Shown in pieces: positions 1 through 64,000 of a DNA stretch of 64,000 nucleotides. The translations under genes and the position numbers were made by a program. Position 1 is the first letter of the stretch. Every line of letters begins with the position of its first letter. The notes under the pieces were generated by a model. It was given only the letters and a program-made list of their open reading frames with translations. It ran no database searches and was not told the origin of the DNA. The stretch covers positions 62,001 to 126,000 of IMG/VR virus record IMGVR_UViG_3300045971_000577, one strand, 5' to 3'. Origin of the DNA: a virus.

Positions 1-363
1 TTTCATCAATTGATCGTTGTCGTGAATTGCCCGATACAGGATGTTGTTTTCCTGAATCCAAACTTCTTGCTGCAACAGAACTTGCTTTCCGTCTGCTTGC
101 ACCAATGGATATCTATTGCCAGTACCGTTCATGCCATTCCAGTAAAGCACCATCATTGGTAGCGCATCACTCTTGGTAGAACACACAATACGAAGTGAAG
201 CGAATGCCTTCTCAGACTTCTCGGCTATACGAGTACCAGTTGCTGCTGTGTGGTAAATGTAGCCCACAGGGGTCTTATCCTTACCCGGAACTTCTGTAAG
301 CGTCCACTGTGCTGACGCAGAAAAAGCGAAAAGGAGTAACACACTACTTAGAAGTTTCTTCAT
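1..363 (-). CDS. Secreted protein of unknown function (C-terminus outside window)
   Basis: The open frame runs from ATG at 363 to the first base of the window with no stop, so at least 121 residues are coded and the end is missing. The N-terminus MKKLLSSVLLLFAFSASA is a typical Sec signal peptide (KK, hydrophobic core, A-S-A cleavage site), so the product should be exported to the periplasm or envelope. The mature part has no motif I recognise. A sigma70-like promoter lies directly upstream (386-414), so the gene has its own transcript. Confidence 0.75.
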   Translation of the reverse strand, partial: MKKLLSSVLLLFAFSASAQWTLTEVPGKDKTPVGYIYHTAATGTRIAEKSEKAFASLRIVCSTKSDALPMMVLYWNGMNGTGNRYPLVQADGKQVLLQQEVWIQENNILYRAIHDNDQLMK

Positions 364-385
364 ATTTGTTTTGATAATGTGTAAC

Positions 386-414
386 ATTATACGATATAAC
401 GATTGTAAAGTCAA
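386..414 (-). promoter_or_regulatory. sigma70-like promoter
   Basis: On the minus strand TTGACT (414-409), 17-base spacer, TATAAT (391-386). It drives the secreted-protein gene starting at 363. The -35 box overlaps the T-run of the preceding terminator (413-439). Confidence 0.8.
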
Positions 415-439
415 AAAAAATCGCGCCCGAAGACGCGAT
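413..439 (-). terminator. Intrinsic terminator
   Basis: Minus strand: an 8-bp stem (ATCGCGTC pairing with GGCGCGAT, one G-T pair) closes a TTCG tetraloop and is followed by eight T. It ends the transcript of the gene at 456-794. Confidence 0.85.
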
Positions 440-455
440 TGAATAGTAGACGATA

Positions 456-794
456 TTAACAGTAATCACCCAGGATTTTTTCTACCTGCTCATTTATGTC
501 TTTTTCTAGTCTATCTGTATTTATAAATATCTTAACGTCACGCATTTTCTTAAATGAATCTTCCATTACTTCCCAGTTAGATGATTTATTTACCGGGATA
601 GGATGTGTCAGTTCATCGCCGCTGAGTTCGACTACATTACCATCATAATACTGCACCAGTATATGTTCTATGTATATTGCAGGAATTTCTTTCGCATCAA
701 CTTCTTTAACTATTCTGTCAAAGACTGATGGACGTGCAATCCTATTGATAGCCTTGTCAAGGTTGAAACTCGTAATTGACTTTTTACCAGCCAT
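456..794 (-). CDS. Hypothetical protein, 112 aa
   Basis: Starts MAGKKSITSF behind a strong Shine-Dalgarno (GGGAGGTG). It looks soluble, with a charged Lys/Glu/Asp-rich C-terminal helix. No family recognised. A terminator follows immediately, so it is the last gene of its run. A CTAAATA-like element lies 22 bases upstream of the start, possibly a weak relative of the late motif. Confidence 0.7.
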   Translation of the reverse strand: MAGKKSITSFNLDKAINRIARPSVFDRIVKEVDAKEIPAIYIEHILVQYYDGNVVELSGDELTHPIPVNKSSNWEVMEDSFKKMRDVKIFINTDRLEKDINEQVEKILGDYC

Positions 795-873
795 TATGTC
801 ACCTCCCGGTTATCTACTATTTAGTAGAAATATGTCTGGATAAACCAGACATATTACGGGAATGGCTTCAGTT

Positions 874-1659
874 TTACTTCGCTGCTCTTGCTGCATCGCG
901 TTTCAGCTTTGCTGCCACCTTAGCATCAAGGTCCGACTCTTTCTTCTCGACTTTTGCTTCAGCTGCCTTACGCTGATCACGCTCTCTGCGTTTTGTCTTG
1001 CGTTCTTCTAGCTTTTCCGCCTTTAGTTCCTCTGGATCTGCTGGTCGGCCACGCCCAGGCTTTAGCTCAGGGACAAGGGCGTATGCTTCTTCTCTTTTTG
1101 CGTCAGCTTGCGCTTCTAGGGCGTCTGCTTGGCTGATAAGAACCTTTGCCTGTGCTACTGAATCCATTACCAGAGGTGTCTTGCCCATCATCTTAGCAGC
1201 TAACTCTTCTGCCGCTGCCTGCTTTTCAGCTGGTGTACGAGTGTCTACTGGTGCTGCAGGAGTTGTTTCACCCTTCTGCTTCGCAATATACTCATCTACT
1301 TTCTTATCAATAGTTGCATTAATAAGTGCTAACGGTACCGGCTGATTTGGCAGAGGGAACATGGTCACGTTGGACACAGGTTCCTTACGTAGGTGCCCTC
1401 GTTGATGGAGTGCTGTCAGGCAGTTCAATCCGTCGGGAAATGTTCTGCGATTCAGTACTTCATAAAAGTCATTTGTTTCAAATGCTTCTCTGCTGTTCAG
1501 CGCCTGAATAACATAATCGTGATAACTGTCGGGTAGACGTTCAGTCTCGACAATCAAACAACTATTTTCGTCGTTAGGAAGTTTACGGAATACCACGGCC
1601 ACACGAACTCCAGTATTAGAAAGTGTGCCGGCGTGTTTTTTTAGGTTGTCAACAGCCAT
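874..1659 (-). CDS. Hypothetical protein with coiled-coil C-terminus, 261 aa
   Basis: Residues 1-125 form a globular part. From about residue 140 the protein is rich in Ala, Lys, Glu and Arg with long predicted helices (EELKAEKLEERKTKRRERD), suggesting an extended coiled coil or nucleic-acid-binding tail. ATG follows GGAGAC. It lies in the same direction as the 96-aa gene upstream, 31 bases away. Function unknown; the shape would suit a scaffold or virion protein, but that is inference. Confidence 0.7.
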   Translation of the reverse strand: MAVDNLKKHAGTLSNTGVRVAVVFRKLPNDENSCLIVETERLPDSYHDYVIQALNSREAFETNDFYEVLNRRTFPDGLNCLTALHQRGHLRKEPVSNVTMFPLPNQPVPLALINATIDKKVDEYIAKQKGETTPAAPVDTRTPAEKQAAAEELAAKMMGKTPLVMDSVAQAKVLISQADALEAQADAKREEAYALVPELKPGRGRPADPEELKAEKLEERKTKRRERDQRKAAEAKVEKKESDLDAKVAAKLKRDAARAAK

Positions 1660-1690
1660 ATTGTCTCCTTTGGGGCCGCAGCCCCATCAA

Positions 1691-1981
1691 TTACTCAGCG
1701 GTTGCAGGTGCTACTGCTTCGGTTGTTTCGTCTTTCTTTTGAACCGATTCCACATAGGCTAAGAAACCTGCCAACTTGTTGAACGAGTCACCGACTTGAG
1801 AAAGTTCAGCTGCTTGGAAAGCGCCGCGGCGTGATGCCAAGTCAACGATACGAGCCAACAGTTGGAGGTCAGCGATCGTCAACTGAACTGGTTCCAAGCT
1901 GGTTGTTGTTTGTGCTTCGGCTTCTGTGGCTGCCGATACTGTTTCTACTGCAGGTGCTGCGCTCTTCTTTGCTTTTGCCAT
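1691..1981 (-). CDS. Conserved small phage protein, 96 aa
   Basis: A low-complexity Ala/Thr/Glu N-terminus is followed by a helical core with the run ADLQLLARIVDLASRRGAF and then L-S-Q-V-G. This core resembles, from memory, a small protein conserved in T4-like cyanophages; its function is unknown. Shine-Dalgarno CGGAGAT precedes the ATG. Probably expressed with the gene at 874-1659. Confidence 0.65.
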   Translation of the reverse strand: MAKAKKSAAPAVETVSAATEAEAQTTTSLEPVQLTIADLQLLARIVDLASRRGAFQAAELSQVGDSFNKLAGFLAYVESVQKKDETTEAVAPATAE

Positions 1982-2103
1982 TTTTATCTCCGTTTGTTGT
2001 TTAATGGTTAAGTAGTAATCTACTGTTTTTATTTAGCCTCGTTCAACAAAATCGTGGCATTTATGTGGACAAAAATAACCATTATATAGGCGTAGAAAGC
2101 ATG

Positions 2104-2125
2104 AAAGGGGCCCGAAGGCCCCTTT
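2104..2125 (-). terminator. Hairpin terminator after the HNH gene
   Basis: Stem AAAGGGGCC / GGCCCCTTT (9 bp) closed by a CGAA tetraloop (TTCG on the minus strand). The following T-run is short. It lies just downstream of the HNH endonuclease stop codon. Confidence 0.6.
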
Positions 2126-2141
2126 CAGTGGGTAGTTTATC

Positions 2142-2768
2142 TTACAACTTACCCGCGTCGTCAAACACATCCATCGGATCAGGAGCAGGCGCTGCCCCGG
2201 GAGTATGTGGAACCACATTAATGAGATGCTCGGGCCAGTCCAAATAATAGGCCCAATCAGCGTCACGGATATAGATAGGCAACTGCTTTCTCTTGTTCAG
2301 AATTTCGTAGTACGTTGGCTTGTGCGGCTTCCTCTTTGGAACAATAGTATGGTCGTTACCCTTTTCACTATTGCATTCCTTGCAAGAAGTACAGACGTTC
2401 AACCAGTTGGTCTTACCACCGTGCGACCTAGGAACAACGTGGTCAAGGGTTAGCAGAGTGTGCTTTACCTTACCATGTTGTTCCTTACATCTCCAAGTGG
2501 TTTGCAGTTGGCAAGTAAAGTCGTCACGCAGATACACATTGTTACGGCTGTACTTCAATCCTCTATTCCACTTGACGTGATCCGTCATTATCACAATGGA
2601 CGGAACCTGCCATTCAGTATGCTGCGAACGAACAACCCAATCATCATAGGTCTTCAGTGTCTTTACCTTATTCGTAAACAGAAGACGCATGGCTACTTGC
2701 CATGTAACCGTCGAAAGCGGCACAAAGGAAAGCGGCTGGCCATCACTATTTAAGAGCAGGGTATCCAC
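2142..2768 (-). CDS. HNH endonuclease
   Basis: 208 aa. The central HNH core is readable: C-Q-L near residue 86, then LDHVVPRSHGG, LNVCTSCKECNSEKGN. These supply the catalytic His and the C-x2-C knuckles that hold the zinc. The first 70 residues match the N-terminal region common to bacterial single-domain HNH proteins, so this may be a free-standing nuclease rather than an intron-borne one. Start is GTG at 2768 behind GGAG. A sigma70 promoter (2803-2831) lies upstream and a hairpin terminator downstream, so it is a monocistronic unit. Confidence 0.85.
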   Translation of the reverse strand: MDTLLLNSDGQPLSFVPLSTVTWQVAMRLLFTNKVKTLKTYDDWVVRSQHTEWQVPSIVIMTDHVKWNRGLKYSRNNVYLRDDFTCQLQTTWRCKEQHGKVKHTLLTLDHVVPRSHGGKTNWLNVCTSCKECNSEKGNDHTIVPKRKPHKPTYYEILNKRKQLPIYIRDADWAYYLDWPEHLINVVPHTPGAAPAPDPMDVFDDAGKL

Positions 2769-2802
2769 AGGATTCTCCGTGTATGTTAGGGGATTTGTTA
2801 TA

Positions 2803-2831
2803 AGTGTACAGCCGATGTGACATTACGTCAA
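2803..2831 (-). promoter_or_regulatory. sigma70-like promoter
   Basis: Minus strand TTGACG, 17-base spacer, TACACT. Positioned to give a leader of about 28 bases for the HNH gene. Confidence 0.65.
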
Positions 2832-2835
2832 TCGA

Positions 2836-3084
2836 CTATAAAAGAGTAAGGTACTCTTTGAACTCTTCGGGTATGCCACGAAGCTTCATGGCGACAGCAT
2901 CTTCTTCGCGTGCGAAATCAACGCGAAATGTATGGTGTCGTTGATATTTACCATTTAACTCGGTAGTTTGGTCATTATATGTGACCTCATCGCACACTCT
3001 GTCGGCCCAGTCTTTGAAGAAAAGGAGTAGTATGTGGTGTTTATTATCGGTTGCTTTTATCTTGTAGAATAAGGAAGTATGCAT
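2836..3084 (-). CDS. Small protein of the FKL-signature family, 82 aa
   Basis: ATG at 3084 lies behind AAAGGC. The C-terminal part reads VDFAREEDAVAMKLRG, a variant of the pattern F-x(3-4)-[ED]DA-x2-FKL shared by several otherwise different small proteins in this window (6977, 25173, 25630, 28047, 63263). The pattern suggests a compact alpha/beta fold; function unknown. Confidence 0.7.
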   Translation of the reverse strand: MHTSLFYKIKATDNKHHILLLFFKDWADRVCDEVTYNDQTTELNGKYQRHHTFRVDFAREEDAVAMKLRGIPEEFKEYLTLL

Positions 3085-3114
3085 CAAAGTTGCCTTTGAT
3101 GTATTTACCTTATT

Positions 3115-3396
3115 CTAATCAATTGCAGTGATCAACTTTAGGTTGATTGCACGAATAGCTGCTTCCGCATCACTACGGTACTTTGCCTTTTCGCTATCGG
3201 ATTCGGATCCTGCTGTATTCCACAGCGTTTCGAAGATGTTGTCGAATTCCGATTCCAGCAACTCGTTATCTTCGAGACGTATACCAGCTATCTGTTCGAG
3301 TTCACCGGATGCATCACTCATCATCCGCGAACGGGCGATTGACTTTGCAATCTCCTCGATAAAATCAGGATTAGTAGGAACTAAGTAATCCCTCAT
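3115..3396 (-). CDS. Hypothetical helical protein, 93 aa
   Basis: Acidic, almost all-helical sequence beginning MRDYLVPTNPDFIEEIAKSI. ATG overlaps the stop codon of the upstream 82-aa gene, so translation is probably coupled. No family recognised. Confidence 0.7.
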   Translation of the reverse strand: MRDYLVPTNPDFIEEIAKSIARSRMMSDASGELEQIAGIRLEDNELLESEFDNIFETLWNTAGSESDSEKAKYRSDAEAAIRAINLKLITAID

Positions 3397-3645
3397 TTAT
3401 TTCTTCGGAGTATGGTCAATAAACCACTGCTTTACAGAGTCGACCATGCCGGGCTCGTGCTGTTGCACAACGACCGGAGCATTTGCCGGTTTTTCGTCTG
3501 AGCCCCACCAACCCTTATTCCACCCGATCATCGCAACGATGATCAACAGTACCAGCAAGATTCTCATAAAATATTTCCTTATCAGTGCACAGGCACTCCA
3601 GATTAGAATAACCGGAAGTGCCCACCAAGGTACATGCAGACTCAT
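3397..3645 (-). CDS. Small membrane protein, 82 aa
   Basis: Two hydrophobic stretches (residues 5-21 and about 28-42), then a hydrophilic tail with PVVVQQHEPG, suggest a small inner-membrane protein. The first ATG (3645) is one base after the stop of the VWA gene. A second ATG at 3567 has a better Shine-Dalgarno (AAGGAA) and would give a shorter form with one membrane segment, so the start is uncertain. Confidence 0.65.
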   Translation of the reverse strand: MSLHVPWWALPVILIWSACALIRKYFMRILLVLLIIVAMIGWNKGWWGSDEKPANAPVVVQQHEPGMVDSVKQWFIDHTPKK

Positions 3646-3646
3646 C

Positions 3647-4858
3647 TTACTTCCGGTTTTGCGGGCTGTGACCGTCCGGCTCGTACCAAGCAGTCATGCC
3701 AAACGGGGCAACCAGACGGTGTGCAGAGTCACCGTGTATCAGGAACAGGGTGTCGCAATAGTTTTCGTCACCCCAGCTACCGCAAGGATAGCCGTCTGTC
3801 ATCATGATGAAACGCTCGGGCTCGATGCCCTGTTCTTTCATGTAAGTCCAGTTGCACACAAAGTCGGTGCTGCCACCGCCCTTGATATCATACGTATCGA
3901 TTTCGTCGATAGTGTCGGGCGTGAACTTGGCCGGGTTGTACACTCGGGTGTCAAAGCACCAAACCATCAAGTCGAAATCAGTGAACTGTTGCATGATGCC
4001 TTTGACTTCTGTCAACAGATCGCGCAGCATGTCATCGCCCATGGAACCGGAGCAGTCGATTGCCACCGCAGCCGAAACACGAGTGTCTTCCTTCATAGCT
4101 GGCAGACAGATACCGTAGGCCTGTGTCTTTCGTGAGCAGCGGCTCCAGGTAAAGTCGGACTTGATCATGGATTGAAGCTTCATGTTCAGGATCTCACGCC
4201 AGTCCATTTGTGGATCGGTAAGGTCCTTCAGCATGCGCTTCACGCCAGCAGGTGTATTACCGGCGCCAGCTGCCTTGGCAGCTTGCATCACGGCTGCACG
4301 GATTTCGTCGCCCAGCACACGGCGTTCTTCGTCCGTCATCGGTTCGCCCTTGCCGTCTCCCGGTTCCAAGTGAACGTCGAATTCGGGGAACTTCTGGTTC
4401 GGATCCTTGAGCAGTTGTTCGTACACTTCTTCAGCGAACATGCCCTTATACTTGGAATCGAAGCAGGCTTGCACGCCACTGGTCTTCGGATCCGGCAGCT
4501 TGCCGATGTTGTGCTCGTGCAGTTCCCAGTTGATCACGTAGTCAGCCGCAGCGTTCCACATCTTGGGCATGCGACTGCCACGACGCGACATATGGTCGTA
4601 AACGCAGTGTTCAACTTCGTGCGCAACCAGGAAAATCGTTTCGGGCTTGGTCAGCTTGCCGATGAAATCACGGTTGTAGTAGAAGTAACGCCCGTCGGTT
4701 GCCGCAGTGGGGCACCAAGCGGGTTCGTCGTCGGTTGCATCTTTCAGGATCAGTCGCGTAGCGAGCGTGCCCCAGAAAGGTTGTTGCAGAAGCAGAGAAA
4801 TACGAGCACGGGTGAGCTGCTCGAGAATCTGTTCCTTGGAGAATTTGGAAGTTGCCAT
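3647..4858 (-). CDS. VWA-domain protein with HExxH metallopeptidase-like domain
   Basis: 403 aa. The N-terminal half carries a zincin-type motif (HEVEH, residues 80-84) in the context VAHEVEHCVYDHM, as in the DUF2201-type family of putative metallopeptidases. The C-terminal half is a von Willebrand A fold whose MIDAS motif D-C-S-G-S is at residues 268-272, with the later Asp at MMTDGY. In bacteria such proteins work with a MoxR-type AAA+ ATPase; one is encoded 1 kb away (5814-6905) on the same strand. By analogy with RavA-ViaA, the pair may remodel or mature a protein complex; the substrate is unknown. It has its own sigma70 promoter. Confidence 0.85.
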   Translation of the reverse strand: MATSKFSKEQILEQLTRARISLLLQQPFWGTLATRLILKDATDDEPAWCPTAATDGRYFYYNRDFIGKLTKPETIFLVAHEVEHCVYDHMSRRGSRMPKMWNAAADYVINWELHEHNIGKLPDPKTSGVQACFDSKYKGMFAEEVYEQLLKDPNQKFPEFDVHLEPGDGKGEPMTDEERRVLGDEIRAAVMQAAKAAGAGNTPAGVKRMLKDLTDPQMDWREILNMKLQSMIKSDFTWSRCSRKTQAYGICLPAMKEDTRVSAAVAIDCSGSMGDDMLRDLLTEVKGIMQQFTDFDLMVWCFDTRVYNPAKFTPDTIDEIDTYDIKGGGSTDFVCNWTYMKEQGIEPERFIMMTDGYPCGSWGDENYCDTLFLIHGDSAHRLVAPFGMTAWYEPDGHSPQNRK

Positions 4859-4884
4859 TTAGGGTGTCCTTGTTGCTTGTTTGT

Positions 4885-4913
4885 ATTGTAGCGCGGTCGT
4901 TGATGCTAGTCAA
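4885..4913 (-). promoter_or_regulatory. sigma70-like promoter
   Basis: Minus strand TTGACT, 17-base spacer, TACAAT; transcription would start near 4878, 20 bases before the VWA gene. Confidence 0.75.
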
Positions 4914-4922
4914 CAGGCTGCT

Positions 4923-5141
4923 TTAGATATCAGCAGCGCACTGCCCTGCACAGTGGTCGCAACAGTTGCACAACGACGTGGAATCGTTGTTTATTTCTTC
5001 GGAATAAGGGCAAGTGTGCTCCTCAGTGCCCACAGAGCCACAGCTACAGTGGCCGTGACATAGCACGGCGTATGTGTCATCTTCCGTTCCGGCTACCGGT
5101 TGTTGAAACTCCACCACAGACTCTATTAGTGTCTTAGTCAC
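4923..5141 (-). CDS. Cysteine-rich small protein, 72 aa
   Basis: Nine Cys and several His are arranged as L-C-x3-C-x-C, T-C-P, L-C-N-C-C-x2-C and Q-C. The spacing suggests one or two bound zinc ions. Its start overlaps the end of the 73-aa gene by 8 bases. No family recognised; it lies in the gene run between the MoxR and VWA genes. Confidence 0.65.
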   Translation of the reverse strand: MTKTLIESVVEFQQPVAGTEDDTYAVLCHGHCSCGSVGTEEHTCPYSEEINNDSTSLCNCCDHCAGQCAADI

Positions 5142-5355
5142 CAGCTTTTCCTATGTTTTGGCCGGGTGCGAACGTGATTGTCGCACCCTTGAAGTAACGT
5201 TCATCGCGTTCCGCTTGGCCGTAACCAACCGTCTGCACGCCGATGTCGAATGAAATCGATTCCACAGCCAAACTCATTCTGAGCCAGATTGCCTCTTTGA
5301 TGAGTTGCTCGAGCTCAGGGCTGTCCATTTCAGCGGTTACTTTATTTAGCTTCAT
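5134..5355 (-). CDS. Hypothetical protein, 73 aa
   Basis: Begins MKLNKVTAEMDSPELEQLIKEAIWLRMS, predicted helix then strands. No family recognised. It lies between the MoxR and VWA genes in the same orientation. Confidence 0.65.
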   Translation of the reverse strand: MKLNKVTAEMDSPELEQLIKEAIWLRMSLAVESISFDIGVQTVGYGQAERDERYFKGATITFAPGQNIGKAGD

Positions 5356-5373
5356 ATATTCCTCGAAAAGTTA

Positions 5374-5562
5374 TCACACACAGAAGCTGTGTGTATCTTT
5401 CACAACAGCTTGGTAAAACCTCGGTGATCTACCAATGCTAGCGATAGTTATTCCACCGGATACACGCCATTGATCTTTTAAGAGCTCATTTACTTTGCAC
5501 TCCAATTGATCCGAAGTATCTGCACTGATAATACGATAATGCTGATTTGGTACCCAGGCCAT
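5374..5562 (-). CDS. DUF1737-like small protein, 62 aa
   Basis: The sequence YRIISADTSDQLECKVNE, then L-L-K-D-Q-W-x5-GI and a terminal YQAVVK, matches the small DUF1737 fold as I remember it (strand, helix E-L-x2-x-V-N-x-L-L, G-W, strand, YQA). Function of the family is unknown. ATG overlaps the stop of the 79-aa gene (TAATG). Confidence 0.7.
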   Translation of the reverse strand: MAWVPNQHYRIISADTSDQLECKVNELLKDQWRVSGGITIASIGRSPRFYQAVVKDTHSFCV

Positions 5563-5801
5563 TATAGTGCCTTCACGAAGTTGAGTGCGTCTTCGAGCCT
5601 ACCCTCGAACACCCGTTCCTGCATAGAATCGAGAACCTCGAACCGATCTGGATGGTTCTGAGGTTCTCCCCAGGGTCCGGTTTGGCCAGCCCTGTCCATT
5701 CTCGGATGGGAAAGGATGCTCCGCATCTTGTCCGGGGAACGATGATCGTATCTCTCGACCATCTTTCCCTGACAGTAGGTTTTTAGCGTAAACCTTGCCA
5801 C
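5562..5801 (-). CDS. Hypothetical protein, 79 aa
   Basis: Basic N-terminus (MARFTLKTYCQGKMVERYD) and a C-terminal helix ending EDALNFVKAL. It starts 13 bases after the MoxR gene and is translationally coupled to the DUF1737-like gene. No family recognised. Confidence 0.65.
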   Translation of the reverse strand: MARFTLKTYCQGKMVERYDHRSPDKMRSILSHPRMDRAGQTGPWGEPQNHPDRFEVLDSMQERVFEGRLEDALNFVKAL

Positions 5802-5813
5802 AGAGCCCCTTTC

Positions 5814-6905
5814 TTAGTCTTCCAGGATGTACTTGCCGTACTTCTCGTGGAAGGTCTTGAACGTCTTCAGCTGACGGTGGTTGATCGGCAGAGCGTAGTC
5901 ACGCAGTGCAGTCTTCGCGCCCAGGACGATCATTTCCGTTTGGAAGTTGTCCATCATGAACGTAAAGAAGTTGTCAACACACAGGTGCCAGTCGTCCATA
6001 CCAAACCCGTCTTCCTTGACCTTGGCCTTGGCAACCCACTCCTGGAGCGTGTAGCACATGGAGATGGTCAGCGAGTACATGGCGCTCAGGTCCTTGACGT
6101 TCAGCGTCTTTTCCTTGCCCATCAGCACGTCTTCCGACTTCGGCATACGAGCAGCAACCTTGCGGTGTGCGCTGAATTCAGAAGCCAGGCCTTCACCGAC
6201 AGTACCAGCCACCAGCGCCGTGTTCATCGACTCGGGCAGTTGGTCCGAAATCAGCTGACCAACGAACACCCACGAACGCGGAGTGGCAAACGCCTTGTCC
6301 GGGCTCTTCGGGTCGAAGTTGAACAGCTTCTGCTTGTGGTGCGACAGGAAACCAACCACGTCAGCATGCACGCGGTTGCCGATGGCCCACTTCTGCCAGT
6401 CTTCGAAGTTCGCGCCCATTTCCATGTGGACCAAGCGATTGGCCAGGGGAGACGGCATGCGATAGGTAACGCCCTTGTCGCTGTCGCGGTTGCCAGCGCA
6501 AACCATCGACACACCCTTCGGCAGGTGATATTCGCCAACGCGACGATTCAGGATCAGCTGGTAGGCCGCAGCTTGCACGCTGGGCGGAGCAGCATTGATT
6601 TCGTCCAGGAACAGGATCGCGTTCGCGAACTGGCTCTCCGTCGGCAGGTCAGCCGGTTGAGCCCACTTCATGGTGCGCGTGTCGGGATCGAAGTACGGGA
6701 TGCCCTTGATGTCGGTCGGTTCCAGCAGGAGCAGACGCATGTCGATCACGGGACGATTCGTCTCTTGGCCGATTTCAGCAATCAGTTCCGACTTGCCGAT
6801 ACCGGGCGGGCCCCAGATCATTGCCGGGCGGCCAACGGCCATGCAGCGGGTGAGCAGGGTGCGAACATCGCGCGGACGTTCAATGCGGGACGAGTCAATA
6901 GCCAT
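5814..6905 (-). CDS. MoxR-type AAA+ ATPase
   Basis: 363 aa. Walker A GPPGIGKS at residues 32-39, Walker B LFLDEINAA with D101-E102, and sensor 1 in CAGNRDSD (N139) identify an AAA+ ATPase of the MoxR group. The length is usual for the family. MoxR proteins act with VWA-domain partners as chaperone-like machines; the VWA/HExxH gene follows after four small genes. Its own sigma70 promoter (6952-6980) is near-consensus. GC content here is clearly higher than in the 20-36 kb region. Confidence 0.9.
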   Translation of the reverse strand: MAIDSSRIERPRDVRTLLTRCMAVGRPAMIWGPPGIGKSELIAEIGQETNRPVIDMRLLLLEPTDIKGIPYFDPDTRTMKWAQPADLPTESQFANAILFLDEINAAPPSVQAAAYQLILNRRVGEYHLPKGVSMVCAGNRDSDKGVTYRMPSPLANRLVHMEMGANFEDWQKWAIGNRVHADVVGFLSHHKQKLFNFDPKSPDKAFATPRSWVFVGQLISDQLPESMNTALVAGTVGEGLASEFSAHRKVAARMPKSEDVLMGKEKTLNVKDLSAMYSLTISMCYTLQEWVAKAKVKEDGFGMDDWHLCVDNFFTFMMDNFQTEMIVLGAKTALRDYALPINHRQLKTFKTFHEKYGKYILED

Positions 6906-6951
6906 TTTGTGGTTCTCCGGTTAGTGTTGGGGGTAAATCTGCTATGTATGT

Positions 6952-6980
6952 ATTATGTCTGGTCTGCTGTTTAGCGTCAA
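6952..6980 (-). promoter_or_regulatory. sigma70-like promoter
   Basis: Minus strand TTGACG, 17-base spacer, CATAAT. Drives the MoxR gene and the small genes after it. The -35 box overlaps the end of the gene at 6977. Confidence 0.75.
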
Positions 6981-7231
6981 GCGGTTGCAAACCTTAGTTT
7001 GAATACTAATGCGTCCGATTCATTCGCAAAGTATACATCTGTGTAATCGGTCTGGGTTGGTGAAGACCAGATCCATCCGTCGCCGGCCTGTTTGTTTGCC
7101 CAAGCCACGGCTTCGTCAGTATAGCGATCCCGTTTGATTCGGACAGACGGTAGAAGCTTCAATCGTTCTTGATAGTTGGACCGTGTTAGGCCCAACTTTG
7201 TCATCTTACGGTTGAACTGGTCTGGACTCAC
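6977..7231 (-). CDS. Small protein of the FKL-signature family, 84 aa
   Basis: Helical N-terminus (about residues 1-50), then a C-terminal module ending DVYFANESDALVFKLRFATA. This is the clearest example of the recurring signature F-x3-[ED]-x-DA-x2-FKL-x-F. ATGA overlap with the upstream WGR-like gene. Function unknown. Confidence 0.7.
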   Translation of the reverse strand: MSPDQFNRKMTKLGLTRSNYQERLKLLPSVRIKRDRYTDEAVAWANKQAGDGWIWSSPTQTDYTDVYFANESDALVFKLRFATA

Positions 7232-7572
7232 TTCACCTTGCCCATCAGGATTTCGACCAGCAGCTTCTCGCTGGATTCTTCGCCAAACGTGGGCCAGATT
7301 TCTTCCAACCTAGCCCTGCTGATTCCTTGGTATCCCTTCTTGAGTTTGGACCGTTCCAGTTTGTCGAGCTCAGCACCCGAGGTGTCCGCCTTGAAGTGTA
7401 TTGCCTTACCGCGAGCGGCCCAAAACACGCAGACGTTCCATCCGCGGTCCTTGGTGAGCTGTTGCCAAAATGGCCACTTCGGATAATCGGGTGTAGGGCG
7501 GTAGAAGTATCCCCAAATCTTGTCGTGGTTGGCTTCATTGCACCAGCCGATAAATCCATATTCCCGTTCCAT
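7228..7572 (-). CDS. WGR-like domain protein, 114 aa
   Basis: Reads like a WGR fold: K-I-W-G-Y-F near residue 19, V-F-W-A-A-R-G-K-A (W-x2-R-G-K in place of W-G-R-x-G), K-K-G-Y, and L-E-E-I-W-P-T-F near the C-terminus. WGR domains bind nucleic acid in PARP-type proteins. A second, more divergent copy is at 22170-22466. Shine-Dalgarno AAGGAG precedes ATG. Confidence 0.65.
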   Translation of the reverse strand: MEREYGFIGWCNEANHDKIWGYFYRPTPDYPKWPFWQQLTKDRGWNVCVFWAARGKAIHFKADTSGAELDKLERSKLKKGYQGISRARLEEIWPTFGEESSEKLLVEILMGKVK

Positions 7573-7621
7573 AGAATCTCCTTGCCTCAGTAAACATTAT
7601 AAATCGTGTTCAACGAAATAA

Positions 7622-8248
7622 TTACTTTGCGTTTATCAGCCTCTTGTATGTTTCTTCTTCAGCAAGGGTGGGCCAATCAGCAGCAAAGATCTTGATATCG
7701 TATCCCCAATGTTCGTTGCCACCGCCGCCAGAACCAGTGTGTATACCGATCAGATTGAAGATAGCGGAATACGGATAGGATGACATGTGCTTCTTGGCGC
7801 GGGTCAACGTGCCCCCCACATATCCGGCCCACCCCGGATATCCTGTTGGTGCACCCGGGGTTTTCCCGCACCAGTTCTGAACTCCGCCCTTAGGGCACGA
7901 ATGCGAATTAGACAGATTTGGCTGAAAGTTAGGTTCTCTCTCAAATTCTATCTTGGTGAACTTGTCTGTCTCGGGATAGAACTTATCGCTGCTCCAGGAA
8001 TGTACACCAAGTGCATTACACGATTTCATCAGGAATGCCTGATTTTCGAGAAGCCAAGGACAGATTTCCGAAGGACTGCGAAGCTTATCCTTTTCGGCCG
8101 CAAGCCATGCAGCAAAATCATTCTTGATGGCATTGGCTTCGCGAATGGCCTTGTGTTCTCTTCGAATACGTTGCAGGTGTTTAGCGTATTCCTTATCGTC
8201 CTCGAAGAGTTTGCCGGTAAATCGGCACTTGTTGACAGTTACTTTCAT
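7622..8248 (-). CDS. Hypothetical protein, 208 aa
   Basis: ATG at 8248 overlaps the stop of the upstream gene (ATGA) behind GAAGGTAAG, so I prefer it to an ATG 12 codons upstream. The protein starts MKVTVNKCRFTGKLF with a putative zinc knuckle or strand, then a basic helix (KHLQRIRREHKAIREA) and a Gly-rich C-terminal region (HTGSGGGGNEHWGYD). No known family; probably a phage-specific protein. Confidence 0.7.
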   Translation of the reverse strand: MKVTVNKCRFTGKLFEDDKEYAKHLQRIRREHKAIREANAIKNDFAAWLAAEKDKLRSPSEICPWLLENQAFLMKSCNALGVHSWSSDKFYPETDKFTKIEFEREPNFQPNLSNSHSCPKGGVQNWCGKTPGAPTGYPGWAGYVGGTLTRAKKHMSSYPYSAIFNLIGIHTGSGGGGNEHWGYDIKIFAADWPTLAEEETYKRLINAK

Positions 8249-8490
8249 CTTACCTTCTGCTTTGTTTGTTCGAAAAGATTGCAACCAAATGTAATTCTGG
8301 TTTGAATAAATTGCTTTTCAGTTCCGGAAACATAAACCATTGTTTTTCTTTCGCCGCACACTCCGTACGACGGATGTTGGTCTCCGGAAATCTGCGGATG
8401 ATTGCAGTCATTCATGTGACCTGCATCATAGGGATTCCCGGTGCCGCTACCGTCGCCCCAATACTTGCAATAACCGCAGATTGGCCTCAC
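8245..8490 (-). CDS. Small zinc-binding protein, 81 aa
   Basis: Four spaced Cys positions, C-G-Y-C-K-Y-W, D-C-N-H-P, V-C-G and F-G-C-N-L-F-E, suggest a single zinc site in the style of small phage zinc ribbons. Start is GTG overlapping the upstream stop (GTGA). Function unknown. Confidence 0.65.
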   Translation of the reverse strand: MRPICGYCKYWGDGSGTGNPYDAGHMNDCNHPQISGDQHPSYGVCGERKTMVYVSGTEKQFIQTRITFGCNLFEQTKQKVR

Positions 8491-8852
8491 TGGTATGCCT
8501 TCAGCCTTTGGCGCAGAGATTCAAGGTTTGCTTCAGCTTGCTTGATTTCTTCAAGAAGCTCTTCGCGGCGCGTGATAAACCCGGTGTCCACTATCGGAAT
8601 CACTGTTGCAATGAACTTGATGTCGCCCTGCCAGAAACGATCCAGCGTAAGTGCATAGTTGATCACATCTTCAAGAATACCTTCAACAATGCCCAGTTCT
8701 GCACCTGCACCGCATCCCATGCCGCCGGCGCCATCCATGGGATTTTCACCAGTGATCTTCCATACACCGCGGGTATGTAGCGGATGTTCCGCCACTAGCC
8801 GCTTGCCAGACCAGGAAATGGTCGTGTATTGAATGAACTTGTCGCTGTGCAT
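8487..8852 (-). CDS. Hypothetical protein, 121 aa
   Basis: ATG at 8852 lies behind CGGAGC; upstream in-frame ATG codons lack a ribosome site. The N-terminal part is beta-rich with a Gly-rich loop (GGMGCGAGAE) and the C-terminus is a coiled coil (REELLEEIKQAEANLESLRQ). Transcribed from the sigma70 promoter at 8905-8933. No family recognised. Confidence 0.7.
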   Translation of the reverse strand: MHSDKFIQYTTISWSGKRLVAEHPLHTRGVWKITGENPMDGAGGMGCGAGAELGIVEGILEDVINYALTLDRFWQGDIKFIATVIPIVDTGFITRREELLEEIKQAEANLESLRQRLKAYQ

Positions 8853-8904
8853 GTGTTGCTCCGTAAAATGAGAATGTGGGCACAAGTATTACCCTGTTAC
8901 CCAC

Positions 8905-8933
8905 ATTATACTGCCCTACGCGGGCCTGGTCAA
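8905..8933 (-). promoter_or_regulatory. sigma70-like promoter
   Basis: Minus strand TTGACC, 17-base spacer, TATAAT. Drives the run 8852 to 7622 and possibly beyond. Confidence 0.8.
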
Positions 8934-8938
8934 CTGAC

Positions 8939-9562
8939 TTAGACGATGAACACACCACCGATCAACATTGTTCCAGCAAGCACAACGATCAGCACCCAGA
9001 ATGCCAGCCATTCGCCGTCGTTGTTCAGATCCTTGAAGGTCTTCGGAACACGAATCATTCTTGTTCCCTTGAAGAATCCACCGAAGCGACTGTATTCGAC
9101 CTTTTCGTAGCCAGCCGTGAACAGGCGCATGTAAATCATTTGGGCAATGGTGAGGCCGACAGTGACGAACAGCAAACCATACAGGAGCTTGATAAATGCA
9201 GCACCCGCCACCTTCCAGATGATCAGTGCGGCCGTCAGCTTGCCTGCGTCAGTGTGTAGGAAGTCATTTACCGTAATACCCAGTTCCTTTGCAGCAAGGC
9301 TCAGCGCCTTGGCGAAACCTTCTGCTGCGGCTGCGGCTTGTTGGCCCCAGGTTGCAGCCAGGGTGACCATTGCGGTCACCTGTTTGGGATCGGACGGTGC
9401 TTCTACTCCCTTGGCAGCTTGTGCAACCACTTGGGCGGCATGCGCCTTCAGTTCAGCTACCTGAGCTTCGGTCAGCCCGCTGGTGTCGATGGATGTTTGA
9501 GCAGCAAACGAAGTTGCCGCGCAGAGTGCGAGTGCAACAGTTGCAACGAGTTTACGGAACAT
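8939..9562 (-). CDS. Exported membrane protein, 207 aa
   Basis: A clear signal peptide (MFRKLVATVALALCAATSFAAQ) is followed by an Ala/Gln-rich helical domain (residues 25-105), then hydrophobic segments near 105-120, 123-145 and 187-207. Likely an inner-membrane protein with an N-terminal periplasmic helical domain. It has its own promoter, and the next promoter starts right after its stop, so it is probably monocistronic. Function unknown; a role in lysis or superinfection exclusion is only a guess. Confidence 0.75.
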   Translation of the reverse strand: MFRKLVATVALALCAATSFAAQTSIDTSGLTEAQVAELKAHAAQVVAQAAKGVEAPSDPKQVTAMVTLAATWGQQAAAAAEGFAKALSLAAKELGITVNDFLHTDAGKLTAALIIWKVAGAAFIKLLYGLLFVTVGLTIAQMIYMRLFTAGYEKVEYSRFGGFFKGTRMIRVPKTFKDLNNDGEWLAFWVLIVVLAGTMLIGGVFIV

Positions 9563-9588
9563 GTAGGGATCTCCTTAGTTGAGCTCTT

Positions 9589-9617
9589 AGTATATGCTCA
9601 ACTAAGGGATCGGTCAA
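9589..9617 (-). promoter_or_regulatory. sigma70-like promoter
   Basis: Minus strand TTGACC, 17-base spacer, TATACT; located 27 bases upstream of the exported membrane protein gene. Confidence 0.75.
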
Positions 9618-9622
9618 GTGGT

Positions 9623-10129
9623 TTACTTGCCCGTCAGCTTGTGCATTTCGGCACGCAGAAGTTGATTGATGTAATCATTTACAGTCATGTCAGCTTCGTG
9701 TGCAAGACGGTAGAGCTGCATTTCTTCCTGTTCGGACAGGTTGAGCGGGACAATGATACGTTCGTCGAATTCTTCTTCGTTGATGATTGCTTGTAGCTTT
9801 TCAAGGAAGTCTTCTTCGACGTCAATATCGGTATAGGAAATATCGTCCCACGCGATATCTGCAGGAATGCCCTTAGCGTCAGCTTCGAGACGGTAGTCGT
9901 TCTCAAAGTCCGGATTGAACCAACGATAGGCAAGGGGTCTTTTCGGAACTTCGACGCTTACCTCGTATACTTCTGCCGTTTCGGAATCGTACAGAACCGA
10001 ACCGACGGGCTTGCCGCTAACGGTCTTGAAGTCGAGGTAGATAGTATTTTCGCCATAACAATTCCAGAGGTAGTTACTACCTACGGAAAAGCGATAACCT
10101 AGTACGTCGAGAATTTGTTTGATGTGCAT
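9623..10129 (-). CDS. Hypothetical protein with RHH-like C-terminus, 168 aa
   Basis: ATG at 10129 is the first start after the macro-domain gene. The frame upstream of it is open but overlaps that gene. The middle is acidic. The C-terminus (VPLNLSEQEEMQLYRLAHEA, then M-T-V-N-D-Y-I-N) resembles the strand-helix-helix of ribbon-helix-helix proteins. It may be a DNA-binding or antitoxin-like protein; weak call. No clear Shine-Dalgarno. Confidence 0.6.
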   Translation of the reverse strand: MHIKQILDVLGYRFSVGSNYLWNCYGENTIYLDFKTVSGKPVGSVLYDSETAEVYEVSVEVPKRPLAYRWFNPDFENDYRLEADAKGIPADIAWDDISYTDIDVEEDFLEKLQAIINEEEFDERIIVPLNLSEQEEMQLYRLAHEADMTVNDYINQLLRAEMHKLTGK

Positions 10130-10137
10130 ATATTTAC

Positions 10138-10620
10138 TTATAGTGTAGTAACAGTCGAATCCGGCAACCACAGGGTTACAGGATAGTCTATGGTTTCTTC
10201 GATGATGGTGCGAATAATATTCCAGTTGCCGCCGCCACGTGCTGCGCCGATCATCGGAATATGTAGTTCTTGCGGACACATGGTGTCAATGGCTGTTTTG
10301 GCGATGAAAGTGTTGATGAATTCGAAGCAAGTTTGAATAGCATCGTAACTAACCATTCGCGTACCCTTACCGTACAGGTGTTGGGTAATCGCATTCCAAA
10401 TGATGAGATTAGGCGCGATAGCAGTAGGAAGGGAGGTGCCGAGCTGCAATCCACCGTTCTCATGGACTGACATGTAGTCTTCATAGGCGGTAGGATAGGT
10501 TGCCTTGATACCAAGTGCAACACCAGAACCCATCACACCTTGTGCGTTACAGCCGTGGACGACATGGCCTTGCTTGATGTGAAGCAAGTTGCCAAACTGC
10601 GTCATTACCTTTGTGCTCAT
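10138..10620 (-). CDS. Macro-domain protein (ADP-ribose-binding)
   Basis: 160 aa from ATG at 10620, which overlaps the stop of the 48-aa gene (ATGA). It carries V-V-H-G-C-N-A-Q-G near the start, followed by MGSGVALGIKATYPTAYEDY, and later IPMIGAARGGGNW. These are the ligand loops of macro domains of the Poa1p/ADP-ribose-1''-phosphatase type. Such enzymes remove or bind ADP-ribose. In a phage this may process ADP-ribose 1''-phosphate or counter host ADP-ribosylation (inference). RtcB elsewhere in the window is another RNA-repair function. Confidence 0.85.
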   Translation of the reverse strand: MSTKVMTQFGNLLHIKQGHVVHGCNAQGVMGSGVALGIKATYPTAYEDYMSVHENGGLQLGTSLPTAIAPNLIIWNAITQHLYGKGTRMVSYDAIQTCFEFINTFIAKTAIDTMCPQELHIPMIGAARGGGNWNIIRTIIEETIDYPVTLWLPDSTVTTL

Positions 10621-10763
10621 TTGAAATAGTCCCAAACAAAGTAACCAGCCAGGGCAACAAATGCCAGGCTAAGGAGACCACCGCCAGTCAGCAGGCCCCA
10701 CACGTTGACTGCCAGGATGGCAATCAGCACCCATCCCCAGGTATCAGGTTTCCGTAGATTCAT
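10617..10763 (-). CDS. Small membrane protein, 48 aa
   Basis: MNLRKPDTWGWVLIAILAVN, then a Gly/Leu-rich hydrophobic stretch, ending in F-V-W-D-Y-F-K. It is two short membrane segments with little else. Shine-Dalgarno GAGG precedes the ATG, and the end overlaps the macro-domain gene. Function unknown. Confidence 0.65.
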   Translation of the reverse strand: MNLRKPDTWGWVLIAILAVNVWGLLTGGGLLSLAFVALAGYFVWDYFK

Positions 10764-10764
10764 T

Positions 10765-10947
10765 TTATATTGCCTCGATAATTTGATTTACAACAACAAT
10801 GGCAGGATTATAATCTGCCGGACTAATGTCGAATAGAATAATCGAACTATCCGGTCCATAGAAACCAACAACTGTGGCTATCTGGCCATCAAGCTCAGAA
10901 TCGCCAGACCCAATAATCTTTACTCTATCCTGTATTTCTGGTCGCAT
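10765..10947 (-). CDS. Small beta-rich protein, 60 aa
   Basis: MRPEIQDRVKIIGSGDSELD, then GQIATVVGFYG and AIVVVNQIIE suggest a small SH3/KOW-like barrel. Ends two bases before the small membrane protein gene. No specific family. Confidence 0.65.
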   Translation of the reverse strand: MRPEIQDRVKIIGSGDSELDGQIATVVGFYGPDSSIILFDISPADYNPAIVVVNQIIEAI

Positions 10948-10956
10948 CTTGTTTCC

Positions 10957-11202
10957 TTATCTAAGATCGTCTTCAGTGTATAAACAGGTACATGACGAGC
11001 AATACCCATTCTTAGTAAATTCACCGTGTTGTGCTTTGTGGCGTGAAAGTCTGTAATCCGGATCGACAGGATTTCGGTCCATTCTTCTGGTCATTGCACT
11101 GACAGACACATTGTACAGTTCGGCACATTCCTTAAGGGTTTTGCCGTCAGTATATCGCAACCTGAAAAGATCAGATAGCTCGCTGTGGGTCCATTGTTTC
11201 AC
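10957..11202 (-). CDS. Small HTH protein, 81 aa
   Basis: Residues 8-46 read as a helix-turn-helix: L-F-R-L-R-Y-T-D-G-K-T, then LKECAELYNVSVSAMTRRM. The C-terminus has a C-x2-C pair (G-Y-C-S-S-C-T-C). Probably a DNA-binding regulator or a remnant of a homing-endonuclease DNA-binding module. Overlaps the upstream gene by 32 bases. Confidence 0.65.
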   Translation of the reverse strand: MKQWTHSELSDLFRLRYTDGKTLKECAELYNVSVSAMTRRMDRNPVDPDYRLSRHKAQHGEFTKNGYCSSCTCLYTEDDLR

Positions 11203-11569
11203 TAACCGGTGCCTTCATAGTAAATGGTGCGTTTCTCTTGTCAAACTTTGTGGTACTGGCACGCCAGGCTGCCCAATCGATTTCGATGGGACTATCTTCA
11301 GCAAGCGGATCAATAACCAAATCGGTAGTCGAATCTGCATTGTGACTTGCATTTTCGATTCCGTCAATATTGTGTTCGCCGAGAATAGAGTATGCCCTGC
11401 CACTCCAGAAGATATTCACGCGATCAGTGCTCCAACCCATGGAGAACGAATTCTCGATCAAACCTTCGATTGTGCCTGCTACCGTATGCCGAATAACAAC
11501 ACGAACAGGAAGTAGTGACGAAAGATTGTGTTTGATAACTGCGTGTGTCGCTTCAGGGGTACCTGTCAT
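11171..11569 (-). CDS. Hypothetical protein, 132 aa
   Basis: Soluble mixed alpha/beta sequence starting MTGTPEATHAVIKHNL. No recognised motif. Overlaps its neighbours at both ends, consistent with a coupled gene run. Confidence 0.6.
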   Translation of the reverse strand: MTGTPEATHAVIKHNLSSLLPVRVVIRHTVAGTIEGLIENSFSMGWSTDRVNIFWSGRAYSILGEHNIDGIENASHNADSTTDLVIDPLAEDSPIEIDWAAWRASTTKFDKRNAPFTMKAPVSETMDPQRAI

Positions 11570-11759
11570 TCTTTTTACCTTTTAGTTTATCTACTACTTC
11601 TTGCATTTTGTACAGCTTCTTACATTCGAGTGGCATTCCTACGCTATGCACGACAGCAAAACATCTCGTACAACGATAGCTGATTCCGCTCTCAACGTCA
11701 AACTCCGCAATATTACCGCAGAGAAGAGTTACTTCCGGAAACTGACTATCAAGCGGCAT
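11553..11759 (-). CDS. Small zinc-knuckle protein, 68 aa
   Basis: MPLDSQFPEVTLLCGNIAEF followed by Y-R-C-T-R-C-F and L-E-C-K-K gives a C-x2-C plus two further Cys, probably one zinc site. ATG at 11759 is within the last codons of the upstream gene. An in-frame ATG at 11786 would add nine residues; the choice is uncertain. Confidence 0.6.
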   Translation of the reverse strand: MPLDSQFPEVTLLCGNIAEFDVESGISYRCTRCFAVVHSVGMPLECKKLYKMQEVVDKLKGKKNDRYP

Positions 11760-12855
11760 CGTCGTCTTCTCTGCCGTACTCGGCATCTTCAGCGTTCATC
11801 ACCGCGGCCATTGCATCGATCAGTATGTGAAATCCGAGATGATCGGTACATTGGCCACCCGCGCCGGATTGCTTGACCCACATTTTTCGGGTATAACCCA
11901 TGTAGGAATTGATCCAAGCAGTGGTAAGCACTTCCTTGGCAAAAGTAGCGAGCTTGTCCCATTCGCCCAGTTCGCAGAGTTCATTTACAACCTCCAATAC
12001 ATCGATAAGACCGTATGTACTGGTAGAATCTCGCTTGAAACTATTCATCCACTTGCCAGCAACGCATGGATCATTCCACTCGAACACATCGCCGGTGAGT
12101 GACCTGAAGAACTTCTTCATTGATGGATAACCCATCCTTTGATCGTCGGGTACTGCTGCAAGTTCTTCTTCAATGCGCTTACGTTCGTCGGCTTGCTCCT
12201 TCAGTCGACGAATGTACTCGGGAATCGATGCCTCAAGATCCTTGAAGTAGAAGTGGTTGTAACTCTTCTCGTATCCGTGTGTACCTTTTCCTTCACCTTC
12301 GTATTCTTCGATATACCACTTGTCCATGATCGCCCGGAAAATGTCTCCGTGAACAATCACGTGCGTCACAGCACGGAAGTTGTCAACCTTCTTGAGCTTT
12401 GTTGCCAACCGGTCAAGTTCAAACTGCTGGGATTGGGTAAGACCTGCTTCGCCCCTTACTTTTTCGAGTTCGCGAAGATCGTACTCGTCGCTGTTGAAAT
12501 AAGGCGTGAACTGAATACCGAGACGATCTTCAAGATCGGCTTCGAACATCAACTCGACGTCGAAGTTTTTCTGGTTCACTTCGCAGTCATGGATGGAGTT
12601 GGGACCTTGTCCGAATTCGTACAGTTGTTGCCTCATTGCTTCGACTACAACATTCAGCCCGTGACCGTGGCAATCTTCAACCGCGCCGTAGTCGTTGTAC
12701 TTGCCGTAGAATGGGACAGGACACACATCGTACAGTGCATTCGAATAACAGAACGTCTTCGGTTCGTTGTTTTTCAGCAACATGAACACAGCAACATCCT
12801 GGCCGCTCATGACGTGCAGATTTGAAATCATACAAGTACCGTTCCAGCTACCGAT
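11749..12855 (-). CDS. Conserved phage protein with apparent ATC start, 368 aa
   Basis: The first ATG (12831) has no ribosome site. Eight codons upstream, ATC at 12855 follows AGGAG by 7 bases and adds I-G-S-W-N-G-T-C, so the protein would begin (M)GSWNGTCMISNLHVMSGQDV. I recall the W-N-x-T-C-x2-S-x-L start as typical of a family of large-phage proteins of unknown function. ATC at 12858 and ATT at 12861 are alternatives. The rest is alpha/beta with acidic helices. The sigma70 promoter at 12882-12910 would start the RNA near 12875, leaving just room for this Shine-Dalgarno. Confidence 0.7.
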   Translation of the reverse strand: MGSWNGTCMISNLHVMSGQDVAVFMLLKNNEPKTFCYSNALYDVCPVPFYGKYNDYGAVEDCHGHGLNVVVEAMRQQLYEFGQGPNSIHDCEVNQKNFDVELMFEADLEDRLGIQFTPYFNSDEYDLRELEKVRGEAGLTQSQQFELDRLATKLKKVDNFRAVTHVIVHGDIFRAIMDKWYIEEYEGEGKGTHGYEKSYNHFYFKDLEASIPEYIRRLKEQADERKRIEEELAAVPDDQRMGYPSMKKFFRSLTGDVFEWNDPCVAGKWMNSFKRDSTSTYGLIDVLEVVNELCELGEWDKLATFAKEVLTTAWINSYMGYTRKMWVKQSGAGGQCTDHLGFHILIDAMAAVMNAEDAEYGREDDDAA

Positions 12856-12873
12856 GATAATTCTCCTATAAAG

Positions 12874-12881
12874 TATAAATA
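12874..12881 (+). promoter_or_regulatory. Possible late promoter (TATAAATA)
   Basis: An exact match to the T4 late-promoter octamer on the plus strand, 29 bases before a tiny ORF. It abuts the -10 box of the opposite-strand promoter, so it may be coincidence in AT-rich DNA. Confidence 0.35.
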
Positions 12882-12910
12882 AGTGTATAGTAATGTAAAA
12901 GGAAAGTCAA
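12882..12910 (-). promoter_or_regulatory. sigma70-like promoter
   Basis: Minus strand TTGACT, 17-base spacer, TACACT; drives the gene starting at 12855. Confidence 0.7.
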
Positions 12911-12973
12911 ATGACTTACGGAATTTGGTCTACACAAGTAGATTTATATCCAGGCTGGTATTACATGGATTAG
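12911..12973 (+). CDS. Possible 20-residue peptide gene
   Basis: ATG behind AAAGGAAAG codes MTYGIWSTQVDLYPGWYYMD and stops. It is aromatic-rich (three Trp/four Tyr). The upstream TATAAATA would give a leader of about 24 bases. Against it: the ribosome site overlaps the -35 box of the minus-strand promoter, and such a short frame can arise by chance. Confidence 0.3.
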   Translation: MTYGIWSTQVDLYPGWYYMD

Positions 12974-13314
12974 TTCTTTCCTAGTAGTTTTTGCAGACGT
13001 TCGTATTCAACAAGATTCCGTACTTGCTGTGCTTCTTCCTGTGCCTTACGTTCGGCAAGACGACTTGCCCATTCCTCGTCCGTTTCGTCACGTTGCGTGT
13101 GAATACAGAAGGTAGGAGAAGGACTGTGATCATACGGATAATGGCGATCAGGCTGCCACGACACTGTTGCATCAGTGCCATATTCTTCAATCCAACTGTT
13201 GATGCGATCTCGGAGTTCAGCCAAGGTGCCGTCAAACTCATATGGGTCGGGTTCGGCCATAAGGTCGGTCCTGATACCACGTTCCTCAACTCCTCGATAT
13301 CGTGGGCGCGCCAT
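12970..13314 (-). CDS. Hypothetical protein, 114 aa
   Basis: Acidic protein with a long C-terminal helix (EEWASRLAERKAQEEAQQVR). The start MARPRYRG overlaps the stop of the upstream gene (TAATGG). No family recognised. Confidence 0.65.
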   Translation of the reverse strand: MARPRYRGVEERGIRTDLMAEPDPYEFDGTLAELRDRINSWIEEYGTDATVSWQPDRHYPYDHSPSPTFCIHTQRDETDEEWASRLAERKAQEEAQQVRNLVEYERLQKLLGKN

Positions 13315-13661
13315 TAGAAATAGTCCCCTATGCCTTGCACAACTATGAATCCGCGGTTGATGAAGTATTGTCGGACGTCAATGTATGCACGCGCCAGCCT
13401 GTAGTCAGTGCTGGTTAATGAGATACCGTTGATAATACCATCAGTCACAACAATATGAGTGACATCGCGATCGCTGGGATTTTCAACATCAAGAAAATCA
13501 GGAGTAAATCCAGCGATATACAGGATGTCTTCCACACCGCCCAGAGCCAGTTCGATATTATCCGTAACAGCGCGGTGGCCGATACCATTATTTTTCACAG
13601 CAATGACCGGAAGGATGATTCCAAGGTCTGCCATGATTTGTTCACTATTCCATTTTGCCAT
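13314..13661 (-). CDS. Hypothetical protein, 115 aa
   Basis: Mixed alpha/beta sequence with valine/isoleucine-rich strands (THIVVTDGIINGISL) and a terminal INRGFIVVQG. No family recognised. Head-to-tail with its neighbours without gaps. Confidence 0.65.
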   Translation of the reverse strand: MAKWNSEQIMADLGIILPVIAVKNNGIGHRAVTDNIELALGGVEDILYIAGFTPDFLDVENPSDRDVTHIVVTDGIINGISLTSTDYRLARAYIDVRQYFINRGFIVVQGIGDYF

Positions 13662-13970
13662 TTATTTCTTCTTCGCGTAAAACGCATTAGGTTGCTTACC
13701 ACGTAAGGCAACTACCATATCTTCTTCTGAGATGAAGGTCTTCACCTGTTGAAGGTAATCAATCAACCCGTCAATATCCAGTTTTGGAAAATCCAACACC
13801 TGCCGGGCCGGCATTACATTGCTGGTAACCAACATAGACAGCTTGCGCTCTGTGTCAATACTAATTTTAAGCGAGAAGTTGGCGTTGGGCAAGTGGCTGC
13901 TCTGTGTCGCAGTCATGCGATCAGAAAAACCACCATCTTCGTTTACTGTCAGTATTCTTAGTTCGCCCAT
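13662..13970 (-). CDS. Hypothetical protein, 102 aa
   Basis: MGELRILTVNEDGG followed by strands and the helix LIDYLQQVKTFI, ending in a basic tail (YAKKK). No family recognised. Confidence 0.65.
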   Translation of the reverse strand: MGELRILTVNEDGGFSDRMTATQSSHLPNANFSLKISIDTERKLSMLVTSNVMPARQVLDFPKLDIDGLIDYLQQVKTFISEEDMVVALRGKQPNAFYAKKK

Positions 13971-14734
13971 TATTCATCCAATAGTTCGGTTAGGGCAGCA
14001 GAACGTTCACGCAGCATATTCAGATGCGTGGTGGTGTATTCAGCATCGCCGTAATCCCGCGTAGGTGCAGGACGATCGAGCCAGCCATCGTAATCGGCGT
14101 CAGCTTTGATCCCGTCGAACAGTTCCTTGAACACGGTATCGCCGAGCGTAGGTGTGCCGGGAGGAATGGGTGTCCACACGTGGCCGGTATCCAGCTCTTG
14201 CTGCAAGAAGCGAACCCACGCATTGCACAGGTTGAGTGCAATCTGCACAAACCATTTCGGTGTCTTCGTGTTCAAGTGGTAAATGTCGCTGTACTTTTCA
14301 GAGAGCGGATACGGACGGAAATAGCGATCACTGAACTTCTCCTCGTTCATTGTTGCAGCAACCTGCAGGATCTGCTGGAAAAGTGCTTCTTCAGTAAACA
14401 TATCGTCTGTCGCTGTGCGCGGATAATACTGTGCCTTATCGAGCACCAGCTGTGCGGCGCAATCTGCACGAGCTCTATCGGACGTGTCGTATTGCGCGAA
14501 ACTTGTGGCAGTCTTATCTTCCCTGGCATGGCATTCGTGGATCAGCATATCCCACTGTGCTGGAGTGAGTTCAGGCCACTCGTTGATATAAAGGCGCCCA
14601 TCGTGCGGCATACCGTCCACAATATCATACCCGTTGCCGATAGTGAACAGCACATGGTCGAGCAAGGACACAACCGTCGGGAAAATGCCCTGGTATTCGC
14701 AGAGTTGACGATTGGCAAAATTGTGGATACTCAT
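13970..14734 (-). CDS. Hypothetical protein, 254 aa
   Basis: Soluble, Trp/Tyr-rich alpha-helical protein (MSIHNFANRQLCEYQGIFPT). No catalytic motif visible. The start overlaps the end of the 80-aa gene (ATGA). Part of the coupled run from the promoter at 15275-15303. Confidence 0.65.
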   Translation of the reverse strand: MSIHNFANRQLCEYQGIFPTVVSLLDHVLFTIGNGYDIVDGMPHDGRLYINEWPELTPAQWDMLIHECHAREDKTATSFAQYDTSDRARADCAAQLVLDKAQYYPRTATDDMFTEEALFQQILQVAATMNEEKFSDRYFRPYPLSEKYSDIYHLNTKTPKWFVQIALNLCNAWVRFLQQELDTGHVWTPIPPGTPTLGDTVFKELFDGIKADADYDGWLDRPAPTRDYGDAEYTTTHLNMLRERSAALTELLDE

Positions 14735-14973
14735 TTGGTACTTTCTATGAATGCGTCTACTTCGGCGAACTTTTTATCGAACACAAGATCGATTTCGTGT
14801 GCCATAACAGCCAGATGCTGAGCCCTGTATTCGGCGACTGTCCAGCCACGATTGTGCAAGGCAGCGGCAATCTTGTATCCGGGCATCTTCTTGGCATTCA
14901 TGTCGCGCACTACCAGTCTTACTTCCTCGAATGGACGCTGGGCAAGTTTGCGATAGAGTTCAATCTCGCTCAT
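14731..14973 (-). CDS. Small protein of the GWT family, 80 aa
   Basis: I place the start at ATG 14973 (MSEIELYRKLAQRPF), which overlaps the previous gene by only 14 bases; ATG codons further up (15105, 15129) would overlap it by 146 bases or more. The sequence shares an N-terminal [DE]-x-[LT]-[FY]-x2-L and a C-terminal R-G-W-T-V-A-E-Y with three other small genes (14960, 15309, 35744). Function unknown. Confidence 0.55.
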   Translation of the reverse strand: MSEIELYRKLAQRPFEEVRLVVRDMNAKKMPGYKIAAALHNRGWTVAEYRAQHLAVMAHEIDLVFDKKFAEVDAFIESTK

Positions 14974-15268
14974 ATCCGTGGATGTCGACACTGATGTGGT
15001 GGCTGACTTTGTAGGAATCGATGGTAGCAACTCTTCCAATGAGTTCGCCAATTTGGCGAGTCCTTTCAGCAATGCGTCGCGTCTGTGCTTCAGAGAAGTG
15101 TTCATTTTCTGTCCAACCGTGTCTGTCAAAGATTTCCTTTAGCTCGGCGCGAATGTCCCTGCTCTCTTCAGAAGCATTATATTCTTTCATGAATGCTCTG
15201 TATTCCGCATCCACTACTGTGAAATCGCTGCGTCTTAGGAGTCTAAAGGTCTCGTCTTGTGTGTCCAT
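14960..15268 (-). CDS. Small protein of the GWT family, 102 aa
   Basis: D-E-T-F-R-L-L-R-R-S near the N-terminus and H-G-W-T-E-N-E-H in the middle match the GWT paralogs. The extra C-terminal part (RIAERTRQIGELIGRV) is helical. First gene after the promoter at 15275-15303, which leaves almost no leader. Confidence 0.6.
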   Translation of the reverse strand: MDTQDETFRLLRRSDFTVVDAEYRAFMKEYNASEESRDIRAELKEIFDRHGWTENEHFSEAQTRRIAERTRQIGELIGRVATIDSYKVSHHISVDIHGYERD

Positions 15269-15274
15269 ATGTGT

Positions 15275-15303
15275 ATTGTAGTATGGTCACACTGGTACTG
15301 CAA
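15275..15303 (-). promoter_or_regulatory. sigma70-like promoter
   Basis: Minus strand TTGCAG, 17-base spacer, TACAAT. The -10 box ends 6 bases before the ATG at 15268, so the mRNA would be leaderless or nearly so. Confidence 0.65.
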
Positions 15304-15308
15304 CAGGT

Positions 15309-15497
15309 TTAGTTGTTTACAATCCAGGTAATCCACTCCTGGTATGTCCATCCGTGACCGTTTAGAAATTCTTCTCGTTTTTTCTCGTCCCGTGCTAGAT
15401 AATACCATCCGTCTCGTGGCATGGCAAACAGGATATTCACCAAAATAGGGGCCGGAGTTCTACGGAGCTTATCGTAGGTGTCGTCTTCGTCGGACAT
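15309..15497 (-). CDS. Small protein of the GWT family, 62 aa
   Basis: MSDEDDTYDKLRRTPAPILV and later H-G-W-T-Y-Q-E-W place it with the GWT paralogs. It sits upstream of the sigma70 promoter and is divergent from the HNH island on the plus strand. Confidence 0.6.
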   Translation of the reverse strand: MSDEDDTYDKLRRTPAPILVNILFAMPRDGWYYLARDEKKREEFLNGHGWTYQEWITWIVNN

Positions 15498-15510
15498 TTT
15501 GTATAGTTGT

Positions 15511-15518
15511 GATAAATA
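15511..15518 (+). promoter_or_regulatory. Late promoter motif GATAAATA
   Basis: Octamer followed by exactly 5 bases and then ATG of the HNH gene. With T4 late-promoter geometry transcription would start on the A of that ATG. Confidence 0.65.
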
Positions 15519-15523
15519 ACATT

Positions 15524-16249
15524 ATGAGAGACTATTTTATCACAACTATACGCGGAATATTCGTAGACGTCAATCAAGAATATCTTGATAGATATCTATC
15601 ACTTGTATTGGATTATATACCCGTTTATGATTATATAGAAAGACATCATATTCTTCCAAAAAGCTTATTTCCGCAATACAAGAAGGATAAATGGAATATT
15701 GTCAGTCTATCTGCCAAAGATCATTTCCTTGCACATTACTATCTACATAAGGCGTTGCCAAATGAGCCAAATATGACTTTTGGGCTCTGGGGTATGTGTA
15801 ATCAGAAAAGTCCTAATCACACTGATCGCACCTATATTGACGATAATGTCGACGAATTTGCAGCTATATACGAAGAAGCACGGATTGCTCATGCAGCGTT
15901 ATTTCAGGAGCGCCAACTTCTAAATAATACAATGAAGGGGAGAACTAAAGAAAATAGTCCATTCTTTGGGAAAAAGAGATCAAAGGATATTGTTGATAAA
16001 ATGACTGCCAATCATTGGTCGAAATGGAGAAAACCATGGAATCATAATATGGCTGATAAATCAGTGTGGATGGATTCTATCACATTATACAACACATGGA
16101 TGCAATCTGAAAAATGCGGAAGAAAAGCATTAGAGACCCAACTTGGAAGAAGAAAAGATTCTCTAAATACTATTCACTCGCATTTTGTAAAAGGATGGAA
16201 TCCACTGACTGATCAATCTTTTATAGATTGGTTAGCCCTTCACACATAA
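15524..16249 (+). CDS. HNH homing endonuclease with NUMOD3 motif
   Basis: 241 aa from ATG 15524. The HNH core is I-E-R-H-H-I-L-P-K-S-L with N-I-V-S-L-S-A-K-D-H-F-L-A-H-Y-Y, the plan of phage free-standing HNH enzymes. A NUMOD3 DNA-binding segment (MKGRTKENSPFFGKKRS) follows. It is plus-strand and more AT-rich than its neighbours, typical of a mobile gene. It converges with RtcB and overlaps its 3' end by 18 bases. An in-frame GTG at 15509 lies in the promoter octamer and is unlikely to be the start. Confidence 0.85.
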   Translation: MRDYFITTIRGIFVDVNQEYLDRYLSLVLDYIPVYDYIERHHILPKSLFPQYKKDKWNIVSLSAKDHFLAHYYLHKALPNEPNMTFGLWGMCNQKSPNHTDRTYIDDNVDEFAAIYEEARIAHAALFQERQLLNNTMKGRTKENSPFFGKKRSKDIVDKMTANHWSKWRKPWNHNMADKSVWMDSITLYNTWMQSEKCGRKALETQLGRRKDSLNTIHSHFVKGWNPLTDQSFIDWLALHT

Positions 16250-17425
16250 CACTGCTTTCAGTGTATGCACGATATCCACAAGTTCTTTTTGTGATTCCAT
16301 TACGGCATCGATATCCTTATATGCACCCGGAATCTCATCAATGATGTCCGAATCTTTACGACACTCGACACCAGCAGTCTGATTTTCTAAATCAAGAGAA
16401 GTAAAAAGCTTCTTCGCTTGATTTCTACTCATTTTACGACCAGCACCATGGCTGCACGAACAATATGCATCCACACAACCTTTTCCACTGACGATATAGG
16501 ACTTTGTTCCCATCGATCCAGGAATAATTCCCATTTGTCCGAGTTTAGCTGATACTGCCCCTTTTCGCGTGATCCACATTTTCTGCCCAAAATGTTCCTC
16601 GAGGCTGGTAAAATTATGGTGTGAATTGATTACCTCTCCAACAACCTTCATCTTTGGGATGCGATGCTTGATAGCAGCCAGCGCCAAGTTCATCATGGTG
16701 TCACGATTGAAACGGGCATAGTCCTGCGCCCAATGCATTGCTTCGATGTAGGAATCGAATTCAGGCGTACCTTCGTCCAGCCATGCCAAGTCGGCGTCAG
16801 CCAAACCATAGGCACGCTTTGCAGCCTGTTCCTTTGCCATTTCCACGGCAATGGTACCGATCTGATTTCCAATACCGCGTGAACCCGAGTGCAGCATTAC
16901 CCACACATTGTTGTTCAAATCAAGGCATACTTCAATGAAGTGATTTCCACCGCCCAACGTTCCCACTTGGCGGCCGATCTTCTTCTCGTCAGCACGGTTC
17001 AACTTTGCACGCAAAGTTAGATGGTCGAATGCATCCATCGTCTTGTTCAAGTTCTTTCGTAGAACATCGGCATACGGGCCGGAAACGGAAGGAATACCCT
17101 TTGCGTGCTCGTTGAAGCCCACAGGGATGTCACGTTCGATTTGGTTTCGCAAAGCGAACAGTGAATCTGGCAGATCTTCTGCCTTCAGATTGGTCATTGC
17201 AGCAACCATGCCGCAGCCGATATCAACGCCCACCGCAGCAGGGATGATAGCAGAACGAGTAGGAATCACGGAACCAACAGTGGCACCCTTACCCATATGC
17301 ACGTCAGGCATGATGGCAATATGTCCTGCCAAAACAGGCAGTTGGGAGATATTCATGATTTGGACAAGCGCGGCCTGTTCGACCTCCATGTCGCCTACCC
17401 ACATCTTTACGTTTGCGATTTCCAC
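16232..17425 (-). CDS. rtcB: RtcB RNA ligase
   Basis: 397 aa, the usual size. RtcB joins 2',3'-cyclic-phosphate or 3'-phosphate ends to 5'-OH ends using GTP and Mn2+. Visible signatures are GVDIGCGM (D68, C71, metal ligands), GNHFIEV, H-S-G-S-R-G-I-G, S-H-H-N, and Y-C-S-C-S-H-G-A-G-R with the guanylylated His at 326. All catalytic positions look intact. A phage RtcB could repair tRNA cut by host anticodon nucleases (inference). It overlaps the convergent HNH gene by 18 bases and follows a small gene after one base. Confidence 0.95.
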   Translation of the reverse strand: MEIANVKMWVGDMEVEQAALVQIMNISQLPVLAGHIAIMPDVHMGKGATVGSVIPTRSAIIPAAVGVDIGCGMVAAMTNLKAEDLPDSLFALRNQIERDIPVGFNEHAKGIPSVSGPYADVLRKNLNKTMDAFDHLTLRAKLNRADEKKIGRQVGTLGGGNHFIEVCLDLNNNVWVMLHSGSRGIGNQIGTIAVEMAKEQAAKRAYGLADADLAWLDEGTPEFDSYIEAMHWAQDYARFNRDTMMNLALAAIKHRIPKMKVVGEVINSHHNFTSLEEHFGQKMWITRKGAVSAKLGQMGIIPGSMGTKSYIVSGKGCVDAYCSCSHGAGRKMSRNQAKKLFTSLDLENQTAGVECRKDSDIIDEIPGAYKDIDAVMESQKELVDIVHTLKAVLCVKG

Positions 17426-17426
17426 T

Positions 17427-17675
17427 TTAGTAACCTCGTTTTAGTTTCCAAATTAGCACGTCTTCTGTGTCAATTATACACATCTCGTGGCTATTTTTCT
17501 TGACGGATTTTGTAGTTTTTGAAGCGTCAATCAGCTTGATTCTTACCAAGCCAGTACCGAGCCGCGCACTTCTACCAGTTGAAAAACCAAGCAACTCTAT
17601 GACTTGATAGATATTGCTGTAGTAGACAACATAGTTATCGGGCGCGATTGGACGGCCTAGCATGTCCTCGTGCAT
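17427..17675 (-). CDS. Small beta-rich protein (LG-type), 82 aa
   Basis: E-D-M-L-G-R-P-I-A-x-D-N-Y-V-V-Y-Y then strands resembles the 83-aa protein at 31604 (D-I-L-G-Q-P-L-x2-G-C-H-V-A). I recall similar small SH3/KOW-like proteins from T4-like phages. Overlaps the stop of the membrane protein gene. Function unknown. Confidence 0.6.
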   Translation of the reverse strand: MHEDMLGRPIAPDNYVVYYSNIYQVIELLGFSTGRSARLGTGLVRIKLIDASKTTKSVKKNSHEMCIIDTEDVLIWKLKRGY

Positions 17676-17947
17676 TATTTGCCCTTCAACTTATTGACTA
17701 CTTCCATCTGCCACTCAATGTACCGCCTGTGCATATACACAATTCCAGCAATGGCAGCAATCAATATAGCAACGCCAACGGAAGATAACAGATATCCGAG
17801 AACTATGAATGGAGTCTTGAAAATTATTGCAAACACAAAGGAAATAACAATGCCGGCACCCCACGCCAATAGGCAGAAACCTACCTTCTGGTCCGTTCTT
17901 ACGAGATGCTCATTCCAAAACCACTTCAGGAACTTCAGATAATACAT
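17675..17947 (-). CDS. Small membrane protein, 90 aa
   Basis: Two transmembrane helices (about residues 22-42 and 46-70) with basic ends (RRYIEWQMEVVNKLKGK). Lies one base after the RlmN-like gene. Function unknown. Confidence 0.7.
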   Translation of the reverse strand: MYYLKFLKWFWNEHLVRTDQKVGFCLLAWGAGIVISFVFAIIFKTPFIVLGYLLSSVGVAILIAAIAGIVYMHRRYIEWQMEVVNKLKGK

Positions 17948-17948
17948 A

Positions 17949-18920
17949 TCAACCCTTCACGATTTCGATGACTCGCGGTGCGTGTACCTTGTCCTTACCT
18001 GCTCCACACGACTTGCGTGTCAGTTCCGGATGGCTGTTTGCAAAGTCCTGCACATACCAAAGCTGGCCACATCCACCACCAATATCGTCCTGACCGGCAG
18101 GATCGAAGCAGCGAACGGAATAACCCAGTTCCAGCAACTTCGACATGAAGTCGGTAGCGAGTTGGCGTTGGCGCACATTTGCAGCAGCGACGGATTCGTC
18201 CTGTTCGCACACAACAGAAACAGTTGCTTGCCAAATGTTGCTGGCAAACAAACCAGCCAACCGTTCTGCATCTTCCTGCGACGTATTAGCTTCATGTGCG
18301 CAATAGTTGAAGAATGGTTGACGACCGGTAGTGACCCACCAGGAATAGCCTTCCATTGCAATCTGCTCAAGCGTCAACTTCGCCTTGAACGGCACCAGCT
18401 TGTCGCGTGCTTCATTCGTGCTTTCATGCACGCTGAACTGTAGGCCGATGGTAGGGATTTCGTTGCTGATTCCACGTACCCAACTGTAGTCGATCGCAGG
18501 AGCGGAAGTGCTGATCAGCAGTGCTGCACGCGGATAGAGTGCATGCAGGCGGCGCAATGCATCAATCAGCCCTTGCTTGTTCAGCAAAGGTTCGCCCATG
18601 GACATGAACATGATCTGCATTCTGTCGACCTGCGTGTGATCGATTTGCTGATCTTCAAACAGGTGTTGCACCTGAGCAACGATTTCATCGCCGGTCAGGC
18701 TGCGGATGAAGAATTCGCCAGTGCCACAGAATCGGCAGCCAACCGGGCAACCCGATTGCGTGCTGCAACATACAACAGTGCGGTCGTTGTAGGTTGGGTA
18801 CTTGTACAGCACCGCTTCGGCAACGGCTCCGCGTTCGCCTTCGTTCGTGAAGACGTATTTGCGGACGTTATCATCCGAGCTCTGAATTGCTTTTACGTTT
18901 TCCCAATGCTGTGTGTTCAT
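17949..18920 (-). CDS. RlmN-like radical SAM methyltransferase
   Basis: 323 aa. The cluster motif is C58-x3-C62-x2-C65 in CPVGCRFCGTGEF, followed by RSLTGDEIVAQV, exactly the RlmN/Cfr layout. The C-terminal methyl-carrier Cys is kept in DDIGGGCGQL (C284), so the enzyme may be active. RlmN methylates C2 of A2503 in 23S rRNA and A37 of some tRNAs; a phage copy could tune the host ribosome or tRNA (inference). It lacks most of the N-terminal accessory domain of bacterial RlmN. Stop of the upstream gene is adjacent (TAA-ATG). Confidence 0.85.
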   Translation of the reverse strand: MNTQHWENVKAIQSSDDNVRKYVFTNEGERGAVAEAVLYKYPTYNDRTVVCCSTQSGCPVGCRFCGTGEFFIRSLTGDEIVAQVQHLFEDQQIDHTQVDRMQIMFMSMGEPLLNKQGLIDALRRLHALYPRAALLISTSAPAIDYSWVRGISNEIPTIGLQFSVHESTNEARDKLVPFKAKLTLEQIAMEGYSWWVTTGRQPFFNYCAHEANTSQEDAERLAGLFASNIWQATVSVVCEQDESVAAANVRQRQLATDFMSKLLELGYSVRCFDPAGQDDIGGGCGQLWYVQDFANSHPELTRKSCGAGKDKVHAPRVIEIVKG

Positions 18921-19130
18921 TTATCCGCCGTATGTGAGTTTAAGGGCAAGTAGATCTTGCTCACTTATTTTACACAGCTCTCCAAGCTCTGTCAATGTGA
19001 TTGCTCTACTTCCTATATACCATTGATTCGACAATGGACTAAAGACTGGTGATATTTTTGTACCATTCAGTGTCGTATATACAAACCCCGCAATGATAAA
19101 ATCACCGTAACTTGATTTTCTATGGTCCAT
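18921..19130 (-). CDS. Small paralog A, 69 aa
   Basis: Ends AITLTELGELCKISEQDLLA followed by L-K-L-T-Y-G-G. The next gene (19120-19311) ends YTLTEIALLCDIPAGEVVF then L-T-L-Q-Y-G-P, so the two are tandem paralogs by duplication. The shared part looks like an HTH-sized helix pair plus a strand. Function unknown. Confidence 0.65.
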   Translation of the reverse strand: MDHRKSSYGDFIIAGFVYTTLNGTKISPVFSPLSNQWYIGSRAITLTELGELCKISEQDLLALKLTYGG

Positions 19131-19311
19131 ATTGTAGTGTAAGAAATACTACTTCACCTGCCGGTATGTCGCATAGAAGTGCAATCTCTGTCAGGGTGTA
19201 TTCGTTCCGATCGGTTTTAAGACACCATTTTTGCTTATCCGTGTTGAAGTATGGCTGGTATTTTTCTCCAGACATCCCTTCATACGGATATTCTTCAAGG
19301 AAATGTCTCAA
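19120..19311 (-). CDS. Small paralog B, 63 aa
   Basis: Tandem paralog of the preceding entry: S-G-E-K-Y-Q-P-Y-F-N-T-D-K-Q-K-W precedes the shared TLTEIALLCDIP helix pair. Overlaps both neighbours by a few bases. Confidence 0.65.
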   Translation of the reverse strand: MRHFLEEYPYEGMSGEKYQPYFNTDKQKWCLKTDRNEYTLTEIALLCDIPAGEVVFLTLQYGP

Positions 19312-19799
19312 ATCAATCCCTTACGCTTTCTGCGAGCAATCTCCCATTTGTATTGCTTTTCAGTGTAGCGTTCGCCGTGGATCCAGTATTGCTTTGGGCC
19401 GCCGCCCTCAACTACGGCTGGTCCTTCCAGATTGTGTGGCTGATCTTCAAAGAACCAAACCATGTTGGCTCTATGAATGTATGCGGGACCGCCTTCGCGA
19501 TGGCGCATACCATGTTTGTACCATGCCTGCACTTCGAAGAGTCGACTGACATAAGCAGGGCCGTGGATACGGTGATACTTACCTTCGGTGTCGCGATATT
19601 CCACATCCATGTACAGTTTACGATTATCGGAAACATGACGGCGAGCATTCCATCCGGACACGGGCCACGGAGCACCGTAATAATTCCAGTATTGTGGATA
19701 AGGACCGTAACCCGTAAAGGGCGGCGTTTTTGGCTCCACGAACTGCTTATCCAAGGATAGGGTTTCGAAGAGTTCGCCGAGATCGTTATTGTCATCCAT
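19308..19799 (-). CDS. MORN-like repeat protein, 163 aa
   Basis: Three repeats of a W/Y-x-H-G-x-R-H-R-x2-G-P-A-x-I/V type occur (H-R-I-H-G-P-A-Y-V; YKHGMRHREGGPAYIH; N-L-E-G-P-A-V-V with Y-W-I-H-G-E-R-Y), as in MORN-like phage proteins. I choose ATG 19799 because the promoter at 19805-19833 would start RNA there; ATG 19814 lies inside the spacer of that promoter. Confidence 0.65.
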   Translation of the reverse strand: MDDNNDLGELFETLSLDKQFVEPKTPPFTGYGPYPQYWNYYGAPWPVSGWNARRHVSDNRKLYMDVEYRDTEGKYHRIHGPAYVSRLFEVQAWYKHGMRHREGGPAYIHRANMVWFFEDQPHNLEGPAVVEGGGPKQYWIHGERYTEKQYKWEIARRKRKGLI

Positions 19800-19804
19800 A
19801 CTAC

Positions 19805-19833
19805 ATTGTAGCATGGAGAATGTTAGCTGTCAA
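19805..19833 (-). promoter_or_regulatory. sigma70 promoter with consensus -35
   Basis: Minus strand TTGACA, 17-base spacer, TACAAT. Only 5 bases separate the -10 box from ATG at 19799, so the transcript would be leaderless. Confidence 0.8.
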
Positions 19834-19854
19834 GCTGACTACAGATCTCGAGAA

Positions 19855-19862
19855 GATAAATA
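19855..19862 (+). promoter_or_regulatory. Late promoter motif GATAAATA
   Basis: Octamer 57 bases before the GIY-YIG gene on the plus strand; back to back with the sigma70 promoter of the opposite strand. Confidence 0.6.
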
Positions 19863-19919
19863 GTGTAGTTCGCGGGATTGCCGTCCCCAACCACTCTACT
19901 GCCCATAGGAGCACCAGCG

Positions 19920-20579
19920 ATGTATTTAGCATACACCTACCTTATTCGAAATAAAATAACTAATCAGTTTTATTACGGATCTCGATTTCATCACATCAGT
20001 AAACACCGTATTCCCGAAGATGACCTCTGGAAACATTATTTCACCACATCAAAGTATATCAGGGATGATATAAAAATATACGGTAAAGATTCATTTCATT
20101 ACGAAATAATAATGAAAAATATGGATTATGATATTTGCTATTGGTATGAACAGCAACTTATAAAGGAAAATATAGGTAATCCACTATGCATGAACAAGCA
20201 TTATACTGATAAAGATTCGGGGCATAGAAAGTTTTCAGTTGCCGGCACTACTCACAGTGAGGAGAGTAAGAGAAAAATGTCTATTGCTAAAGAGGGAAAA
20301 TCTCTACCGCGCAAGCCTGGTGTTACAGAAAAAATTGTACAGACCAGAAAGAAAAATAATGTCAGACCCAGCGAAGAAGCAAAGAAAAAGCAATCTGCTT
20401 CTATGACTGGCAAGACACCGTGGAACAAAGGTAAAATTGCCACAGACGAAGCTAAGAAAAATCAGTCGACATCACATAAAAACATACCATGGTCGCAGGC
20501 CAGGCGTGATGCACAGAATAAAAAAAGACTACTCGAATTGAGAACAATTTTCCAGAAAGTTCTCAACCCCACCAGATAA
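19920..20579 (+). CDS. GIY-YIG homing endonuclease with NUMOD3 motifs
   Basis: 219 aa from ATG 19920 behind AGGAG. The N-terminus (YTYLIRNKITNQFYYGSRF) is the GIY-YIG first hairpin in the Y-x-Y-L-I-x-N-K...Y-Y-G-S form of phage enzymes, followed by the conserved Glu region (WYEQQLIKENIGNP). Two NUMOD3-like segments (HSEESKRKMSIAKEG; PSEEAKKKQSASMTG) end the protein. AT-rich, plus-strand island with its own late promoter; converges on and overlaps the 113-aa gene by 51 bases. Confidence 0.8.
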   Translation: MYLAYTYLIRNKITNQFYYGSRFHHISKHRIPEDDLWKHYFTTSKYIRDDIKIYGKDSFHYEIIMKNMDYDICYWYEQQLIKENIGNPLCMNKHYTDKDSGHRKFSVAGTTHSEESKRKMSIAKEGKSLPRKPGVTEKIVQTRKKNNVRPSEEAKKKQSASMTGKTPWNKGKIATDEAKKNQSTSHKNIPWSQARRDAQNKKRLLELRTIFQKVLNPTR

Positions 20580-20870
20580 TTTGATTACTGATGCATCCAT
20601 TTCCGAAAATAGAATAAGACGTCTATGAGTAAAGAAGTACGGATATTCCATCTTGGACATACCGTACCTATGTCGAGTTTTTAGATTCTCTGGAATGGCG
20701 AAACTGTATGCTGTAAATATTTTCTTGATTACAAGGAATCCAGAATAGCTTAGTCTCAAACCATCCCTGTGATGAAAGATGAAGTCATTCATCTGATCAT
20801 CAGTATGCTCGACAAAAATATCGTTCTGTTTTCTTATCTCTTCAAATATAGCAACTTTGAGTGGAATCAT
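20529..20870 (-). CDS. Conserved phage protein, 113 aa
   Basis: ATG at 20870 overlaps the stop of the membrane gene (ATGA). The sequence, with LRLSYSGFLVIKKIFTAYSF, a middle L-K-T-R-H-R and the end V-I-K-L-S-G-G-V-E-N-F-L, resembles a family of small proteins seen in many T4-like phages, function unknown. Its 3' end overlaps the convergent homing endonuclease. Confidence 0.6.
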   Translation of the reverse strand: MIPLKVAIFEEIRKQNDIFVEHTDDQMNDFIFHHRDGLRLSYSGFLVIKKIFTAYSFAIPENLKTRHRYGMSKMEYPYFFTHRRLILFSEMDASVIKLSGGVENFLENCSQFE

Positions 20871-21091
20871 AATAACCATTGTACTATGCCAACAATATTT
20901 ATAATCACAAATACAAGTAACTGATAAGATATGACTTTTGGCGCATTTGTATTTCGTAAAAGATAGTACGATGTTATGTTCGACATAAAGAATAGAATAT
21001 ATGCCCATCCACTTATGGGTATATGCAACGCCAGCAATAATGCTCCTGCAATCGCTCCCCAGAAAGAGATCTGCTCAATAAGTGTTTTCAT
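20867..21091 (-). CDS. Small membrane protein, 74 aa
   Basis: Three hydrophobic stretches (residues 8-26, 28-43 and 55-73) leave little soluble sequence. ATG is preceded by CACTAAATA. Divergent from the HExxH gene with only 21 bases between the starts. Function unknown. Confidence 0.65.
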   Translation of the reverse strand: MKTLIEQISFWGAIAGALLLALHIPISGWAYILFFMSNITSYYLLRNTNAPKVISYQLLVFVIINIVGIVQWLL

Positions 21092-21099
21092 TATTTAGT

Positions 21100-21107
21100 G
21101 ATAAATA
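21100..21107 (+). promoter_or_regulatory. Late promoter motif GATAAATA
   Basis: GTGATAAATA, then 5 bases, then ATG at 21113; the same geometry as at 15511 and 41933. Confidence 0.65.
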
Positions 21108-21112
21108 GTGTT

Positions 21113-21475
21113 ATGAGAATTAAAGAAGTTATACTTGAAAACATGATAACACATCTGCTGTTATTGTGCAAGCGCGAACTCGGTCTTCAGGATCTTCCAC
21201 ATATTGAACTCGTCGACGACGACACAGTTGGTGGTGGGATGTCTTTTGGTGAATTTGACGGAGATATCCGAGTTGTAACAAAAGGCAGGCATCCAATGGA
21301 TGTAGCTCGGACGCTCGCGCATGAATTAGTTCATTGGAAACAACGTACTGAGAGTATGGAACTTAATGGTAGTGACGGCAGCGAAACTGAAAATCAAGCA
21401 AATGCTCTTGCTGGGGTGATTATGAGAAAGTTCGGGAAAATGTATCCCGAATACTTTATTCAATCCTTACCCTGA
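21113..21475 (+). CDS. HExxH metallopeptidase-like late protein, 120 aa
   Basis: Contains LAHELVHWKQ, a zincin HExxH motif at about residues 74-78, followed by G-S-D-G-S-E-T-E-N-Q-A-N-A-L-A, where a Glu can be the third zinc ligand (gluzincin layout). At 120 aa it is a minimal protease-like domain. Expressed from a GATAAATA motif, so probably late; processing of a virion or lysis protein is possible but unproven. It is a single-gene plus-strand island that overlaps the convergent gene by 20 bases. Confidence 0.7.
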   Translation: MRIKEVILENMITHLLLLCKRELGLQDLPHIELVDDDTVGGGMSFGEFDGDIRVVTKGRHPMDVARTLAHELVHWKQRTESMELNGSDGSETENQANALAGVIMRKFGKMYPEYFIQSLP

Positions 21476-21806
21476 TGTTGTAGCATAGTCTGAAGGCTAA
21501 CTCTTCAGGTGTATCCGGATAGAGCAAAAGAAAGAAATCTGCACCGCCTATATCCATATCTATATAGCCACCGAACGAAATCTTACATTCCTGCAGCCAA
21601 TCGTACAATAATCTTCTTTCTTCTTTCAGAAAAGACTTCACTATACTGTAGTGAAGCCTTCCTATATTCCGATCGTCATAATAGTTTATGTATGGGTAAT
21701 GAGTATTGTAATACTTCTTATAGTCTTCGTGTGATATTTCCCCAAGGAAATATGTCGAAAGATATTCCCTATCGTACTGTCGCTTACCTGTATAAACTAT
21801 TTTCAT
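21456..21806 (-). CDS. Hypothetical protein with divergent FKL-type end, 116 aa
   Basis: Tyr-rich N-terminal half (TGKRQYDREYLSTYFLGEIS). The end F-F-L-L-L-Y-P-D-T-P-E-E-L-A-F-R-L resembles a divergent copy of the FKL signature. No other motif. Confidence 0.6.
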   Translation of the reverse strand: MKIVYTGKRQYDREYLSTYFLGEISHEDYKKYYNTHYPYINYYDDRNIGRLHYSIVKSFLKEERRLLYDWLQECKISFGGYIDMDIGGADFFLLLYPDTPEELAFRLCYNIRVRIE

Positions 21807-21812
21807 TGCATA

Positions 21813-22109
21813 TTATTCTTCGCCCTCGATACATGGTGTTCCTGCAGTCAATTTGAATACAGCGAAATCTGTTGTCTTGAACATCTTATTCAATCTTTCT
21901 GAAAGATTGAATGCATGTCCTGAGTTTGAAAAACTTACTTTCTTGTATTTAGGTCCTGGATAAGAAATAAGGTGACTAAGGGTTCTTAGATTGATTGGCT
22001 TGCCTTGATAGAACACCGCGTAGATCGCGTCGGCATCAAGCACCTGTTCAGCTTTATAGGTCTTAGGATGTACGTTTTCAAGTATAATGGTAGGCTTAGG
22101 TCTTGCCAT
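21813..22109 (-). CDS. Conserved phage protein, 98 aa
   Basis: Start at ATG 22109 behind TTGGAGAACACAGC. The basic sequence MARPKPTIILENVHPKTYKA, then A-I-Y-A-V-F-Y-x-G-K-P-I-N-L and P-G-P-K-Y-K-K-V-S-F-S-N-S-G-H-A, resembles a protein conserved in T4-like marine phages, function unknown. A late motif lies 27 bases upstream. Confidence 0.65.
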   Translation of the reverse strand: MARPKPTIILENVHPKTYKAEQVLDADAIYAVFYQGKPINLRTLSHLISYPGPKYKKVSFSNSGHAFNLSERLNKMFKTTDFAVFKLTAGTPCIEGEE

Positions 22110-22136
22110 TGCTGTGTTCTCCAATAAATGTACATA

Positions 22137-22144
22137 TATTTATC
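22137..22144 (-). promoter_or_regulatory. Late promoter motif GATAAATA
   Basis: Minus-strand octamer 27 bases before ATG 22109; the leader keeps a proper Shine-Dalgarno. Confidence 0.65.
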
Positions 22145-22169
22145 AAAAAACACCGTTTTATAGGCCTTT

Positions 22170-22466
22170 CTATTGGGTTAATTTATCGAGCATAAACTGC
22201 ATCTCGAGGTCATCCATAAAGTCTGGCCATTTGCGTTCTATATCAGTTTGAGTTATCGGTCTATAGCCCTCATTTATCTTCTGTGATTTTTTACCGAATG
22301 CATCGTTAAAATGGGTTAACTCTCTTTGGTAGGCTCTGGAACTTGCAGCACCCCAGACGATAAATCTTTTGGAATATATCTCATCTACGCAGCGCAGAAC
22401 ACCCCACAAATGAGCCTTACCGTTTAAGTCTTTCTTGCAGCCTACCCAGTCAAACCATAGCTTCAT
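22170..22466 (-). CDS. WGR-like domain protein, 98 aa
   Basis: Second copy of the family at 7228: H-L-W-G-V-L, I-V-W-G-A-A-S-S-R-A, N-E-G-Y and I-E-R-K-W-P-D-F-M-D-D-L-E fall in the same order. The R-G-K positions of the other copy are not kept. ATGA overlap with the upstream gene. Confidence 0.6.
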   Translation of the reverse strand: MKLWFDWVGCKKDLNGKAHLWGVLRCVDEIYSKRFIVWGAASSRAYQRELTHFNDAFGKKSQKINEGYRPITQTDIERKWPDFMDDLEMQFMLDKLTQ

Positions 22467-22948
22467 TTTACTTTTCTTAGCTTGGCGAGTTGACTACGCA
22501 TCTCCATCTCAGATTTGAACGGACCAGCATATTGGTATGTTTCGAGAGTCGATAGCTTTGGGCAGAACGCAGGCATCCAATTCTTAGGGAAGTTAAGGCA
22601 GTAGTATCCTGCACTGTAATAAACTTCGCTGGTAGCCTTCTTGCTGAACAACGGTAGCTTATTGCCCTTGATGATAACTTCGTGTGGAGATTCGAAATCA
22701 ATGGGAAACCCGTTGATGAAGTAATCTTTCTTTACTTCTACTTCTTCTTCAACTTCGACTACATTGTCGAAAATGTTTTCGTGGAAGTATTTGTTCACTT
22801 CCTTACGATCCAGAAATTTTTTCTTTTCTCCTTGCGCCATAAGCACATATTCATCTCTCAGTTTAGTAAGAAGGCCTACTTTGATATCGTCTGTATCGCC
22901 AATAACAAGCCATGAAGTTTCGGTAAGGGGTTTGAGTTTCACTGACAT
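22463..22948 (-). CDS. Conserved phage protein, 161 aa
   Basis: L-R-D-E-Y-V-L-M-A-Q-G-E-K-K-K-F in the N-terminal third and YYCLNFPKNWMPAFCPKL in the C-terminal third recall a protein conserved in T4-like cyanophages, function unknown. A Val/Glu-rich acidic linker separates the two parts. ATG behind AAAGGAAT. Confidence 0.65.
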   Translation of the reverse strand: MSVKLKPLTETSWLVIGDTDDIKVGLLTKLRDEYVLMAQGEKKKFLDRKEVNKYFHENIFDNVVEVEEEVEVKKDYFINGFPIDFESPHEVIIKGNKLPLFSKKATSEVYYSAGYYCLNFPKNWMPAFCPKLSTLETYQYAGPFKSEMEMRSQLAKLRKVK

Positions 22949-22960
22949 TATATTCCTTTA

Positions 22961-23998
22961 TTATTCTTTGTATTTCGCCTTCAACATGGGCATGAAATCT
23001 TGCGAGTAATCGCCGATCTTCTTTAGTGCCCATTTACCACAGAATTTTAGAAATCCGATACCTATCTCTACAGCCGGTACATTCTTACGGTCAGTGTCTA
23101 CAGCAATAATTTCCAGACATTGTTGTCTGATATCATCCGGAATCATTGATAGATCGATCAGACGCCTGTTCAACTCGTAACGTTCTTTAACTCTTTGTTC
23201 TTGTTGGTTATGATCGACCCACTTCTGAAGCATGAAGTTATTCCAGGAATACCCCTTGCCAGTCTGATCTTCATATGCTTCGATAATGCCGACTTGCTTC
23301 CTTGTTCCCTTTTCACGTACACCAGGATAGGCACTAAAGATGTTGTCGGTTTTGTCTCCGCGTACACATTTCAAAAACAAAGCATATTCATACCAGTCTT
23401 CGGCTGGTTTGAAATTAGCATCCTTTTTGCCTACCTTGATCTTGGCATCCGAAGTTACATCAAAGTACAGTCGGTTTCCGTCGTCGTCGAAAACACCATC
23501 ACGCTTGATCTGGATGTTCTTCACTGGATCATACAACATTACATTAGGATGACGTAGTAACTGGAAAAAGTCAGAGTCGGAGCTAATCAGAATGTGCTGA
23601 TCATCAGGATGAGCTTCGATGAAGATGGCAATCATATCATCAGCCTCGGCGTTAGGATTCCGAAGTACGGTGATATTGGTCTTACTATCTAGGAACTGTA
23701 CAAAGTCGTCAAAGGCCTCCACAAGGATTTCGTGGTTTTCTTGTTCCTTGGGTGTCTGTTGTGCAAAGGCTACCTTTCGGTTAGCTTTATAGTCCGGATA
23801 GATGTTCCGGCGCCAGCTACGACCCTCCAAGAAGAATACAGTATGTGTACCCGACCATTTCTTATATTCTTTCTTCATTGAATGAAGAATCATATGAAGA
23901 GCCATGCCTATCATACTATCGATACCCAGCGCAGGGTTGGTCATATTTATTTGTCTATGAAAAAGATTATGGCCGTCTGTCAATATGAAGGTATGCAT
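22961..23998 (-). CDS. rnh: 5'-3' exonuclease / RNase H, FEN family (T4 Rnh-like)
   Basis: 345 aa, a little longer than T4 RNase H (305). The metal-binding acidic residues of the PIN/FEN fold are readable: D8 in LTDGHNLFHR, N-A-E-A-D-D-M-I-A, ISSDSDFFQLL, and C-V-R-G-D-K-T-D-N-I with the helix-hairpin-helix region after it. The enzyme should remove RNA primers and flaps during lagging-strand synthesis with the polymerase and clamp at 36-40 kb. Start ATG overlaps the upstream stop (TAATG). Confidence 0.9.
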   Translation of the reverse strand: MHTFILTDGHNLFHRQINMTNPALGIDSMIGMALHMILHSMKKEYKKWSGTHTVFFLEGRSWRRNIYPDYKANRKVAFAQQTPKEQENHEILVEAFDDFVQFLDSKTNITVLRNPNAEADDMIAIFIEAHPDDQHILISSDSDFFQLLRHPNVMLYDPVKNIQIKRDGVFDDDGNRLYFDVTSDAKIKVGKKDANFKPAEDWYEYALFLKCVRGDKTDNIFSAYPGVREKGTRKQVGIIEAYEDQTGKGYSWNNFMLQKWVDHNQQEQRVKERYELNRRLIDLSMIPDDIRQQCLEIIAVDTDRKNVPAVEIGIGFLKFCGKWALKKIGDYSQDFMPMLKAKYKE

Positions 23999-24291
23999 TA
24001 CATGAATCCGCTAAAATCGATTGAGTTGTCTCTTGTGAAGATGTGTAACTGAGCTGCTTCGACAAGCTTCTCGAATGTAGGCCTGGTTATCGTATGTGGT
24101 TCATCAGGAAATACAATGGTCCACTCTCCCTTCATATTCTGATAATACTTTCTTTCCAGTATCGCTGTAAGCACCTTGGCATCCGAAAGCTTTTCCCTAT
24201 GTATTTCCATCATGGTCATACCGTCAACGAATGTGAAGTCGGTTTGGATGCGGCCATCCGGTAAGGATTTCACTGAAAGTACGTTCTTCAC
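23998..24291 (-). CDS. Hypothetical protein, 97 aa
   Basis: MKNVLSVKSLPDGRIQTDFT, then a helix K-V-L-T-A-I-L-E-R-K-Y-Y and a C-terminal helix. No family recognised. Coupled to the exonuclease gene. Confidence 0.65.
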   Translation of the reverse strand: MKNVLSVKSLPDGRIQTDFTFVDGMTMMEIHREKLSDAKVLTAILERKYYQNMKGEWTIVFPDEPHTITRPTFEKLVEAAQLHIFTRDNSIDFSGFM

Positions 24292-24542
24292 TTAGGTGCC
24301 CTTGCCTTCAAGGATTCCACAAATGCCTTGTACTCTGTAGGATGGCTGCGCCAGTACAATCCGTGCGATGCCTGAGGACGTTTACAAAAGTGTTCAAACA
24401 GGATTTCACCGCGACGCTCTCCGATTTGTTGGCGATGTCCCGTGCATCCAGGAACAGGCCAGTAATGCCAGCAGAGTTTCTCACGAGCGGTAAACTTTGA
24501 GCCGCCTAGCCTACGCTTCAATGCGTAATATGATTGGTTCAC
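24288..24542 (-). CDS. Hypothetical Trp/His-rich protein, 84 aa
   Basis: Basic protein with C-W-H-Y-W-P-V-P-G-C-T-G-H and H-F-C-K-R-P, possibly a single zinc site (C, C/H, H, C). ATGA overlap with the upstream gene. No family recognised. Confidence 0.6.
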   Translation of the reverse strand: MNQSYYALKRRLGGSKFTAREKLCWHYWPVPGCTGHRQQIGERRGEILFEHFCKRPQASHGLYWRSHPTEYKAFVESLKARAPK

Positions 24543-25180
24543 TTATATCCCTTTCTGTCTTTGCCAATGGGTTCCGAAGATGTGCCCCAACGCTTTACAG
24601 CCTCGAGATTGGCAGCGGAATCCGGAGTGAAGTCACCCACGCCGTCGAATTCCTCCATTGCCACGTTTCTTGAGAGTTCCATAAACCACTGGTTAACGAT
24701 ATTGTCTGGAGTGGGTCCGGTGTATCCCTCGGATTTCAACTTTTCCACCCAGTACTCGTTCCAGTCAAGTTCGAAACTACCTTCCAGAGAAGTACCCTTG
24801 CTGAAGTCCATTCCAACTATGTTGACCCAAGGCTCTTTGCGTAGAGTGGCTGACTGCTTCTCGTACTCCACATCCTTGATCTTGCCCTCTCTGTGATCTA
24901 ACTCTAACACAGCAAGCGCCTTTTGTACAGGATCCTTGATGAGTTCTGTTAGGTTACGGTTGTATTGGGTTTGGTCCATGTGACCATTCTTTAGTTGAAG
25001 GTCCCACAACTTTTGTCCATACTCGTCCGCAGTCATTTCATCTTGCTTGATTTCAAGCAAGCGATATTGCAATGCGAATCCTTCTAGTTCGTATTCAGCT
25101 TGTGCGATTTCGCGTGTTTTTCCTGCAAGACCGATGTGACCCGGTAACCACCCAAACGGTATTAGTTTTTTCTTAGACAT
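24539..25180 (-). CDS. Conserved phage protein, 213 aa
   Basis: ATG 25180 (MSKKKLIPFGWLPGHIGLAG) is the likely start; an ATG four codons earlier also exists inside the upstream gene. The I-P-F-G-W-L-P-G-x2-G-L-x-G-K-T-R start, the Asp/Glu-rich helices and V-N-I-V-G-M-D-F recall a T4-like cyanophage protein of unknown function. Confidence 0.65.
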   Translation of the reverse strand: MSKKKLIPFGWLPGHIGLAGKTREIAQAEYELEGFALQYRLLEIKQDEMTADEYGQKLWDLQLKNGHMDQTQYNRNLTELIKDPVQKALAVLELDHREGKIKDVEYEKQSATLRKEPWVNIVGMDFSKGTSLEGSFELDWNEYWVEKLKSEGYTGPTPDNIVNQWFMELSRNVAMEEFDGVGDFTPDSAANLEAVKRWGTSSEPIGKDRKGYK

Positions 25181-25400
25181 ATTTGTATCCATGTTTTAGT
25201 GTAAATGCAGTGTTGTCTTCTGCTGTTTCAAATACTATTACTACAACAGGTGTAGGACTGCCAGGCGCTTTTTCAAACACAACATCTACCTCAGATCCTG
25301 GCCATTCTTTTAGCATCTCAAGTAACTTCCTAGTATCAATAAGTAGGCCGTTGCATCTGGTTTGATAAACTCGGCCGGTAAATTCCGGAGGAATATTCAT
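25173..25400 (-). CDS. Small protein of the FKL-signature family, 75 aa
   Basis: Helix-rich middle (TRKLLEMLKEWPGSEVDVVF) and the end V-V-I-V-F-E-T-A-E-D-N-T-A-F-T-L-K-H-G-Y, a variant of the F-x3-[ED]-x2-FKL signature. Lies in a tandem cluster of such small genes (25173-25836). Confidence 0.6.
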   Translation of the reverse strand: MNIPPEFTGRVYQTRCNGLLIDTRKLLEMLKEWPGSEVDVVFEKAPGSPTPVVVIVFETAEDNTAFTLKHGYKYV

Positions 25401-25630
25401 CTCGGATTTTCCCGCAACTTTTCTACCGTAGCCTCCATAGCCTCTTCAGTCCACCTATGCAGCCAGGGCGACCTATCACACTCCGCTACATGTTTCATAA
25501 TGTTCTTTCTACCTGCATATTCCATAGCTTCGCATAGTGCGATACTAAAAAGTCGCTTACCATTACGATTGATGATAATAATCATTGGATCTTTCTCATC
25601 CTGTGTCCAGCCATATTCGTCATCGTACAT
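25397..25630 (-). CDS. Hypothetical protein, 77 aa
   Basis: Acidic start (MYDDEYGWTQDEKDP), a strand M-I-I-I-I-N-R-N-G-K-R-L, then helices. ATG is part of TAATG with the upstream stop. No family recognised. Confidence 0.6.
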   Translation of the reverse strand: MYDDEYGWTQDEKDPMIIIINRNGKRLFSIALCEAMEYAGRKNIMKHVAECDRSPWLHRWTEEAMEATVEKLRENPR

Positions 25631-25836
25631 TATTTATATCCCATTATAAGCTTGAAAGTTAGTGCATCTTGCGGATCTTCGAAATACCACGCAAACGGCT
25701 TATATGGTCCCGAATAGAACCTACCTTTAGATTGGTGGCGCTGACACCAGAGTTTCAAATCAAACCAGTTATTATTACGAATCTCAATGTGCGTCCAATG
25801 TTGGCGACACTCCTTACCTTTATTCCAATACTTCAC
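25630..25836 (-). CDS. Small protein of the FKL-signature family, 68 aa
   Basis: Aromatic-rich; H-I-E-I-R-N-N-N-W-F-D-L-K-L-W then FAWYFEDPQDALTFKLIMGY at the end, one of the best copies of the signature. Its middle resembles the 52-aa protein at 32803 (I-N-N-N-W-V-W-L-K). Function unknown. Confidence 0.65.
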   Translation of the reverse strand: MKYWNKGKECRQHWTHIEIRNNNWFDLKLWCQRHQSKGRFYSGPYKPFAWYFEDPQDALTFKLIMGYK

Positions 25837-26144
25837 TTAGCTTGTATCAAATCAAATGGTACTACTTCAAAGTCCGGAACTAAGTATTCTGCATATTCGC
25901 CCACACGCTCGGGCGCTGGTGTATATCTCTTCCAATCATCGTCGATAACTATACACCAGGTACAGGGTCCATGGACCCTTTTCGGGTCCATACCTACCTT
26001 CATTTCCTTGATCGCTCTCTTAGCATTGTCTTCGCTAAGGAAAACCGATGCTGCAAGAAAGTCGTAGTAGAAATGTGCATGCTTAGAAGAAGTACACCAT
26101 GTGTTTGTGTTCTTCTCTCGAATAAAGAATAGCTGTCGGGTCAT
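25833..26144 (-). CDS. Hypothetical protein, 103 aa
   Basis: M-T-R-Q-L-F-F-I-R-E-K-N-T-N-T-W and S-S-K-H-A-H-F suggest a recurring large-phage family I cannot name. It also has the C-terminal strand LVPDFEVVPFDL. Coupled to QueE by an ATGA overlap. Confidence 0.6.
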   Translation of the reverse strand: MTRQLFFIREKNTNTWCTSSKHAHFYYDFLAASVFLSEDNAKRAIKEMKVGMDPKRVHGPCTWCIVIDDDWKRYTPAPERVGEYAEYLVPDFEVVPFDLIQAK

Positions 26145-27052
26145 TTTCCTACCACATTTCCGAAAATATAGGTGTGTACTCGAGCTGCAACATGATACCC
26201 GCGCTCTACAGCACCTTCTGTGACTTTTGCAGCTACCTTATTTTGACCTTCTATATCGGCACCTACCGGCATAATCCAGACCGGCCAGTCGATGCCTTTT
26301 TTGCGATAAAGCGATGTAGCTGTCAGCACTTCGTTCCATGCTCGATCGGTTCCATTGGACACATATTTCAATTGCCCGGTACCCGACGACATAAAATATT
26401 GTGATACCACATCGGGCTTAACCGCGTCATTCCACTGTTCTCCGCTGAGATATAACTTTGGACTTACACTCCAAAATAGTTCGCCAGACATTCCCATATA
26501 TTCACTAAAATAGTCAGCAAATTTTTCTCGTATAGGCTGAGTTCCGTTAGTTTCTATTGTGACAAAATACGGTAAATTGTTTCTTCTTTCGAATTCTGAC
26601 ATTATATCAACGATAGCATTTTGATTCATCATAGGTTCGCCGCCGGTGAATGCCATATGCGTCCATTGCTTGCTTACCGGATGCAAAAATTTACCATCAG
26701 GATTAGATTCGGATTTTAGAAAAGATTCGAGTTGATCGCATATATCTTCCACGGTCGAAGAATTTGCTAAGTGCGCAAATTTCTTAGCCCAACTATATGA
26801 GCTATCGCATCCTTTACTAAACACTGGCAGATCCACCATTCTTTTTATAGAAGATACATCTATGGATTGATAATCAAGCACATATGTACTCTTGTCGCCG
26901 GGATTATCCTGACCGAAGCCGCTGCATTCGAAATTACATCCCCAGAAACGAATCCATACGGTAGCGACACCAGTGTATCTGCCTTCGCCCTGAATTGTCT
27001 TTCCAAAAATTTCCGAATATTTATATTTTTTCATATCTACATTTATCTCCAT
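26141..27052 (-). CDS. queE: 7-carboxy-7-deazaguanine synthase (QueE), phage type
   Basis: 303 aa. QueE converts 6-carboxytetrahydropterin to 7-carboxy-7-deazaguanine. Visible: G-K-T-I-Q-G-E-G-R at 17-25, W-G-C-N-F-E-C with C39 and C43, then the third cluster Cys delivered far downstream in K-G-C-D-S-S-Y-S-W (C82), and T-G-G-E-P at 136-140. The long insert between cluster Cys residues is, as I recall, typical of phage QueE. With the QueD-like gene (29027) and the DpdA-like gene (34228) it points to 7-deazaguanine in phage DNA. An ATG at 27034 is an alternative start. Confidence 0.9.
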   Translation of the reverse strand: MEINVDMKKYKYSEIFGKTIQGEGRYTGVATVWIRFWGCNFECSGFGQDNPGDKSTYVLDYQSIDVSSIKRMVDLPVFSKGCDSSYSWAKKFAHLANSSTVEDICDQLESFLKSESNPDGKFLHPVSKQWTHMAFTGGEPMMNQNAIVDIMSEFERRNNLPYFVTIETNGTQPIREKFADYFSEYMGMSGELFWSVSPKLYLSGEQWNDAVKPDVVSQYFMSSGTGQLKYVSNGTDRAWNEVLTATSLYRKKGIDWPVWIMPVGADIEGQNKVAAKVTEGAVERGYHVAARVHTYIFGNVVGK

Positions 27053-27206
27053 GCCATCTTATATTATTCACCAGTGATGTCTCTTTTCCACAGTTATAGC
27101 ATGCTATTTTAGGTTGGGGTCTTCCTTTTTGTATTTTAGATATTTTAGCCTTTGCTTCATCCGAATCTTTATTGCGAAGGTAAGCATATGTGTAAAACAA
27201 TAACAA
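27021..27206 (-). pseudogene. Remnant of a GIY-YIG homing endonuclease
   Basis: 61 codons. The start F-Y-T-Y-A-Y-L-R-N-K-D-S resembles the first strand of the GIY-YIG gene at 19920 (Y-T-Y-L-I-R-N-K). It then jumps straight to a NUMOD3-like S-D-E-A-K-A-K-I-S-K-I-Q-K-G-R and a zinc finger C-Y-N-C-G-K-x-H-G-D-K-C. The catalytic middle is missing, so I read it as an internal deletion scar. It overlaps the QueE start by 32 bases, and its stop lies inside QueE. Confidence 0.6.
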
Positions 27207-27782
27207 TTATTCTCTCCCGCCCTTTAGCTTTTCCATTATTTTACTAGCTTCGTACATGAAAGTCAAATCGTCAAGCGTAAGAGTTCCTTTAACTTTCGCA
27301 AGTTCAATGATTTCCTCAAACACCGTATCTCTCATCTCAGCCTTTACCTTCTTATTGATTCCTGATGCTAGTTCAGCACCAAGCCGAAGTGTACAAGAAA
27401 AAGCCTCGGCAGCTTCGTCAATGTTTATTTCCTGACTCCATGTCACCGAACCATCAATATTCACTCGAACTATTTCAGTGTTGTTCTTACCATGCAAGGC
27501 AATTATATTAGTCGGTTGAGTAACCCCAATTGAGAACCCAGATCCAACAGTGTATGTCGAATAGGGATTAGCTGCGGCAGTAATATTTCCACTGTAGTTG
27601 AATTGATATCCAGGAAACGCCACACCGTTTGCATTTGGCATGGTTACCTGAATATTCCCGCCGCTACCGCTGCCTATTGCTGTGGTTGTGACTGTAGATA
27701 CGGCAGGTGCTGCTGCTATTTGGGCAGGGGTAGGTGTAGTACCTACCCCTGTATTGTTGTTTTTCTTACCAAACCAGCTCAT
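27207..27782 (-). CDS. Conserved phage protein, 191 aa
   Basis: A Gly/Thr/Ser-rich N-terminal half (fibre-like low complexity) is followed by V-N-I-D-G-S-V-T-W-S-Q-E-I-N-I-D-E-A-A and helical ends. I recall this pattern from T4-like cyanophages; function unknown. ATG after GGGAATAAT. Confidence 0.65.
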   Translation of the reverse strand: MSWFGKKNNNTGVGTTPTPAQIAAAPAVSTVTTTAIGSGSGGNIQVTMPNANGVAFPGYQFNYSGNITAAANPYSTYTVGSGFSIGVTQPTNIIALHGKNNTEIVRVNIDGSVTWSQEINIDEAAEAFSCTLRLGAELASGINKKVKAEMRDTVFEEIIELAKVKGTLTLDDLTFMYEASKIMEKLKGGRE

Positions 27783-27783
27783 A

Positions 27784-28056
27784 TTATTCCCTTTTATCGT
27801 TTACTAACTTTTCTATTAGCTTATAGTTATCGTATGCTTCCTGTAATGCAGGAAAGCGTGCCTGAAGCTCTTCGTTAGGACGAAGAATGGCTAGCCGTTT
27901 TTCTATTTCGGCTAGCCTCTCTGTTACTTCTGCGAAATCTTTGTTCTTTGAAAGATCTAAGTCGAGGGTGGATCCCCATGTCGAACTCGCGACTATCATC
28001 CCGGAACCCACTGCGGTTATAGGAAAGTAATCGCCGGATTGCATATTTACTGACAT
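27784..28056 (-). CDS. Conserved phage protein, 90 aa
   Basis: Short Gly/Ser N-terminus (SGDYFPITAVGSGMIVASST) and a coiled-coil C-terminus (FAEVTERLAEIEKRLAIL; EAYDNYKLIEKLV). Neighbour of the 191-aa protein and probably a partner. Function unknown. Confidence 0.65.
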   Translation of the reverse strand: MSVNMQSGDYFPITAVGSGMIVASSTWGSTLDLDLSKNKDFAEVTERLAEIEKRLAILRPNEELQARFPALQEAYDNYKLIEKLVNDKRE

Positions 28057-28259
28057 AGTGGAAACTTTATTTTGAAATAGAGTGCATCATCGGAATTCTC
28101 GAAACCGAAATGAATGTACTCTATTTGAGTTAGGCTGCCTACTGAAAACTTTATATCGACGCTATCCCTGCTATTAGCATTTACCCATTCTACCTTTTCG
28201 ATGTATGTGGTATCGTACGGGTATTTAAGTATGTTCTTGTATTTAGCAGAGAAGATCAC
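28047..28259 (-). CDS. Small protein of the FKL-signature family, 70 aa (GTG start)
   Basis: I start at GTG 28259 (I-F-S-A-K-Y-K-N-I-L-K-Y-P-Y), eight bases after the stop of the Cys-tail gene. The longer open frame to 28385 lies wholly across that gene in another frame. It ends I-H-F-G-F-E-N-S-D-D-A-L-Y-F-K-I-K-F, a clear signature copy, and the resulting length matches the other family members. Confidence 0.6.
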   Translation of the reverse strand: MIFSAKYKNILKYPYDTTYIEKVEWVNANSRDSVDIKFSVGSLTQIEYIHFGFENSDDALYFKIKFPLCQ

Positions 28260-28266
28260 CGGTTTT

Positions 28267-28407
28267 TCAGCTGTTGCGGCCTCCGCAGCCACCGCAGCAA
28301 GACGAGGCCGAATAGGTAAGCGTAGCACCATTTTCACCGTCCTCGCTAATTTCGACAGCAATGTCTCTTCCTGGATATTTTCCACTGATATAACCTATTA
28401 TATTCAT
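28267..28407 (-). CDS. 46-aa protein: QueD-like C-terminal fragment with CCGGC tail
   Basis: ATG 28407 behind AGAAGAG. MNIIGYISGKYPGRDIAVEI followed by S-E-D-G-E-N-G-A repeats the C-terminal end of the QueD-like protein at 29027 (IITSKYPNRSIKISVSEDNENGA). It then ends S-S-C-C-G-G-C-G-G-R-N-S, a Cys-Gly tail that could bind metal. It looks like a partial gene duplication that acquired a new end. Function unknown. Confidence 0.6.
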   Translation of the reverse strand: MNIIGYISGKYPGRDIAVEISEDGENGATLTYSASSCCGGCGGRNS

Positions 28408-28423
28408 AATAACTCTTCTTATT

Positions 28424-28431
28424 GATAAATA
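28424..28431 (+). promoter_or_regulatory. Late promoter motif GATAAATA
   Basis: Plus-strand octamer 23 bases before the ATG of the HNH gene at 28455. Confidence 0.6.
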
Positions 28432-28454
28432 CACGACGATAGAGAGATCACCAC

Positions 28455-29051
28455 ATGCCACAACTAACTGAATCATCACATTATACTTGTTTTCTTTGCG
28501 GAAGTCAAGCAAACTTCATAAGTGTCAACTCCAAACAATACAGATGCGTCGAAAAAATAACCAGATGCCCGGGTTTTGTAGAAAAAGCAGAAAAATCCAG
28601 GCAAGAAAGAATATCTCCGGAGGATAGAAGAGCTCATATGAAGCTTATGAGTAATCACGGAAATAAGAAACTTTCTGAATTGCATAAAGACGGTAGTTGG
28701 AGGAAAGAAAAAAGTAAAAATATAACAATAGGTAAAGTATTGAACGGATCTGCCATAGATCCTTCTCTGAAGACTGCGTGGAAACTTTACGAAGACGCTG
28801 CAGACAGACATACTCGCGAAAGTTGGATTTATAATCAAGATAAAATAAATCCAACTAATCTTCCGCGCGGCATGATATACGAACTTGACCACAAATATAG
28901 TAAATCATACGGATTCAAAAATAATGTGCCGCCGGAAATAATAGGACATTGGTCAAATCTTCGGATGATAGATCAATCCTCAAATCGAAAGAAATACAAT
29001 ACATGCTCTATTACATTAGAGGAACTTTACTCCCTGATAAACTCCATATAG
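28455..29051 (+). CDS. HNH homing endonuclease with N-terminal zinc finger
   Basis: 198 aa. An N-terminal C-F-L-C-G...Y-R-C...T-R-C-P zinc finger is followed by a basic linker with N-H-G-N-K-K-L-S-E-L-H, then the HNH core Y-E-L-D-H-K-Y-S-K-S-Y-G-F and W-S-N-L-R-M-I-D-Q-S-S-N-R-K-K. It is AT-rich and on the plus strand with a late promoter. It converges with the QueD-like gene and overlaps it by 25 bases. Confidence 0.8.
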   Translation: MPQLTESSHYTCFLCGSQANFISVNSKQYRCVEKITRCPGFVEKAEKSRQERISPEDRRAHMKLMSNHGNKKLSELHKDGSWRKEKSKNITIGKVLNGSAIDPSLKTAWKLYEDAADRHTRESWIYNQDKINPTNLPRGMIYELDHKYSKSYGFKNNVPPEIIGHWSNLRMIDQSSNRKKYNTCSITLEELYSLINSI

Positions 29052-29407
29052 GCGCCATTTTCGTTATCTTCGCTGACGCTAATCTTTATTGATCTATTTG
29101 GATATTTTGATGTAATAATATTATATAAGTCTTCTGATATCATTTCGCATGATTTATAGTCGAGCACAAGAGTTTTCTCTCTGTATAGATTTTCTAACCA
29201 TCGCTTGAACTGTATAAACTCTATTGCTCGGTCGTTATGTTCTACTTCAATAAATACCTGAAAATGAAATATATGCCGATGAGGGTGTGATAGAAAACTT
29301 ACATCATATTCATCGCCCGTTGCAAGAGACGGATCGGTCTCTGCTGCTGGATATCTATGTATCCCCTCTTTTTCAAACTTCACCCAAATCCATCTACTTG
29401 TGATCAT
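29027..29407 (-). CDS. QueD-like T-fold protein, 126 aa
   Basis: The order of elements fits the 6-pyruvoyltetrahydropterin synthase/QueD fold: an early His (G-I-H-R-Y-P), P-H-R-H-I-F-H-F then a strand, I-E-F-I-Q-F-K-R-W-L in place of I-D-F-x2-L-K, L-D-Y-K-S-C-E with helix, and a final strand I-S-V-S-E-D-N-E-N-G-A in place of V-x-E-T. QueD makes the 6-carboxytetrahydropterin used by QueE, which is encoded 2 kb away. Whether zinc and catalytic residues are all kept cannot be decided by eye. Confidence 0.55.
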   Translation of the reverse strand: MITSRWIWVKFEKEGIHRYPAAETDPSLATGDEYDVSFLSHPHRHIFHFQVFIEVEHNDRAIEFIQFKRWLENLYREKTLVLDYKSCEMISEDLYNIITSKYPNRSIKISVSEDNENGAYMEFIRE

Positions 29408-30219
29408 TTTACTTTGGCCTTTCCCTTCTTTGCAGTTTCCAATGGTTCTGTGGCCACCGGCGCGGGCGGTACTCCCTCGACATATGATTGTAGAAGGACG
29501 TCCCGTGTCGGCGGTTCAGATTTTGTGGTATTCTCTTCTTCATTGTCTGGCTTCAGTTTTGAACCCGAATCTGGATCAAGTCCAAGTAAGGAGTCATTTT
29601 GCACTACAGATACAGTTTCCTCAACTGTACCTGACAGTGCTGTTTCCTGGAACTGTTTCTTGATTGCAGCAAGATTGACTGCAGGAACATTGATATCAGC
29701 GTACACTTCATTCTTGATAACAACGTCAGTACCATACTCATCCCAGCCTGTAAAGCGGTTGCTGTCGGTAACTTCATGGAAATGCATGCACCACACGCCC
29801 GGGTTGGTTGCGTTGAAATCGACGTCGTCAATCTTCACTGTAAGATTTGGGCTCGAAGTTTCAATCTTAGGAATGCGTACCGATAGCAATGGTACGAAAA
29901 TGCGGCTTTGCCAGATGCCTGGGTTGAGCATCTTTAGCACTGTTTGGTGATCATGCGCTTCGTAGTCCAAGGAGACCCAAAATCCCTTGTCCAGTAATGC
30001 AGTGATTGTCTTGTCCCAATATGGGTCGAGATTACCACAGCTAAATGAGTGATTTGCACCCATGAAGATATGCGTTGTCTTGTGTTCGTTTGCAGTTTGT
30101 AGGATCTTAGCCAGTTCTGGCTTTCCAACTACAAACAGTGTTCTCTTTGCAAATGCCGGAGTGTGTTCCACTTCGGGACCCACAAAAAATACCACGTTAT
30201 CGTGTCCATCTCTATTCAT
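29404..30219 (-). CDS. Conserved phage protein, 271 aa
   Basis: F-V-V-G-K-P-E-L-A-K-I-L near the start, H-I-F-M-G-A-N-H-S-F, K-G-F-W-V-S-L-D-Y-E-A-H-D-H, and N-P-G-V-W-C-M-H-F-H-E-V recall a protein conserved in T4-like cyanophages. The last 60 residues are a Pro/Glu/Lys-rich tail. Preceded by GATAAATA only 9 bases before the ATG, with AAGGA overlapping. Coupled by ATGA to the QueD-like gene. Function unknown. Confidence 0.7.
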   Translation of the reverse strand: MNRDGHDNVVFFVGPEVEHTPAFAKRTLFVVGKPELAKILQTANEHKTTHIFMGANHSFSCGNLDPYWDKTITALLDKGFWVSLDYEAHDHQTVLKMLNPGIWQSRIFVPLLSVRIPKIETSSPNLTVKIDDVDFNATNPGVWCMHFHEVTDSNRFTGWDEYGTDVVIKNEVYADINVPAVNLAAIKKQFQETALSGTVEETVSVVQNDSLLGLDPDSGSKLKPDNEEENTTKSEPPTRDVLLQSYVEGVPPAPVATEPLETAKKGKAKVK

Positions 30220-30228
30220 AATGATCCT

Positions 30229-30236
30229 TATTTATC
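30229..30236 (-). promoter_or_regulatory. Late promoter motif GATAAATA
   Basis: The octamer is also the last codons (Asp-Lys-stop) of the frameshifted gene upstream. With T4 geometry the RNA would start about 4 bases before ATG 30219. Confidence 0.55.
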
Positions 30237-30323
30237 TGTATATTCTACCAATCTCACAGCCGCATCTAGCTGTGGGTTATCTCTGAGCATTTCTTTGACT
30301 TGTGCTAAAATCTCATCACAACC

Positions 30324-30352
30324 GGAGAGGCCTTCGCAACGAAGGCCTCTCC
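30324..30352. repeat. Perfect 13-bp inverted repeat inside the frameshifted gene
   Basis: GGAGAGGCCTTCG, loop CAA, then its exact complement. There is no T-run on either side, so it is not an intrinsic terminator. It coincides with the change of reading frame. Confidence 0.8.
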
Positions 30353-30404
30353 CATTCTTCGTCGTTGCCTTCGCAAACAATGAGTTCGAATGTGTATGTT
30401 TTCA

Positions 30405-31589
30405 TCAATACTTTGCCTTAGCCACGTGCTTTCTGTAATCGTTAGTGTTGCGGCCCCATTGCTTGTAGTCGTTGACTTCCATCAAGATGTCCAGCGTACG
30501 ATCGATAGTACCGTTCTGCCAATCGCTCACTGCACCGGTTTCGTAAGTTGCAGGACGGGAAAACATTGCTTCCAGCTTATTGGCAGCGTCATTGACGCTC
30601 CACGGCAGATACATGTTCTTCTCGTTATTTGCAAACACTTCCGGGAAGCTACGATATGCAGGGTACAGGGTGAGTGTACCGAACGTATCTGCTTCGCTTA
30701 CGGTATTACTTACCCAATCTTGCAACGCACAGTTGAACAAAACGGTACTGTCAGCCAGCAACTCGTAATAGTCATTCTTCTTCAATCCCTCGTAGACCTT
30801 GATGTTTGCAGTACCGCTGGTTTGCAGGTACTTCAGAAACTCCAGGTGCGACTTGTTGTTGCTCTTCAGTTCAGGGTGGCCAGTAAAGATGGCAAACTCC
30901 ACTTCCGGGCGAGTCTTGTAAAAACGCTGCGCCAGTTGCATGTAGAATTCAGGTTGCTTCTCGTCGTCCCACCGTGCAGCAAATGCGACACGCTGTTCGC
31001 GCGAGGTAATCGGCTTCAAATAAGGTACGCGGTTGTACACTTCTTCCTTGCCAAACGGCAAGCCGGTAACGTAGATCGGAGCCTTCATGCCTGCAATACG
31101 CAGGTGGGCAACCATTTCCTCGCTTGCAACAAGAATGCCGTCAGCGAACTCGTCAACCATTTGCTCGAACTTACGCATCCAGTGCGCCATGCCTTCGCGA
31201 TTGACGAAATCGTCAGGATCCACCGATTGTGCCAAACAACGCACATAAACCTTCGGGCGGAACTTCTTCGGGACTTGTTGAATAATATACGGCAAGCTTT
31301 CGATACCCGGGGTAAACATGTCTTCGAAAAAGATTACATCATCCTTCGTAACCTTACCTTCCTTCATCAGTTGTACAAGATTTGCCATCTGGGTCATGCT
31401 GTAGTAGGTGCGACCATGTGCGTCAAGTACACTACCTGTAACAATCTTCTTATCGGTAGTGAGTTCTGCACCAACAATACATTCGTATTCGATTTCGCGT
31501 TGCTTGAACACGCGCTCATTCCAGTCCTGGAGTTGATAAGTGTATCTTGCAGTGTAAGATTCAAGGCCGCAATAGAAGAGTTTACGCAT
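30405..31589 (-). CDS. Glycosyltransferase, GT-B fold (GT4-like)
   Basis: 394 aa. The N-terminal half has V-I-F-F-E-D-M-F-T-P-G-I-E. The C-terminal half shows the GT4 donor-binding pattern: V-A-F-A-A-R-W-D-D-E-K-Q-P, then E-V-E-F-A-I-F-T-G, N-I-K-V-Y-E-G-L-K-K-N-D-Y-Y-E-L-L, S-T-V-L-F-N-C-A, S-N-T-V-S-E-A-D-T-F-G-T-L-T-L-Y-P-A. It should transfer a sugar from a nucleotide sugar. The acceptor may be modified DNA bases or a virion protein; the position among DNA-modification genes hints at DNA, without proof. Shine-Dalgarno AAGGA. Confidence 0.75.
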   Translation of the reverse strand: MRKLFYCGLESYTARYTYQLQDWNERVFKQREIEYECIVGAELTTDKKIVTGSVLDAHGRTYYSMTQMANLVQLMKEGKVTKDDVIFFEDMFTPGIESLPYIIQQVPKKFRPKVYVRCLAQSVDPDDFVNREGMAHWMRKFEQMVDEFADGILVASEEMVAHLRIAGMKAPIYVTGLPFGKEEVYNRVPYLKPITSREQRVAFAARWDDEKQPEFYMQLAQRFYKTRPEVEFAIFTGHPELKSNNKSHLEFLKYLQTSGTANIKVYEGLKKNDYYELLADSTVLFNCALQDWVSNTVSEADTFGTLTLYPAYRSFPEVFANNEKNMYLPWSVNDAANKLEAMFSRPATYETGAVSDWQNGTIDRTLDILMEVNDYKQWGRNTNDYRKHVAKAKY

Positions 31590-31603
31590 GTGTGTTCCTT
31601 AGG

Positions 31604-31855
31604 TTAGTTACTAGCTCTTAGAATATACGCTAAAGCGTCAGGTCCGTCAAGTCGCACCGTCTGGTTGCTATAGACGAGATATCCGTCTTCTGCTCTCCAA
31701 TGATTTGTACCAAGAGGTACAATCCGTAGCATCTTTGGATTTAGTTTGATAACACGGCCAATCTTCATACTGTTATGATGTACCATTGCTACATGGCAAC
31801 CTTCTTGTAATGGTTGACCCAGAATGTCAACGTGTTCCGGGGCCGGTTTTGCCAT
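31604..31855 (-). CDS. Small beta-rich protein (LG-type), 83 aa
   Basis: D-I-L-G-Q-P-L-Q-E-G-C-H-V-A then K-I-G-R-V-I-K-L-N-P-K-M-L-R-I reads as a small SH3/KOW-like barrel related to the 82-aa protein at 17427. Overlaps the preceding gene's end by 29 bases. Function unknown. Confidence 0.6.
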   Translation of the reverse strand: MAKPAPEHVDILGQPLQEGCHVAMVHHNSMKIGRVIKLNPKMLRIVPLGTNHWRAEDGYLVYSNQTVRLDGPDALAYILRASN

Positions 31856-32060
31856 AACTATTCCTTAGTTTATTTAATATTTCGTCATCGATCTCTTTGG
31901 ATATTGCTGCCGACATTTCTTCAGCTAAAATATCGCTAAGTGACTGCGAGTACATAGCATCGAGCTCTTTCTTGTTATATTTCAAACGCTCGATAATACG
32001 CTCTTCTTCGGTAAGGGGCTCTTCGTGAAGCTTCTTACCTATGTCTTCAATCGCCTCGAT
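31827..32060 (-). CDS. Hypothetical helical protein, possible ATC start, 77 aa
   Basis: No ATG opens this frame near its 5' end. The strongest ribosome site, GAGGTGG, is followed 6 bases after GAGG by ATC at 32060 (E-A-I-E-D-I-G-K-K-L-H). The body is a long charged helix (TEEERIIERLKYNKKELDAM). Codons up to the stop of the upstream gene are open in frame (TAA-ACC-CGC...), so readthrough of that stop is a second possibility. A shorter ATG start at 31955 is a third. Function unknown. Confidence 0.5.
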   Translation of the reverse strand: MEAIEDIGKKLHEEPLTEEERIIERLKYNKKELDAMYSQSLSDILAEEMSAAISKEIDDEILNKLRNSYGKTGPGTR

Positions 32061-32087
32061 AGTCCACCTCGCATGGAGAGTGCGGGT

Positions 32088-32387
32088 TTATTTGTCATAG
32101 TCGATGCGGCGAATAAGTCTATCTCCGAGCCAATGCGAACAGTTTTCTTTTGCGTCGATGCTGAGCTTAGTAACCATCTTGTCGAACTTTTCTTTAGATA
32201 TCTTTCTTCCATCGATGATAGTCTCTCCCAGATAACGTTGAGATACAGATTCAAACATATCCGCGTCGTTACCTGAGTCAATCATAGTAACTTCGTCATA
32301 CGCATGTTCTAAACTTTCCGCTTCAATAACATACCTGTGACGAAAGGTAGTGATTGTGTCAACAACGAATAGTTTTTTCTTAGTCAT
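32088..32387 (-). CDS. Conserved phage protein, 99 aa
   Basis: ATG 32387 overlaps the upstream stop (ATGA) behind GCAGGAAT. K-L-F-V-V-D-T-I-T-T-F-R-H-R-Y-V-I-E-A-E-S-L-E-H-A-Y-D-E-V and Y-L-G-E-T-I-I-D-G-R resemble a small protein common in T4-like phages. Function unknown. Confidence 0.65.
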   Translation of the reverse strand: MTKKKLFVVDTITTFRHRYVIEAESLEHAYDEVTMIDSGNDADMFESVSQRYLGETIIDGRKISKEKFDKMVTKLSIDAKENCSHWLGDRLIRRIDYDK

Positions 32388-32806
32388 ATTCCTGCCAGTT
32401 TGTTTAGGGTTAGTTGCTCTTCTGCCCACCTGTGCTCTTGCTCAATGCGGGATTTGAGATAGTTTCGGATCGTATCTTTATGTGACCAAATGAATGTTTC
32501 ATATCTGCTCAGTCCATTACACGGGCAGTCATATACAAACATGATTCCGTTCATTTCCCCTGCGGAAACAGAGTCACAATCGTAGTGCAGAATTACACCT
32601 TCGGGATTTTCAGCATATTCTTCATTGCAATATTCTTTCCAACTACCATCTTCTTCATCTTGATAGCACGAAGCATCCGGACATAGATGTAATCGATTAC
32701 ACCATCCACAAGTAATATCCGAAGATCCGACACCAAATCCCGACATTGCATTGATAAACATATCGGACGGCTTTCTGTCGTCCTTGCGATATTCTTTCTT
32801 AGTCAT
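32384..32806 (-). CDS. Zinc-site protein, 140 aa
   Basis: I-T-C-G-W-C-N-R-L-H-L-C, then C-Y, Y-C-N-E-E-Y, H-Y-D-C-D and D-C-P-C-N-G-L give about nine Cys in zinc-knuckle spacing. The C-terminal 45 residues are helical. No family recognised. ATGA overlap with both neighbours. Confidence 0.65.
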   Translation of the reverse strand: MTKKEYRKDDRKPSDMFINAMSGFGVGSSDITCGWCNRLHLCPDASCYQDEEDGSWKEYCNEEYAENPEGVILHYDCDSVSAGEMNGIMFVYDCPCNGLSRYETFIWSHKDTIRNYLKSRIEQEHRWAEEQLTLNKLAGI

Positions 32807-32961
32807 AGTTTATAGACCCAATAACCCGAAACGGGGTAAGAAGGATAATCTCCAAAGGGGCGAGCATCGTGAAAAGCATGATGCCGTTCCCTATGGACGG
32901 TCTTTAGCCACACCCAGTTATTGTTAATTTTTACTGGGTGCCAGGCAAACCATTCCTTCAT
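32803..32961 (-). CDS. Small Trp-rich protein, 52 aa
   Basis: ATG 32961 overlaps the DHH gene stop, and the end overlaps the next ATG, both as ATGA. MKEWFAWHPVKINNNWVWLK resembles the middle of the 68-aa protein at 25630 (I-E-I-R-N-N-N-W-F-D-L-K), so it may be a shortened paralog that lost the FKL end. Confidence 0.65.
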   Translation of the reverse strand: MKEWFAWHPVKINNNWVWLKTVHRERHHAFHDARPFGDYPSYPVSGYWVYKL

Positions 32962-33791
32962 GCTTCGAAACCTCTCGCTGTTTCGTAACTTACTATAAAT
33001 CCGGATGCATGGGCGTGGCCGCCGCCACCGAAGTTTGCTGCAATCTCGCCCACATCGACACCGTCTAATGCAGAGCGTAAACCAAACTGCCTGCCTGACG
33101 GGGTATCGTAATAGTAGGCAGCAAACGGTTCATGTCTACTTAAAATATCACACATATCCGAGCCGAACTGATATGGTATATTTGCTACCGGGACATTGTA
33201 TCCGCAAATATTTATTCTTCTGACCACCACATTCATTAGCTCTCTGATATCTTTAGCAACTCTACGTTCGATTGCCGAGCCCTCCCTAATCTGATCTTCG
33301 ATTCGTTGTTTTACCAGCATATCCCAGTTTTCAAATGTGTAGTCATAGCTGAATATGTTTGCCTGAACTTCTCTCGTTCCAAGAATATCAAACTTCCATC
33401 GATCTCTATCGTCGATGTGTTTGATAAACATAGGCACTTCACTATGAGGAAAGAAATATTGCCAGGTAAGCATTGCGCCGCTGGCGGTATTTGCTGGACT
33501 ATATTTTGTCTCAAACTTTTCGTGTGTATAACCTGCCATTGCTTTGATTGCTGTATCGTGGTGATCAATGTGTATCACCTTGCGTGCTTTTGCTACTATC
33601 TCTTCCATGACAGGTCGCTTATAGCTGAAATCTACAATATACACAATCCTACCAGTGGTATCCGGTGGTGCGTCTTTATAGAATCCTGGATGAAACTCTA
33701 CATTATCTTCGCCTTCTGCTAATCTAACTACCCATGCTGCGGTAAATCCATCAGCACAGTTTCCATGGTATATACATAACTTCTTATTCAC
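32958..33791 (-). CDS. DHH-family phosphoesterase
   Basis: 277 aa. Motifs in order: Y-H-G-N-C-A-D-G-F (H9, D14), V-D-F-S-Y (D54), I-D-H-H-D (76-78 DHH), H-I-D-D-R-D, and the DHHA1 end G-G-G-G-H-A-H-A-S-G-F. This is the NrnA/oligoribonuclease type, which degrades short oligonucleotides or pAp/cyclic dinucleotide products with Mn2+. In a phage it could clear nanoRNA or second-messenger signals of host defence (inference). Start after an 8-base overlap with the upstream gene. Confidence 0.9.
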   Translation of the reverse strand: MNKKLCIYHGNCADGFTAAWVVRLAEGEDNVEFHPGFYKDAPPDTTGRIVYIVDFSYKRPVMEEIVAKARKVIHIDHHDTAIKAMAGYTHEKFETKYSPANTASGAMLTWQYFFPHSEVPMFIKHIDDRDRWKFDILGTREVQANIFSYDYTFENWDMLVKQRIEDQIREGSAIERRVAKDIRELMNVVVRRINICGYNVPVANIPYQFGSDMCDILSRHEPFAAYYYDTPSGRQFGLRSALDGVDVGEIAANFGGGGHAHASGFIVSYETARGFEA

Positions 33792-33993
33792 AGCGATCCT
33801 TTAGTTCGGTACTCGAAAAGGTGTCGAAGCGCTCTTTGTTTGCAGAGATAAACTGTTCAGATATTAGCAGTGCAACTCCGTCGACATCTCCGATTCCGCG
33901 ACCTTTTATTGTTTTCGTGTAATGCTCTAATGCGAGCTGTATTGCAGAAATAGCTTCTTCTGCCTTAATGGGATATTCTATTAAATTTCTCAT
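33784..33993 (-). CDS. Hypothetical helical protein, 69 aa
   Basis: MRNLIEYPIKAEEAISAIQL, then Y-T-K-T-I-K-G-R-G-I-G-D-V-D-G-V. ATG behind GAGGGAAAG. Coupled to both neighbours. No family recognised. Confidence 0.65.
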   Translation of the reverse strand: MRNLIEYPIKAEEAISAIQLALEHYTKTIKGRGIGDVDGVALLISEQFISANKERFDTFSSTELKDRCE

Positions 33994-34235
33994 CTTTCCC
34001 TCGTTCTGTTGTGAAGGCTTTTATGCCGTACGTGTTTATCGCGTCTATCGCGCCTGTAGCGCGGCCTTGAATGATAACGAGGAGAGCTGTCTGCTAATAT
34101 TGCATGGGCACAAATCAACCCATTCAACATACCGTGCATATACTCCACATTTGGATCTCTATTATCGACACAATCTCTTTGTATTCCGATAAGATTCTCC
34201 AAACATACTAACTTTCGAGTTAGATCCTTATTCAT
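33990..34235 (-). CDS. Small protein with Arg/His tail, 81 aa
   Basis: The N-terminal helix and V-E-Y-M-H-G-M-L-N-G-L-I-C-A-H-A-I-L recall a short phage family with the E-Y-M-H-G-M-x-N-G-L core. The last 30 residues are Arg/His-rich and could bind nucleic acid. Overlaps the end of the DpdA-like gene by 8 bases. Confidence 0.65.
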   Translation of the reverse strand: MNKDLTRKLVCLENLIGIQRDCVDNRDPNVEYMHGMLNGLICAHAILADSSPRYHSRPRYRRDRRDKHVRHKSLHNRTRER

Positions 34236-35754
34236 CCGAGTCTATAAGATCCTCAATATCTTCTGCAGCCATTGCATCAATATCGACATTCAATCTCTTC
34301 AGATTTGCTTGCTTGTTTTCCTTGAAGCTGATCTTATTCAGATACTTACCATGATCCTTTATCATATCTCGCGGATTTGGTGTGGCTGGATCTAAGATTA
34401 CTCTAATGAGATCTCTTACCATAGGTATAATAGCAGGTATATGTTCGCCTGTCATCTTGGCGCCACGGTGATCCAACGCTGGCAAATCGCGATATGAATA
34501 GCCTTTCGTGAGATCATCAATATCCGCCAGTCTGTTTACTTCCTGAATTGCCTGAATATGGTTGTAAACATTGTGCGCCATTACAAGTGCATACGAAGTG
34601 GTATCCCAACTTGTCTTGCCAATCTTGCCGTGCTTATTTACGTCTGTAGGACCCATCACGCAGATATCACCTACATCAAGCCTTTCCATAATCGGACCTT
34701 GGAAAGGCATTGCAAGAGTTGAACCCTTGAGTGACTTATTATCCAGTCCACGACCCATCGAATATGTTAGCTTCTGCGGGGTAAAGTGGTTGTAATCATA
34801 ACACAATGCGTATCCACCAGCTGCAACGAACGGAGATGCTGCGTCAAAGCTGACGTTGATATTCGGGTTATCATGCTGCTTCAGGCAGCGTTCAATTGTA
34901 GTAAGGTAGCACGCCCAATCAAGTCTACCAATGCCCAGAAAGTGAATCCAGTCCTTGTCCTTAAGTGCATCAAGTTCTCTTAGGTCAAGCAATCGATCCA
35001 GTACACATGCCATATCGCGCATATTCACACCTGCGAATGCGTAGCCTTCTAGCGTTCTGTCGCGTGTGTAATTCATTGCTTCTACAGCATCAGGGATGCT
35101 ATACGGAATTACCGCATCAAACCATTCCTTGGATGTCTCTGGGGAACTTCCGCTGAGTACGTTTAGGAACTTCGTCTTGCCAGGAATACGATGCGTCATG
35201 AAGTAGTCGAGATTGTGGACAGTAATATCCAACGTATCGGCAAATTTTGTCAAACCAGTCTTTTCACTCAAAGAACCTTCCGCAGCAAATGCCGGAACGT
35301 CGAGTGTCATTGACCAATCCGATGTGTGTTCAAGATAGCGCAGAATTTCTTCTCTTAGCTTATCGCCGCCGGCGCCCTTTACGGTTGTCCAGTCGAGTTT
35401 AATAACGCCTGTAGCAATTTGAAACCCGCCTGAGTCACCGATAAGAATAGTATCCTTAGGACGGTTGTGGATCATGGGTTCACGGTCATTGCATTTGCTA
35501 AGATTTCGTTCAGCGTGACCTGCAGAATACAAACCATACTTGTAGCTGAAATAAGCTTCGTCTGTGCCCTTTAGAAAATCAAGACCAGCAATACCGAGTT
35601 CGAAGTTCTTGGGAATTCTCGATTCTGAAACAAATTCCGGGTCAGCGGCTGCCTTACCGAGGTGGGTTGTATAAAACCCACTAATAGCCGGCAAATATTT
35701 TGCCCAACCACCCTTGATATGCCGCTCTGTAAAATCTACTCTATTATTTGTCAT
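34228..35754 (-). CDS. dpdA: DpdA-like DNA (guanine) transglycosylase
   Basis: 508 aa, related to queuine tRNA-ribosyltransferase. Key motifs: I-G-D-S-G-G-F-Q with D107 (base-recognition Asp), L-D-V-P-A-F-A, F-L-G-I-G-R (274-277, the GVGTPED position of TGT), and V-S-F-D-A-A-S-P-F with D304 as candidate nucleophile. There is no zinc-binding Cys cluster of the tRNA enzymes. DpdA proteins put 7-deazaguanine bases into DNA. With QueE and a QueD-like protein nearby, this phage probably protects its DNA this way. FolE and QueC were not seen in the window. Confidence 0.8.
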   Translation of the reverse strand: MTNNRVDFTERHIKGGWAKYLPAISGFYTTHLGKAAADPEFVSESRIPKNFELGIAGLDFLKGTDEAYFSYKYGLYSAGHAERNLSKCNDREPMIHNRPKDTILIGDSGGFQIATGVIKLDWTTVKGAGGDKLREEILRYLEHTSDWSMTLDVPAFAAEGSLSEKTGLTKFADTLDITVHNLDYFMTHRIPGKTKFLNVLSGSSPETSKEWFDAVIPYSIPDAVEAMNYTRDRTLEGYAFAGVNMRDMACVLDRLLDLRELDALKDKDWIHFLGIGRLDWACYLTTIERCLKQHDNPNINVSFDAASPFVAAGGYALCYDYNHFTPQKLTYSMGRGLDNKSLKGSTLAMPFQGPIMERLDVGDICVMGPTDVNKHGKIGKTSWDTTSYALVMAHNVYNHIQAIQEVNRLADIDDLTKGYSYRDLPALDHRGAKMTGEHIPAIIPMVRDLIRVILDPATPNPRDMIKDHGKYLNKISFKENKQANLKRLNVDIDAMAAEDIEDLIDSDE

Positions 35755-35974
35755 TGGTTCTATATCTATTTAGTACGTTGTTTATCTCGTGGTTGAATTC
35801 ATCTAGCGTCCAACCTGCACTGGTAACAATACTGTGATACGGTTTAGCTACTTTAGCTTCAACCGTCTGTGGATTGATTATAGCATAGTGCCCATCAGAA
35901 ATGCGACTAAGCCGGGCCTCTAGTGACGGAAAGTCAAGGCTCTTTAGGCGCGCAAATGTTAAATCTTCACTCAT
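35744..35974 (-). CDS. Small protein of the GWT family, 76 aa
   Basis: D-L-T-F-A-R-L-K-S-L near the start and S-A-G-W-T-L-D-E-F-N at the end match the three genes at 14731-15497, 20 kb away. Overlaps its neighbours by 8-11 bases. Function unknown. Confidence 0.6.
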   Translation of the reverse strand: MSEDLTFARLKSLDFPSLEARLSRISDGHYAIINPQTVEAKVAKPYHSIVTSAGWTLDEFNHEINNVLNRYRTNDK

Positions 35975-36227
35975 ATGTAAATTTTCCGTTTTCGTCTATT
36001 AGACCGAGGTCTAGAAGAATTTGACGCCTATACACGGGATCTTCTTTTATACGATGTTTTTCTTCATCCATTTCTGGTTTCATTTCGGGATCACTAAGAC
36101 GAACCATTTCACCGTTTTCCCAAAATCCTCCACGAGCTTTAGCAGCCTCAAGATCACGCCATAAGTGATAATCGGGATATTTCAATGCCAACATTGTGGC
36201 GTCCATATCCCGATGTTTCTTTACCAT
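35967..36227 (-). CDS. Hypothetical protein, 86 aa
   Basis: Charged, helical; MVKKHRDMDATMLALKYPDY and Q-I-L-L-D-L-G-L-I-D-E-N-G-K. ATG is coupled to the clamp gene stop. No family recognised. Confidence 0.6.
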   Translation of the reverse strand: MVKKHRDMDATMLALKYPDYHLWRDLEAAKARGGFWENGEMVRLSDPEMKPEMDEEKHRIKEDPVYRRQILLDLGLIDENGKFTYE

Positions 36228-36961
36228 TAGCTCTTGCCAGCTGGGATGATGTACTGGTACTTGCCCAATCCACTATCGATATCAATCTTCATTGCACCCA
36301 TATCGGAGAACTTGACAGATGCGCTGGATGCGCTATCAGCTAACTTCAGGATACTTAGTACCTGCGACAGCGGATAGGACCATTGCTTCAGTGTGCCAGT
36401 AACGTTCTTAGCGAACGGAACAGTTACGCGGTCGGTAGGACCGCTACCAATTGCGAAAAACAATGTGCCCTTATCAACACTTACAGTGAAACGCTTTTCA
36501 AAGCCACCGAGGATGCCCTGATATGCAGAAAGTTCTGCAATATTCTTCTTTTCTGGAGCGATAGTGACATTCCATGTTGCACCCTTGAATGGCGGAACCT
36601 TAACTTGTTCGTTAATCATTGCCTCACTCATGAAGCGATACGATGCTACCGACCCTGCCTGATTGTCAAAACGTACTTCAACGGGCATTTCCGCGGTGCC
36701 GCGAAGTTCCTTAACAACATCAACAGTGGACGCAGAATGCAAATCCATATAACCCTTCAGAACTGTCAAACGAGACAAACCTACAGTGGAATCAATATCT
36801 GTAATGGGTTGATACATATCACCGAAGATAACAACAGTCTTGTCAGCATCGATTGCTTCGATCTTTGCTTCTGTGCCGCTACCTACAATCTTAACCATAT
36901 CGATAAAGCCCAGCGAACTTGTGTGCTTCACGATGTCTTTCATACTGTCCAAAATGTTCAT
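36227..36961 (-). CDS. Sliding clamp (T4 gp45-like)
   Basis: 244 aa, close to T4 gp45 (228). The pattern of two similar halves and the end K-Y-Q-Y-I-I-P-A fit the phage clamp family, and the gene lies beside the family B polymerase as replication genes do in T4-like phages. The clamp tethers the polymerase and, in T4, also activates late transcription, which is relevant to the late motifs seen here. No clamp-loader genes (gp44/gp62) appear in the window. Shine-Dalgarno AAGGAA. Confidence 0.85.
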   Translation of the reverse strand: MNILDSMKDIVKHTSSLGFIDMVKIVGSGTEAKIEAIDADKTVVIFGDMYQPITDIDSTVGLSRLTVLKGYMDLHSASTVDVVKELRGTAEMPVEVRFDNQAGSVASYRFMSEAMINEQVKVPPFKGATWNVTIAPEKKNIAELSAYQGILGGFEKRFTVSVDKGTLFFAIGSGPTDRVTVPFAKNVTGTLKQWSYPLSQVLSILKLADSASSASVKFSDMGAMKIDIDSGLGKYQYIIPAGKS

Positions 36962-36970
36962 GTGTTTTCC

Positions 36971-37189
36971 TTATTTTAATCTTAAGACTGGCATGGAGCC
37001 GGTTGACATTCTAACAAACAAATGTGTGTTAGATAACTCTTCCACTTTATCGGCTATTACACCCATTACCTCTAACTTTACTCTTTCGCCGCCATCGGGA
37101 TGTGGACCCATATGCGTCTCCAACAGAAAATATTTTTTCTGGATTACGCCGGCAACTTCGTACGGTTGTTTATCGAAATATTGTTCCAA
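36971..37189 (-). CDS. Hypothetical protein, 72 aa (TTG start)
   Basis: TTG 37189 follows AAGGAG by 7 bases. Sequence has H-M-G-P-H-P-D-G-G-E-R-V-K-L then strands. First gene after the promoter at 37213-37241 and directly before the clamp gene, so co-transcribed with it. No family recognised. Confidence 0.65.
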   Translation of the reverse strand: MEQYFDKQPYEVAGVIQKKYFLLETHMGPHPDGGERVKLEVMGVIADKVEELSNTHLFVRMSTGSMPVLRLK

Positions 37190-37212
37190 GAGATGTCTCC
37201 TTGTTTGTCACG

Positions 37213-37241
37213 AGTATACAGCGTTTCGCTGCGAAAGTCAA
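37213..37241 (-). promoter_or_regulatory. sigma70-like promoter
   Basis: Minus strand TTGACT, 17-base spacer, TATACT. Drives the 72-aa gene, the clamp and probably the genes downstream of it. Confidence 0.75.
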
Positions 37242-37245
37242 CAGT

Positions 37246-40197
37246 TCAAAGTGCGCTGAAGTCAAACAAGGTTTCCAGGTGTGCATGTTCCTTGTTTGTG
37301 CGGGATAGATCCCAATTCAAACAACCAACAAGATTTTTTACCTTTTGGTCAACAATACCTGCCATCATGTCTTCGCTGTCAAATGGTAGATCTAGGAACC
37401 ATTGTGGCAAGTGAACTTCGTCTACAGGATACGCAATACTAGAAAGCCTGTTCTCTGGGGTTTCACGTAGCTTGCAAACAATAATCTTCTGTCCGTCAAT
37501 AATACGCATGGAGTGTTGATCCATGTGCATATCCTTCATCCTATTCCATGCAAGACTTGCTGTTACGTGTCCGGGTACATGTAGATTGCCTACTTCTTCG
37601 CCCTTCATTTTCATATGCATTGCGGCATCAACTTTATCACGATAATGCGACAGTTTATTCACAGCTCTCGGTGTGCCTTGTTGCCACGGTTTCATATCCT
37701 CAAACTTTTCCTTGAACTTTCTGATTTTTTCAATAATAAAGTTTTCGCCCTTATCGGTAAGTGTGTCCAATAGAATCTCAGATAGAAACTGTTGTACAAA
37801 CTTAGGAGTATCTGCACGCTTCAAGTCCAGGCCCATTGCCTTCACCTTGCCAGGCTTGCCACCGACGTCAAGCCTGATTCCGTCCTTGTCAAACATCAGA
37901 CAAGCGTAACGCTTCTTTACAATCCAAAGGCCGCTTTCGGAAATAGTTTCTCTTGAGCTCGCAATAACTCCAGTTGACCGTTTAATGGGCACGTTGAGTT
38001 TGGTATGTAAAAAATCCGGGAACGTTGCCGAGACCGCCCCGGCAAGTCCATTATACGTATCAATGATGGACTCCTTTGTCCACTCGACCTCACCAGAATC
38101 AATCTCCCTTCTAAGAACTGGATATGCTGAAAAGTAGCACGAGTCAGTATCTCCGTAGACAATTGCGTCACCATAATGGTCATAGTTCCCTGTAATCATT
38201 TCGTTTGTTTTAGCCGCCATATGCTTGGTAATGGTTCTACCAGTCAATGTTGTAGATTGTCCGAGACGCTGATCGAAGAAGCGGCTTCCTGCGTTCAGCA
38301 AGGCGCCGTAAGCAGAGTTCAAGTTGATCTTCTTTACTAGCTGTCTCTTATCCCAAAATCCGATAACGCGGCGCAGGACCTTCTGATCCCGACTGATTGC
38401 CTTACCGTCCTTTACCATAAGATTGTGTTGATTCATGTATTGAACTACACGCTTTTTATGCCCTTCTTCCAGTAGTTCTTTCAACTTTTTTGGTCTATAT
38501 GCTTCGGACTCTAGGTAGGGATTAGCCTTAGTCTCTACATCGCTGATATCGTCATTTATGAACAAATCTTGAGTTATTTTGACACCTTCGATCTTTGGAT
38601 TATCTTCAATATCAGTATAGTTAGTCATGATACCTTGAAGAGTCTTGCGCTCACTATACCAACGTGTCAACAGACCCGGAATTACACCGTCAATGTCAGT
38701 TCTGAAAATAGTACCGTTAGAACTAATACACCACGGCTGCCCGGATTGAAAAATCAGGTCACTAAGTTCTTTACCTGTGACCTCGAACTCCTGACCGTCT
38801 TCCATATCTAGTATTAGCTTAGTCCCGATATCCTTATCGTAAAACTCTTCCATTTCTAGTACATTGAATCTATCGTTCCACCAAGATGCGAATGTATATT
38901 TCGCGCCCTTGCGTTCCCAGTCTGCAATAGCCTGATTTGTGCGATCAAGTCTAATCTGTCCAACAATAGTTTCTGGACTCATATTTAGCGTTCTAATAAC
39001 TGATGGATACAGCGACTTCATGTCAGTTGATGCAATCCACTTATGTAGCCCACGCTTCGGTGTAGCAACCCAACCGCCTGCCGCACGATTTGCTTCGCTT
39101 TCTTTGCCGTGCTTCTTATCAGGGCAAACCATATTACGGTTGTGAGCTTCCATAAGAACATTCTGGTCTGTAACTGCAACCGCGCCCATTGTAGTCTGAA
39201 TAAGAACACAGCTCGAATGGGCAATGGAACTTGCCAAATCAACGAACTGTAATTTTTTATCGAGTTTATCGAGAAGTCGGGTATCTTGGATGTTATACTC
39301 TAAGAACTTCTTAAAGTCGTCGTTATACAACTCATCCAATGTACCTTCGTACTCAACCTTTGTATCGCCTAGTTCAATTTCTGCAATTGAGTTTAGCTTG
39401 TAGCTGTGGCGCTCTTCATAGTTGTACTTCTTGTACAATTCAAGGTAGTCAACGTGTACACGACCGATAAGGTCATACGTAGGTTCTACCTTGCCGCCGC
39501 GTTCGATTTCACGAACCTTAGGTTGTTGTTCCCATAGGCATAATCTGCGTGCTTCTTGCTTACCAAGAATACGCTTGATTCTATTTACTACATACGGAAT
39601 ATCGTAAAATGAACTGTTCCAGCCGCTTAGTACATCTGCGTCTTCAATAACGTCCATAAATGCATTCAACATATCCCCTTCTTTTTCGAAGAGAACCACA
39701 TTACCGACTTGGTCTGCTATTTCTTGTGCTTCATCCCACGTAAGTGTCTCCGGTGGTATTGCTAGACAGATAATTTCATCTAACCATTGTAGATGTACAG
39801 AGATAGATGTAATAGAGTTCTTTGCATCTGCAGGATCCGACCAGCCAAAGTCTTTATCAAAGCTGGTTTCAATGTCGAAAAATGCTACATGAAGTGCAGG
39901 TGCGTCAATGTGCTGATAGTTGTGCTCGAGACAACGGAAAACAGGATCCACATCCGTTTCCCACTTCTTCACATTGTGAGAAAGTGTCTTAACAAGCTTT
40001 TGTTTTTCAGCGTATGTGCGTGGAACAACCTTCTTTACTGTATCGCCGTAGATAGACTTATTAGTCCCTCTCGGATCGTTTATAAAAAAGTGATAGTCAG
40101 GTGCGTATTCCTTGTAAACTCTCTTACCGTTTACTCTTTCAACAATCCTGATTAGTTCTGATTCGCCGCTCTTCTTGAAAAATGCGTCAACGTAGAT
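37246..40197 (-). CDS. DNA polymerase, family B (T4 gp43-like), apparent ATC start
   Basis: 983 aa if started at ATC 40197 (T4 gp43 has 898). Exo motifs: F-F-D-I-E-T (D108), S-G-W-N-S-S-F-Y-D-I-P-Y, Y-N-I-Q-D-T. Polymerase motifs: D-M-K-S-L-Y-P-S-V-I, K-I-N-L-N-S-A-Y-G, Y-G-D-T-D-S, V-K-K-R-Y-A. All look intact. The first ATG/GTG codon (GTG 39972) would cut off 75 residues that clearly belong to the family (IYVDAFFKKSGESELIRIVE). ATC 40197 follows AAGGGG by 7 bases and no other start codon lies between the upstream stop and it. Confidence 0.9.
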   Translation of the reverse strand: MYVDAFFKKSGESELIRIVERVNGKRVYKEYAPDYHFFINDPRGTNKSIYGDTVKKVVPRTYAEKQKLVKTLSHNVKKWETDVDPVFRCLEHNYQHIDAPALHVAFFDIETSFDKDFGWSDPADAKNSITSISVHLQWLDEIICLAIPPETLTWDEAQEIADQVGNVVLFEKEGDMLNAFMDVIEDADVLSGWNSSFYDIPYVVNRIKRILGKQEARRLCLWEQQPKVREIERGGKVEPTYDLIGRVHVDYLELYKKYNYEERHSYKLNSIAEIELGDTKVEYEGTLDELYNDDFKKFLEYNIQDTRLLDKLDKKLQFVDLASSIAHSSCVLIQTTMGAVAVTDQNVLMEAHNRNMVCPDKKHGKESEANRAAGGWVATPKRGLHKWIASTDMKSLYPSVIRTLNMSPETIVGQIRLDRTNQAIADWERKGAKYTFASWWNDRFNVLEMEEFYDKDIGTKLILDMEDGQEFEVTGKELSDLIFQSGQPWCISSNGTIFRTDIDGVIPGLLTRWYSERKTLQGIMTNYTDIEDNPKIEGVKITQDLFINDDISDVETKANPYLESEAYRPKKLKELLEEGHKKRVVQYMNQHNLMVKDGKAISRDQKVLRRVIGFWDKRQLVKKINLNSAYGALLNAGSRFFDQRLGQSTTLTGRTITKHMAAKTNEMITGNYDHYGDAIVYGDTDSCYFSAYPVLRREIDSGEVEWTKESIIDTYNGLAGAVSATFPDFLHTKLNVPIKRSTGVIASSRETISESGLWIVKKRYACLMFDKDGIRLDVGGKPGKVKAMGLDLKRADTPKFVQQFLSEILLDTLTDKGENFIIEKIRKFKEKFEDMKPWQQGTPRAVNKLSHYRDKVDAAMHMKMKGEEVGNLHVPGHVTASLAWNRMKDMHMDQHSMRIIDGQKIIVCKLRETPENRLSSIAYPVDEVHLPQWFLDLPFDSEDMMAGIVDQKVKNLVGCLNWDLSRTNKEHAHLETLFDFSAL

Positions 40198-40208
40198 AGC
40201 AGTTCCCC

Positions 40209-40460
40209 TTAACCTAGGCCACCGGCCTTGTACAGATCTTCGAGCTCGTCAAAAGCTTCGCGCTGATCGTTCATGGTGCCCTTTTGGACAATCTTGATAA
40301 GTTTGTTTAGTTGTGCTGGCTTGACTTCAAGCTCTTCTGCGATGGCGGAAACAGTATCCTTTAGACCCTCTTTTAGATCCTCTATTTCTTGCATCACCTG
40401 TACACCATCAGCTACCAGTTGCTTCAATCTGGCCACGTTTTCAGGGCTTAGTTTCGCCAT
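40209..40460 (-). CDS. DsbA-like dsDNA-binding protein, 83 aa
   Basis: MAKLSPENVARLKQLVADGV, then V-M-Q-E-I-E-D-L-K-E-G-L, A-E-E-L-E-V-K-P-A-Q-L-N-K-L and F-D-E-L-E-D-L-Y fits the small helical DsbA proteins of T4-like phages, which bind double-stranded DNA and influence late transcription in T4. Shine-Dalgarno AAAGGAA. It ends 11 bases before the polymerase ATC, and its stop region overlaps the polymerase ribosome site. Confidence 0.7.
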   Translation of the reverse strand: MAKLSPENVARLKQLVADGVQVMQEIEDLKEGLKDTVSAIAEELEVKPAQLNKLIKIVQKGTMNDQREAFDELEDLYKAGGLG

Positions 40461-40473
40461 TTTCTTTTTCCTT

Positions 40474-41136
40474 TCATTCAGTTTCCCATTTTTCTATTAG
40501 ATTATAGCCGGCGGCTCTTATCTTATTACTTCGTGCCTGTGTCCTACCGTTCAGATCACCGAATGATATTTTTGATACACGATTTATATCTGTTGAATTG
40601 AATCGATTTAGATTTCCGTGCCAAAAATCTCCATAAAATTCATATACGGTGTTTGATTCCGAGTCATAAGCATCGACCTTATATTTCTTACTATCAATAA
40701 TGATAGTCTTCTGCCTATGTTCGTGTGGTATATTTATAGAATCTAACCAGGCTGATTCTGATTTCGATACGTTGACACAACACTTCGGGCAGCCGCTTCC
40801 TCTAAGATGTACGTGTGGATTTTGTAAAAATAATCCGTGCGCTGGACATACTATTGATACCTTCTTACCAAATACTGTATTAGAATAATCGAATTTATTT
40901 TTATGTACAATCTGTGCCCGCTGTATAAAACTACGAGTATCTAAGTCGGCACAGATATTGCATCCTGCCTTATTATAGAGATGATCGCTCGGTGTTTGGA
41001 AAAATTCACCGTGTATGCGACATATAATCTTTATTTTTGTTCGTACATTTTTATATTCTATCAAAGAATAATCATATCTATGCTCGTGTATTTTGTTAGC
41101 ACGTATGATAAATTCTCGTGTATCTAATCTTTTCAT
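40474..41136 (-). CDS. Homing endonuclease, DUF723/Vsr-like type
   Basis: 220 aa. Two tandem repeats of F-x2-R-A-x2-I-H-x3-Y/F-D-Y-S...I-x-C-x2-H-G-x-F-x-Q-x-P...H-L...G-C-x2-C form DNA-binding zinc modules. The C-terminal part holds Y-K-V-D-A-Y-D and V-Y-E-F-Y-G-D-F-W-H-G-N, the nuclease core of the EDxHD (I-Bth0305I-like) enzymes. AT-rich. It shares the transcript of dsbA and polymerase and has a consensus sigma70 promoter. Confidence 0.8.
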   Translation of the reverse strand: MKRLDTREFIIRANKIHEHRYDYSLIEYKNVRTKIKIICRIHGEFFQTPSDHLYNKAGCNICADLDTRSFIQRAQIVHKNKFDYSNTVFGKKVSIVCPAHGLFLQNPHVHLRGSGCPKCCVNVSKSESAWLDSINIPHEHRQKTIIIDSKKYKVDAYDSESNTVYEFYGDFWHGNLNRFNSTDINRVSKISFGDLNGRTQARSNKIRAAGYNLIEKWETE

Positions 41137-41141
41137 AGCAC

Positions 41142-41170
41142 ATTATATGAAAAGTAACGCAAAATGTCAA
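41142..41170 (-). promoter_or_regulatory. Consensus sigma70 promoter
   Basis: Minus strand TTGACA, 17-base spacer, TATAAT, a perfect match. Drives the homing endonuclease, dsbA and DNA polymerase. Confidence 0.9.
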
Positions 41171-41176
41171 GCGTTT

Positions 41177-41920
41177 CTATCTCGATCCGTACGCATTTCC
41201 AGTTATAGGATCATTGGTCCCTTTGTAGGATTGAGGATCGTATCCGTGTATAGGAGATAATTTACCTTCCCGTTGATCTTTATGTGTAAATTGATTTACA
41301 AATCTGAATTTTTGGTCGGGCATCACACGGTCAATCCACTCCACAATAAAGGGGCGAATGTCCATACCGGGATTTTCCTCGCTAAGTGCATTCAGTTGAT
41401 CTGTAAATTCGTCATCGACAATAAGATCTTGAATATAGATTGATGCAATAGTGGCCGGAATTGGCTTATTCATCATTTCTTTGAGAGCATCAAAATCATT
41501 GTTGCTCAAAGGAAGCCTGTGTACAGCTTCACTTATTTTTTTGACTGGTCGGACTCCGTAGCGGACTGCTCCGTGTGCGAGGTCTTTTTTCTCGCGTGCC
41601 GTTCTGGCCCTTTTCGCATTAGAATAAGGACCGCTAACTCTTTCGCCAGTTCTATGATCGTAGACTTCATACTGATTGCTATTATTTTCAGAATCTTCAG
41701 CAACACGGTGAAAACTTCCTATTTCTTTCTTAAACTCGTCGTAGTGAGTTTGAAGTTGTTGTTTTAGAAAATCTTTGCCATTACGGGAAGTGGCAGGATC
41801 AAGGATCTTATCTACGCACTGGTCGATCTTCTTCTGAAGTAGTCCAATACGCTCGGCCTTTCTTGGTGAGAGATCCTTGTCGCGTAAATTTTTCGGCAAT
41901 AATATTTCAAGCATTTTCAT
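41177..41920 (-). CDS. Conserved late phage protein, 247 aa
   Basis: ATG 41920 (MKMLEILLPKNL) lies exactly 5 bases after GATAAATA. The N-terminal half is charged and helical. From about residue 147 a compact module starts, V-H-R-L-P-L-S-N-N-D-F-D-A-L, P-I-P-A-T-I-A-S-I-Y-I-Q-D-L-I, then W-I-D-R-V-M-P-D-Q. I recall this module from structural or late proteins of T4-like marine phages. Function unknown. Confidence 0.7.
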   Translation of the reverse strand: MKMLEILLPKNLRDKDLSPRKAERIGLLQKKIDQCVDKILDPATSRNGKDFLKQQLQTHYDEFKKEIGSFHRVAEDSENNSNQYEVYDHRTGERVSGPYSNAKRARTAREKKDLAHGAVRYGVRPVKKISEAVHRLPLSNNDFDALKEMMNKPIPATIASIYIQDLIVDDEFTDQLNALSEENPGMDIRPFIVEWIDRVMPDQKFRFVNQFTHKDQREGKLSPIHGYDPQSYKGTNDPITGNAYGSR

Positions 41921-41925
41921 ATGCT

Positions 41926-41954
41926 TATTTATCACAAAAGAGTGATAAAGTCAA
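41926..41954 (-). promoter_or_regulatory. Combined late motif and sigma70-like promoter
   Basis: GATAAATA at 41933-41926 doubles as a -10 (TAAATA) 17 bases after TTGACT (954-949). An inverted repeat TTTATCAC/GTGATAAA (41949-41928) spans the spacer and may be an operator. Confidence 0.55.
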
Positions 41955-41959
41955 AAGTA

Positions 41960-41977
41960 AAGGACCCGAGGGTCCTT
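41960..41977 (-). terminator. Hairpin terminator
   Basis: Stem AAGGACC/GGTCCTT with a 4-base loop, followed on the minus strand by TTTACTTTT. Ends the gene at 41982-42350. Confidence 0.65.
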
Positions 41978-41981
41978 GTGC

Positions 41982-42350
41982 TTAGAGTTTGAATTCTCGT
42001 TTTACTGTTTCTGGAACAATATCGAATCCCTGACTATTTGCTGCTGCAATGATTGCAGGTAGTACGAAAATAGTGCCAGGCATTGCGATCAAGAATGCAA
42101 AGCCAGTTGCCTTCATTAGCTGTTCAGCTTGCTTATTTGCTGCTGCAATATCGTTAATAGATGCATCGCCTGTGAACGACTTTTCATAAGTCTTCCACAT
42201 CTTGTGGCTGTTGGCTGCTTCTGCCTGAAATACAGTGTGGACTTTTTCGAAAGTATTCTTTACGTCAAGCTGAGTCTTTGGAAGAGCTGCAAGCATGTCG
42301 CGAGTAATCTTGAAATAATCATATGGGGTCTTTGGTAGTGCTGTGAACAT
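41982..42350 (-). CDS. Membrane-associated protein, 122 aa
   Basis: ATG 42350 behind AAAGGAAAT. The helical N-terminal domain (MFTALPKTPYDYFKITRDML) is followed by one hydrophobic segment (GFAFLIAMPGTIFVLPAIIA) near residues 83-102. A GCTAAATA element at 42427-42434 and a small hairpin (TTAGTG/CACTAA) lie in the leader. Function unknown. Confidence 0.65.
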   Translation of the reverse strand: MFTALPKTPYDYFKITRDMLAALPKTQLDVKNTFEKVHTVFQAEAANSHKMWKTYEKSFTGDASINDIAAANKQAEQLMKATGFAFLIAMPGTIFVLPAIIAAANSQGFDIVPETVKREFKL

Positions 42351-42453
42351 TTTATTTCCTTTAGTGCTATAAGCCACTAAGTCGAAACTGCCTCCCTGTG
42401 AGCACAGTCCTTGTGGTAACACTATTTAGCAAAAAATGCTGCAACCGCACATT

Positions 42454-43023
42454 TTACGGTCTTTTCATGCCTTTCTTGACACGTTCGAGTACCATACGTT
42501 TGATTTGAATGTTTAAATTAAGTGGCAAACATTCATAGAACTTTTCAACATTGTTATTCAGTGCATATTCGCGCAGTAGTGATGCGCTTATACCTTCCAC
42601 ACCTTCGAGCAAAGAATCACGATTTCCTGCAGATATGATTTCGAGATCCATTCCCCATGCATTTGCGTATTGTGGCATTCTTTCTGTAAATTGTGGTGCT
42701 TGGTCACTGCCTACAACTAGGAAAGCTTTGGTGTATTTTCCCCTGAAACTTTCTAAGGCCTGAAATGGAGTCTTGATTGCAGAATCACGAGAGATAGACA
42801 CACCGGGAAAAGCTGCTTGGCAAACACGAAGCTTGAATGCCCAATCTAGTGGATCTGTAGGAGCCTTTTGCACTTGAGATAGGAAAACACGGTGATCTGC
42901 ACCGTGTTTTCTCGCAGTCTCGACGAGACACTGAACAAGTTTCTCGTGGCCAATAGTCGGCGGTTGCATGCATATTCAGCGGCCGAAGGTAAAAACAACA
43001 GATTTGTTGCTTCCTTCGGCCAT
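42454..43023 (-). pseudogene. NadM-like nucleotidyltransferase interrupted by TGA
   Basis: From ATG 43023 behind AGGAGG: MAEGSNKSVVFTFGR, TGA, I-C, then MQPPTIGHEKLV and the rest. Without the three codons TGA-ATA-TGC the sequence reads FTFGRMQPPTIGHEKLV, the normal nucleotide-binding start of cytidylyltransferase-fold enzymes (NMN adenylyltransferase type). Later motifs V-V-G-S-D-Q-A and G-I-S-A-S-L-L-R-E-Y fit. The remaining ORF from ATG 42969 (171 aa) lacks the first strand and any ribosome site. A 9-bp stem spans codons 2-15. The gene follows a GIY-YIG endonuclease by 13 bases. Confidence 0.75.
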
Positions 43024-43036
43024 CCTCCTCTTATCG

Positions 43037-43843
43037 TTATTTTCTAACATCACTGTCCTTTATGTAGGCATAACCAAGATCTTGTAGTGTCTGTCCTATA
43101 TCAGCTTTTGTAATTAGCGGACATCTTTCCGCACGACGTTGAGAGATAGGTAAATCTAATACCTTGAAAAGCAATCGTAATCCATTTGGAGTTATTATCG
43201 GATTGGCAATACAGAATTCTTCTGCACTATAAAAATCGCCAATAGGTGTTCTAATTGCTTTTCTATTTGGATTATTTTTACTTAATTTTTCTCTCGATTC
43301 TGCGGTGTGGTTGAATGATACTCTATGATTTTTACCTGTTCGAGTAATACTCATTTTCTGTCGAGATGATTCTGAATGTTTTCTATTTGTCCAAGTTTCT
43401 CCGGGTTTCTTCTTGGATAATTTTATTTGTATCTTTTCATCTTCTATAATTTTTTCTGCCGAATCTATATCTATGCCGGTTGCGAGTAAAGCTCTAATTT
43501 TTGAATTACCCTTTAGCCGTGCAAGTCTTTTATTTTCATCCGATAGACAGTTATAGATATCGCTGCCGGCCGCAAATGGTTTTGAATTGTAATACTTCGC
43601 GTTCAATTCTTCTTTCTTTATCAGGGAAAGCCATCTTTCTTCTCTTTCCCGTATAAACGCATTGGTACACGATTCGTAGAACTCTAATATGCGACGCCTG
43701 AATGTTTCCGGACGGGATTTATAGGCAGACTGAAAATACTTATTACTTCCTGTATATCCATCATCTAACCTGCCAGAATGAGATCCGAGATAGAACTTAT
43801 TACGTTTACTATCTTTCCATAGGTATACAAAACCAGACTTCAT
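43037..43843 (-). CDS. GIY-YIG homing endonuclease with NUMOD3 motifs
   Basis: 268 aa. G-F-V-Y-L-W-K-D-S-K-R-N-K-F-Y-L-G-S-H is the GIY-YIG hairpin, and R-E-R-E-E-R-W-L-S-L the later helix. NUMOD3 copies follow (HSESSRQKMSITRTG; HTAESREKLSKNNPN) and a terminal HTH-like region. AT-rich. An extended -10 (TGCTATAAT) lies just upstream near 43850-43860. Its 3' neighbour is the interrupted nucleotidyltransferase. Confidence 0.8.
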   Translation of the reverse strand: MKSGFVYLWKDSKRNKFYLGSHSGRLDDGYTGSNKYFQSAYKSRPETFRRRILEFYESCTNAFIREREERWLSLIKKEELNAKYYNSKPFAAGSDIYNCLSDENKRLARLKGNSKIRALLATGIDIDSAEKIIEDEKIQIKLSKKKPGETWTNRKHSESSRQKMSITRTGKNHRVSFNHTAESREKLSKNNPNRKAIRTPIGDFYSAEEFCIANPIITPNGLRLLFKVLDLPISQRRAERCPLITKADIGQTLQDLGYAYIKDSDVRK

Positions 43844-43878
43844 ATGCGTATTATAGCAGACCTATGCTGAATATGCTA

Positions 43879-44181
43879 TTACACCTTAGGTGGTTTTGGA
43901 AGTTCTTCTTCCTCAGCTGGTGCTGCAATTGCTGCCTTGGCCTGTACGTGGCGCGAATCATCCTTGTTGTCAAGAAACTTGCCAACACCGAAACTGCCTG
44001 TACCATATAAAAGATACGCTGTAAAGAACTCAATAGTCATACCGCCCAATAGTACAAGCTTCCACATAAAGACTGTTGCTGCGAATGCGACCAAAAGTGC
44101 AATAACGCGGGAAGATGAGTATCTACCAGTCGCGTTATCTTGCAGCGATTCTCTAATGATTTTACCGATTGTCTGAAACAT
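43879..44181 (-). CDS. Candidate holin-like membrane protein, 100 aa
   Basis: Two transmembrane helices (about 27-46 and 50-68) with a short N-terminal helix (FQTIGKIIRESLQDN) and an Ala/Glu/Pro-rich acidic cytoplasmic tail. Late promoter 20 bases upstream with Shine-Dalgarno CAGGAG. Size, topology and late timing fit a small holin or antiholin; sequence alone does not prove it. Confidence 0.6.
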   Translation of the reverse strand: MFQTIGKIIRESLQDNATGRYSSSRVIALLVAFAATVFMWKLVLLGGMTIEFFTAYLLYGTGSFGVGKFLDNKDDSRHVQAKAAIAAPAEEEELPKPPKV

Positions 44182-44201
44182 GGTTATACTCCTGTTTTAT
44201 G

Positions 44202-44209
44202 TATTTATC
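44202..44209 (-). promoter_or_regulatory. Late promoter motif GATAAATA
   Basis: Minus-strand octamer 20 bases before the ATG of the holin-like gene. Confidence 0.7.
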
Positions 44210-44232
44210 GGATTTACCATATTTTGCGGCCG

Positions 44233-44258
44233 TAAAAAAGCCCCTCGGAAGGGGCTTT
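44233..44258 (-). terminator. Intrinsic terminator
   Basis: Minus strand AAAGCCCCT, TCCG loop, AGGGGCTTTTTT. Ends the fibre gene 44279-47482. Confidence 0.85.
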
Positions 44259-44278
44259 GTAAATCTACCTATTAGCTA

Positions 44279-47200
44279 TTACTGAGCTACTTGGTATGTT
44301 ACGATAACTACGCAAGAACCAACTCCTGTAGTCTGTCCTGCAACAGTTCCGATCAACTGTACTACACCGGCTTCTGTTACATAGCATTCTGCCATGTAAA
44401 GCCCTGTCGACTGTGCATCATTTTCTGCAGTGGTCATGTATGCAGCAACGCTGCCAGACTTACCAACAGATAGTGTTGATGTTGGGTTAACTACGTCAAC
44501 ACGTACCTTAACAGAAAGAACAGTTGCGCCTGCTGGCATTGCTGTTCCAATGTTGGTTGTACCATCAGCCGCCAACGATACAGTAGCAGTGAATGCCTTA
44601 ACTGCACCAGCTGCTGCACCAGAAGCGATAGCAGTGTCAACGTATTGCTTGTTGGTTAGGTCGTTTGATGCCAAACCAGTTGCATAGTCAGCTGCTGTTG
44701 GGCCGCTTACCGATACCTTTGTAGCTGTACCAGTTGCAAGCTTCATCAATGTGCTGCCTGTACCGGACTCGAGTGTCAATACTGTGTTACCACGTACTGT
44801 CAATGCTGTACCTGTGTCAGACTGGATAATACCAGCACCAACTGGGCCAACGATAACAGAACCAGTACCATTTGGCATCAATACGATGTCACCGTTGGTT
44901 GCTGTTGCTGTAACTACCACATCAGTTGCACTGCCTTGGAATGTACCTGTACCAACAGTCAATGTGTCTGTACCATTGAACGCGAATGCTGCTGCATTGC
45001 CGAGTGCCGATGTACCTGCACCGTAAGGGATTCTACCAGCTGCAAGAGTTGTAAGACCAGTGCCACCGTGTGGAACATCAACAGTGTTAAGTTGGAACGA
45101 TAGTGCGTTTGTACCAGTTGTGACGGTAATTGCGCTATCAGCACTCGAGATTGTAACAGTTTCACCGAGCGATACTGCTTCTGGTGCGCCTGTGTTACCT
45201 GCAAATGTGATTGTGCTTGCTGCCAACTTAGCGATAGGCACTGTTCCAAGAACAACGTTACCTGCTGTTACTGTGAATTCAGTTGCGTCGAATGTTGCAA
45301 CACCCTTTTGCGATGAAGATGCATCAGCAGCGGTAATTGTAACTGTCGATGTACCAGCTGGGGATTCTGTTGTGGCTGTCGAAATACCTTGTGTCGAAGT
45401 ACCCTTGATCTGCAATGTGTCACCGAGGATAAGTGAATCAGTTCCTGTATCACCGTTTAGGGTGAATTGGGAATGTGTCAACATAGCATTTGTAACCTTG
45501 GCAGCCTGGATCTTTAAACCAGATGCAGATTGGATAAGACCAGAGTCACCTGCAACAGCTTCGTCGAGCACGAATGTGATTTGTCCTGATGTTGTGCTAT
45601 TTGTAAGTTGAATTGCCTTGCCGGATGCAATATCAGCACCAACTTCGCCTGTAGGCAAGTCCATAATACCGGCACCTAGCAACACGCTAATAACTGTACC
45701 AGCAACATCAATACCTGTACCACCAGTGTATGCACCAGCGCCTGAGAACTGAACCCATGTTTGACCGGCGAATGTGGACAATGTAGCTGTCTGAACCCAT
45801 GCGGAATCAGCATATGTACCGTCTGTTGAGAATACCGATGCACCGTTTAGTTCTGAGAATACATTTGCATCTGTTGCACGAACCCAAGCACCTGCAGCCG
45901 CAACGTAGATACCGTTGTCTGCATCAGTTGTTTGATTTGTAACCAATACGCGATCACCGGCAAGTAGTGTGTAACCTTGAATTGAGTATAGACCTGTAAG
46001 AGCAATGTCTGTTATCGAAAGAATTGCAACAGCTTGCTTCCAGCTTAGGCCAGTAACTGCGTTATCAACGTAGTTCTTATTGGCGGCGTCGGATGCGTTA
46101 ACTGGATCTGGAAGACCTGTAACTGTTGCACCAGACATAATCAAATTGCCGGTCATTGTATCGCCGCTTAGGTTTACATATGTAGCGTCAACCAATGCTG
46201 TAATATCAGCTGTTGTTACGGCTGTGTTACCTGTTACGCGACCCTTGGTATCGAGTGTAACCTTCAAGAATGTACCAGTTGCAGCTTGTGAAACTGTTGC
46301 AAGACCGAATGTTGTATCTGTTGTTGCACCGCTTGCATCGCCAGTGATAACTAAATCACCAGAAACTACGTTCAGCGAACGTGTTGTTGCTGTGCCGTCG
46401 CCTGTACGAACCATGTATCCAAGTGTTGTCAATCCTTCAAGTGCTGCCAAGTCATTCGAAAGAGCGAATGTTGGGTCACCAGCGACGCCGTCAGCGTTTG
46501 TGATTGTGAATCCAGCTGCTGGTGCTACTAGCTGACGCTGTGCCCATACGTTGGATGCTGTACGAACTGCGAAACCTGTGCTTGCTAGACCTTCAAGTGC
46601 TGCCAAGTCGTCTGCAAGTGCTAGAGTTGGATTACCTGCTACGCCGTCACCGTTTGTAACAGTGATACCAGCTGCTGGGCCAGTAATTGTTGCTGTACCG
46701 TATGTAACAGCACCAGTCTGAACCATGATACCAGTCGATGTCTTTGCTGCCAATGCTGCAAGACCTGCGTCATAACCTTGTACACCGGATGTTACGCCAG
46801 GAGCGGCTTGCAACCATGTGTTACCTGCGCCAGCGTAAATAACGTTTGCTACGCCAGTTGATGGGAAAATCTCGTCTAGGGTGTCCTTACCTGCGACGCC
46901 GGATGCCAAGTTTACAAGTGCTGTTGTTAGGTTGGTTGCACCACCGAACAATGTGTTTGTAAGGGCAGCGGCAACGTTTGTTGTACCATCAGTGTTAACC
47001 ATTGAACCCAATGTGGCTTCAATGTTGTTAACTTCTGTCTGCAATGCTGTTGCATCACCGCCGGTTGCCAATGTCATCCATGTTGTACCGTTGTGGAACT
47101 CGACGTATGCGGCTGTTGGGGCATCGTTATTTACACGAACCAAACCTGCTACGCCGGCTGGACGTGCTGCTGTATCACCGGTAGGAACCAATACTGCTGC

Positions 47201-47482
47201 TGCACCAGAAATTTGTGGTACTCCGCCGGCGGACTTTTGGATCAAATCTGTACCACCGACTGATAGTTTACCAGATTCTGCAGAGAGAACCAAGTTACCT
47301 GTTGTTAGTGTTACGTTACCAGCAGAGGATGTTAATCCTGCTGTGGTTACTGCTGCATCGGTCGAACCGTTAGCAGCCTTGAAGTTGAAAATGCCCGAGT
47401 TGTTAACAAGGCGTGTACCTGCCTTACCAAATTGTAGGTCACTACCTACACCAACTAGGCCGAAATTCTTTACGTTAGCCAT
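44279..47482 (-). CDS. Tail fibre / adhesin protein, 1067 aa
   Basis: Gly/Thr/Ala/Val-rich beta-structured protein. Two short collar-type repeats, N-A-S-D-A-A-N-K-N-Y-V-D-N-A and D-L-T-N-K-Q-Y-V-D-T-A, are typical of phage tail fibres. A module L-S-W-K-Q-A-V...R-V-L-V-T-N-Q...N-G-I-Y near residue 475 recurs in the fibre gene at 51262. Many internal repeats of the type A-G-x-T-I/V-T-N-x-D-G-V-A-G-x-P-T (near residues 270-340). Late motif at 47529-47536 upstream; own terminator. Confidence 0.85.
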   Translation of the reverse strand: MANVKNFGLVGVGSDLQFGKAGTRLVNNSGIFNFKAANGSTDAAVTTAGLTSSAGNVTLTTGNLVLSAESGKLSVGGTDLIQKSAGGVPQISGAAAVLVPTGDTAARPAGVAGLVRVNNDAPTAAYVEFHNGTTWMTLATGGDATALQTEVNNIEATLGSMVNTDGTTNVAAALTNTLFGGATNLTTALVNLASGVAGKDTLDEIFPSTGVANVIYAGAGNTWLQAAPGVTSGVQGYDAGLAALAAKTSTGIMVQTGAVTYGTATITGPAAGITVTNGDGVAGNPTLALADDLAALEGLASTGFAVRTASNVWAQRQLVAPAAGFTITNADGVAGDPTFALSNDLAALEGLTTLGYMVRTGDGTATTRSLNVVSGDLVITGDASGATTDTTFGLATVSQAATGTFLKVTLDTKGRVTGNTAVTTADITALVDATYVNLSGDTMTGNLIMSGATVTGLPDPVNASDAANKNYVDNAVTGLSWKQAVAILSITDIALTGLYSIQGYTLLAGDRVLVTNQTTDADNGIYVAAAGAWVRATDANVFSELNGASVFSTDGTYADSAWVQTATLSTFAGQTWVQFSGAGAYTGGTGIDVAGTVISVLLGAGIMDLPTGEVGADIASGKAIQLTNSTTSGQITFVLDEAVAGDSGLIQSASGLKIQAAKVTNAMLTHSQFTLNGDTGTDSLILGDTLQIKGTSTQGISTATTESPAGTSTVTITAADASSSQKGVATFDATEFTVTAGNVVLGTVPIAKLAASTITFAGNTGAPEAVSLGETVTISSADSAITVTTGTNALSFQLNTVDVPHGGTGLTTLAAGRIPYGAGTSALGNAAAFAFNGTDTLTVGTGTFQGSATDVVVTATATNGDIVLMPNGTGSVIVGPVGAGIIQSDTGTALTVRGNTVLTLESGTGSTLMKLATGTATKVSVSGPTAADYATGLASNDLTNKQYVDTAIASGAAAGAVKAFTATVSLAADGTTNIGTAMPAGATVLSVKVRVDVVNPTSTLSVGKSGSVAAYMTTAENDAQSTGLYMAECYVTEAGVVQLIGTVAGQTTGVGSCVVIVTYQVAQ

Positions 47483-47528
47483 TTTTTACTATCTCCTTGA
47501 TTTGAGGCCAACATGGCCTTCAGCGTGT

Positions 47529-47536
47529 TATTTATC
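47529..47536 (-). promoter_or_regulatory. Late promoter motif GATAAATA
   Basis: Minus strand, 46 bases before the ATG of the fibre gene; the leader contains AAGGAGAT. Confidence 0.7.
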
Positions 47537-47550
47537 CTATCAATCTATAA

Positions 47551-49587
47551 TCATACATAAGATACGATTATTTGTGCCGAACCTAGTGTTGACGTACTTG
47601 GATCGAAAGTCCCTCGTATCGTTACATCACCTTGAGCTGTATCTGTACCAAAAAGAACGTCTGTGTATGTGGTATAAGTTCCAGCAACAGTGAGATCAAT
47701 CAATCCCGGAACCATAAGTCCCTCTGGGACTGGTGGTGGGGATAATGTTGGATTACTCACTTGATATCCTATAGATAATGTTGCCGGTCCGTTAAATGGC
47801 GTAGTAACTTCAACAGTAATAAGTGTTACACGTCTTCCGGTGCTTATTTCTCCAATATTTATCGTCGCTGCGGTTGCAGTTGTAAGCGTATATTCTAATG
47901 ATTTTGCATCAGTAGTAGCACTGTCTTGGTTACTGGTTTGTACCCAACTTGCTCCGTCGAATAGCCACATACTCCATTCGCCTACATGATTTCCTTGACT
48001 ATCATCGCTATTGATAACGTATGCCTGATCGCCGAGATATGGCGCCAGTGAATTCAATGCAGCAAGATTAGAAACTACAACCGATGTCGATGTTCTTATA
48101 CCCTCTGCGATATACATTCCACAAGCTTTGATTCCGTTCTCTACAGAAATTAGTCCATAGTCGCCTGTAGGCGATCCGACTACATCTAAAAAGTTTATGG
48201 GTCTTGAATCTATTGCAATAAAGGTTACTCGATAGTCGGAGGAACCGGTGGTAAACGTAGGGACACCTGATCCCGAAGCATTACCTGAAAAGCTAACACC
48301 ATTTATATCGGCCTGAGTATTAACAATGGTAATTGAACCGCCTGTGCTATTTGTTATTACCAGGGATGCTGCTCCAATGGTTGTCGCAGTTATGTTCGGA
48401 ATATTGGCATTATTTATAGCAGTCTTCATGTCAACTGCTCTCGAATATCCCACATATCCTGCATCCGAAGATGAAATATTAAATGTCACTAATGTTCCGT
48501 TAATTGTTGCCGCAGGGTATGGTGCGGTTACATTTAACAATATTTCACCATACAACGGTGATAATGAAAGTGTGGTAGATGCGGTAGACGGTACAAGATT
48601 CTTTGTGGCATGAACACCAGTCTGACTTGCTACTAATTCTATAGCAGTAACAAGATCGTCGAGATTACCGCTGGCTCCGCCAATGACTACATCTATGTCG
48701 TTTAACTGAAATACATTACCTGGTGTAGTGCTAGAATTTGCATTACTATATGAAATAGAATTTGTATTATTTCGTATCTTTAGATAGATCTGAGATCCAC
48801 CCGGTGTCAATGTAAGTCCGCCAGGATTGTTTGGATCTGTATAAATTATATCTCCAATCTGGCCTGGCAAATTATCCAAAAAGTCAGTAATTTTCTGAAC
48901 AGGATTAATCGTGAACCATCCGATAATGGTATCTGAGATTGATGTAATTCTACCAACCGGGATTATGGACGAAGTTGACGCTAATGCAAAACTATGAGTA
49001 GAAACATCTGTGCCAATAACATCGTTGTTCTGAAAACCATTTCCGGACTGGTACAAAGGAAAATCATACTGTAGATTGATATACTCAAATCTACTAAGTA
49101 GGTTGGTAAAGAAGTTTGCCGACACTCCAGCTTCCGGTATGGGATCAATTTGCGGAACTCCCGAATCACTAACCGAGAATGCAACATAGTATCCGAGCGG
49201 TGGTGAACCGTCGCCCTGCTGTGTTACGTCTCTGTATGTATTGTATCTATAGATATCCTGCACAATAAATTGTATGGATTGAGTGGTTTTCGATACAACA
49301 CTAATAATTTGCCAGGCTGCGCCCGATGATGCATTGGCAATCCATTGCCCTACAGAAATATCTTGACCGTTATATGCGCCAGGCTGTCTACTTAGATTGG
49401 AACTGTGTAATTGCTGAGATACATCACATGTTAATATCCATCTATAAGCATTCTGCTGAGCTGAGGGCTCTGGATTTCCGGGCGCCACCGGAAATAGAGC
49501 AGGGTTGTACCATGGCATGGTGTCCGATGGTACAACTGATATCAAGTTCAACTGAACTGACTTTAGTGGAATATTTAGAAATGACAT
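47551..49587 (-). CDS. Virion structural protein (baseplate or fibre), 678 aa
   Basis: ATG 49587 (MSFLNIPLKSVQLNLISVVP) is just after the stop of the gene upstream. Beta-rich, with C-D-V-S-Q-Q-L-H-S-S-N-L-S near the N-terminus and an Ala/Thr-rich C-terminal domain ending in a beta-strand. It lies in the fibre gene cluster in the same orientation. No exact family recognised. Confidence 0.7.
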   Translation of the reverse strand: MSFLNIPLKSVQLNLISVVPSDTMPWYNPALFPVAPGNPEPSAQQNAYRWILTCDVSQQLHSSNLSRQPGAYNGQDISVGQWIANASSGAAWQIISVVSKTTQSIQFIVQDIYRYNTYRDVTQQGDGSPPLGYYVAFSVSDSGVPQIDPIPEAGVSANFFTNLLSRFEYINLQYDFPLYQSGNGFQNNDVIGTDVSTHSFALASTSSIIPVGRITSISDTIIGWFTINPVQKITDFLDNLPGQIGDIIYTDPNNPGGLTLTPGGSQIYLKIRNNTNSISYSNANSSTTPGNVFQLNDIDVVIGGASGNLDDLVTAIELVASQTGVHATKNLVPSTASTTLSLSPLYGEILLNVTAPYPAATINGTLVTFNISSSDAGYVGYSRAVDMKTAINNANIPNITATTIGAASLVITNSTGGSITIVNTQADINGVSFSGNASGSGVPTFTTGSSDYRVTFIAIDSRPINFLDVVGSPTGDYGLISVENGIKACGMYIAEGIRTSTSVVVSNLAALNSLAPYLGDQAYVINSDDSQGNHVGEWSMWLFDGASWVQTSNQDSATTDAKSLEYTLTTATAATINIGEISTGRRVTLITVEVTTPFNGPATLSIGYQVSNPTLSPPPVPEGLMVPGLIDLTVAGTYTTYTDVLFGTDTAQGDVTIRGTFDPSTSTLGSAQIIVSYV

Positions 49588-49588
49588 A

Positions 49589-51265
49589 TTAGAATCCGAA
49601 AACAACCATCAAGTATGCTCTTAATCCAATACCGCCGACCGCACCCGTGGCAGTCTGGGTTAGAGTTAGCGTCAACAAATTAGTAGCGGTAAAGCTTGTT
49701 AAGATATCCGGAGTTGCAACAGTTCCGCCGCCGGCGATTGTGTTTGTGCTGTATGCTGTAATATCCTTAACCACAAAGTTATTCGTGGTTGTATTCTGAG
49801 CATAAGTTGTAATCGACTTAGGTGGATTTGATTTACCAGTAAATGCGTAAGTTGTGGTACATGCTGCACCACTCGTAATTGTTGCTGTAACACCAGATGT
49901 CATCGATACTAGGTTACCGACACCGCTCGAAAAGGCTCCGCCTGCGCCTGTATCGTATTGGTATATAACAATTTCGGGTGTGCTGCTTCCACCACTTGCA
50001 GTAATAGTAGTATTTGTTACACCGGTAATTCTACCTTTGCTGTCTACCGCAAAGACCGGCACCTGTGTAGCACTACCATATGTGTTTGCTACCACGGTTG
50101 TGTTTGCTAGGGTTGCTGCAAATGAGCCAGTGCCAGTGCCTGTAACGTCGCCTGTAAGTGTAATCGTTTGATCGCCGGTGTTGGTTCCGCTTGACAATCC
50201 ACTATGCGTGCCTGACAAGTTAGATCCAGTAACTGTACCGACCGCAGCAACACTCGATGGAGTAATAGAACCGAGTGTCAGTGTAATAGCTGGAGTTGTG
50301 GTTGCTGTTGCCACTGTGCCAGAAACCCCGTTGGCGGTTACCACAGATACAGTTGTAACGGTTCCGCTACCGCCGCCGGAACCGTTACTTGCTGAAGTAA
50401 TACGACCTTTGCCGTCAACAGTAATATTTGCACTGGTGTATGAACCAGCGACAACCGCTGTATTTGCTAGTGACAAAGAAAGTGCAGGAGTTGTTGTTGA
50501 CGTTGCAACAGTTCCTGTAATATCAGATGTGCCAGTTACCGAAACAGTAGTTACTGATCCACTTCCGTTTGCTGTCCAGGATGCTGTTGTACCGTTAGTT
50601 GTTAGGAATAATCCTGTGTTACCGGTTTGGCTAGGAAGTAATGCATTGATTGCTGCCGAAGCTGTTGCTGCACCAGTTCCACCGTTTGTAATAGAAAGTG
50701 TACCTGCAAGCGTAATTGCACCAGTAGTTCCTGTACTTGGAGTAAATCCAGTAGTGCCTGCACTGAACGATGTTACACCTGTGGCGCCGTTGCTTGCCGA
50801 AGTGATACGACCTTTGCTGTCGACTGTAACACTTGCATTGGTGTATGCACCTGCAACAACTGCTGTATTCGCCAAAGTTGCTGCAAATGAGCCAGTGCCA
50901 GATCCTGTGACGTCACCTGTAAGTGTAATCGTTTGATCGCCGGTGTTTGTACCGGAGCTTGTGCCTGATAAATTGCTACCTGTAACTGTACCGATTGCGG
51001 CTACACTCGACGGAGTAATAGCGCCAAGTGTTAATGTGATAGCCGGAGTTGTTGTCGGATTTGCAACAGTGCCCGATATGCCGTTTGCAGTCGCTACAGA
51101 TACCGATGTAATAGTTCCATTACTGGTGAGCGGAGTTTCAATACCAGACGAATTTAGTGAATAAAACACTCCGTTGGTTTTTGAATAAAACAGGATTTGT
51201 CCTACTGTAGGTGCAGTAGGAGAGGTATCTCCCTGTACCATTAATATTCTTGCTGGTGTGCTCAT
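49589..51265 (-). CDS. Repeat-rich tail fibre protein, 558 aa
   Basis: Built of repeated blocks: G-D-Q-T-I-T-L-T-G-D-V-T-G-S-G-T-G-S-F-A-A-T-L-A-N (two copies), V-D-S-K-G-R-I-T-S-A-S-N-G (several), and T-V-T-T-V-S-V-x-T-A-N-G-V-S-G-T-V. Such blocks form extended beta-structures in phage fibres. The C-terminal 120 residues are unique (from S-T-P-E-I-V-I-Y-Q-Y) and may bind the receptor. Stop and start overlap with both neighbours. Confidence 0.8.
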   Translation of the reverse strand: MSTPARILMVQGDTSPTAPTVGQILFYSKTNGVFYSLNSSGIETPLTSNGTITSVSVATANGISGTVANPTTTPAITLTLGAITPSSVAAIGTVTGSNLSGTSSGTNTGDQTITLTGDVTGSGTGSFAATLANTAVVAGAYTNASVTVDSKGRITSASNGATGVTSFSAGTTGFTPSTGTTGAITLAGTLSITNGGTGAATASAAINALLPSQTGNTGLFLTTNGTTASWTANGSGSVTTVSVTGTSDITGTVATSTTTPALSLSLANTAVVAGSYTSANITVDGKGRITSASNGSGGGSGTVTTVSVVTANGVSGTVATATTTPAITLTLGSITPSSVAAVGTVTGSNLSGTHSGLSSGTNTGDQTITLTGDVTGTGTGSFAATLANTTVVANTYGSATQVPVFAVDSKGRITGVTNTTITASGGSSTPEIVIYQYDTGAGGAFSSGVGNLVSMTSGVTATITSGAACTTTYAFTGKSNPPKSITTYAQNTTTNNFVVKDITAYSTNTIAGGGTVATPDILTSFTATNLLTLTLTQTATGAVGGIGLRAYLMVVFGF

Positions 51266-53520
51266 AATATAGCTATAACTCCATTGTTTATCATATAACC
51301 GGCAACTTCGAGTTCACCTGTTACGATATATTGATGTCTTGGTGCAACTGTGATAGTATCAGCGAGGTCTATTAAATCCCTGACTGTTGTATCTACGTGT
51401 TGAGTAGTAATCGATGTTACTAATCCTTTTGCGTTTACTGTTATTGTCGGAACAAAATGCGAGTCTGCATAGGTGCCGGGTGTTACGTTTACCGTTGCAA
51501 GGGTAGCCGCAAATGATCCAGTGCCAGTGCCAGTAACATCACCAGTTAGTGTGATTGTCTGATCACCAGTGTTTGTACCGGATAGGTTAGAACCAGTAAC
51601 TGTGCCAACCGCCGCCACGCTATTCGGTGTTATTGCATCGAGTGTTAGTGTAATAGCAGGAGTTGATGATGCATTTGCAACGGTACCAGATACGCCGTTT
51701 GCTGTTACGATAGAAACTGTGGTGACCGTGCCTGGGCCAACGTCTGTTCCCCAGGATACTGTAGTTCCGTCTGTTGTTAGGAATCTACCAGCATTTCCGG
51801 CTTGCGGTGGAACTAATGCATCGAGTGCCGCAGCAGCAGTAGTAGCACCTGTACCACCATTTGCAATAGATAATGTTCCACCAAGTGTTAGTGTTCCCGA
51901 AGTAGTAATAGGACCACCAGTAAGTGTCAATCCTGTTGTACCGCCTGAACCAGAAACAGATGTTACTGTACCCGTTGATGATGCTCCACTACTTGCGGAA
52001 GTAATTCTACCTTGTGCATCAATAGTAATATTCGCTAAAGTATACGAACCCGGAACTACAGTTGTATTTGCTAAAGAAATAGTACCTGTAGTCGAAATAG
52101 TGCCGCCGGCGAGTCCGGTGCCTGTTACTATTGAAGTTACTGTACCGGTATTGGTTGTATAACCGGCAGGGTTAGTGGAATTATAAGGAGTAAATCCAAG
52201 TGCGGTAGTAATGTCGCCGGCCGTCACAGCCGATGATGCTATTACGAGACCTTTACCATTTACAGTAATCTTACGGAATGTATCAGTTTGTGGTGATGCA
52301 TTTACCGTTGCCAATGTCAATACGGTAGCACCTGTTGCATCACCAGTGTGAGTTGCGTTAGATACCAATCCACTATATAACGAGTTTACTGCGTTATCGC
52401 CGGTGTTTGTACCCGACAAATTCGAACCTGTAACTGTTCCAGTTGCGGCCACACTTGTTGGTGTGATTGCACCAAGGGTAAGTGTAATCGCCGGTGTTGT
52501 AGCAGCGGTTGCTACTGTACCCGAAACTCCGTTGGCTGTTACGATAGAAACTGTAGTTACAGTACCGCCACCTCCAGCTGATCCGCTAGCAGCAGCAGTT
52601 ATTCTACCGTATGCGTCGATAGTTATGTTTGCTGCCGTATATGTACCGGGTGTAACCGTTGTAGGAATAAGATCAATAACAGGTGTTATTCCACCGGTTG
52701 AAGAAATACGACCTGCTGTACCAGCAACAGAAGTTACTGTGCCTGGAGTAAATCCGAGTGCAGTAGTTACATCAGTGTTAGTTAGGGTTATAGCACCAGT
52801 TCGTGTATTGAAACTTGAAACTCCACCAACTACTCCGTTGCTTGCCGAAGTGATACGACCTTTACCATCGATTGTAATATTCGCATTGGTGTATGCACCT
52901 GCAACAACCGCGGTATTTGCCAAAGTCGCTGCAAATGATCCAGTGCCGGATCCAGTAACATCGCCGGTTAGTGTGATTGTCTGATCACCAGTGTTTGTAC
53001 CAGAAAGATTCGAACCTGTGACTGTGCCTGTTGCTGCTACACTGGTAGGTGTAATAGCTCCAAGGCCTATTGTAATAGATGGTGTAGTTGTTGCATTTAA
53101 TACTACTGCTGAAACACCTTGTGCTCCAGTTACTGAAACAGATGTTACAGTTCCGGTACCATCGCCCGCCTGCCAACTTACATTCGAACCATCTGTTTTC
53201 AGGAATTTACCTATATTACCTGCTTGGCTTGGTAGAAGCGCAATCAACGCACCCGATGCGGTTGTTGCACCAGTTCCGCCATTTGATATTGACAGTGTGC
53301 CACCTAATGTTAGTGTGCCGGATGTAGTAATAGGACTACCGGTAAATGTTAGTCCTGTTGTTCCGCCCGACGCAGCAATAGATGTTACTGTGCCTGTTCC
53401 GCCCGGCGATCCGCTACTTGCCGAAGTTATACGACCAGCCGAATCTATTGTAACTGTTGCATAGTTATATGTTCCAGGTACAACAGTAGTATCGTCAAGT
53501 GTAACTATAGCACCGTTGAC
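49850..53520. repeat. Near-identical DNA repeats within fibre genes
   Basis: A block of about 75 bases coding T-G-D-Q-T-I-T-L-T-G-D-V-T-G-S-G-T-G-S-F-A-A-T-L occurs near 50100-50180, 50875-50950, 51500-51575 and 52920-52995, with few base changes. It gives substrate for recombination within and between the two genes. Confidence 0.8.
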
Positions 53521-54363
53521 TGTGATTCCGTTGCTACCGGTATAGGCGCCAGGTCCGGTTACCTGTATCCAATTCTGTGGAGCAAATCCCACAATATAAT
53601 GATTATCTTGAAACCAACCCGTATTAGCATATGTATTACCTTCCATAACCATAACAGATGCACCAATCAAATCTACATTTGAATTGTCATCCTTAGATCG
53701 TGTTAGAAGATACGCTGATCCTATTCCGGAAACGGTATAGATTCCGTTTTCAGCCTCAAGGTCTTGATTCATCAACAATACTCGATATCCATTCGCTACT
53801 GGATGACTGTCTATAGTTAGTGTGGCACCACCAGATAGAGGAATATCTGTATTTGCAAGAACATGCACTGCCTGTTTCCAGGAAGCATTAGAAAGATCAT
53901 TGTAATCACCAGTCAAGGCAACCGTAGCAAGACCTGATATACTAGCAGCTGGTATAGTGGTAGAATAAACCAGCTGAGTTCCAGCTGAGTTCCATTTTAC
54001 ATAACCGTCGGGAAGCGAAGGTGTTGTTGTGTCGCTGAGACCAACGAAACTAAAACTGTTGTTAGTCGGAATTACCGGCTTGTTCAACAGAGTATTATAG
54101 TCTATGAATTTATTCTCCCATAGACTTGTAATATTGTTGTACACCAACCCTTGACCGTTCTGTAACGAAAGTGGATTATCAACTGATGGCGACACATCTG
54201 TTAGCTCGCCTAATCTTGTTGCTCCTGTTCCGCCAGCGCCCTCAGCGTTGATGAATGCTTTTCTAATTGAATCGTACCGTATTGTTTGTCCGTCACGAAG
54301 ATCCTTTATGTAAAAGGTTGGTACATATTGATTTAGAAGAGCATTTTGACCTACGATTGCCAT
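51262..54363 (-). CDS. Repeat-rich tail fibre protein, 1033 aa
   Basis: The N-terminus MAIVGQNALLNQYVPTFYIK may be the virion attachment part. The same A-S-W-K-Q-A-V...N-G-I-Y module as in the gene at 44279 follows near residue 160. From residue 300 the same blocks as in the 558-aa protein repeat (T-N-T-G-D-Q-T-I-T-L-T-G-D-V-T-G; I-T-I-D-x-x-G-R-I-T-S-A-S), at least four times. The C-terminus has D-L-I-D-L-A-D-T-I-T-V-A-P-R-H-Q-Y, a short domain also seen in T4-type fibre ends. Confidence 0.8.
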   Translation of the reverse strand: MAIVGQNALLNQYVPTFYIKDLRDGQTIRYDSIRKAFINAEGAGGTGATRLGELTDVSPSVDNPLSLQNGQGLVYNNITSLWENKFIDYNTLLNKPVIPTNNSFSFVGLSDTTTPSLPDGYVKWNSAGTQLVYSTTIPAASISGLATVALTGDYNDLSNASWKQAVHVLANTDIPLSGGATLTIDSHPVANGYRVLLMNQDLEAENGIYTVSGIGSAYLLTRSKDDNSNVDLIGASVMVMEGNTYANTGWFQDNHYIVGFAPQNWIQVTGPGAYTGSNGITVNGAIVTLDDTTVVPGTYNYATVTIDSAGRITSASSGSPGGTGTVTSIAASGGTTGLTFTGSPITTSGTLTLGGTLSISNGGTGATTASGALIALLPSQAGNIGKFLKTDGSNVSWQAGDGTGTVTSVSVTGAQGVSAVVLNATTTPSITIGLGAITPTSVAATGTVTGSNLSGTNTGDQTITLTGDVTGSGTGSFAATLANTAVVAGAYTNANITIDGKGRITSASNGVVGGVSSFNTRTGAITLTNTDVTTALGFTPGTVTSVAGTAGRISSTGGITPVIDLIPTTVTPGTYTAANITIDAYGRITAAASGSAGGGGTVTTVSIVTANGVSGTVATAATTPAITLTLGAITPTSVAATGTVTGSNLSGTNTGDNAVNSLYSGLVSNATHTGDATGATVLTLATVNASPQTDTFRKITVNGKGLVIASSAVTAGDITTALGFTPYNSTNPAGYTTNTGTVTSIVTGTGLAGGTISTTGTISLANTTVVPGSYTLANITIDAQGRITSASSGASSTGTVTSVSGSGGTTGLTLTGGPITTSGTLTLGGTLSIANGGTGATTAAAALDALVPPQAGNAGRFLTTDGTTVSWGTDVGPGTVTTVSIVTANGVSGTVANASSTPAITLTLDAITPNSVAAVGTVTGSNLSGTNTGDQTITLTGDVTGTGTGSFAATLATVNVTPGTYADSHFVPTITVNAKGLVTSITTQHVDTTVRDLIDLADTITVAPRHQYIVTGELEVAGYMINNGVIAIL

Positions 54364-54376
54364 TATTCTATGTTCC

Positions 54377-54814
54377 TTATAGACTCAATAATACTTTATC
54401 AATTTGTCCGTACTGCCAAGTATTCCAATTTGGTGTTTGTGGTGTTGGCTGAATATAATCTCTTGTCAACACTGTTCTTAGAAATACGAAATTACCGATA
54501 AAGGATGTTGCCATTGAACCTGTATCACCGCCATTGGCACCAGTAGGTGCGAACGGATCAATAGGAAATGGAATATATGGAGTATTTATGTCTCCCATTG
54601 GGTTTATCTTTATCCAGAACCAATCTTCGGGTTTTGGATCTAACGCAAGTGTTCCTTGCAGTCCGAAGCCACCTACCAGGTTTTGATAGATAACTTGCAC
54701 GGTGTGTATGCCATCCGTATAGCCGTAATAGGCGTCAGCTTTAATTGGCTCTCCAAAGACATTCCAGTCGGTGCCAGTGTTCGTAAGCATTAGCACTGAT
54801 TTTCTGATTGCCAT
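54377..54814 (-). CDS. Late structural protein, 145 aa
   Basis: MAIRKSVLMLTNTGTDWNVF, then beta-rich with Pro/Gly loops (PYIPFPIDPFAPTGANGG). First gene of the fibre cluster after a late motif (54837-54844) with AGAAGGAAC before ATG. Probably a small virion protein; no family recognised. Confidence 0.65.
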   Translation of the reverse strand: MAIRKSVLMLTNTGTDWNVFGEPIKADAYYGYTDGIHTVQVIYQNLVGGFGLQGTLALDPKPEDWFWIKINPMGDINTPYIPFPIDPFAPTGANGGDTGSMATSFIGNFVFLRTVLTRDYIQPTPQTPNWNTWQYGQIDKVLLSL

Positions 54815-54836
54815 AGTGTTCCTTCTTGTTCTCTAT

Positions 54837-54844
54837 TATTTATC
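54837..54844 (-). promoter_or_regulatory. Late promoter motif GATAAATA
   Basis: Minus strand, 22 bases before the ATG of the 145-aa gene; heads the fibre cluster. Confidence 0.7.
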
Positions 54845-54869
54845 AGAAGTTGTCAATAACCTCAGCCGT

Positions 54870-54890
54870 AAAAAAGCCCCTACACGGGGC
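54870..54890 (-). terminator. Intrinsic terminator
   Basis: Minus strand GCCCC, GTGTA loop, GGGGC, then TTTTTT. Lies between the ClpA terminator and the late promoter, so it shields the fibre cluster from readthrough. Confidence 0.8.
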
Positions 54891-54945
54891 ATTCTTATGC
54901 TGTATTATTTGGATCACTAATGCACATATGATTATTGATACATAG

Positions 54946-54970
54946 AAAAGAACCGCCAGGCGGTTCTTTT
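54946..54970 (-). terminator. Intrinsic terminator of the clpA run
   Basis: AAAAGAACCGCC, one central A, then GGCGGTTCTTTT: a perfect palindrome active in both directions, 15 bases after the clpA stop. Confidence 0.85.
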
Positions 54971-54984
54971 AGGAGAACATCTGT

Positions 54985-57201
54985 TTAGAGCAAAATCTGT
55001 TCCACGACAGGATCCATCACAGAAACAACAATCTCGTTTTCCTGTACGTCGACATTGGCACGACCACCCAACATCAACTTACCAAACAAGATTTCCTTGG
55101 ATAGCGGCTTCTTGACCTTGTCCTCGAACAAGCGTTCGAACGGTCTTGCACCCATCTTCGGATCATAACCGTTAGTTGCAAGCCAATCGCGTGCTGCCTG
55201 TGTAACGTTGATGCTGATGTTCTTCGGCGTCAACATAACTTCAGTCTTGTCGACTTCGGCGTTAACGATAAGGTTCATCTCAGTCATGGTCAGCTTATTG
55301 AACTTCACAATGCCATCAAGGCGGTTGCGGAATTCTGGGCTAAGGAATCGTTTAATTTCCTTTTCTACGGCAATCGAGTTATCCTGATCACCGAAACCAA
55401 TCTTCAACGTTTCTGCATCGCGCGCACCCAAGTTGGCCGACATAACGATAATCACGTTTGAGAAGTCGACAGTCTTGCCCTTTGCTGATGTAAGACGACC
55501 GTCATCCATCACTTGCAATAGCACTGTCAGTACATCAGGGTGTGCCTTTTCGATTTCGTCCAACAACAGAACGCAGTTCGGGTTAGCATCAATCTTCTGA
55601 ATAAGTTGACCTTCGCCCATCTTGCCCTCGCCGTGGCCAACATAGCCCGGAGGTGCGCCGATAAGTTTGGCAACCGTGTGCTTTTCCATGTACTCCGACA
55701 AGTCGAAGCGTATAAGGGTGACACCGAGTGCCGTTGCAAGTTGCTTGGCAGTGTATGTCTTACCAGTACCAGTTGGGCCTGTAAACAAGAAGCTACCGAT
55801 TGGCTTTGCAGGATTACGCAGGCCGGACTTGGACAGATAGATTGCTTCGACCAGCTTGTCAATAGCATCATCCTGGCCATAGACCTTATCCTTCACACGC
55901 GGTGCAAGATTTGCCAATGCATCATTTTCCTTCATGTCCATCATCTGGGCAGGAATACGAGCAATTTTCGAAGCTTGTTCGAGTACCATATCGATAGTCA
56001 CAATAGGCTGCTCTCTTAGTTTGGCAATTGCGCCGGCTGAGTCCATAATGTCAATAGCCTTATCCGGGAAGAACTTTTGCTTCAGATAACGATCAGCCAA
56101 GTCGACACAAAGATCTAACGCACCATCGGCAAAGATGATACCGTGGAACTTCTCGTACTGATATGCAATACCGGAAAGGATGAGTTTAGTTTCGGCAGCA
56201 GAAGGCTGGTTGATGTCATACTTTTGGAAACGACGTAACAGTGCCTTATCCTTTTCAAAGTGTTCATGAAACTCGTCGTAAGTGGTAGCACCGACGCACA
56301 TCAATTCACCCTTAGCGAGCATAGGCTTTAGCAAGTTTCCTGCATCCATTGTGCTGCCAGTAGTGGAACCAGCACCCAAAATCATGTGAATCTCATCGAT
56401 AAACATAATGCAGTTCTTGAGCTTCTTGACTTGATCAAGCACACCCTTGAGTCGTTCTTCGAAATCACCTCGAAACTTAGTTCCGGCAAGCAATGCACCC
56501 ATATCCAAGCTGTAAACAACCTTGTCCTGCAATGCCTTGGGTACTTCCTTCTTGGTAATCTTGAGTGCAAGGCCTTCTGCAAGTGCAGTCTTGCCAACCC
56601 CGGGCTCACCAACATAGACCACATTGTTCTTCTTGCGGCGTGCAAGAATCTCGATTGTGTCCATAACTTCTTTCTCGCGGCCGATAACAGGGTCAATGGT
56701 TCCGTCTGCCGCTTCCTTATTCAGATTGCGTGCATATAGATCCAGCGGAGTTTCCTCGGCCTGGCTGACTGCTTTTTCGTCTGCCTTGCGTAGTTGCGTT
56801 ATGAGCTTTTCGCGTGTAACGCTGTGCTTTGCAAGAAAATAATATGCGTGACTAGTTTCTTCGCTAAGAATGCTGATAAACACAGCCTCGTTGGTAAGTT
56901 CGTTTCTACCGCTAAAAACAAGTTGTGTCAATGCACGTTGGAATGTACGGTTGAGAACTTGTGTACGCTTTGCAGGAACATCTTTTAATGTGTCTGGCTT
57001 CTTCAATGCAGGATCACCCAGGAACTGGATAACGTCTGCTTTAATTTTGGCTGGTTGTGATCCGATGCCAAGCAACAATTCGTTGATTTCTTTCTCATGC
57101 AACAGAGATAGGAGAATGTGTTCCAATGTCACATATTCGTGATTGTTATCATTGGCAATTGAAACTGCACGCTCTACCATCTTTTCAGCTTTTTTACTCA
57201 T
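54985..57201 (-). CDS. clpA: ClpA-type AAA+ unfoldase
   Basis: 738 aa, same size as bacterial ClpA. N-domain (1-145), D1 Walker A GEPGVGKT (198-205) and Walker B MFIDE (D269, E270), D2 Walker A GPTGTGKT (475-482) and L-L-L-D-E-I. The ClpP-docking loop is present as K-I-G-F-G-D-Q-D-N-S with I601-G602-F603, matching the IGL loop of ClpA. It could therefore feed substrates to host ClpP. DnaJ and IF-1 are encoded directly upstream in the same run. No ClpP or ClpS gene in the window. Confidence 0.95.
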   Translation of the reverse strand: MSKKAEKMVERAVSIANDNNHEYVTLEHILLSLLHEKEINELLLGIGSQPAKIKADVIQFLGDPALKKPDTLKDVPAKRTQVLNRTFQRALTQLVFSGRNELTNEAVFISILSEETSHAYYFLAKHSVTREKLITQLRKADEKAVSQAEETPLDLYARNLNKEAADGTIDPVIGREKEVMDTIEILARRKKNNVVYVGEPGVGKTALAEGLALKITKKEVPKALQDKVVYSLDMGALLAGTKFRGDFEERLKGVLDQVKKLKNCIMFIDEIHMILGAGSTTGSTMDAGNLLKPMLAKGELMCVGATTYDEFHEHFEKDKALLRRFQKYDINQPSAAETKLILSGIAYQYEKFHGIIFADGALDLCVDLADRYLKQKFFPDKAIDIMDSAGAIAKLREQPIVTIDMVLEQASKIARIPAQMMDMKENDALANLAPRVKDKVYGQDDAIDKLVEAIYLSKSGLRNPAKPIGSFLFTGPTGTGKTYTAKQLATALGVTLIRFDLSEYMEKHTVAKLIGAPPGYVGHGEGKMGEGQLIQKIDANPNCVLLLDEIEKAHPDVLTVLLQVMDDGRLTSAKGKTVDFSNVIIVMSANLGARDAETLKIGFGDQDNSIAVEKEIKRFLSPEFRNRLDGIVKFNKLTMTEMNLIVNAEVDKTEVMLTPKNISINVTQAARDWLATNGYDPKMGARPFERLFEDKVKKPLSKEILFGKLMLGGRANVDVQENEIVVSVMDPVVEQILL

Positions 57202-57209
57202 TAGGTTCC

Positions 57210-58031
57210 TTAGATATCAATAGTTTCTCTTCGTGACATTGCCTTTAGTGCTGCTCTGTCTTCTTCGGACAACGTTCTGGGGATAGAAATAGACAATCTT
57301 ACAAGTAAATCTCCCGTTTTATTTAGCTCGGGATTCTTCATACCCTTGCTCGCTAACTTAACGATCTGACCATTCTGTATTCCCGCAGGGATAATGAATT
57401 GTAACGCAGTATTGTCTAGGTGCGCAAGTGTAGCCTGTATGCCTAACATAGCTTCGATCGCAGTGATCTCAATATCGACAAGCAGGTCATCGTTTGATCG
57501 TTTGAACTTTTGATGTGTTTGTACATCAATCCTAAACATCTTCCCAGATGCATAAAGACGAGCCTGAGAGCGGATGCCTGCAGGAATAATCAACGTGGTA
57601 TCTTTGTCGATACGCACTATCTTTCCGGTATATGCATCTTCAAGAGAGATGTTGACTATAAAGTTGGGTGTGGAGGCGCTGCTGCGATGCTGATTGAAGC
57701 CAGCATTGTTGAAATTGAACTTACCGCCAAAGATATTGCCAAAAATCTCTTGAAATTCTTCGGGATTAATTCCATGATGAAATCCGCTAGAATTCTGTTG
57801 TGGTGCATTGTGACCGAATTGATCGTATGCAGCACGCTTCTGTGGATTGGAGAGTTCTTCGTAAGCTTCTTTCGCTTCCTTGAACTTTACCTCAACCTTA
57901 GCTTTTTCGGCTTCGTCGGTTTGCTTGTCGGGATGGAACTGACTTGCCAGTTTACGGTAAGCTTTCTTTAGGTCATCTTCCGATGCATCTCGGGCTACTC
58001 CGAGCACATCGTAGTAGTCTCGTTTACTCAT
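57210..58031 (-). CDS. DnaJ/CbpA-type co-chaperone
   Basis: 273 aa. J domain at 4-70 with H33-P34-D35, a short Gly/Phe/Asn-rich linker ([12 protein letters not shown]), then two C-terminal beta domains with [13 protein letters not shown]. There is no zinc-finger (CxxCxGxG) region, so it is class B, like CbpA. It should recruit host DnaK. Nine bases before clpA; probably the same operon. Confidence 0.95.
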
Positions 58032-58038
58032 ATGTTGG

Positions 58039-58206
58039 TTATTTCTTTAACTTGGCTACACAGACGTATTTCGTTGCGCTCCACTGGTGGCCAGCGTCGA
58101 TGCAGGCTTTTCTTTCAGGAGCATGCGCTTCACCTAATGTTCCGGCCATTAGTATCATTGCACCGAGTGCAAGACCACCTATAACAAGGACTTGTAACCA
58201 GCTCAT
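58039..58206 (-). CDS. Small exported or membrane protein, 55 aa
   Basis: Start overlaps the IF-1 stop (TAATG). [20 protein letters not shown] is a hydrophobic leader ending G-E-A-H-A, followed by [12 protein letters not shown]...Y-V-C-V, with two Cys that could form a disulphide. Perhaps a small periplasmic protein. Function unknown. Confidence 0.65.
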
Positions 58207-58427
58207 TAGAAGCGATAGGTGATACGACCCATGTTCATGTCGTACGGACTCATCTCAATCTCAACTTCGTCGTCAAGAAGGATCTGAATATTGTTCTTGC
58301 GGATCTTGCCGCTGATAACTGCATTCAAGACATGCCCGTTCTCCAGTTTTACTTTGAAACGTGCTCCAGGGCTGGCATCTGTTACTCGGCCCTTAGTGAT
58401 GATCATATCGTCTTTGTCTTTACTCAA
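58206..58427 (-). CDS. infA: Translation initiation factor IF-1 homologue
   Basis: 73 aa, the exact family size. [53 protein letters not shown] match the S1/OB fold of bacterial IF-1 position by position. IF-1 sits in the ribosomal A site and with IF-3 controls start-codon choice. A phage copy could bias host initiation toward phage mRNAs; the ATC starts seen in this genome make that worth testing. It lies 12 bases after the 248-aa gene. Confidence 0.95.
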
Positions 58428-58439
58428 GTTATCTTATCC

Positions 58440-59186
58440 TCAATATTCAAGTCTGGTGTTGCTGAGCAATACTACCTTGTCATCCCTACTGATGCAAAGG
58501 TATTTTCCTAATGGAAGAACCTGACAGTTACCTAGCATGCTTTGCAGCACCTTGGCTTCATACGGATTCTGTCCAACTCTAAAGGCAGACTCGCTCAAGA
58601 AGTTTCTGCCAATTACTGTGTCGTAGTCGCCAATATCAGCGACTTCGGCCATAATCTTTTTACCGATAGTAGTTAGTGTAAGTGTATTGTCTACAAAAGT
58701 CAAGCCTGTAACCATGGACTCACCAAAAAAACTGTCTACATTTTCTTTAACTGATTTCACGTTGAACTCGTCCTTGGTTACATAGCTTTCTGGTTGAAGC
58801 ATAACATAGTTGAACAATTCGGGATCGTTGAACTTAAATGTTTGCCCCATTGATAGGTAAGTTGTTACAATCCATTCTTGCTCCCCCGATACATTCTCAA
58901 CGTCTTTGAGCAATGCCTGGAACTTGTTTGGAAAAGAATCATCTCTCGACATTTCGACAAAGACGAGATAGCGCCCTTCTTCGTCTGTATTGGGACTTAC
59001 TTCAACATCCAGGGTGTCGATGAACCCTCTTTGGATGAATGTATTTAGGTCTTCCGCCGGAGCTTGGTCGTCGAGGTGGAACGCCACAACGATAACATCT
59101 TTTTCGTCGCCGGCCTTTGGTTCAAACTCGTCAATCGAAACATCAGGCAGGACAGTACCTGCTAGATCGCCATTCTTTAGACTCAT
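58440..59186 (-). CDS. Conserved phage protein, 248 aa
   Basis: Acidic, beta-rich; V-I-V-V-A-F-H-L-D-D near the start, then V-E-V-S-P-N-T-D-E-E-G-R-Y-L-V-F-V-E-M. Coupled to the upstream 196-aa gene by ATGA. I recall a similar pair in T4-like cyanophages, probably virion-associated, function unknown. Confidence 0.65.
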   Translation of the reverse strand: MSLKNGDLAGTVLPDVSIDEFEPKAGDEKDVIVVAFHLDDQAPAEDLNTFIQRGFIDTLDVEVSPNTDEEGRYLVFVEMSRDDSFPNKFQALLKDVENVSGEQEWIVTTYLSMGQTFKFNDPELFNYVMLQPESYVTKDEFNVKSVKENVDSFFGESMVTGLTFVDNTLTLTTIGKKIMAEVADIGDYDTVIGRNFLSESAFRVGQNPYEAKVLQSMLGNCQVLPLGKYLCISRDDKVVLLSNTRLEY

Positions 59187-59773
59187 ACTTGTCCCTCTGG
59201 TGACTGCGACATTTCGCCGCCCATGTCATCCATTCCTTCGCCGCCCTGCATGTCTTGTTCTCCGCCCATGTCTTCTGCTTCTGGTGGTGCTTCATCTTGA
59301 TAAGCATCTGCAAGTTCTGCGTTGGTAGCATCAATGTCTTGTTGAATGATGTTGTCGATCTGCTCAAGTCCACGATTGATATATTTGATCGGCAATTCTA
59401 TTGTAACGAGCCAAACTTCGTGTTCGCCCATCTTTGCTCTTTTCGACTCAGGATCTCTCCAATCCTGTGGCCCTGTAACCTTCACTGGTTTCTTGAAAAC
59501 TCCCTTACGGAAATTTACCTTGGCGCCTAGCTTTGTCAAACGCAGTCCGCCATTTGGATCTGGCATCATAGCATATGGAAACATCCATACAGTTTTGTAC
59601 CAGTAACGTTGGATAATCGGACCTTCAACCAATTCACCTAGAATCCAGTTCTTGTAAGCGAATAGTTCAGCATTGTCCAGAGTTCTTTCAAACTCCAAAA
59701 GTGTATCCAGAATGTCATCCCCTTGCGAGATTCCGACTAAAGTCTTCTTAATGCTGTCTAGATCTGTGGTCAT
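59183..59773 (-). CDS. Conserved late phage protein, 196 aa
   Basis: L-L-E-F-E-R-T-L-D-N-A-E-L-F-A-Y-K-N-W-I-L-G-E-L-V-E-G-P and F-P-Y-A-M-M-P-D-P-N-G-G-L-R-L recall a conserved T4-like cyanophage protein. The last 50 residues are Met/Gly/Glu-rich and probably disordered. First gene after a late motif (59791-59798). Function unknown. Confidence 0.7.
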   Translation of the reverse strand: MTTDLDSIKKTLVGISQGDDILDTLLEFERTLDNAELFAYKNWILGELVEGPIIQRYWYKTVWMFPYAMMPDPNGGLRLTKLGAKVNFRKGVFKKPVKVTGPQDWRDPESKRAKMGEHEVWLVTIELPIKYINRGLEQIDNIIQQDIDATNAELADAYQDEAPPEAEDMGGEQDMQGGEGMDDMGGEMSQSPEGQV

Positions 59774-59790
59774 GTTTACCCTCTTTTGAT

Positions 59791-59798
59791 TATTTATC
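59791..59798 (-). promoter_or_regulatory. Late promoter motif GATAAATA
   Basis: Minus strand, 17 bases before ATG 59773; divergent from the phoH motif at 59865. Confidence 0.7.
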
Positions 59799-59864
59799 AG
59801 TTTCTAGGCGCTTTCGCAAAGTTTTGAAAAAGGCTTACTATAATGCTCGGGTTTTCCAATATAG

Positions 59865-59872
59865 GATAAATA
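59865..59872 (+). promoter_or_regulatory. Late promoter motif GATAAATA before phoH
   Basis: Plus strand. A TATAAT at 59839-59844 just upstream could be a sigma70 -10 box without a good -35, so phoH may have two promoters. Confidence 0.55.
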
Positions 59873-59981
59873 TTCCTGTATGCACAATACACGCGACAAC
59901 TTCACCGTCGTTTCGAACCAAGGGCAGTCCTTGCCCGGTACTTCATCACACCAAAATAAATCCACAAAAAGGAGCACTACC

Positions 59982-60728
59982 TTGAGCAAAAATCGCAAAA
60001 TGGCGACTAAATCCTCGCCACCATCTCGTCAGTCTCGCCAGCAAGTCGATGACCAATCAAATGTTTACAAGTTGGGCAATCGAAACTACAAGAGAGTTGA
60101 GATGCTACCACGTAACACAGCACAAGAAGCATACGTGGAAGCTTTGCTAGAGAAAAGAATGGTGTTTGCTGTCGGTCCAGCAGGCACAGGTAAGACATTG
60201 CTAGCGGTTCTTCGTGCTATTAAGGCACTAAGAGAGGGGGAAATCACCAAGATCATTCTAACCCGCCCAGCAGTTAGCGTAGACGAAAAACACGGCTTTT
60301 TGCCAGGTGACTTAAATGCAAAGATGGAGCCATGGACACGCCCAATTTTTGACGTATTTGAAGAATATTACGGTTTGCAAGAAACAAAGCGTTTGCTTGA
60401 AGAAGGAACAATTGAAATCGCCCCGCTCGGATTTATGCGTGGACGTACATTCAAGAATGCTTATGTGATTGCTGACGAAATGCAGAACGCAACACCAGAT
60501 CAAACAAAGATGTTACTCACACGTATTGGTGAAGGTAGCAGCATGATCATCACAGGTGACTTGAAGCAGCACGATCGTGGCTTTGAGAAGAATGGATTGA
60601 AAGACTTCTTAGAACGTCTAGCTCAATTCAATGTGAGAACAATGGCAGTATGCACGTTCAAGCGAGAACACATCGAAAGAGATCCTCTAGTAGCAGATGT
60701 ACTAGAAATATACGGGGAGGATAATTGA
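59982..60728 (+). CDS. phoH: PhoH-like ATPase
   Basis: 248 aa from TTG 59982, which follows AAAAAGGAG by 7 bases. Walker A GPAGTGKT at 65-72, Walker B Y-V-I-A-D-E-M-Q-N-A-T-P, then T-R-I-G-E-G-S and T-G-D-L-K-Q-H-D, all standard for PhoH. An open frame 34 codons longer begins at ATG 59880, 7 bases after the late motif, but lacks a ribosome site. PhoH is common in marine and T4-like phages; a role in RNA or phosphate metabolism is not settled. It is the only housekeeping gene on the plus strand here. Confidence 0.9.
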   Translation: MSKNRKMATKSSPPSRQSRQQVDDQSNVYKLGNRNYKRVEMLPRNTAQEAYVEALLEKRMVFAVGPAGTGKTLLAVLRAIKALREGEITKIILTRPAVSVDEKHGFLPGDLNAKMEPWTRPIFDVFEEYYGLQETKRLLEEGTIEIAPLGFMRGRTFKNAYVIADEMQNATPDQTKMLLTRIGEGSSMIITGDLKQHDRGFEKNGLKDFLERLAQFNVRTMAVCTFKREHIERDPLVADVLEIYGEDN

Positions 60729-60756
60729 AAAAGGGCCTATAGGCCCTTTTTCAATT
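60723..60756. terminator. 34-base perfect palindrome, bidirectional terminator
   Basis: Arms AATTGAAAAAGGGCCTA and complement. It contains the phoH stop codon, and its other arm overlaps the last codons of the 69-aa gene from the other strand. A-run and T-run flank the GC core, so it terminates both convergent transcripts. Confidence 0.9.
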
Positions 60757-60960
60757 GCGAGATTTTAGCTCTTTTTCAAGAACTTTAATTTTGTCATTTA
60801 GTTCTTGAAATTGCAAATCATATGCAATGTGACTGTCTACCATATGAGATGTATGCACATATCTTGCATCAGTAAACAAAAATCCACTTACAGTAAAAAT
60901 AAGAGTACCTGATGACCCTGCAAATACTTTCCATGGATTATTCTTGATAGTTTCCCACAT
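60751..60960 (-). CDS. Small membrane protein with coiled coil, 69 aa (copy 2)
   Basis: K-N-N-P-W-K-V-F-A-G-S-S-G-T-L-I-F-T-V-S then L-F-T-D-A-R-Y-V-H-T and a C-terminal coiled coil (LNDKIKVLEKELKSRN). Tandem paralog of the next gene. One membrane segment near residues 12-29. Could be a holin or spanin-like protein; no proof. Confidence 0.7.
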   Translation of the reverse strand: MWETIKNNPWKVFAGSSGTLIFTVSGFLFTDARYVHTSHMVDSHIAYDLQFQELNDKIKVLEKELKSRN

Positions 60961-60964
60961 ATTA

Positions 60965-61291
60965 CTATTCCTTCTTTTTGGGTGTCGCTTCTTCTAACTG
61001 TCGTTGATAGCGATCACGCAAGGCCTGATCTATAGGCGAAAGTTTCTGGTCACGTGATTGAGATCGTTTTATGTCGAGTTCAAACAATTTATCCTCGAGC
61101 ATCTGTCTACGCAATGTCTGCGTAGTTTCATGAATGATTCTATGAGTCTGTACTTTATCCTGAGCTACATCAGCAGCATGGGCATAACGAGCATCAACTG
61201 TGAATAATGCACCAATGAGAGTGATGATCGTACCTGATGATCCTAATGTGATCTTCCAGGTGTTGTTCTTGAGTATCTCAGCAATGTTCAT
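60965..61291 (-). CDS. Small membrane protein with coiled coil, 108 aa (copy 1)
   Basis: K-N-N-T-W-K-I-T-L-G-S-S-G-T-I-I-T-L-I-G-A then L-F-T-V-D-A-R-Y-A-H-A is shared with the 69-aa gene. The longer C-terminus is a charged coiled coil ending in T-P-K-K-K-E. CATAAATA 24 bases upstream suggests late expression of the pair. Confidence 0.7.
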   Translation of the reverse strand: MNIAEILKNNTWKITLGSSGTIITLIGALFTVDARYAHAADVAQDKVQTHRIIHETTQTLRRQMLEDKLFELDIKRSQSRDQKLSPIDQALRDRYQRQLEEATPKKKE

Positions 61292-61315
61292 GAATATCCC
61301 TATATGCTACATAGG

Positions 61316-61323
61316 TATTTATG
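61316..61323 (-). promoter_or_regulatory. Late promoter variant CATAAATA
   Basis: Minus strand, 24 bases before ATG 61291; one base differs from the common GATAAATA. Confidence 0.5.
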
Positions 61324-61325
61324 AT

Positions 61326-61830
61326 AATTCTTATTCTTTTGTGCGATACTGCACAGAACAATGATGTATTAGATGTTTGACGGTGGAGACCATAGAAAGG
61401 GTATCGTCAAAACACCCAAATAAAAATTTGGAATTTCAACTCACCTTTTGACAGCATCGCCATAGACTGAAAAATAACTTTACGCAGTGTCGGATTGATT
61501 ATTTCTAACTGCAACCTAGTGGAAGTCATTGATGGGCTCTTTTGAGTCACTGCATTTGTTACTCGCATTTCAGTCGCTTGTAACGCAGTCCGTCGGCCAT
61601 ACCTTTCTTTCACATACCGACAGCGAACTTATTTTTATCTGATGCTAATTTCTACGGTTCCCGTATACTTTGGTGATCAGCATTATGTATGCTGATAACA
61701 TCATGCCCTAATCGTGGAAGCCCACGGGATAACCGTCCATTTCTGTCGGCTTGAGTATTGACCGCTATTAGGCAGTTTGTCTCAGTGCAATATTAACTCG
61801 GCGCACCAACCTTCAGCTTCATAATGACAA
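61326..61830. other. Gene-free stretch of about 500 bases with many hairpins
   Basis: No credible coding sequence; the one open frame (61407-61613, minus) has no ribosome site or protein-like composition. Hairpins seen on the minus strand: CGTGG-GCTT-CCACG (61713-61726), an 8-bp stem ATCAGCAT/ATGCTGAT (61676-61696), TACGG-GAA-CCGTA (61653-61665), GTCGG/CCGAC enclosing 20 bases (61592-61622), CTGC-GTTAC/GTAAC-GCAG (61550-61588), and TTTGACG/CGTCAAA (61377-61412). The density and order suggest one folded RNA, perhaps an intron relative or a large phage ncRNA. Confidence 0.5.
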
Positions 61831-61832
61831 TC

Positions 61833-62321
61833 TTAGAGTGCTTTCTTCTGTGCTCTTCTTTCCCTTCGTTGTTCATTACGAAGTTTGAATTCAGCATTAG
61901 TTCTACCTAAACGCTCGACAGTTGTCGGCACTCTTATTTTCTTCTTTTTCTTCTTATTTTTTGCCAAATAAGGATTTCCAGTGGCTTTATCGTATCTAAC
62001 ACGGTGATTTAGAAAAAATCGTAAATCTCTCGATGGATCAAGATACACCACTGTGGTTTTCCAGTGCTGATTTATCAACAATGGATTATTACGAGATTCG
62101 TAGATTAGTGTTTGTTCAATCTCGAATGCAGTCTTTGGGTTATTAAATTCGGCAAGGATCCTGTATGTGTAATCGGCGAAATTTTTACTAACTTCTTCCG
62201 AGCTAGTAAAATAGTGTGTACCGAAATCTAAATTAGCAGGAAAGTAATTAGCTTCTCTATAACCTATATAGAATTTCTTCGTTACTTTGTGCTCACACCG
62301 ATACACATAAGCTCTTGTCAT
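61833..62321 (-). CDS. GIY-YIG-like endonuclease, 162 aa
   Basis: A-Y-V-Y-R-C-E-H-K-V-T-K-K-F-Y-I-G-Y-R is the first hairpin, and F-E-I-E-Q-T-L-I-Y-E-S-R-N-N-P-L-L-I-N holds the conserved Glu with Asn, as in the gene at 19920 (W-Y-E-Q-Q-L-I-K-E...N-P-L-C-M-N). The tail is very basic (K-K-K-K-K-I-R; RRERRAQKKAL). Shine-Dalgarno CAGGT. It borders the structured gene-free stretch. Confidence 0.7.
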   Translation of the reverse strand: MTRAYVYRCEHKVTKKFYIGYREANYFPANLDFGTHYFTSSEEVSKNFADYTYRILAEFNNPKTAFEIEQTLIYESRNNPLLINQHWKTTVVYLDPSRDLRFFLNHRVRYDKATGNPYLAKNKKKKKKIRVPTTVERLGRTNAEFKLRNEQRRERRAQKKAL

Positions 62322-62335
62322 ATTACCTGTTTTTA

Positions 62336-62923
62336 TTATCCGTTAAGGACCCAACCGAAGATTTCTTTCCACGGTTGCTCAACACTTACTTTCGGGAATA
62401 GATCCGTTTCGTAATGTGTGTTGTATGGGTGATTGATAAGAATAGGCCGTAGACCTGCTTCATATCCTGCCTCTGCTTGACGCATGTGATCCTCAATCCA
62501 GAAATAATTTGTATCAGCCCAACGCAGTAGTTCATGCGCCTTGCTAATGCCCGTTTCTAGACAGACAATCTCGTTAAAAATATCCCCGAAGATTGCCTTC
62601 AGGTTTTTAGTCCGATTGATCTTAGCATCCGGATGACTACTGATACTTGTAACAATAGTAAATCTGAATCCTAAATCAACAATCTTCTGAACATATTCCA
62701 CAGAGTCTGCAAAAGGTTCCAAATCTGCCACTAGCGGACCTTCATTGAATTCTTTTACAAACTGGTGTGCAAGTGTTGACGGAATATTATGTCGGGTATG
62801 AATAGTATAATCACTATCTGTACCAGGAATACGCGGGAAGCCTTTGCTATCCATGAACTTTTCGAAACCTTTGTTCCAGTTTAACAGACAACCGTCTGCA
62901 TCTGATAGGATTACTTTGTTCAT
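62336..62923 (-). CDS. HAD-superfamily phosphatase (nucleotidase-like)
   Basis: 195 aa. D8-A-D10-G is the catalytic DxD motif, followed by T-I-V-T-S-I-S (motif II Thr/Ser) and W-I-E-D-H (motif IV). The length and layout fit 5'(3')-deoxyribonucleotidase-like HAD proteins, so it may trim dNMP pools; the substrate is inferred. ATGA overlap with the upstream gene. Confidence 0.75.
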   Translation of the reverse strand: MNKVILSDADGCLLNWNKGFEKFMDSKGFPRIPGTDSDYTIHTRHNIPSTLAHQFVKEFNEGPLVADLEPFADSVEYVQKIVDLGFRFTIVTSISSHPDAKINRTKNLKAIFGDIFNEIVCLETGISKAHELLRWADTNYFWIEDHMRQAEAGYEAGLRPILINHPYNTHYETDLFPKVSVEQPWKEIFGWVLNG

Positions 62924-63270
62924 ACGTCGAATACTGTTCTGGCACGAACGGTGCCGAATTGGTCGACAAATACTTCGGGACTGGGTTCAGCCTCAACTGG
63001 TGTGCGATATGCTGCATCTAGCTGAGCCAATTGCTTTGCATACTTTTCACGAATGTAGCTTTCAAACTTGTCATAATCAGTTACACCGTAACGGGAACCT
63101 GACAGCATCTTCTTGCTGAGGTAATCACCAATAGCAGAAGACATAGTGGTATGCTTCTTACGCAGTTGATTTACAAACTCAACAGTTTCTTCAGTTTGCC
63201 AATCGTCCTTGTCCTTAGACTTGAGCGAATGCTTATGTGATACAACAATGTAAACTTTTTCTTTAGCCAT
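62920..63270 (-). CDS. Conserved phage protein, 116 aa
   Basis: V-Y-I-V-V-S-H-K-H-S-L-K, T-V-E-F-V-N-Q-L-R-K-K-H-T-T-M-S-S-A-I-G-D-Y-L and Y-D-K-F-E-S-Y recall a protein conserved in T4-like cyanophages, function unknown. ATG behind AGGAGAAAGTC. Confidence 0.65.
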   Translation of the reverse strand: MAKEKVYIVVSHKHSLKSKDKDDWQTEETVEFVNQLRKKHTTMSSAIGDYLSKKMLSGSRYGVTDYDKFESYIREKYAKQLAQLDAAYRTPVEAEPSPEVFVDQFGTVRARTVFDV

Positions 63271-63517
63271 GACTTTCTCCTATCCGGTTAACTTTAATAT
63301 TCTTCATTCCTGCAAACTTTAATTGCATGTAGGTGTCTGATTCTTTATCGTATGTTAGAATTATAGCAGTCCTCTCCGTGCCTTCTCTGATAGCCACGTC
63401 TAATCCGCTAACTGTTACTCCATTATTTGTTCCCGACATATTCCTATACTCGTCAAATATTACAGACGAAGGTGTCAGGCCTATAGGATATTCGTAACGA
63501 GAATATATTTTCTGCAT
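63263..63517 (-). CDS. Small protein of the FKL-signature family, 84 aa
   Basis: ATG 63517 overlaps the upstream stop (TAATG); the frame further up is open but overlaps that gene. R-T-A-I-I-L-T-Y-D-K-E-S-D-T-Y-M-Q-L-K-F-A-G-M is a member of the signature with M-Q-L-K-F for F-K-L-x-F. Function unknown. Confidence 0.6.
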   Translation of the reverse strand: MQKIYSRYEYPIGLTPSSVIFDEYRNMSGTNNGVTVSGLDVAIREGTERTAIILTYDKESDTYMQLKFAGMKNIKVNRIGESHG

Positions 63518-63738
63518 TAGTAAATATCTGCAGCGAATTTGGATGCACGCATCCATGATTCCCAATCTTCGATTGCTTCTTTCTTTGTGTCGCCGCGTCC
63601 AATAAGTCCGTAATCGCGCCAACCTAATCCATTTCTTGTAGCAATGTCGTCACGCGGAACTGCACAATGCCACTTCCCATCTACACGCCAAAATCGTAGA
63701 TTTTCTACGGTCCATTCGCTTTGTGGAATATATCTCAC
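63517..63738 (-). CDS. Hypothetical protein, 73 aa
   Basis: N-L-R-F-W-R-V-D-G-K-W-H-C-A-V-P then K-K-E-A-I-E-D-W-E-S-W looks like a small beta-beta-alpha fold. ATGA overlap with the upstream gene. No family recognised. Confidence 0.6.
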   Translation of the reverse strand: MRYIPQSEWTVENLRFWRVDGKWHCAVPRDDIATRNGLGWRDYGLIGRGDTKKEAIEDWESWMRASKFAADIY

Positions 63739-63995
63739 ATCAGTCCCTTTGCAACCATCTCTAGCTCTACAAGTGTTGCTGATAGATTTAGCTCAACGTC
63801 GCCAATCTGTCCGTGTTTTACGAGTCCGTCGCGAATGACAAGAATGCACTTGTTTTCTTTCTCTTCGTTGTCAGCCCACACAGCAAGATTTTCATACATG
63901 AAGCGATAAACGCCTTCGTAATCTTCTTGATTGAACTTTTCGCATACGTGAAGTCTACCTTCTCTATATTTTCCGCTTCGGAATAGCGCGACCAT
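63735..63995 (-). CDS. Hypothetical protein, 86 aa (start may lie outside window)
   Basis: MVALFRSGKYREGRLHVCEK from ATG 63995, only six bases before the end of the window, so a more upstream start cannot be excluded. The C-terminus (DVELNLSATLVELEMVAKGL) is helical. No family recognised. Confidence 0.55.
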   Translation of the reverse strand: MVALFRSGKYREGRLHVCEKFNQEDYEGVYRFMYENLAVWADNEEKENKCILVIRDGLVKHGQIGDVELNLSATLVELEMVAKGLM

Positions 63996-64000
63996 ATCGA

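Follow-up and report, generated by a model that had tools for sequence, protein, structure and literature searches.

Where does translation of the DNA polymerase of this phage begin, and if it begins at a codon as poor as ATC, what would such a start do for a replication enzyme? The window considered here, a stretch of 64,000 nucleotides (G000:C1:62001-126000) within a 369,145-bp virus record, has the following features around the polymerase start.

37246-40197, minus strand: gene for a family B DNA polymerase (T4 gp43-type), 983 codons plus stop (PF03104, PF00136, phrog_262).
40195-40197, minus strand: assigned ATC start codon of the polymerase gene (aligned with codon 1 of relatives; no canonical in-frame start upstream).
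40205-40210, minus strand: Shine-Dalgarno sequence (SD) AAGGGG, 7 nt before the ATC (from the sequence; predicted anti-SD pairing -8.3 kcal/mol; same SD in the relative L051).
40209-40460, minus strand: preceding gene, an 83-aa DsbA-like transcriptional regulator (phrog_639, E = 6.5e-12; PF11126 at 24.8 bits, just under the cut-off of 25).

The polymerase product contains exonuclease and polymerase domains (PF03104 and PF00136 both above cut-off, phrog_262 E = 6.5e-190). On the minus strand the junction reads GGC CTA GGT TAA (stop 40211-40209), GGGGAACTGCT, ATC TAC GTT GAC GCA TTT, the SD having its AA in common with the TAA stop of the preceding gene. The original prediction placed the polymerase start at this ATC, and our reading of the sequence agrees with its description in every detail checked: AAGGGG stands 7 bases before the ATC, the first canonical codon within the polymerase is a GTG 75 codons in, and no ATG, GTG or TTG lies between the ATC and the in-frame stop 18 codons above it. 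On this sequence evidence, the gene has two marks of a near-cognate-start gene, a start other than ATG, GTG or TTG and an SD placed for that codon (spacing 7).

We collected 70 related loci from IMG/VR and read the homologous codon in each, with correction by hand where the match began late; removal of near-duplicates and of eight isolated phages left 53 non-redundant rows, metagenomic assemblies throughout, some of them interrupted or short and three (L061, L064, L068) with frame breaks downstream. The alignment with related phages that had been suggested as a check was run on this material. The ATC of the window falls on codon 1 (M/V/L/I-Y-[VI]-D) when aligned to about 70 relatives, and the protein alignment begins at this codon, with one additional residue in some distant members. 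Codon 1 is ATG in 28 of the 53 clade rows, GTG in 8, TTG in 4, ATT in 11 and ATC in 2, that is, ATT or ATC in 13/53. Each of these 13 has an SD and an in-frame stop no more than 22 codons upstream, with no canonical in-frame start above codon 1, and its first canonical codon comes 17-175 codons downstream; the clearest cases are L033, L034 and L040, which read TAG-AAA-ATT. The ATT-type genes are under purifying selection (L034/L040, dN 0.056, dS 1.12). Of the distinct relatives the closest is L051 (87% over 607 columns), which has the same SD and, at the same place, AAGGGGAAC-AAAA-ATT. Because the codon-1 position is conserved, ATT or ATC stands there in many relatives, in-frame stops lie close upstream and an SD is present every time, the comparison argues strongly for assigning the polymerase start to ATC 40197.

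The same alignment bears on the idea that ribosomes reach the polymerase frame from the preceding gene, by frameshifting or by reading through its stop, with the ATC being an internal codon. Such entry would fit the polymerase frame of the window, which is open for 17 codons above the ATC, and the presence of a phage tRNA with a CTA anticodon; however, in-frame stops stand as near as two codons above the ATT in relatives and are mostly TAA or TGA, not TAG, the residues above codon 1 are unconserved with similarity beginning at codon 1, and each ATT or ATC has its SD. We therefore regard upstream entry, largely refuted for the clade by the in-frame stops of relatives, as very improbable. Recoding of TAG, considered for the TAG-AAA-ATT leaders, is not general, the upstream stop being TAA or TGA in most ATT/ATC cases.

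A separate peculiarity of frame is seen in two diverged contigs (L061 4985-5044 and L068 2924-2965), in which the conserved N-terminus (IYIDAYYNKK / MYIDCFYNKK) is followed by sequence one base out of frame (AAT AAA AAR G|GT CGG); a pattern scan gave no others, and the break may be a programmed frameshift or an old defect. Interrupted or split polymerase genes occur in L050, L057, L068, L071 and PA5oct (L099), the last with a Hef-like homing endonuclease gene between the two polymerase parts.

What distinguishes the relatives with a weak start from the others is the layout of the gene. In most relatives the polymerase start touches or overlaps the stop of the DsbA-like regulator. Contact of this kind with the preceding stop is found for 33/40 canonical starts, typically as TAATG, compared to 0/13 for ATT/ATC starts (Fisher p = 9e-8), and phylogenetically independent pairs point in the same direction in 6-7 of 6-7 informative pairs (p about 0.016). 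The 20 free-standing starts of the clade are ATT 11, ATC 2, TTG 4, GTG 2 and ATG 1. SD strength did not differ between the ATT/ATC and the canonical starts of the clade; the stronger SD that we had initially expected in ATT/ATC members gave no significant comparison. Two arrangements are seen in the clade: weak start codons go with genes that stand alone, and strong ones with genes that are probably coupled to the one before. We suspect that the layout serves to limit polymerase synthesis.

This difference in layout also bears on how the relatives with ATG are to be understood. The original prediction had named a related phage with ATG at this position as a sign of sequencing error, and taken literally such phages exist; yet their starts touch or overlap the stop of the gene before, and the nearest relative carries ATT; because of these two facts we read the ATG relatives as evolution rather than error. 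That an ATG was misread or misassembled as ATC might be suspected in any metagenomic assembly with ATG relatives. We reject such an error as scarcely credible, since the same base is present in a second contig, L070, the nearest relative L051 has ATT with the same SD, and many independent ATT/ATC cases are spread over the tree in other contigs. We note that L070, which has the same ATC and matches the window at 100% along 5,635 bp, is the same population as the window and supports the assembly only, not independent evolution.

On the clade tree at least 12 changes of start state are required; the tree was built quickly and several of its forks have weak support. Like our other tree it was made from the polymerase, and the leader may have a recombination history of its own. 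Nine isolated jumbo phages checked all start the polymerase with ATG, and a separate set of 72 outgroup polymerases has ATG or TTG throughout. The ATT/ATC trait is patchy and a minority state, and given these isolated phages and outgroup polymerases any brake that it provides is dispensable. No relatives were found in bacterial genome contigs.

How specific to the polymerase is such a start? We screened syntenic stretches of six related records together with the loci, 94 families with 1,017 aligned members, for members with no canonical start near the modal start but with ATT, ATC, ATA, CTG or ACG behind an SD; this automatic screen can miss cases, 302 of the 1,017 members not being placed exactly at the modal start. 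The polymerase gave 12 of the listed candidates. We judged one other to be credible, a gene in the window with these features:

11749-12855, minus strand: phrog_5960 gene of unknown function, with an ATC start.
12853-12855, minus strand: second ATC start in the window (ATC-GGT-AGC-TGG), with ATG there in five homologous rows, two of them from the same phage.
12863-12867, minus strand: SD AGGAG, 7 nt before the ATC (from the sequence).

The remaining candidates looked like internal or antisense matches, as judged by eye. Given the ATC of this unrelated gene, ATT/ATC starts are near-specific, but not strictly limited, to the polymerase. By eye we also saw a possible ATT start (AGGAGAAAGAAA-ATT-TCA) in L061 2030-2468 (plus strand), a homologue of the window gene 54377-54832, which the screen passed over because a TTG stands two codons further.

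The second ATC gene, together with this possible ATT start in L061, would be expected if the phage or its host read AUC and AUU efficiently, through a special factor or a modified initiator tRNA, in which case the codon would be no brake. The original prediction had offered altered initiation as one way out, for which we find no support. No IF3_C gene was detected in 14 phage records, and none of the phage tRNAs inspected is of initiator type, three tRNA-Met(CAT) and a tRNA-Ile(GAT) having no initiator anticodon-stem features by eye. Because neither was found, a private initiation system is argued against; moreover, nearly all other genes have ATG, GTG or TTG. We consider altered initiation quite unlikely. 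The phage tRNAs number about 47 (G000:C1, about 45-51 kb and 226-277 kb; L092-L095), accompanied by a tmRNA with tag ANDSFYTEALAA, and the one with the CTA anticodon, called Pyl by ARAGORN, is perhaps an amber suppressor.

A more distant query brought in two more types of T4-like polymerase, with ATT in L259 and L261 and ATC in L268, L270 and L276. Scanning IMG/VR with the pattern GGAG-N4-9-ATY-AGY-TAY-RTH-GAY-KC gave 23 contigs, 18 of which carry a polymerase N-terminus (ATC 16, ATT 2); with the exception of L332 and L347, these have no canonical in-frame start upstream. The matching ATR scan gave ATG in all of the at least 80 matches listed, with no ATA among them. A tree of 93 rows of this second group, 15 of them ATC/ATT, has 11 changes of state (many branches are weak), and the group adds 14 non-redundant ATC/ATT rows, the fifteenth, L071, being also in the first set. 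Close relatives differ in their start (L335 ATC vs L377 ATG; L259 ATT vs L253 ATG). We found no close isolated phage of this group. Among relatives, a switch to ATC or ATT has taken place independently some twenty times, a recurrence suggesting that a poor start codon is a means by which phages repeatedly restrain their replication enzyme.

Could these switches be nearly neutral, the strong SD making the start codon matter little, so that ATT and ATC drift in with no regulatory role? The patchy distribution, the recent switches, the differences between close relatives and the second ATC gene of the window are all of the kind that drift would leave. However, drift should reach other genes, while in the survey ATT/ATC was nearly confined to the polymerase; it would not predict the association with a free-standing start; and it sits poorly with the lack of ATA among the at least 80 ATR matches listed. 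We consider drift unlikely on balance.

Our preferred explanation, to which we give a probability of roughly 0.7, is that the AUC start at 40197 acts as a static translational brake through host IF3. Polymerase translation would begin at AUC 40197, directed by the SD AAGGGG, with the AUC decoded by the host fMet initiator tRNA despite a third-position mismatch; IF3 would destabilise such near-cognate initiation complexes, leaving little polymerase per mRNA, as for infC, pcnB or sigR. The AUU/AUC brake would have evolved repeatedly in the clade where the polymerase gene stands free of the preceding gene, AUG or GUG being used where the start touches or overlaps the stop before it and translation is likely coupled. 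The comparison shows the position of the start, its recurrence, its near-specificity to this gene and its association with a free-standing layout; the low yield, the dependence on IF3 and selection favouring scarce or adjustable polymerase are what we infer from the sequence pattern.

To our knowledge, few bacterial genes start with AUU or AUC, and we found no paper on phage polymerases with ATT/ATC starts. Initiation at near-cognate codons is repressed by IF3, and this includes infC itself, which starts at ATT in E. coli or ATC in Streptomyces (PMC5472188); E. coli pcnB has an AUU start according to a title cited in PMC13009471. As far as that title goes for pcnB, the likeness lies in a near-cognate AUU or AUC behind an SD keeping a protein scarce, although for the polymerase the scarcity is predicted; the difference is that the gene here encodes a phage DNA polymerase, with a trait gained or lost many times in the clade and no IF3 feedback. 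Streptomyces sigR, with a GTC start and experimentally shown IF3 repression (PMC5472188), is likewise a non-infC gene with a non-canonical start, but differs in codon and gene, and the state seen here alternates among relatives. S. aureus cvfC1 (AUU) and ccpN (AUA) combine conserved non-canonical starts with extended SDs and lower yield (PMC13009471), whereas the polymerase SD, strong as it is, does not exceed in strength that of polymerase genes with canonical starts.

Homologous to this polymerase is gp43 of T4/RB69, which is restrained at translation initiation, T4 gp43 being limited by binding its own mRNA (PMC3014915). Unlike T4, with its gp43-bound operator hairpin, no such element was detected at this RBS or those of six ATT relatives, where RNA folds were no better than shuffles; one motif and local folds revealed no T4-type operator hairpin upstream of the RBS, and the operator-like motif of the second polymerase group occurs in 0 of the window-clade loci scanned. 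That motif, hairpin-like GTCG-CTCACGTTACGAG-CATG, lies 53-63 nt before the polymerase start (L332, L334, L357, L360, L374, L398, L411, L413, L423 and others) and has compensating changes in its stem (GCTC/GAGC, GCTGG/CCAGC, GTTC/GAAC), making it a candidate gp43-type operator. The ATT/ATC polymerases L259, L268 and L335 have a common AT-rich leader (ATAAGTATTTATTA ... TTGGAGAATTATTAT) without the operator-like hairpin, resembling a T4 late promoter. Perhaps, as a more tentative and rather doubtful extension, T4-type phages have converged on AUU/AUC starts as a control that is largely specific to the polymerase, with an IF3-gated replicase level derepressed as infection shifts the IF3:ribosome ratio, in place of gp43-operator control or coupling to the preceding gene.

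The repeated gain of a weak start in the replicase of many phages amounts to a natural, replicated experiment on selection for such a start, and the related pairs with ATG vs ATC/ATT are ready-made for comparing start codons. Gene callers limited to ATG, GTG and TTG can be expected to call such polymerases too short or at the wrong start in metagenomic phage genomes, with an error of 17-175 codons within the clade. Elsewhere in the window, a nucleotidyltransferase-like gene (42454-43000, minus strand) reads FTFGR-stop-ICMQPPT where homologues have FTFGRM-PPT, with an in-frame TGA in a 9-base insertion (CGC TGAATATGC ATG) that is the same in L070, of the same population.
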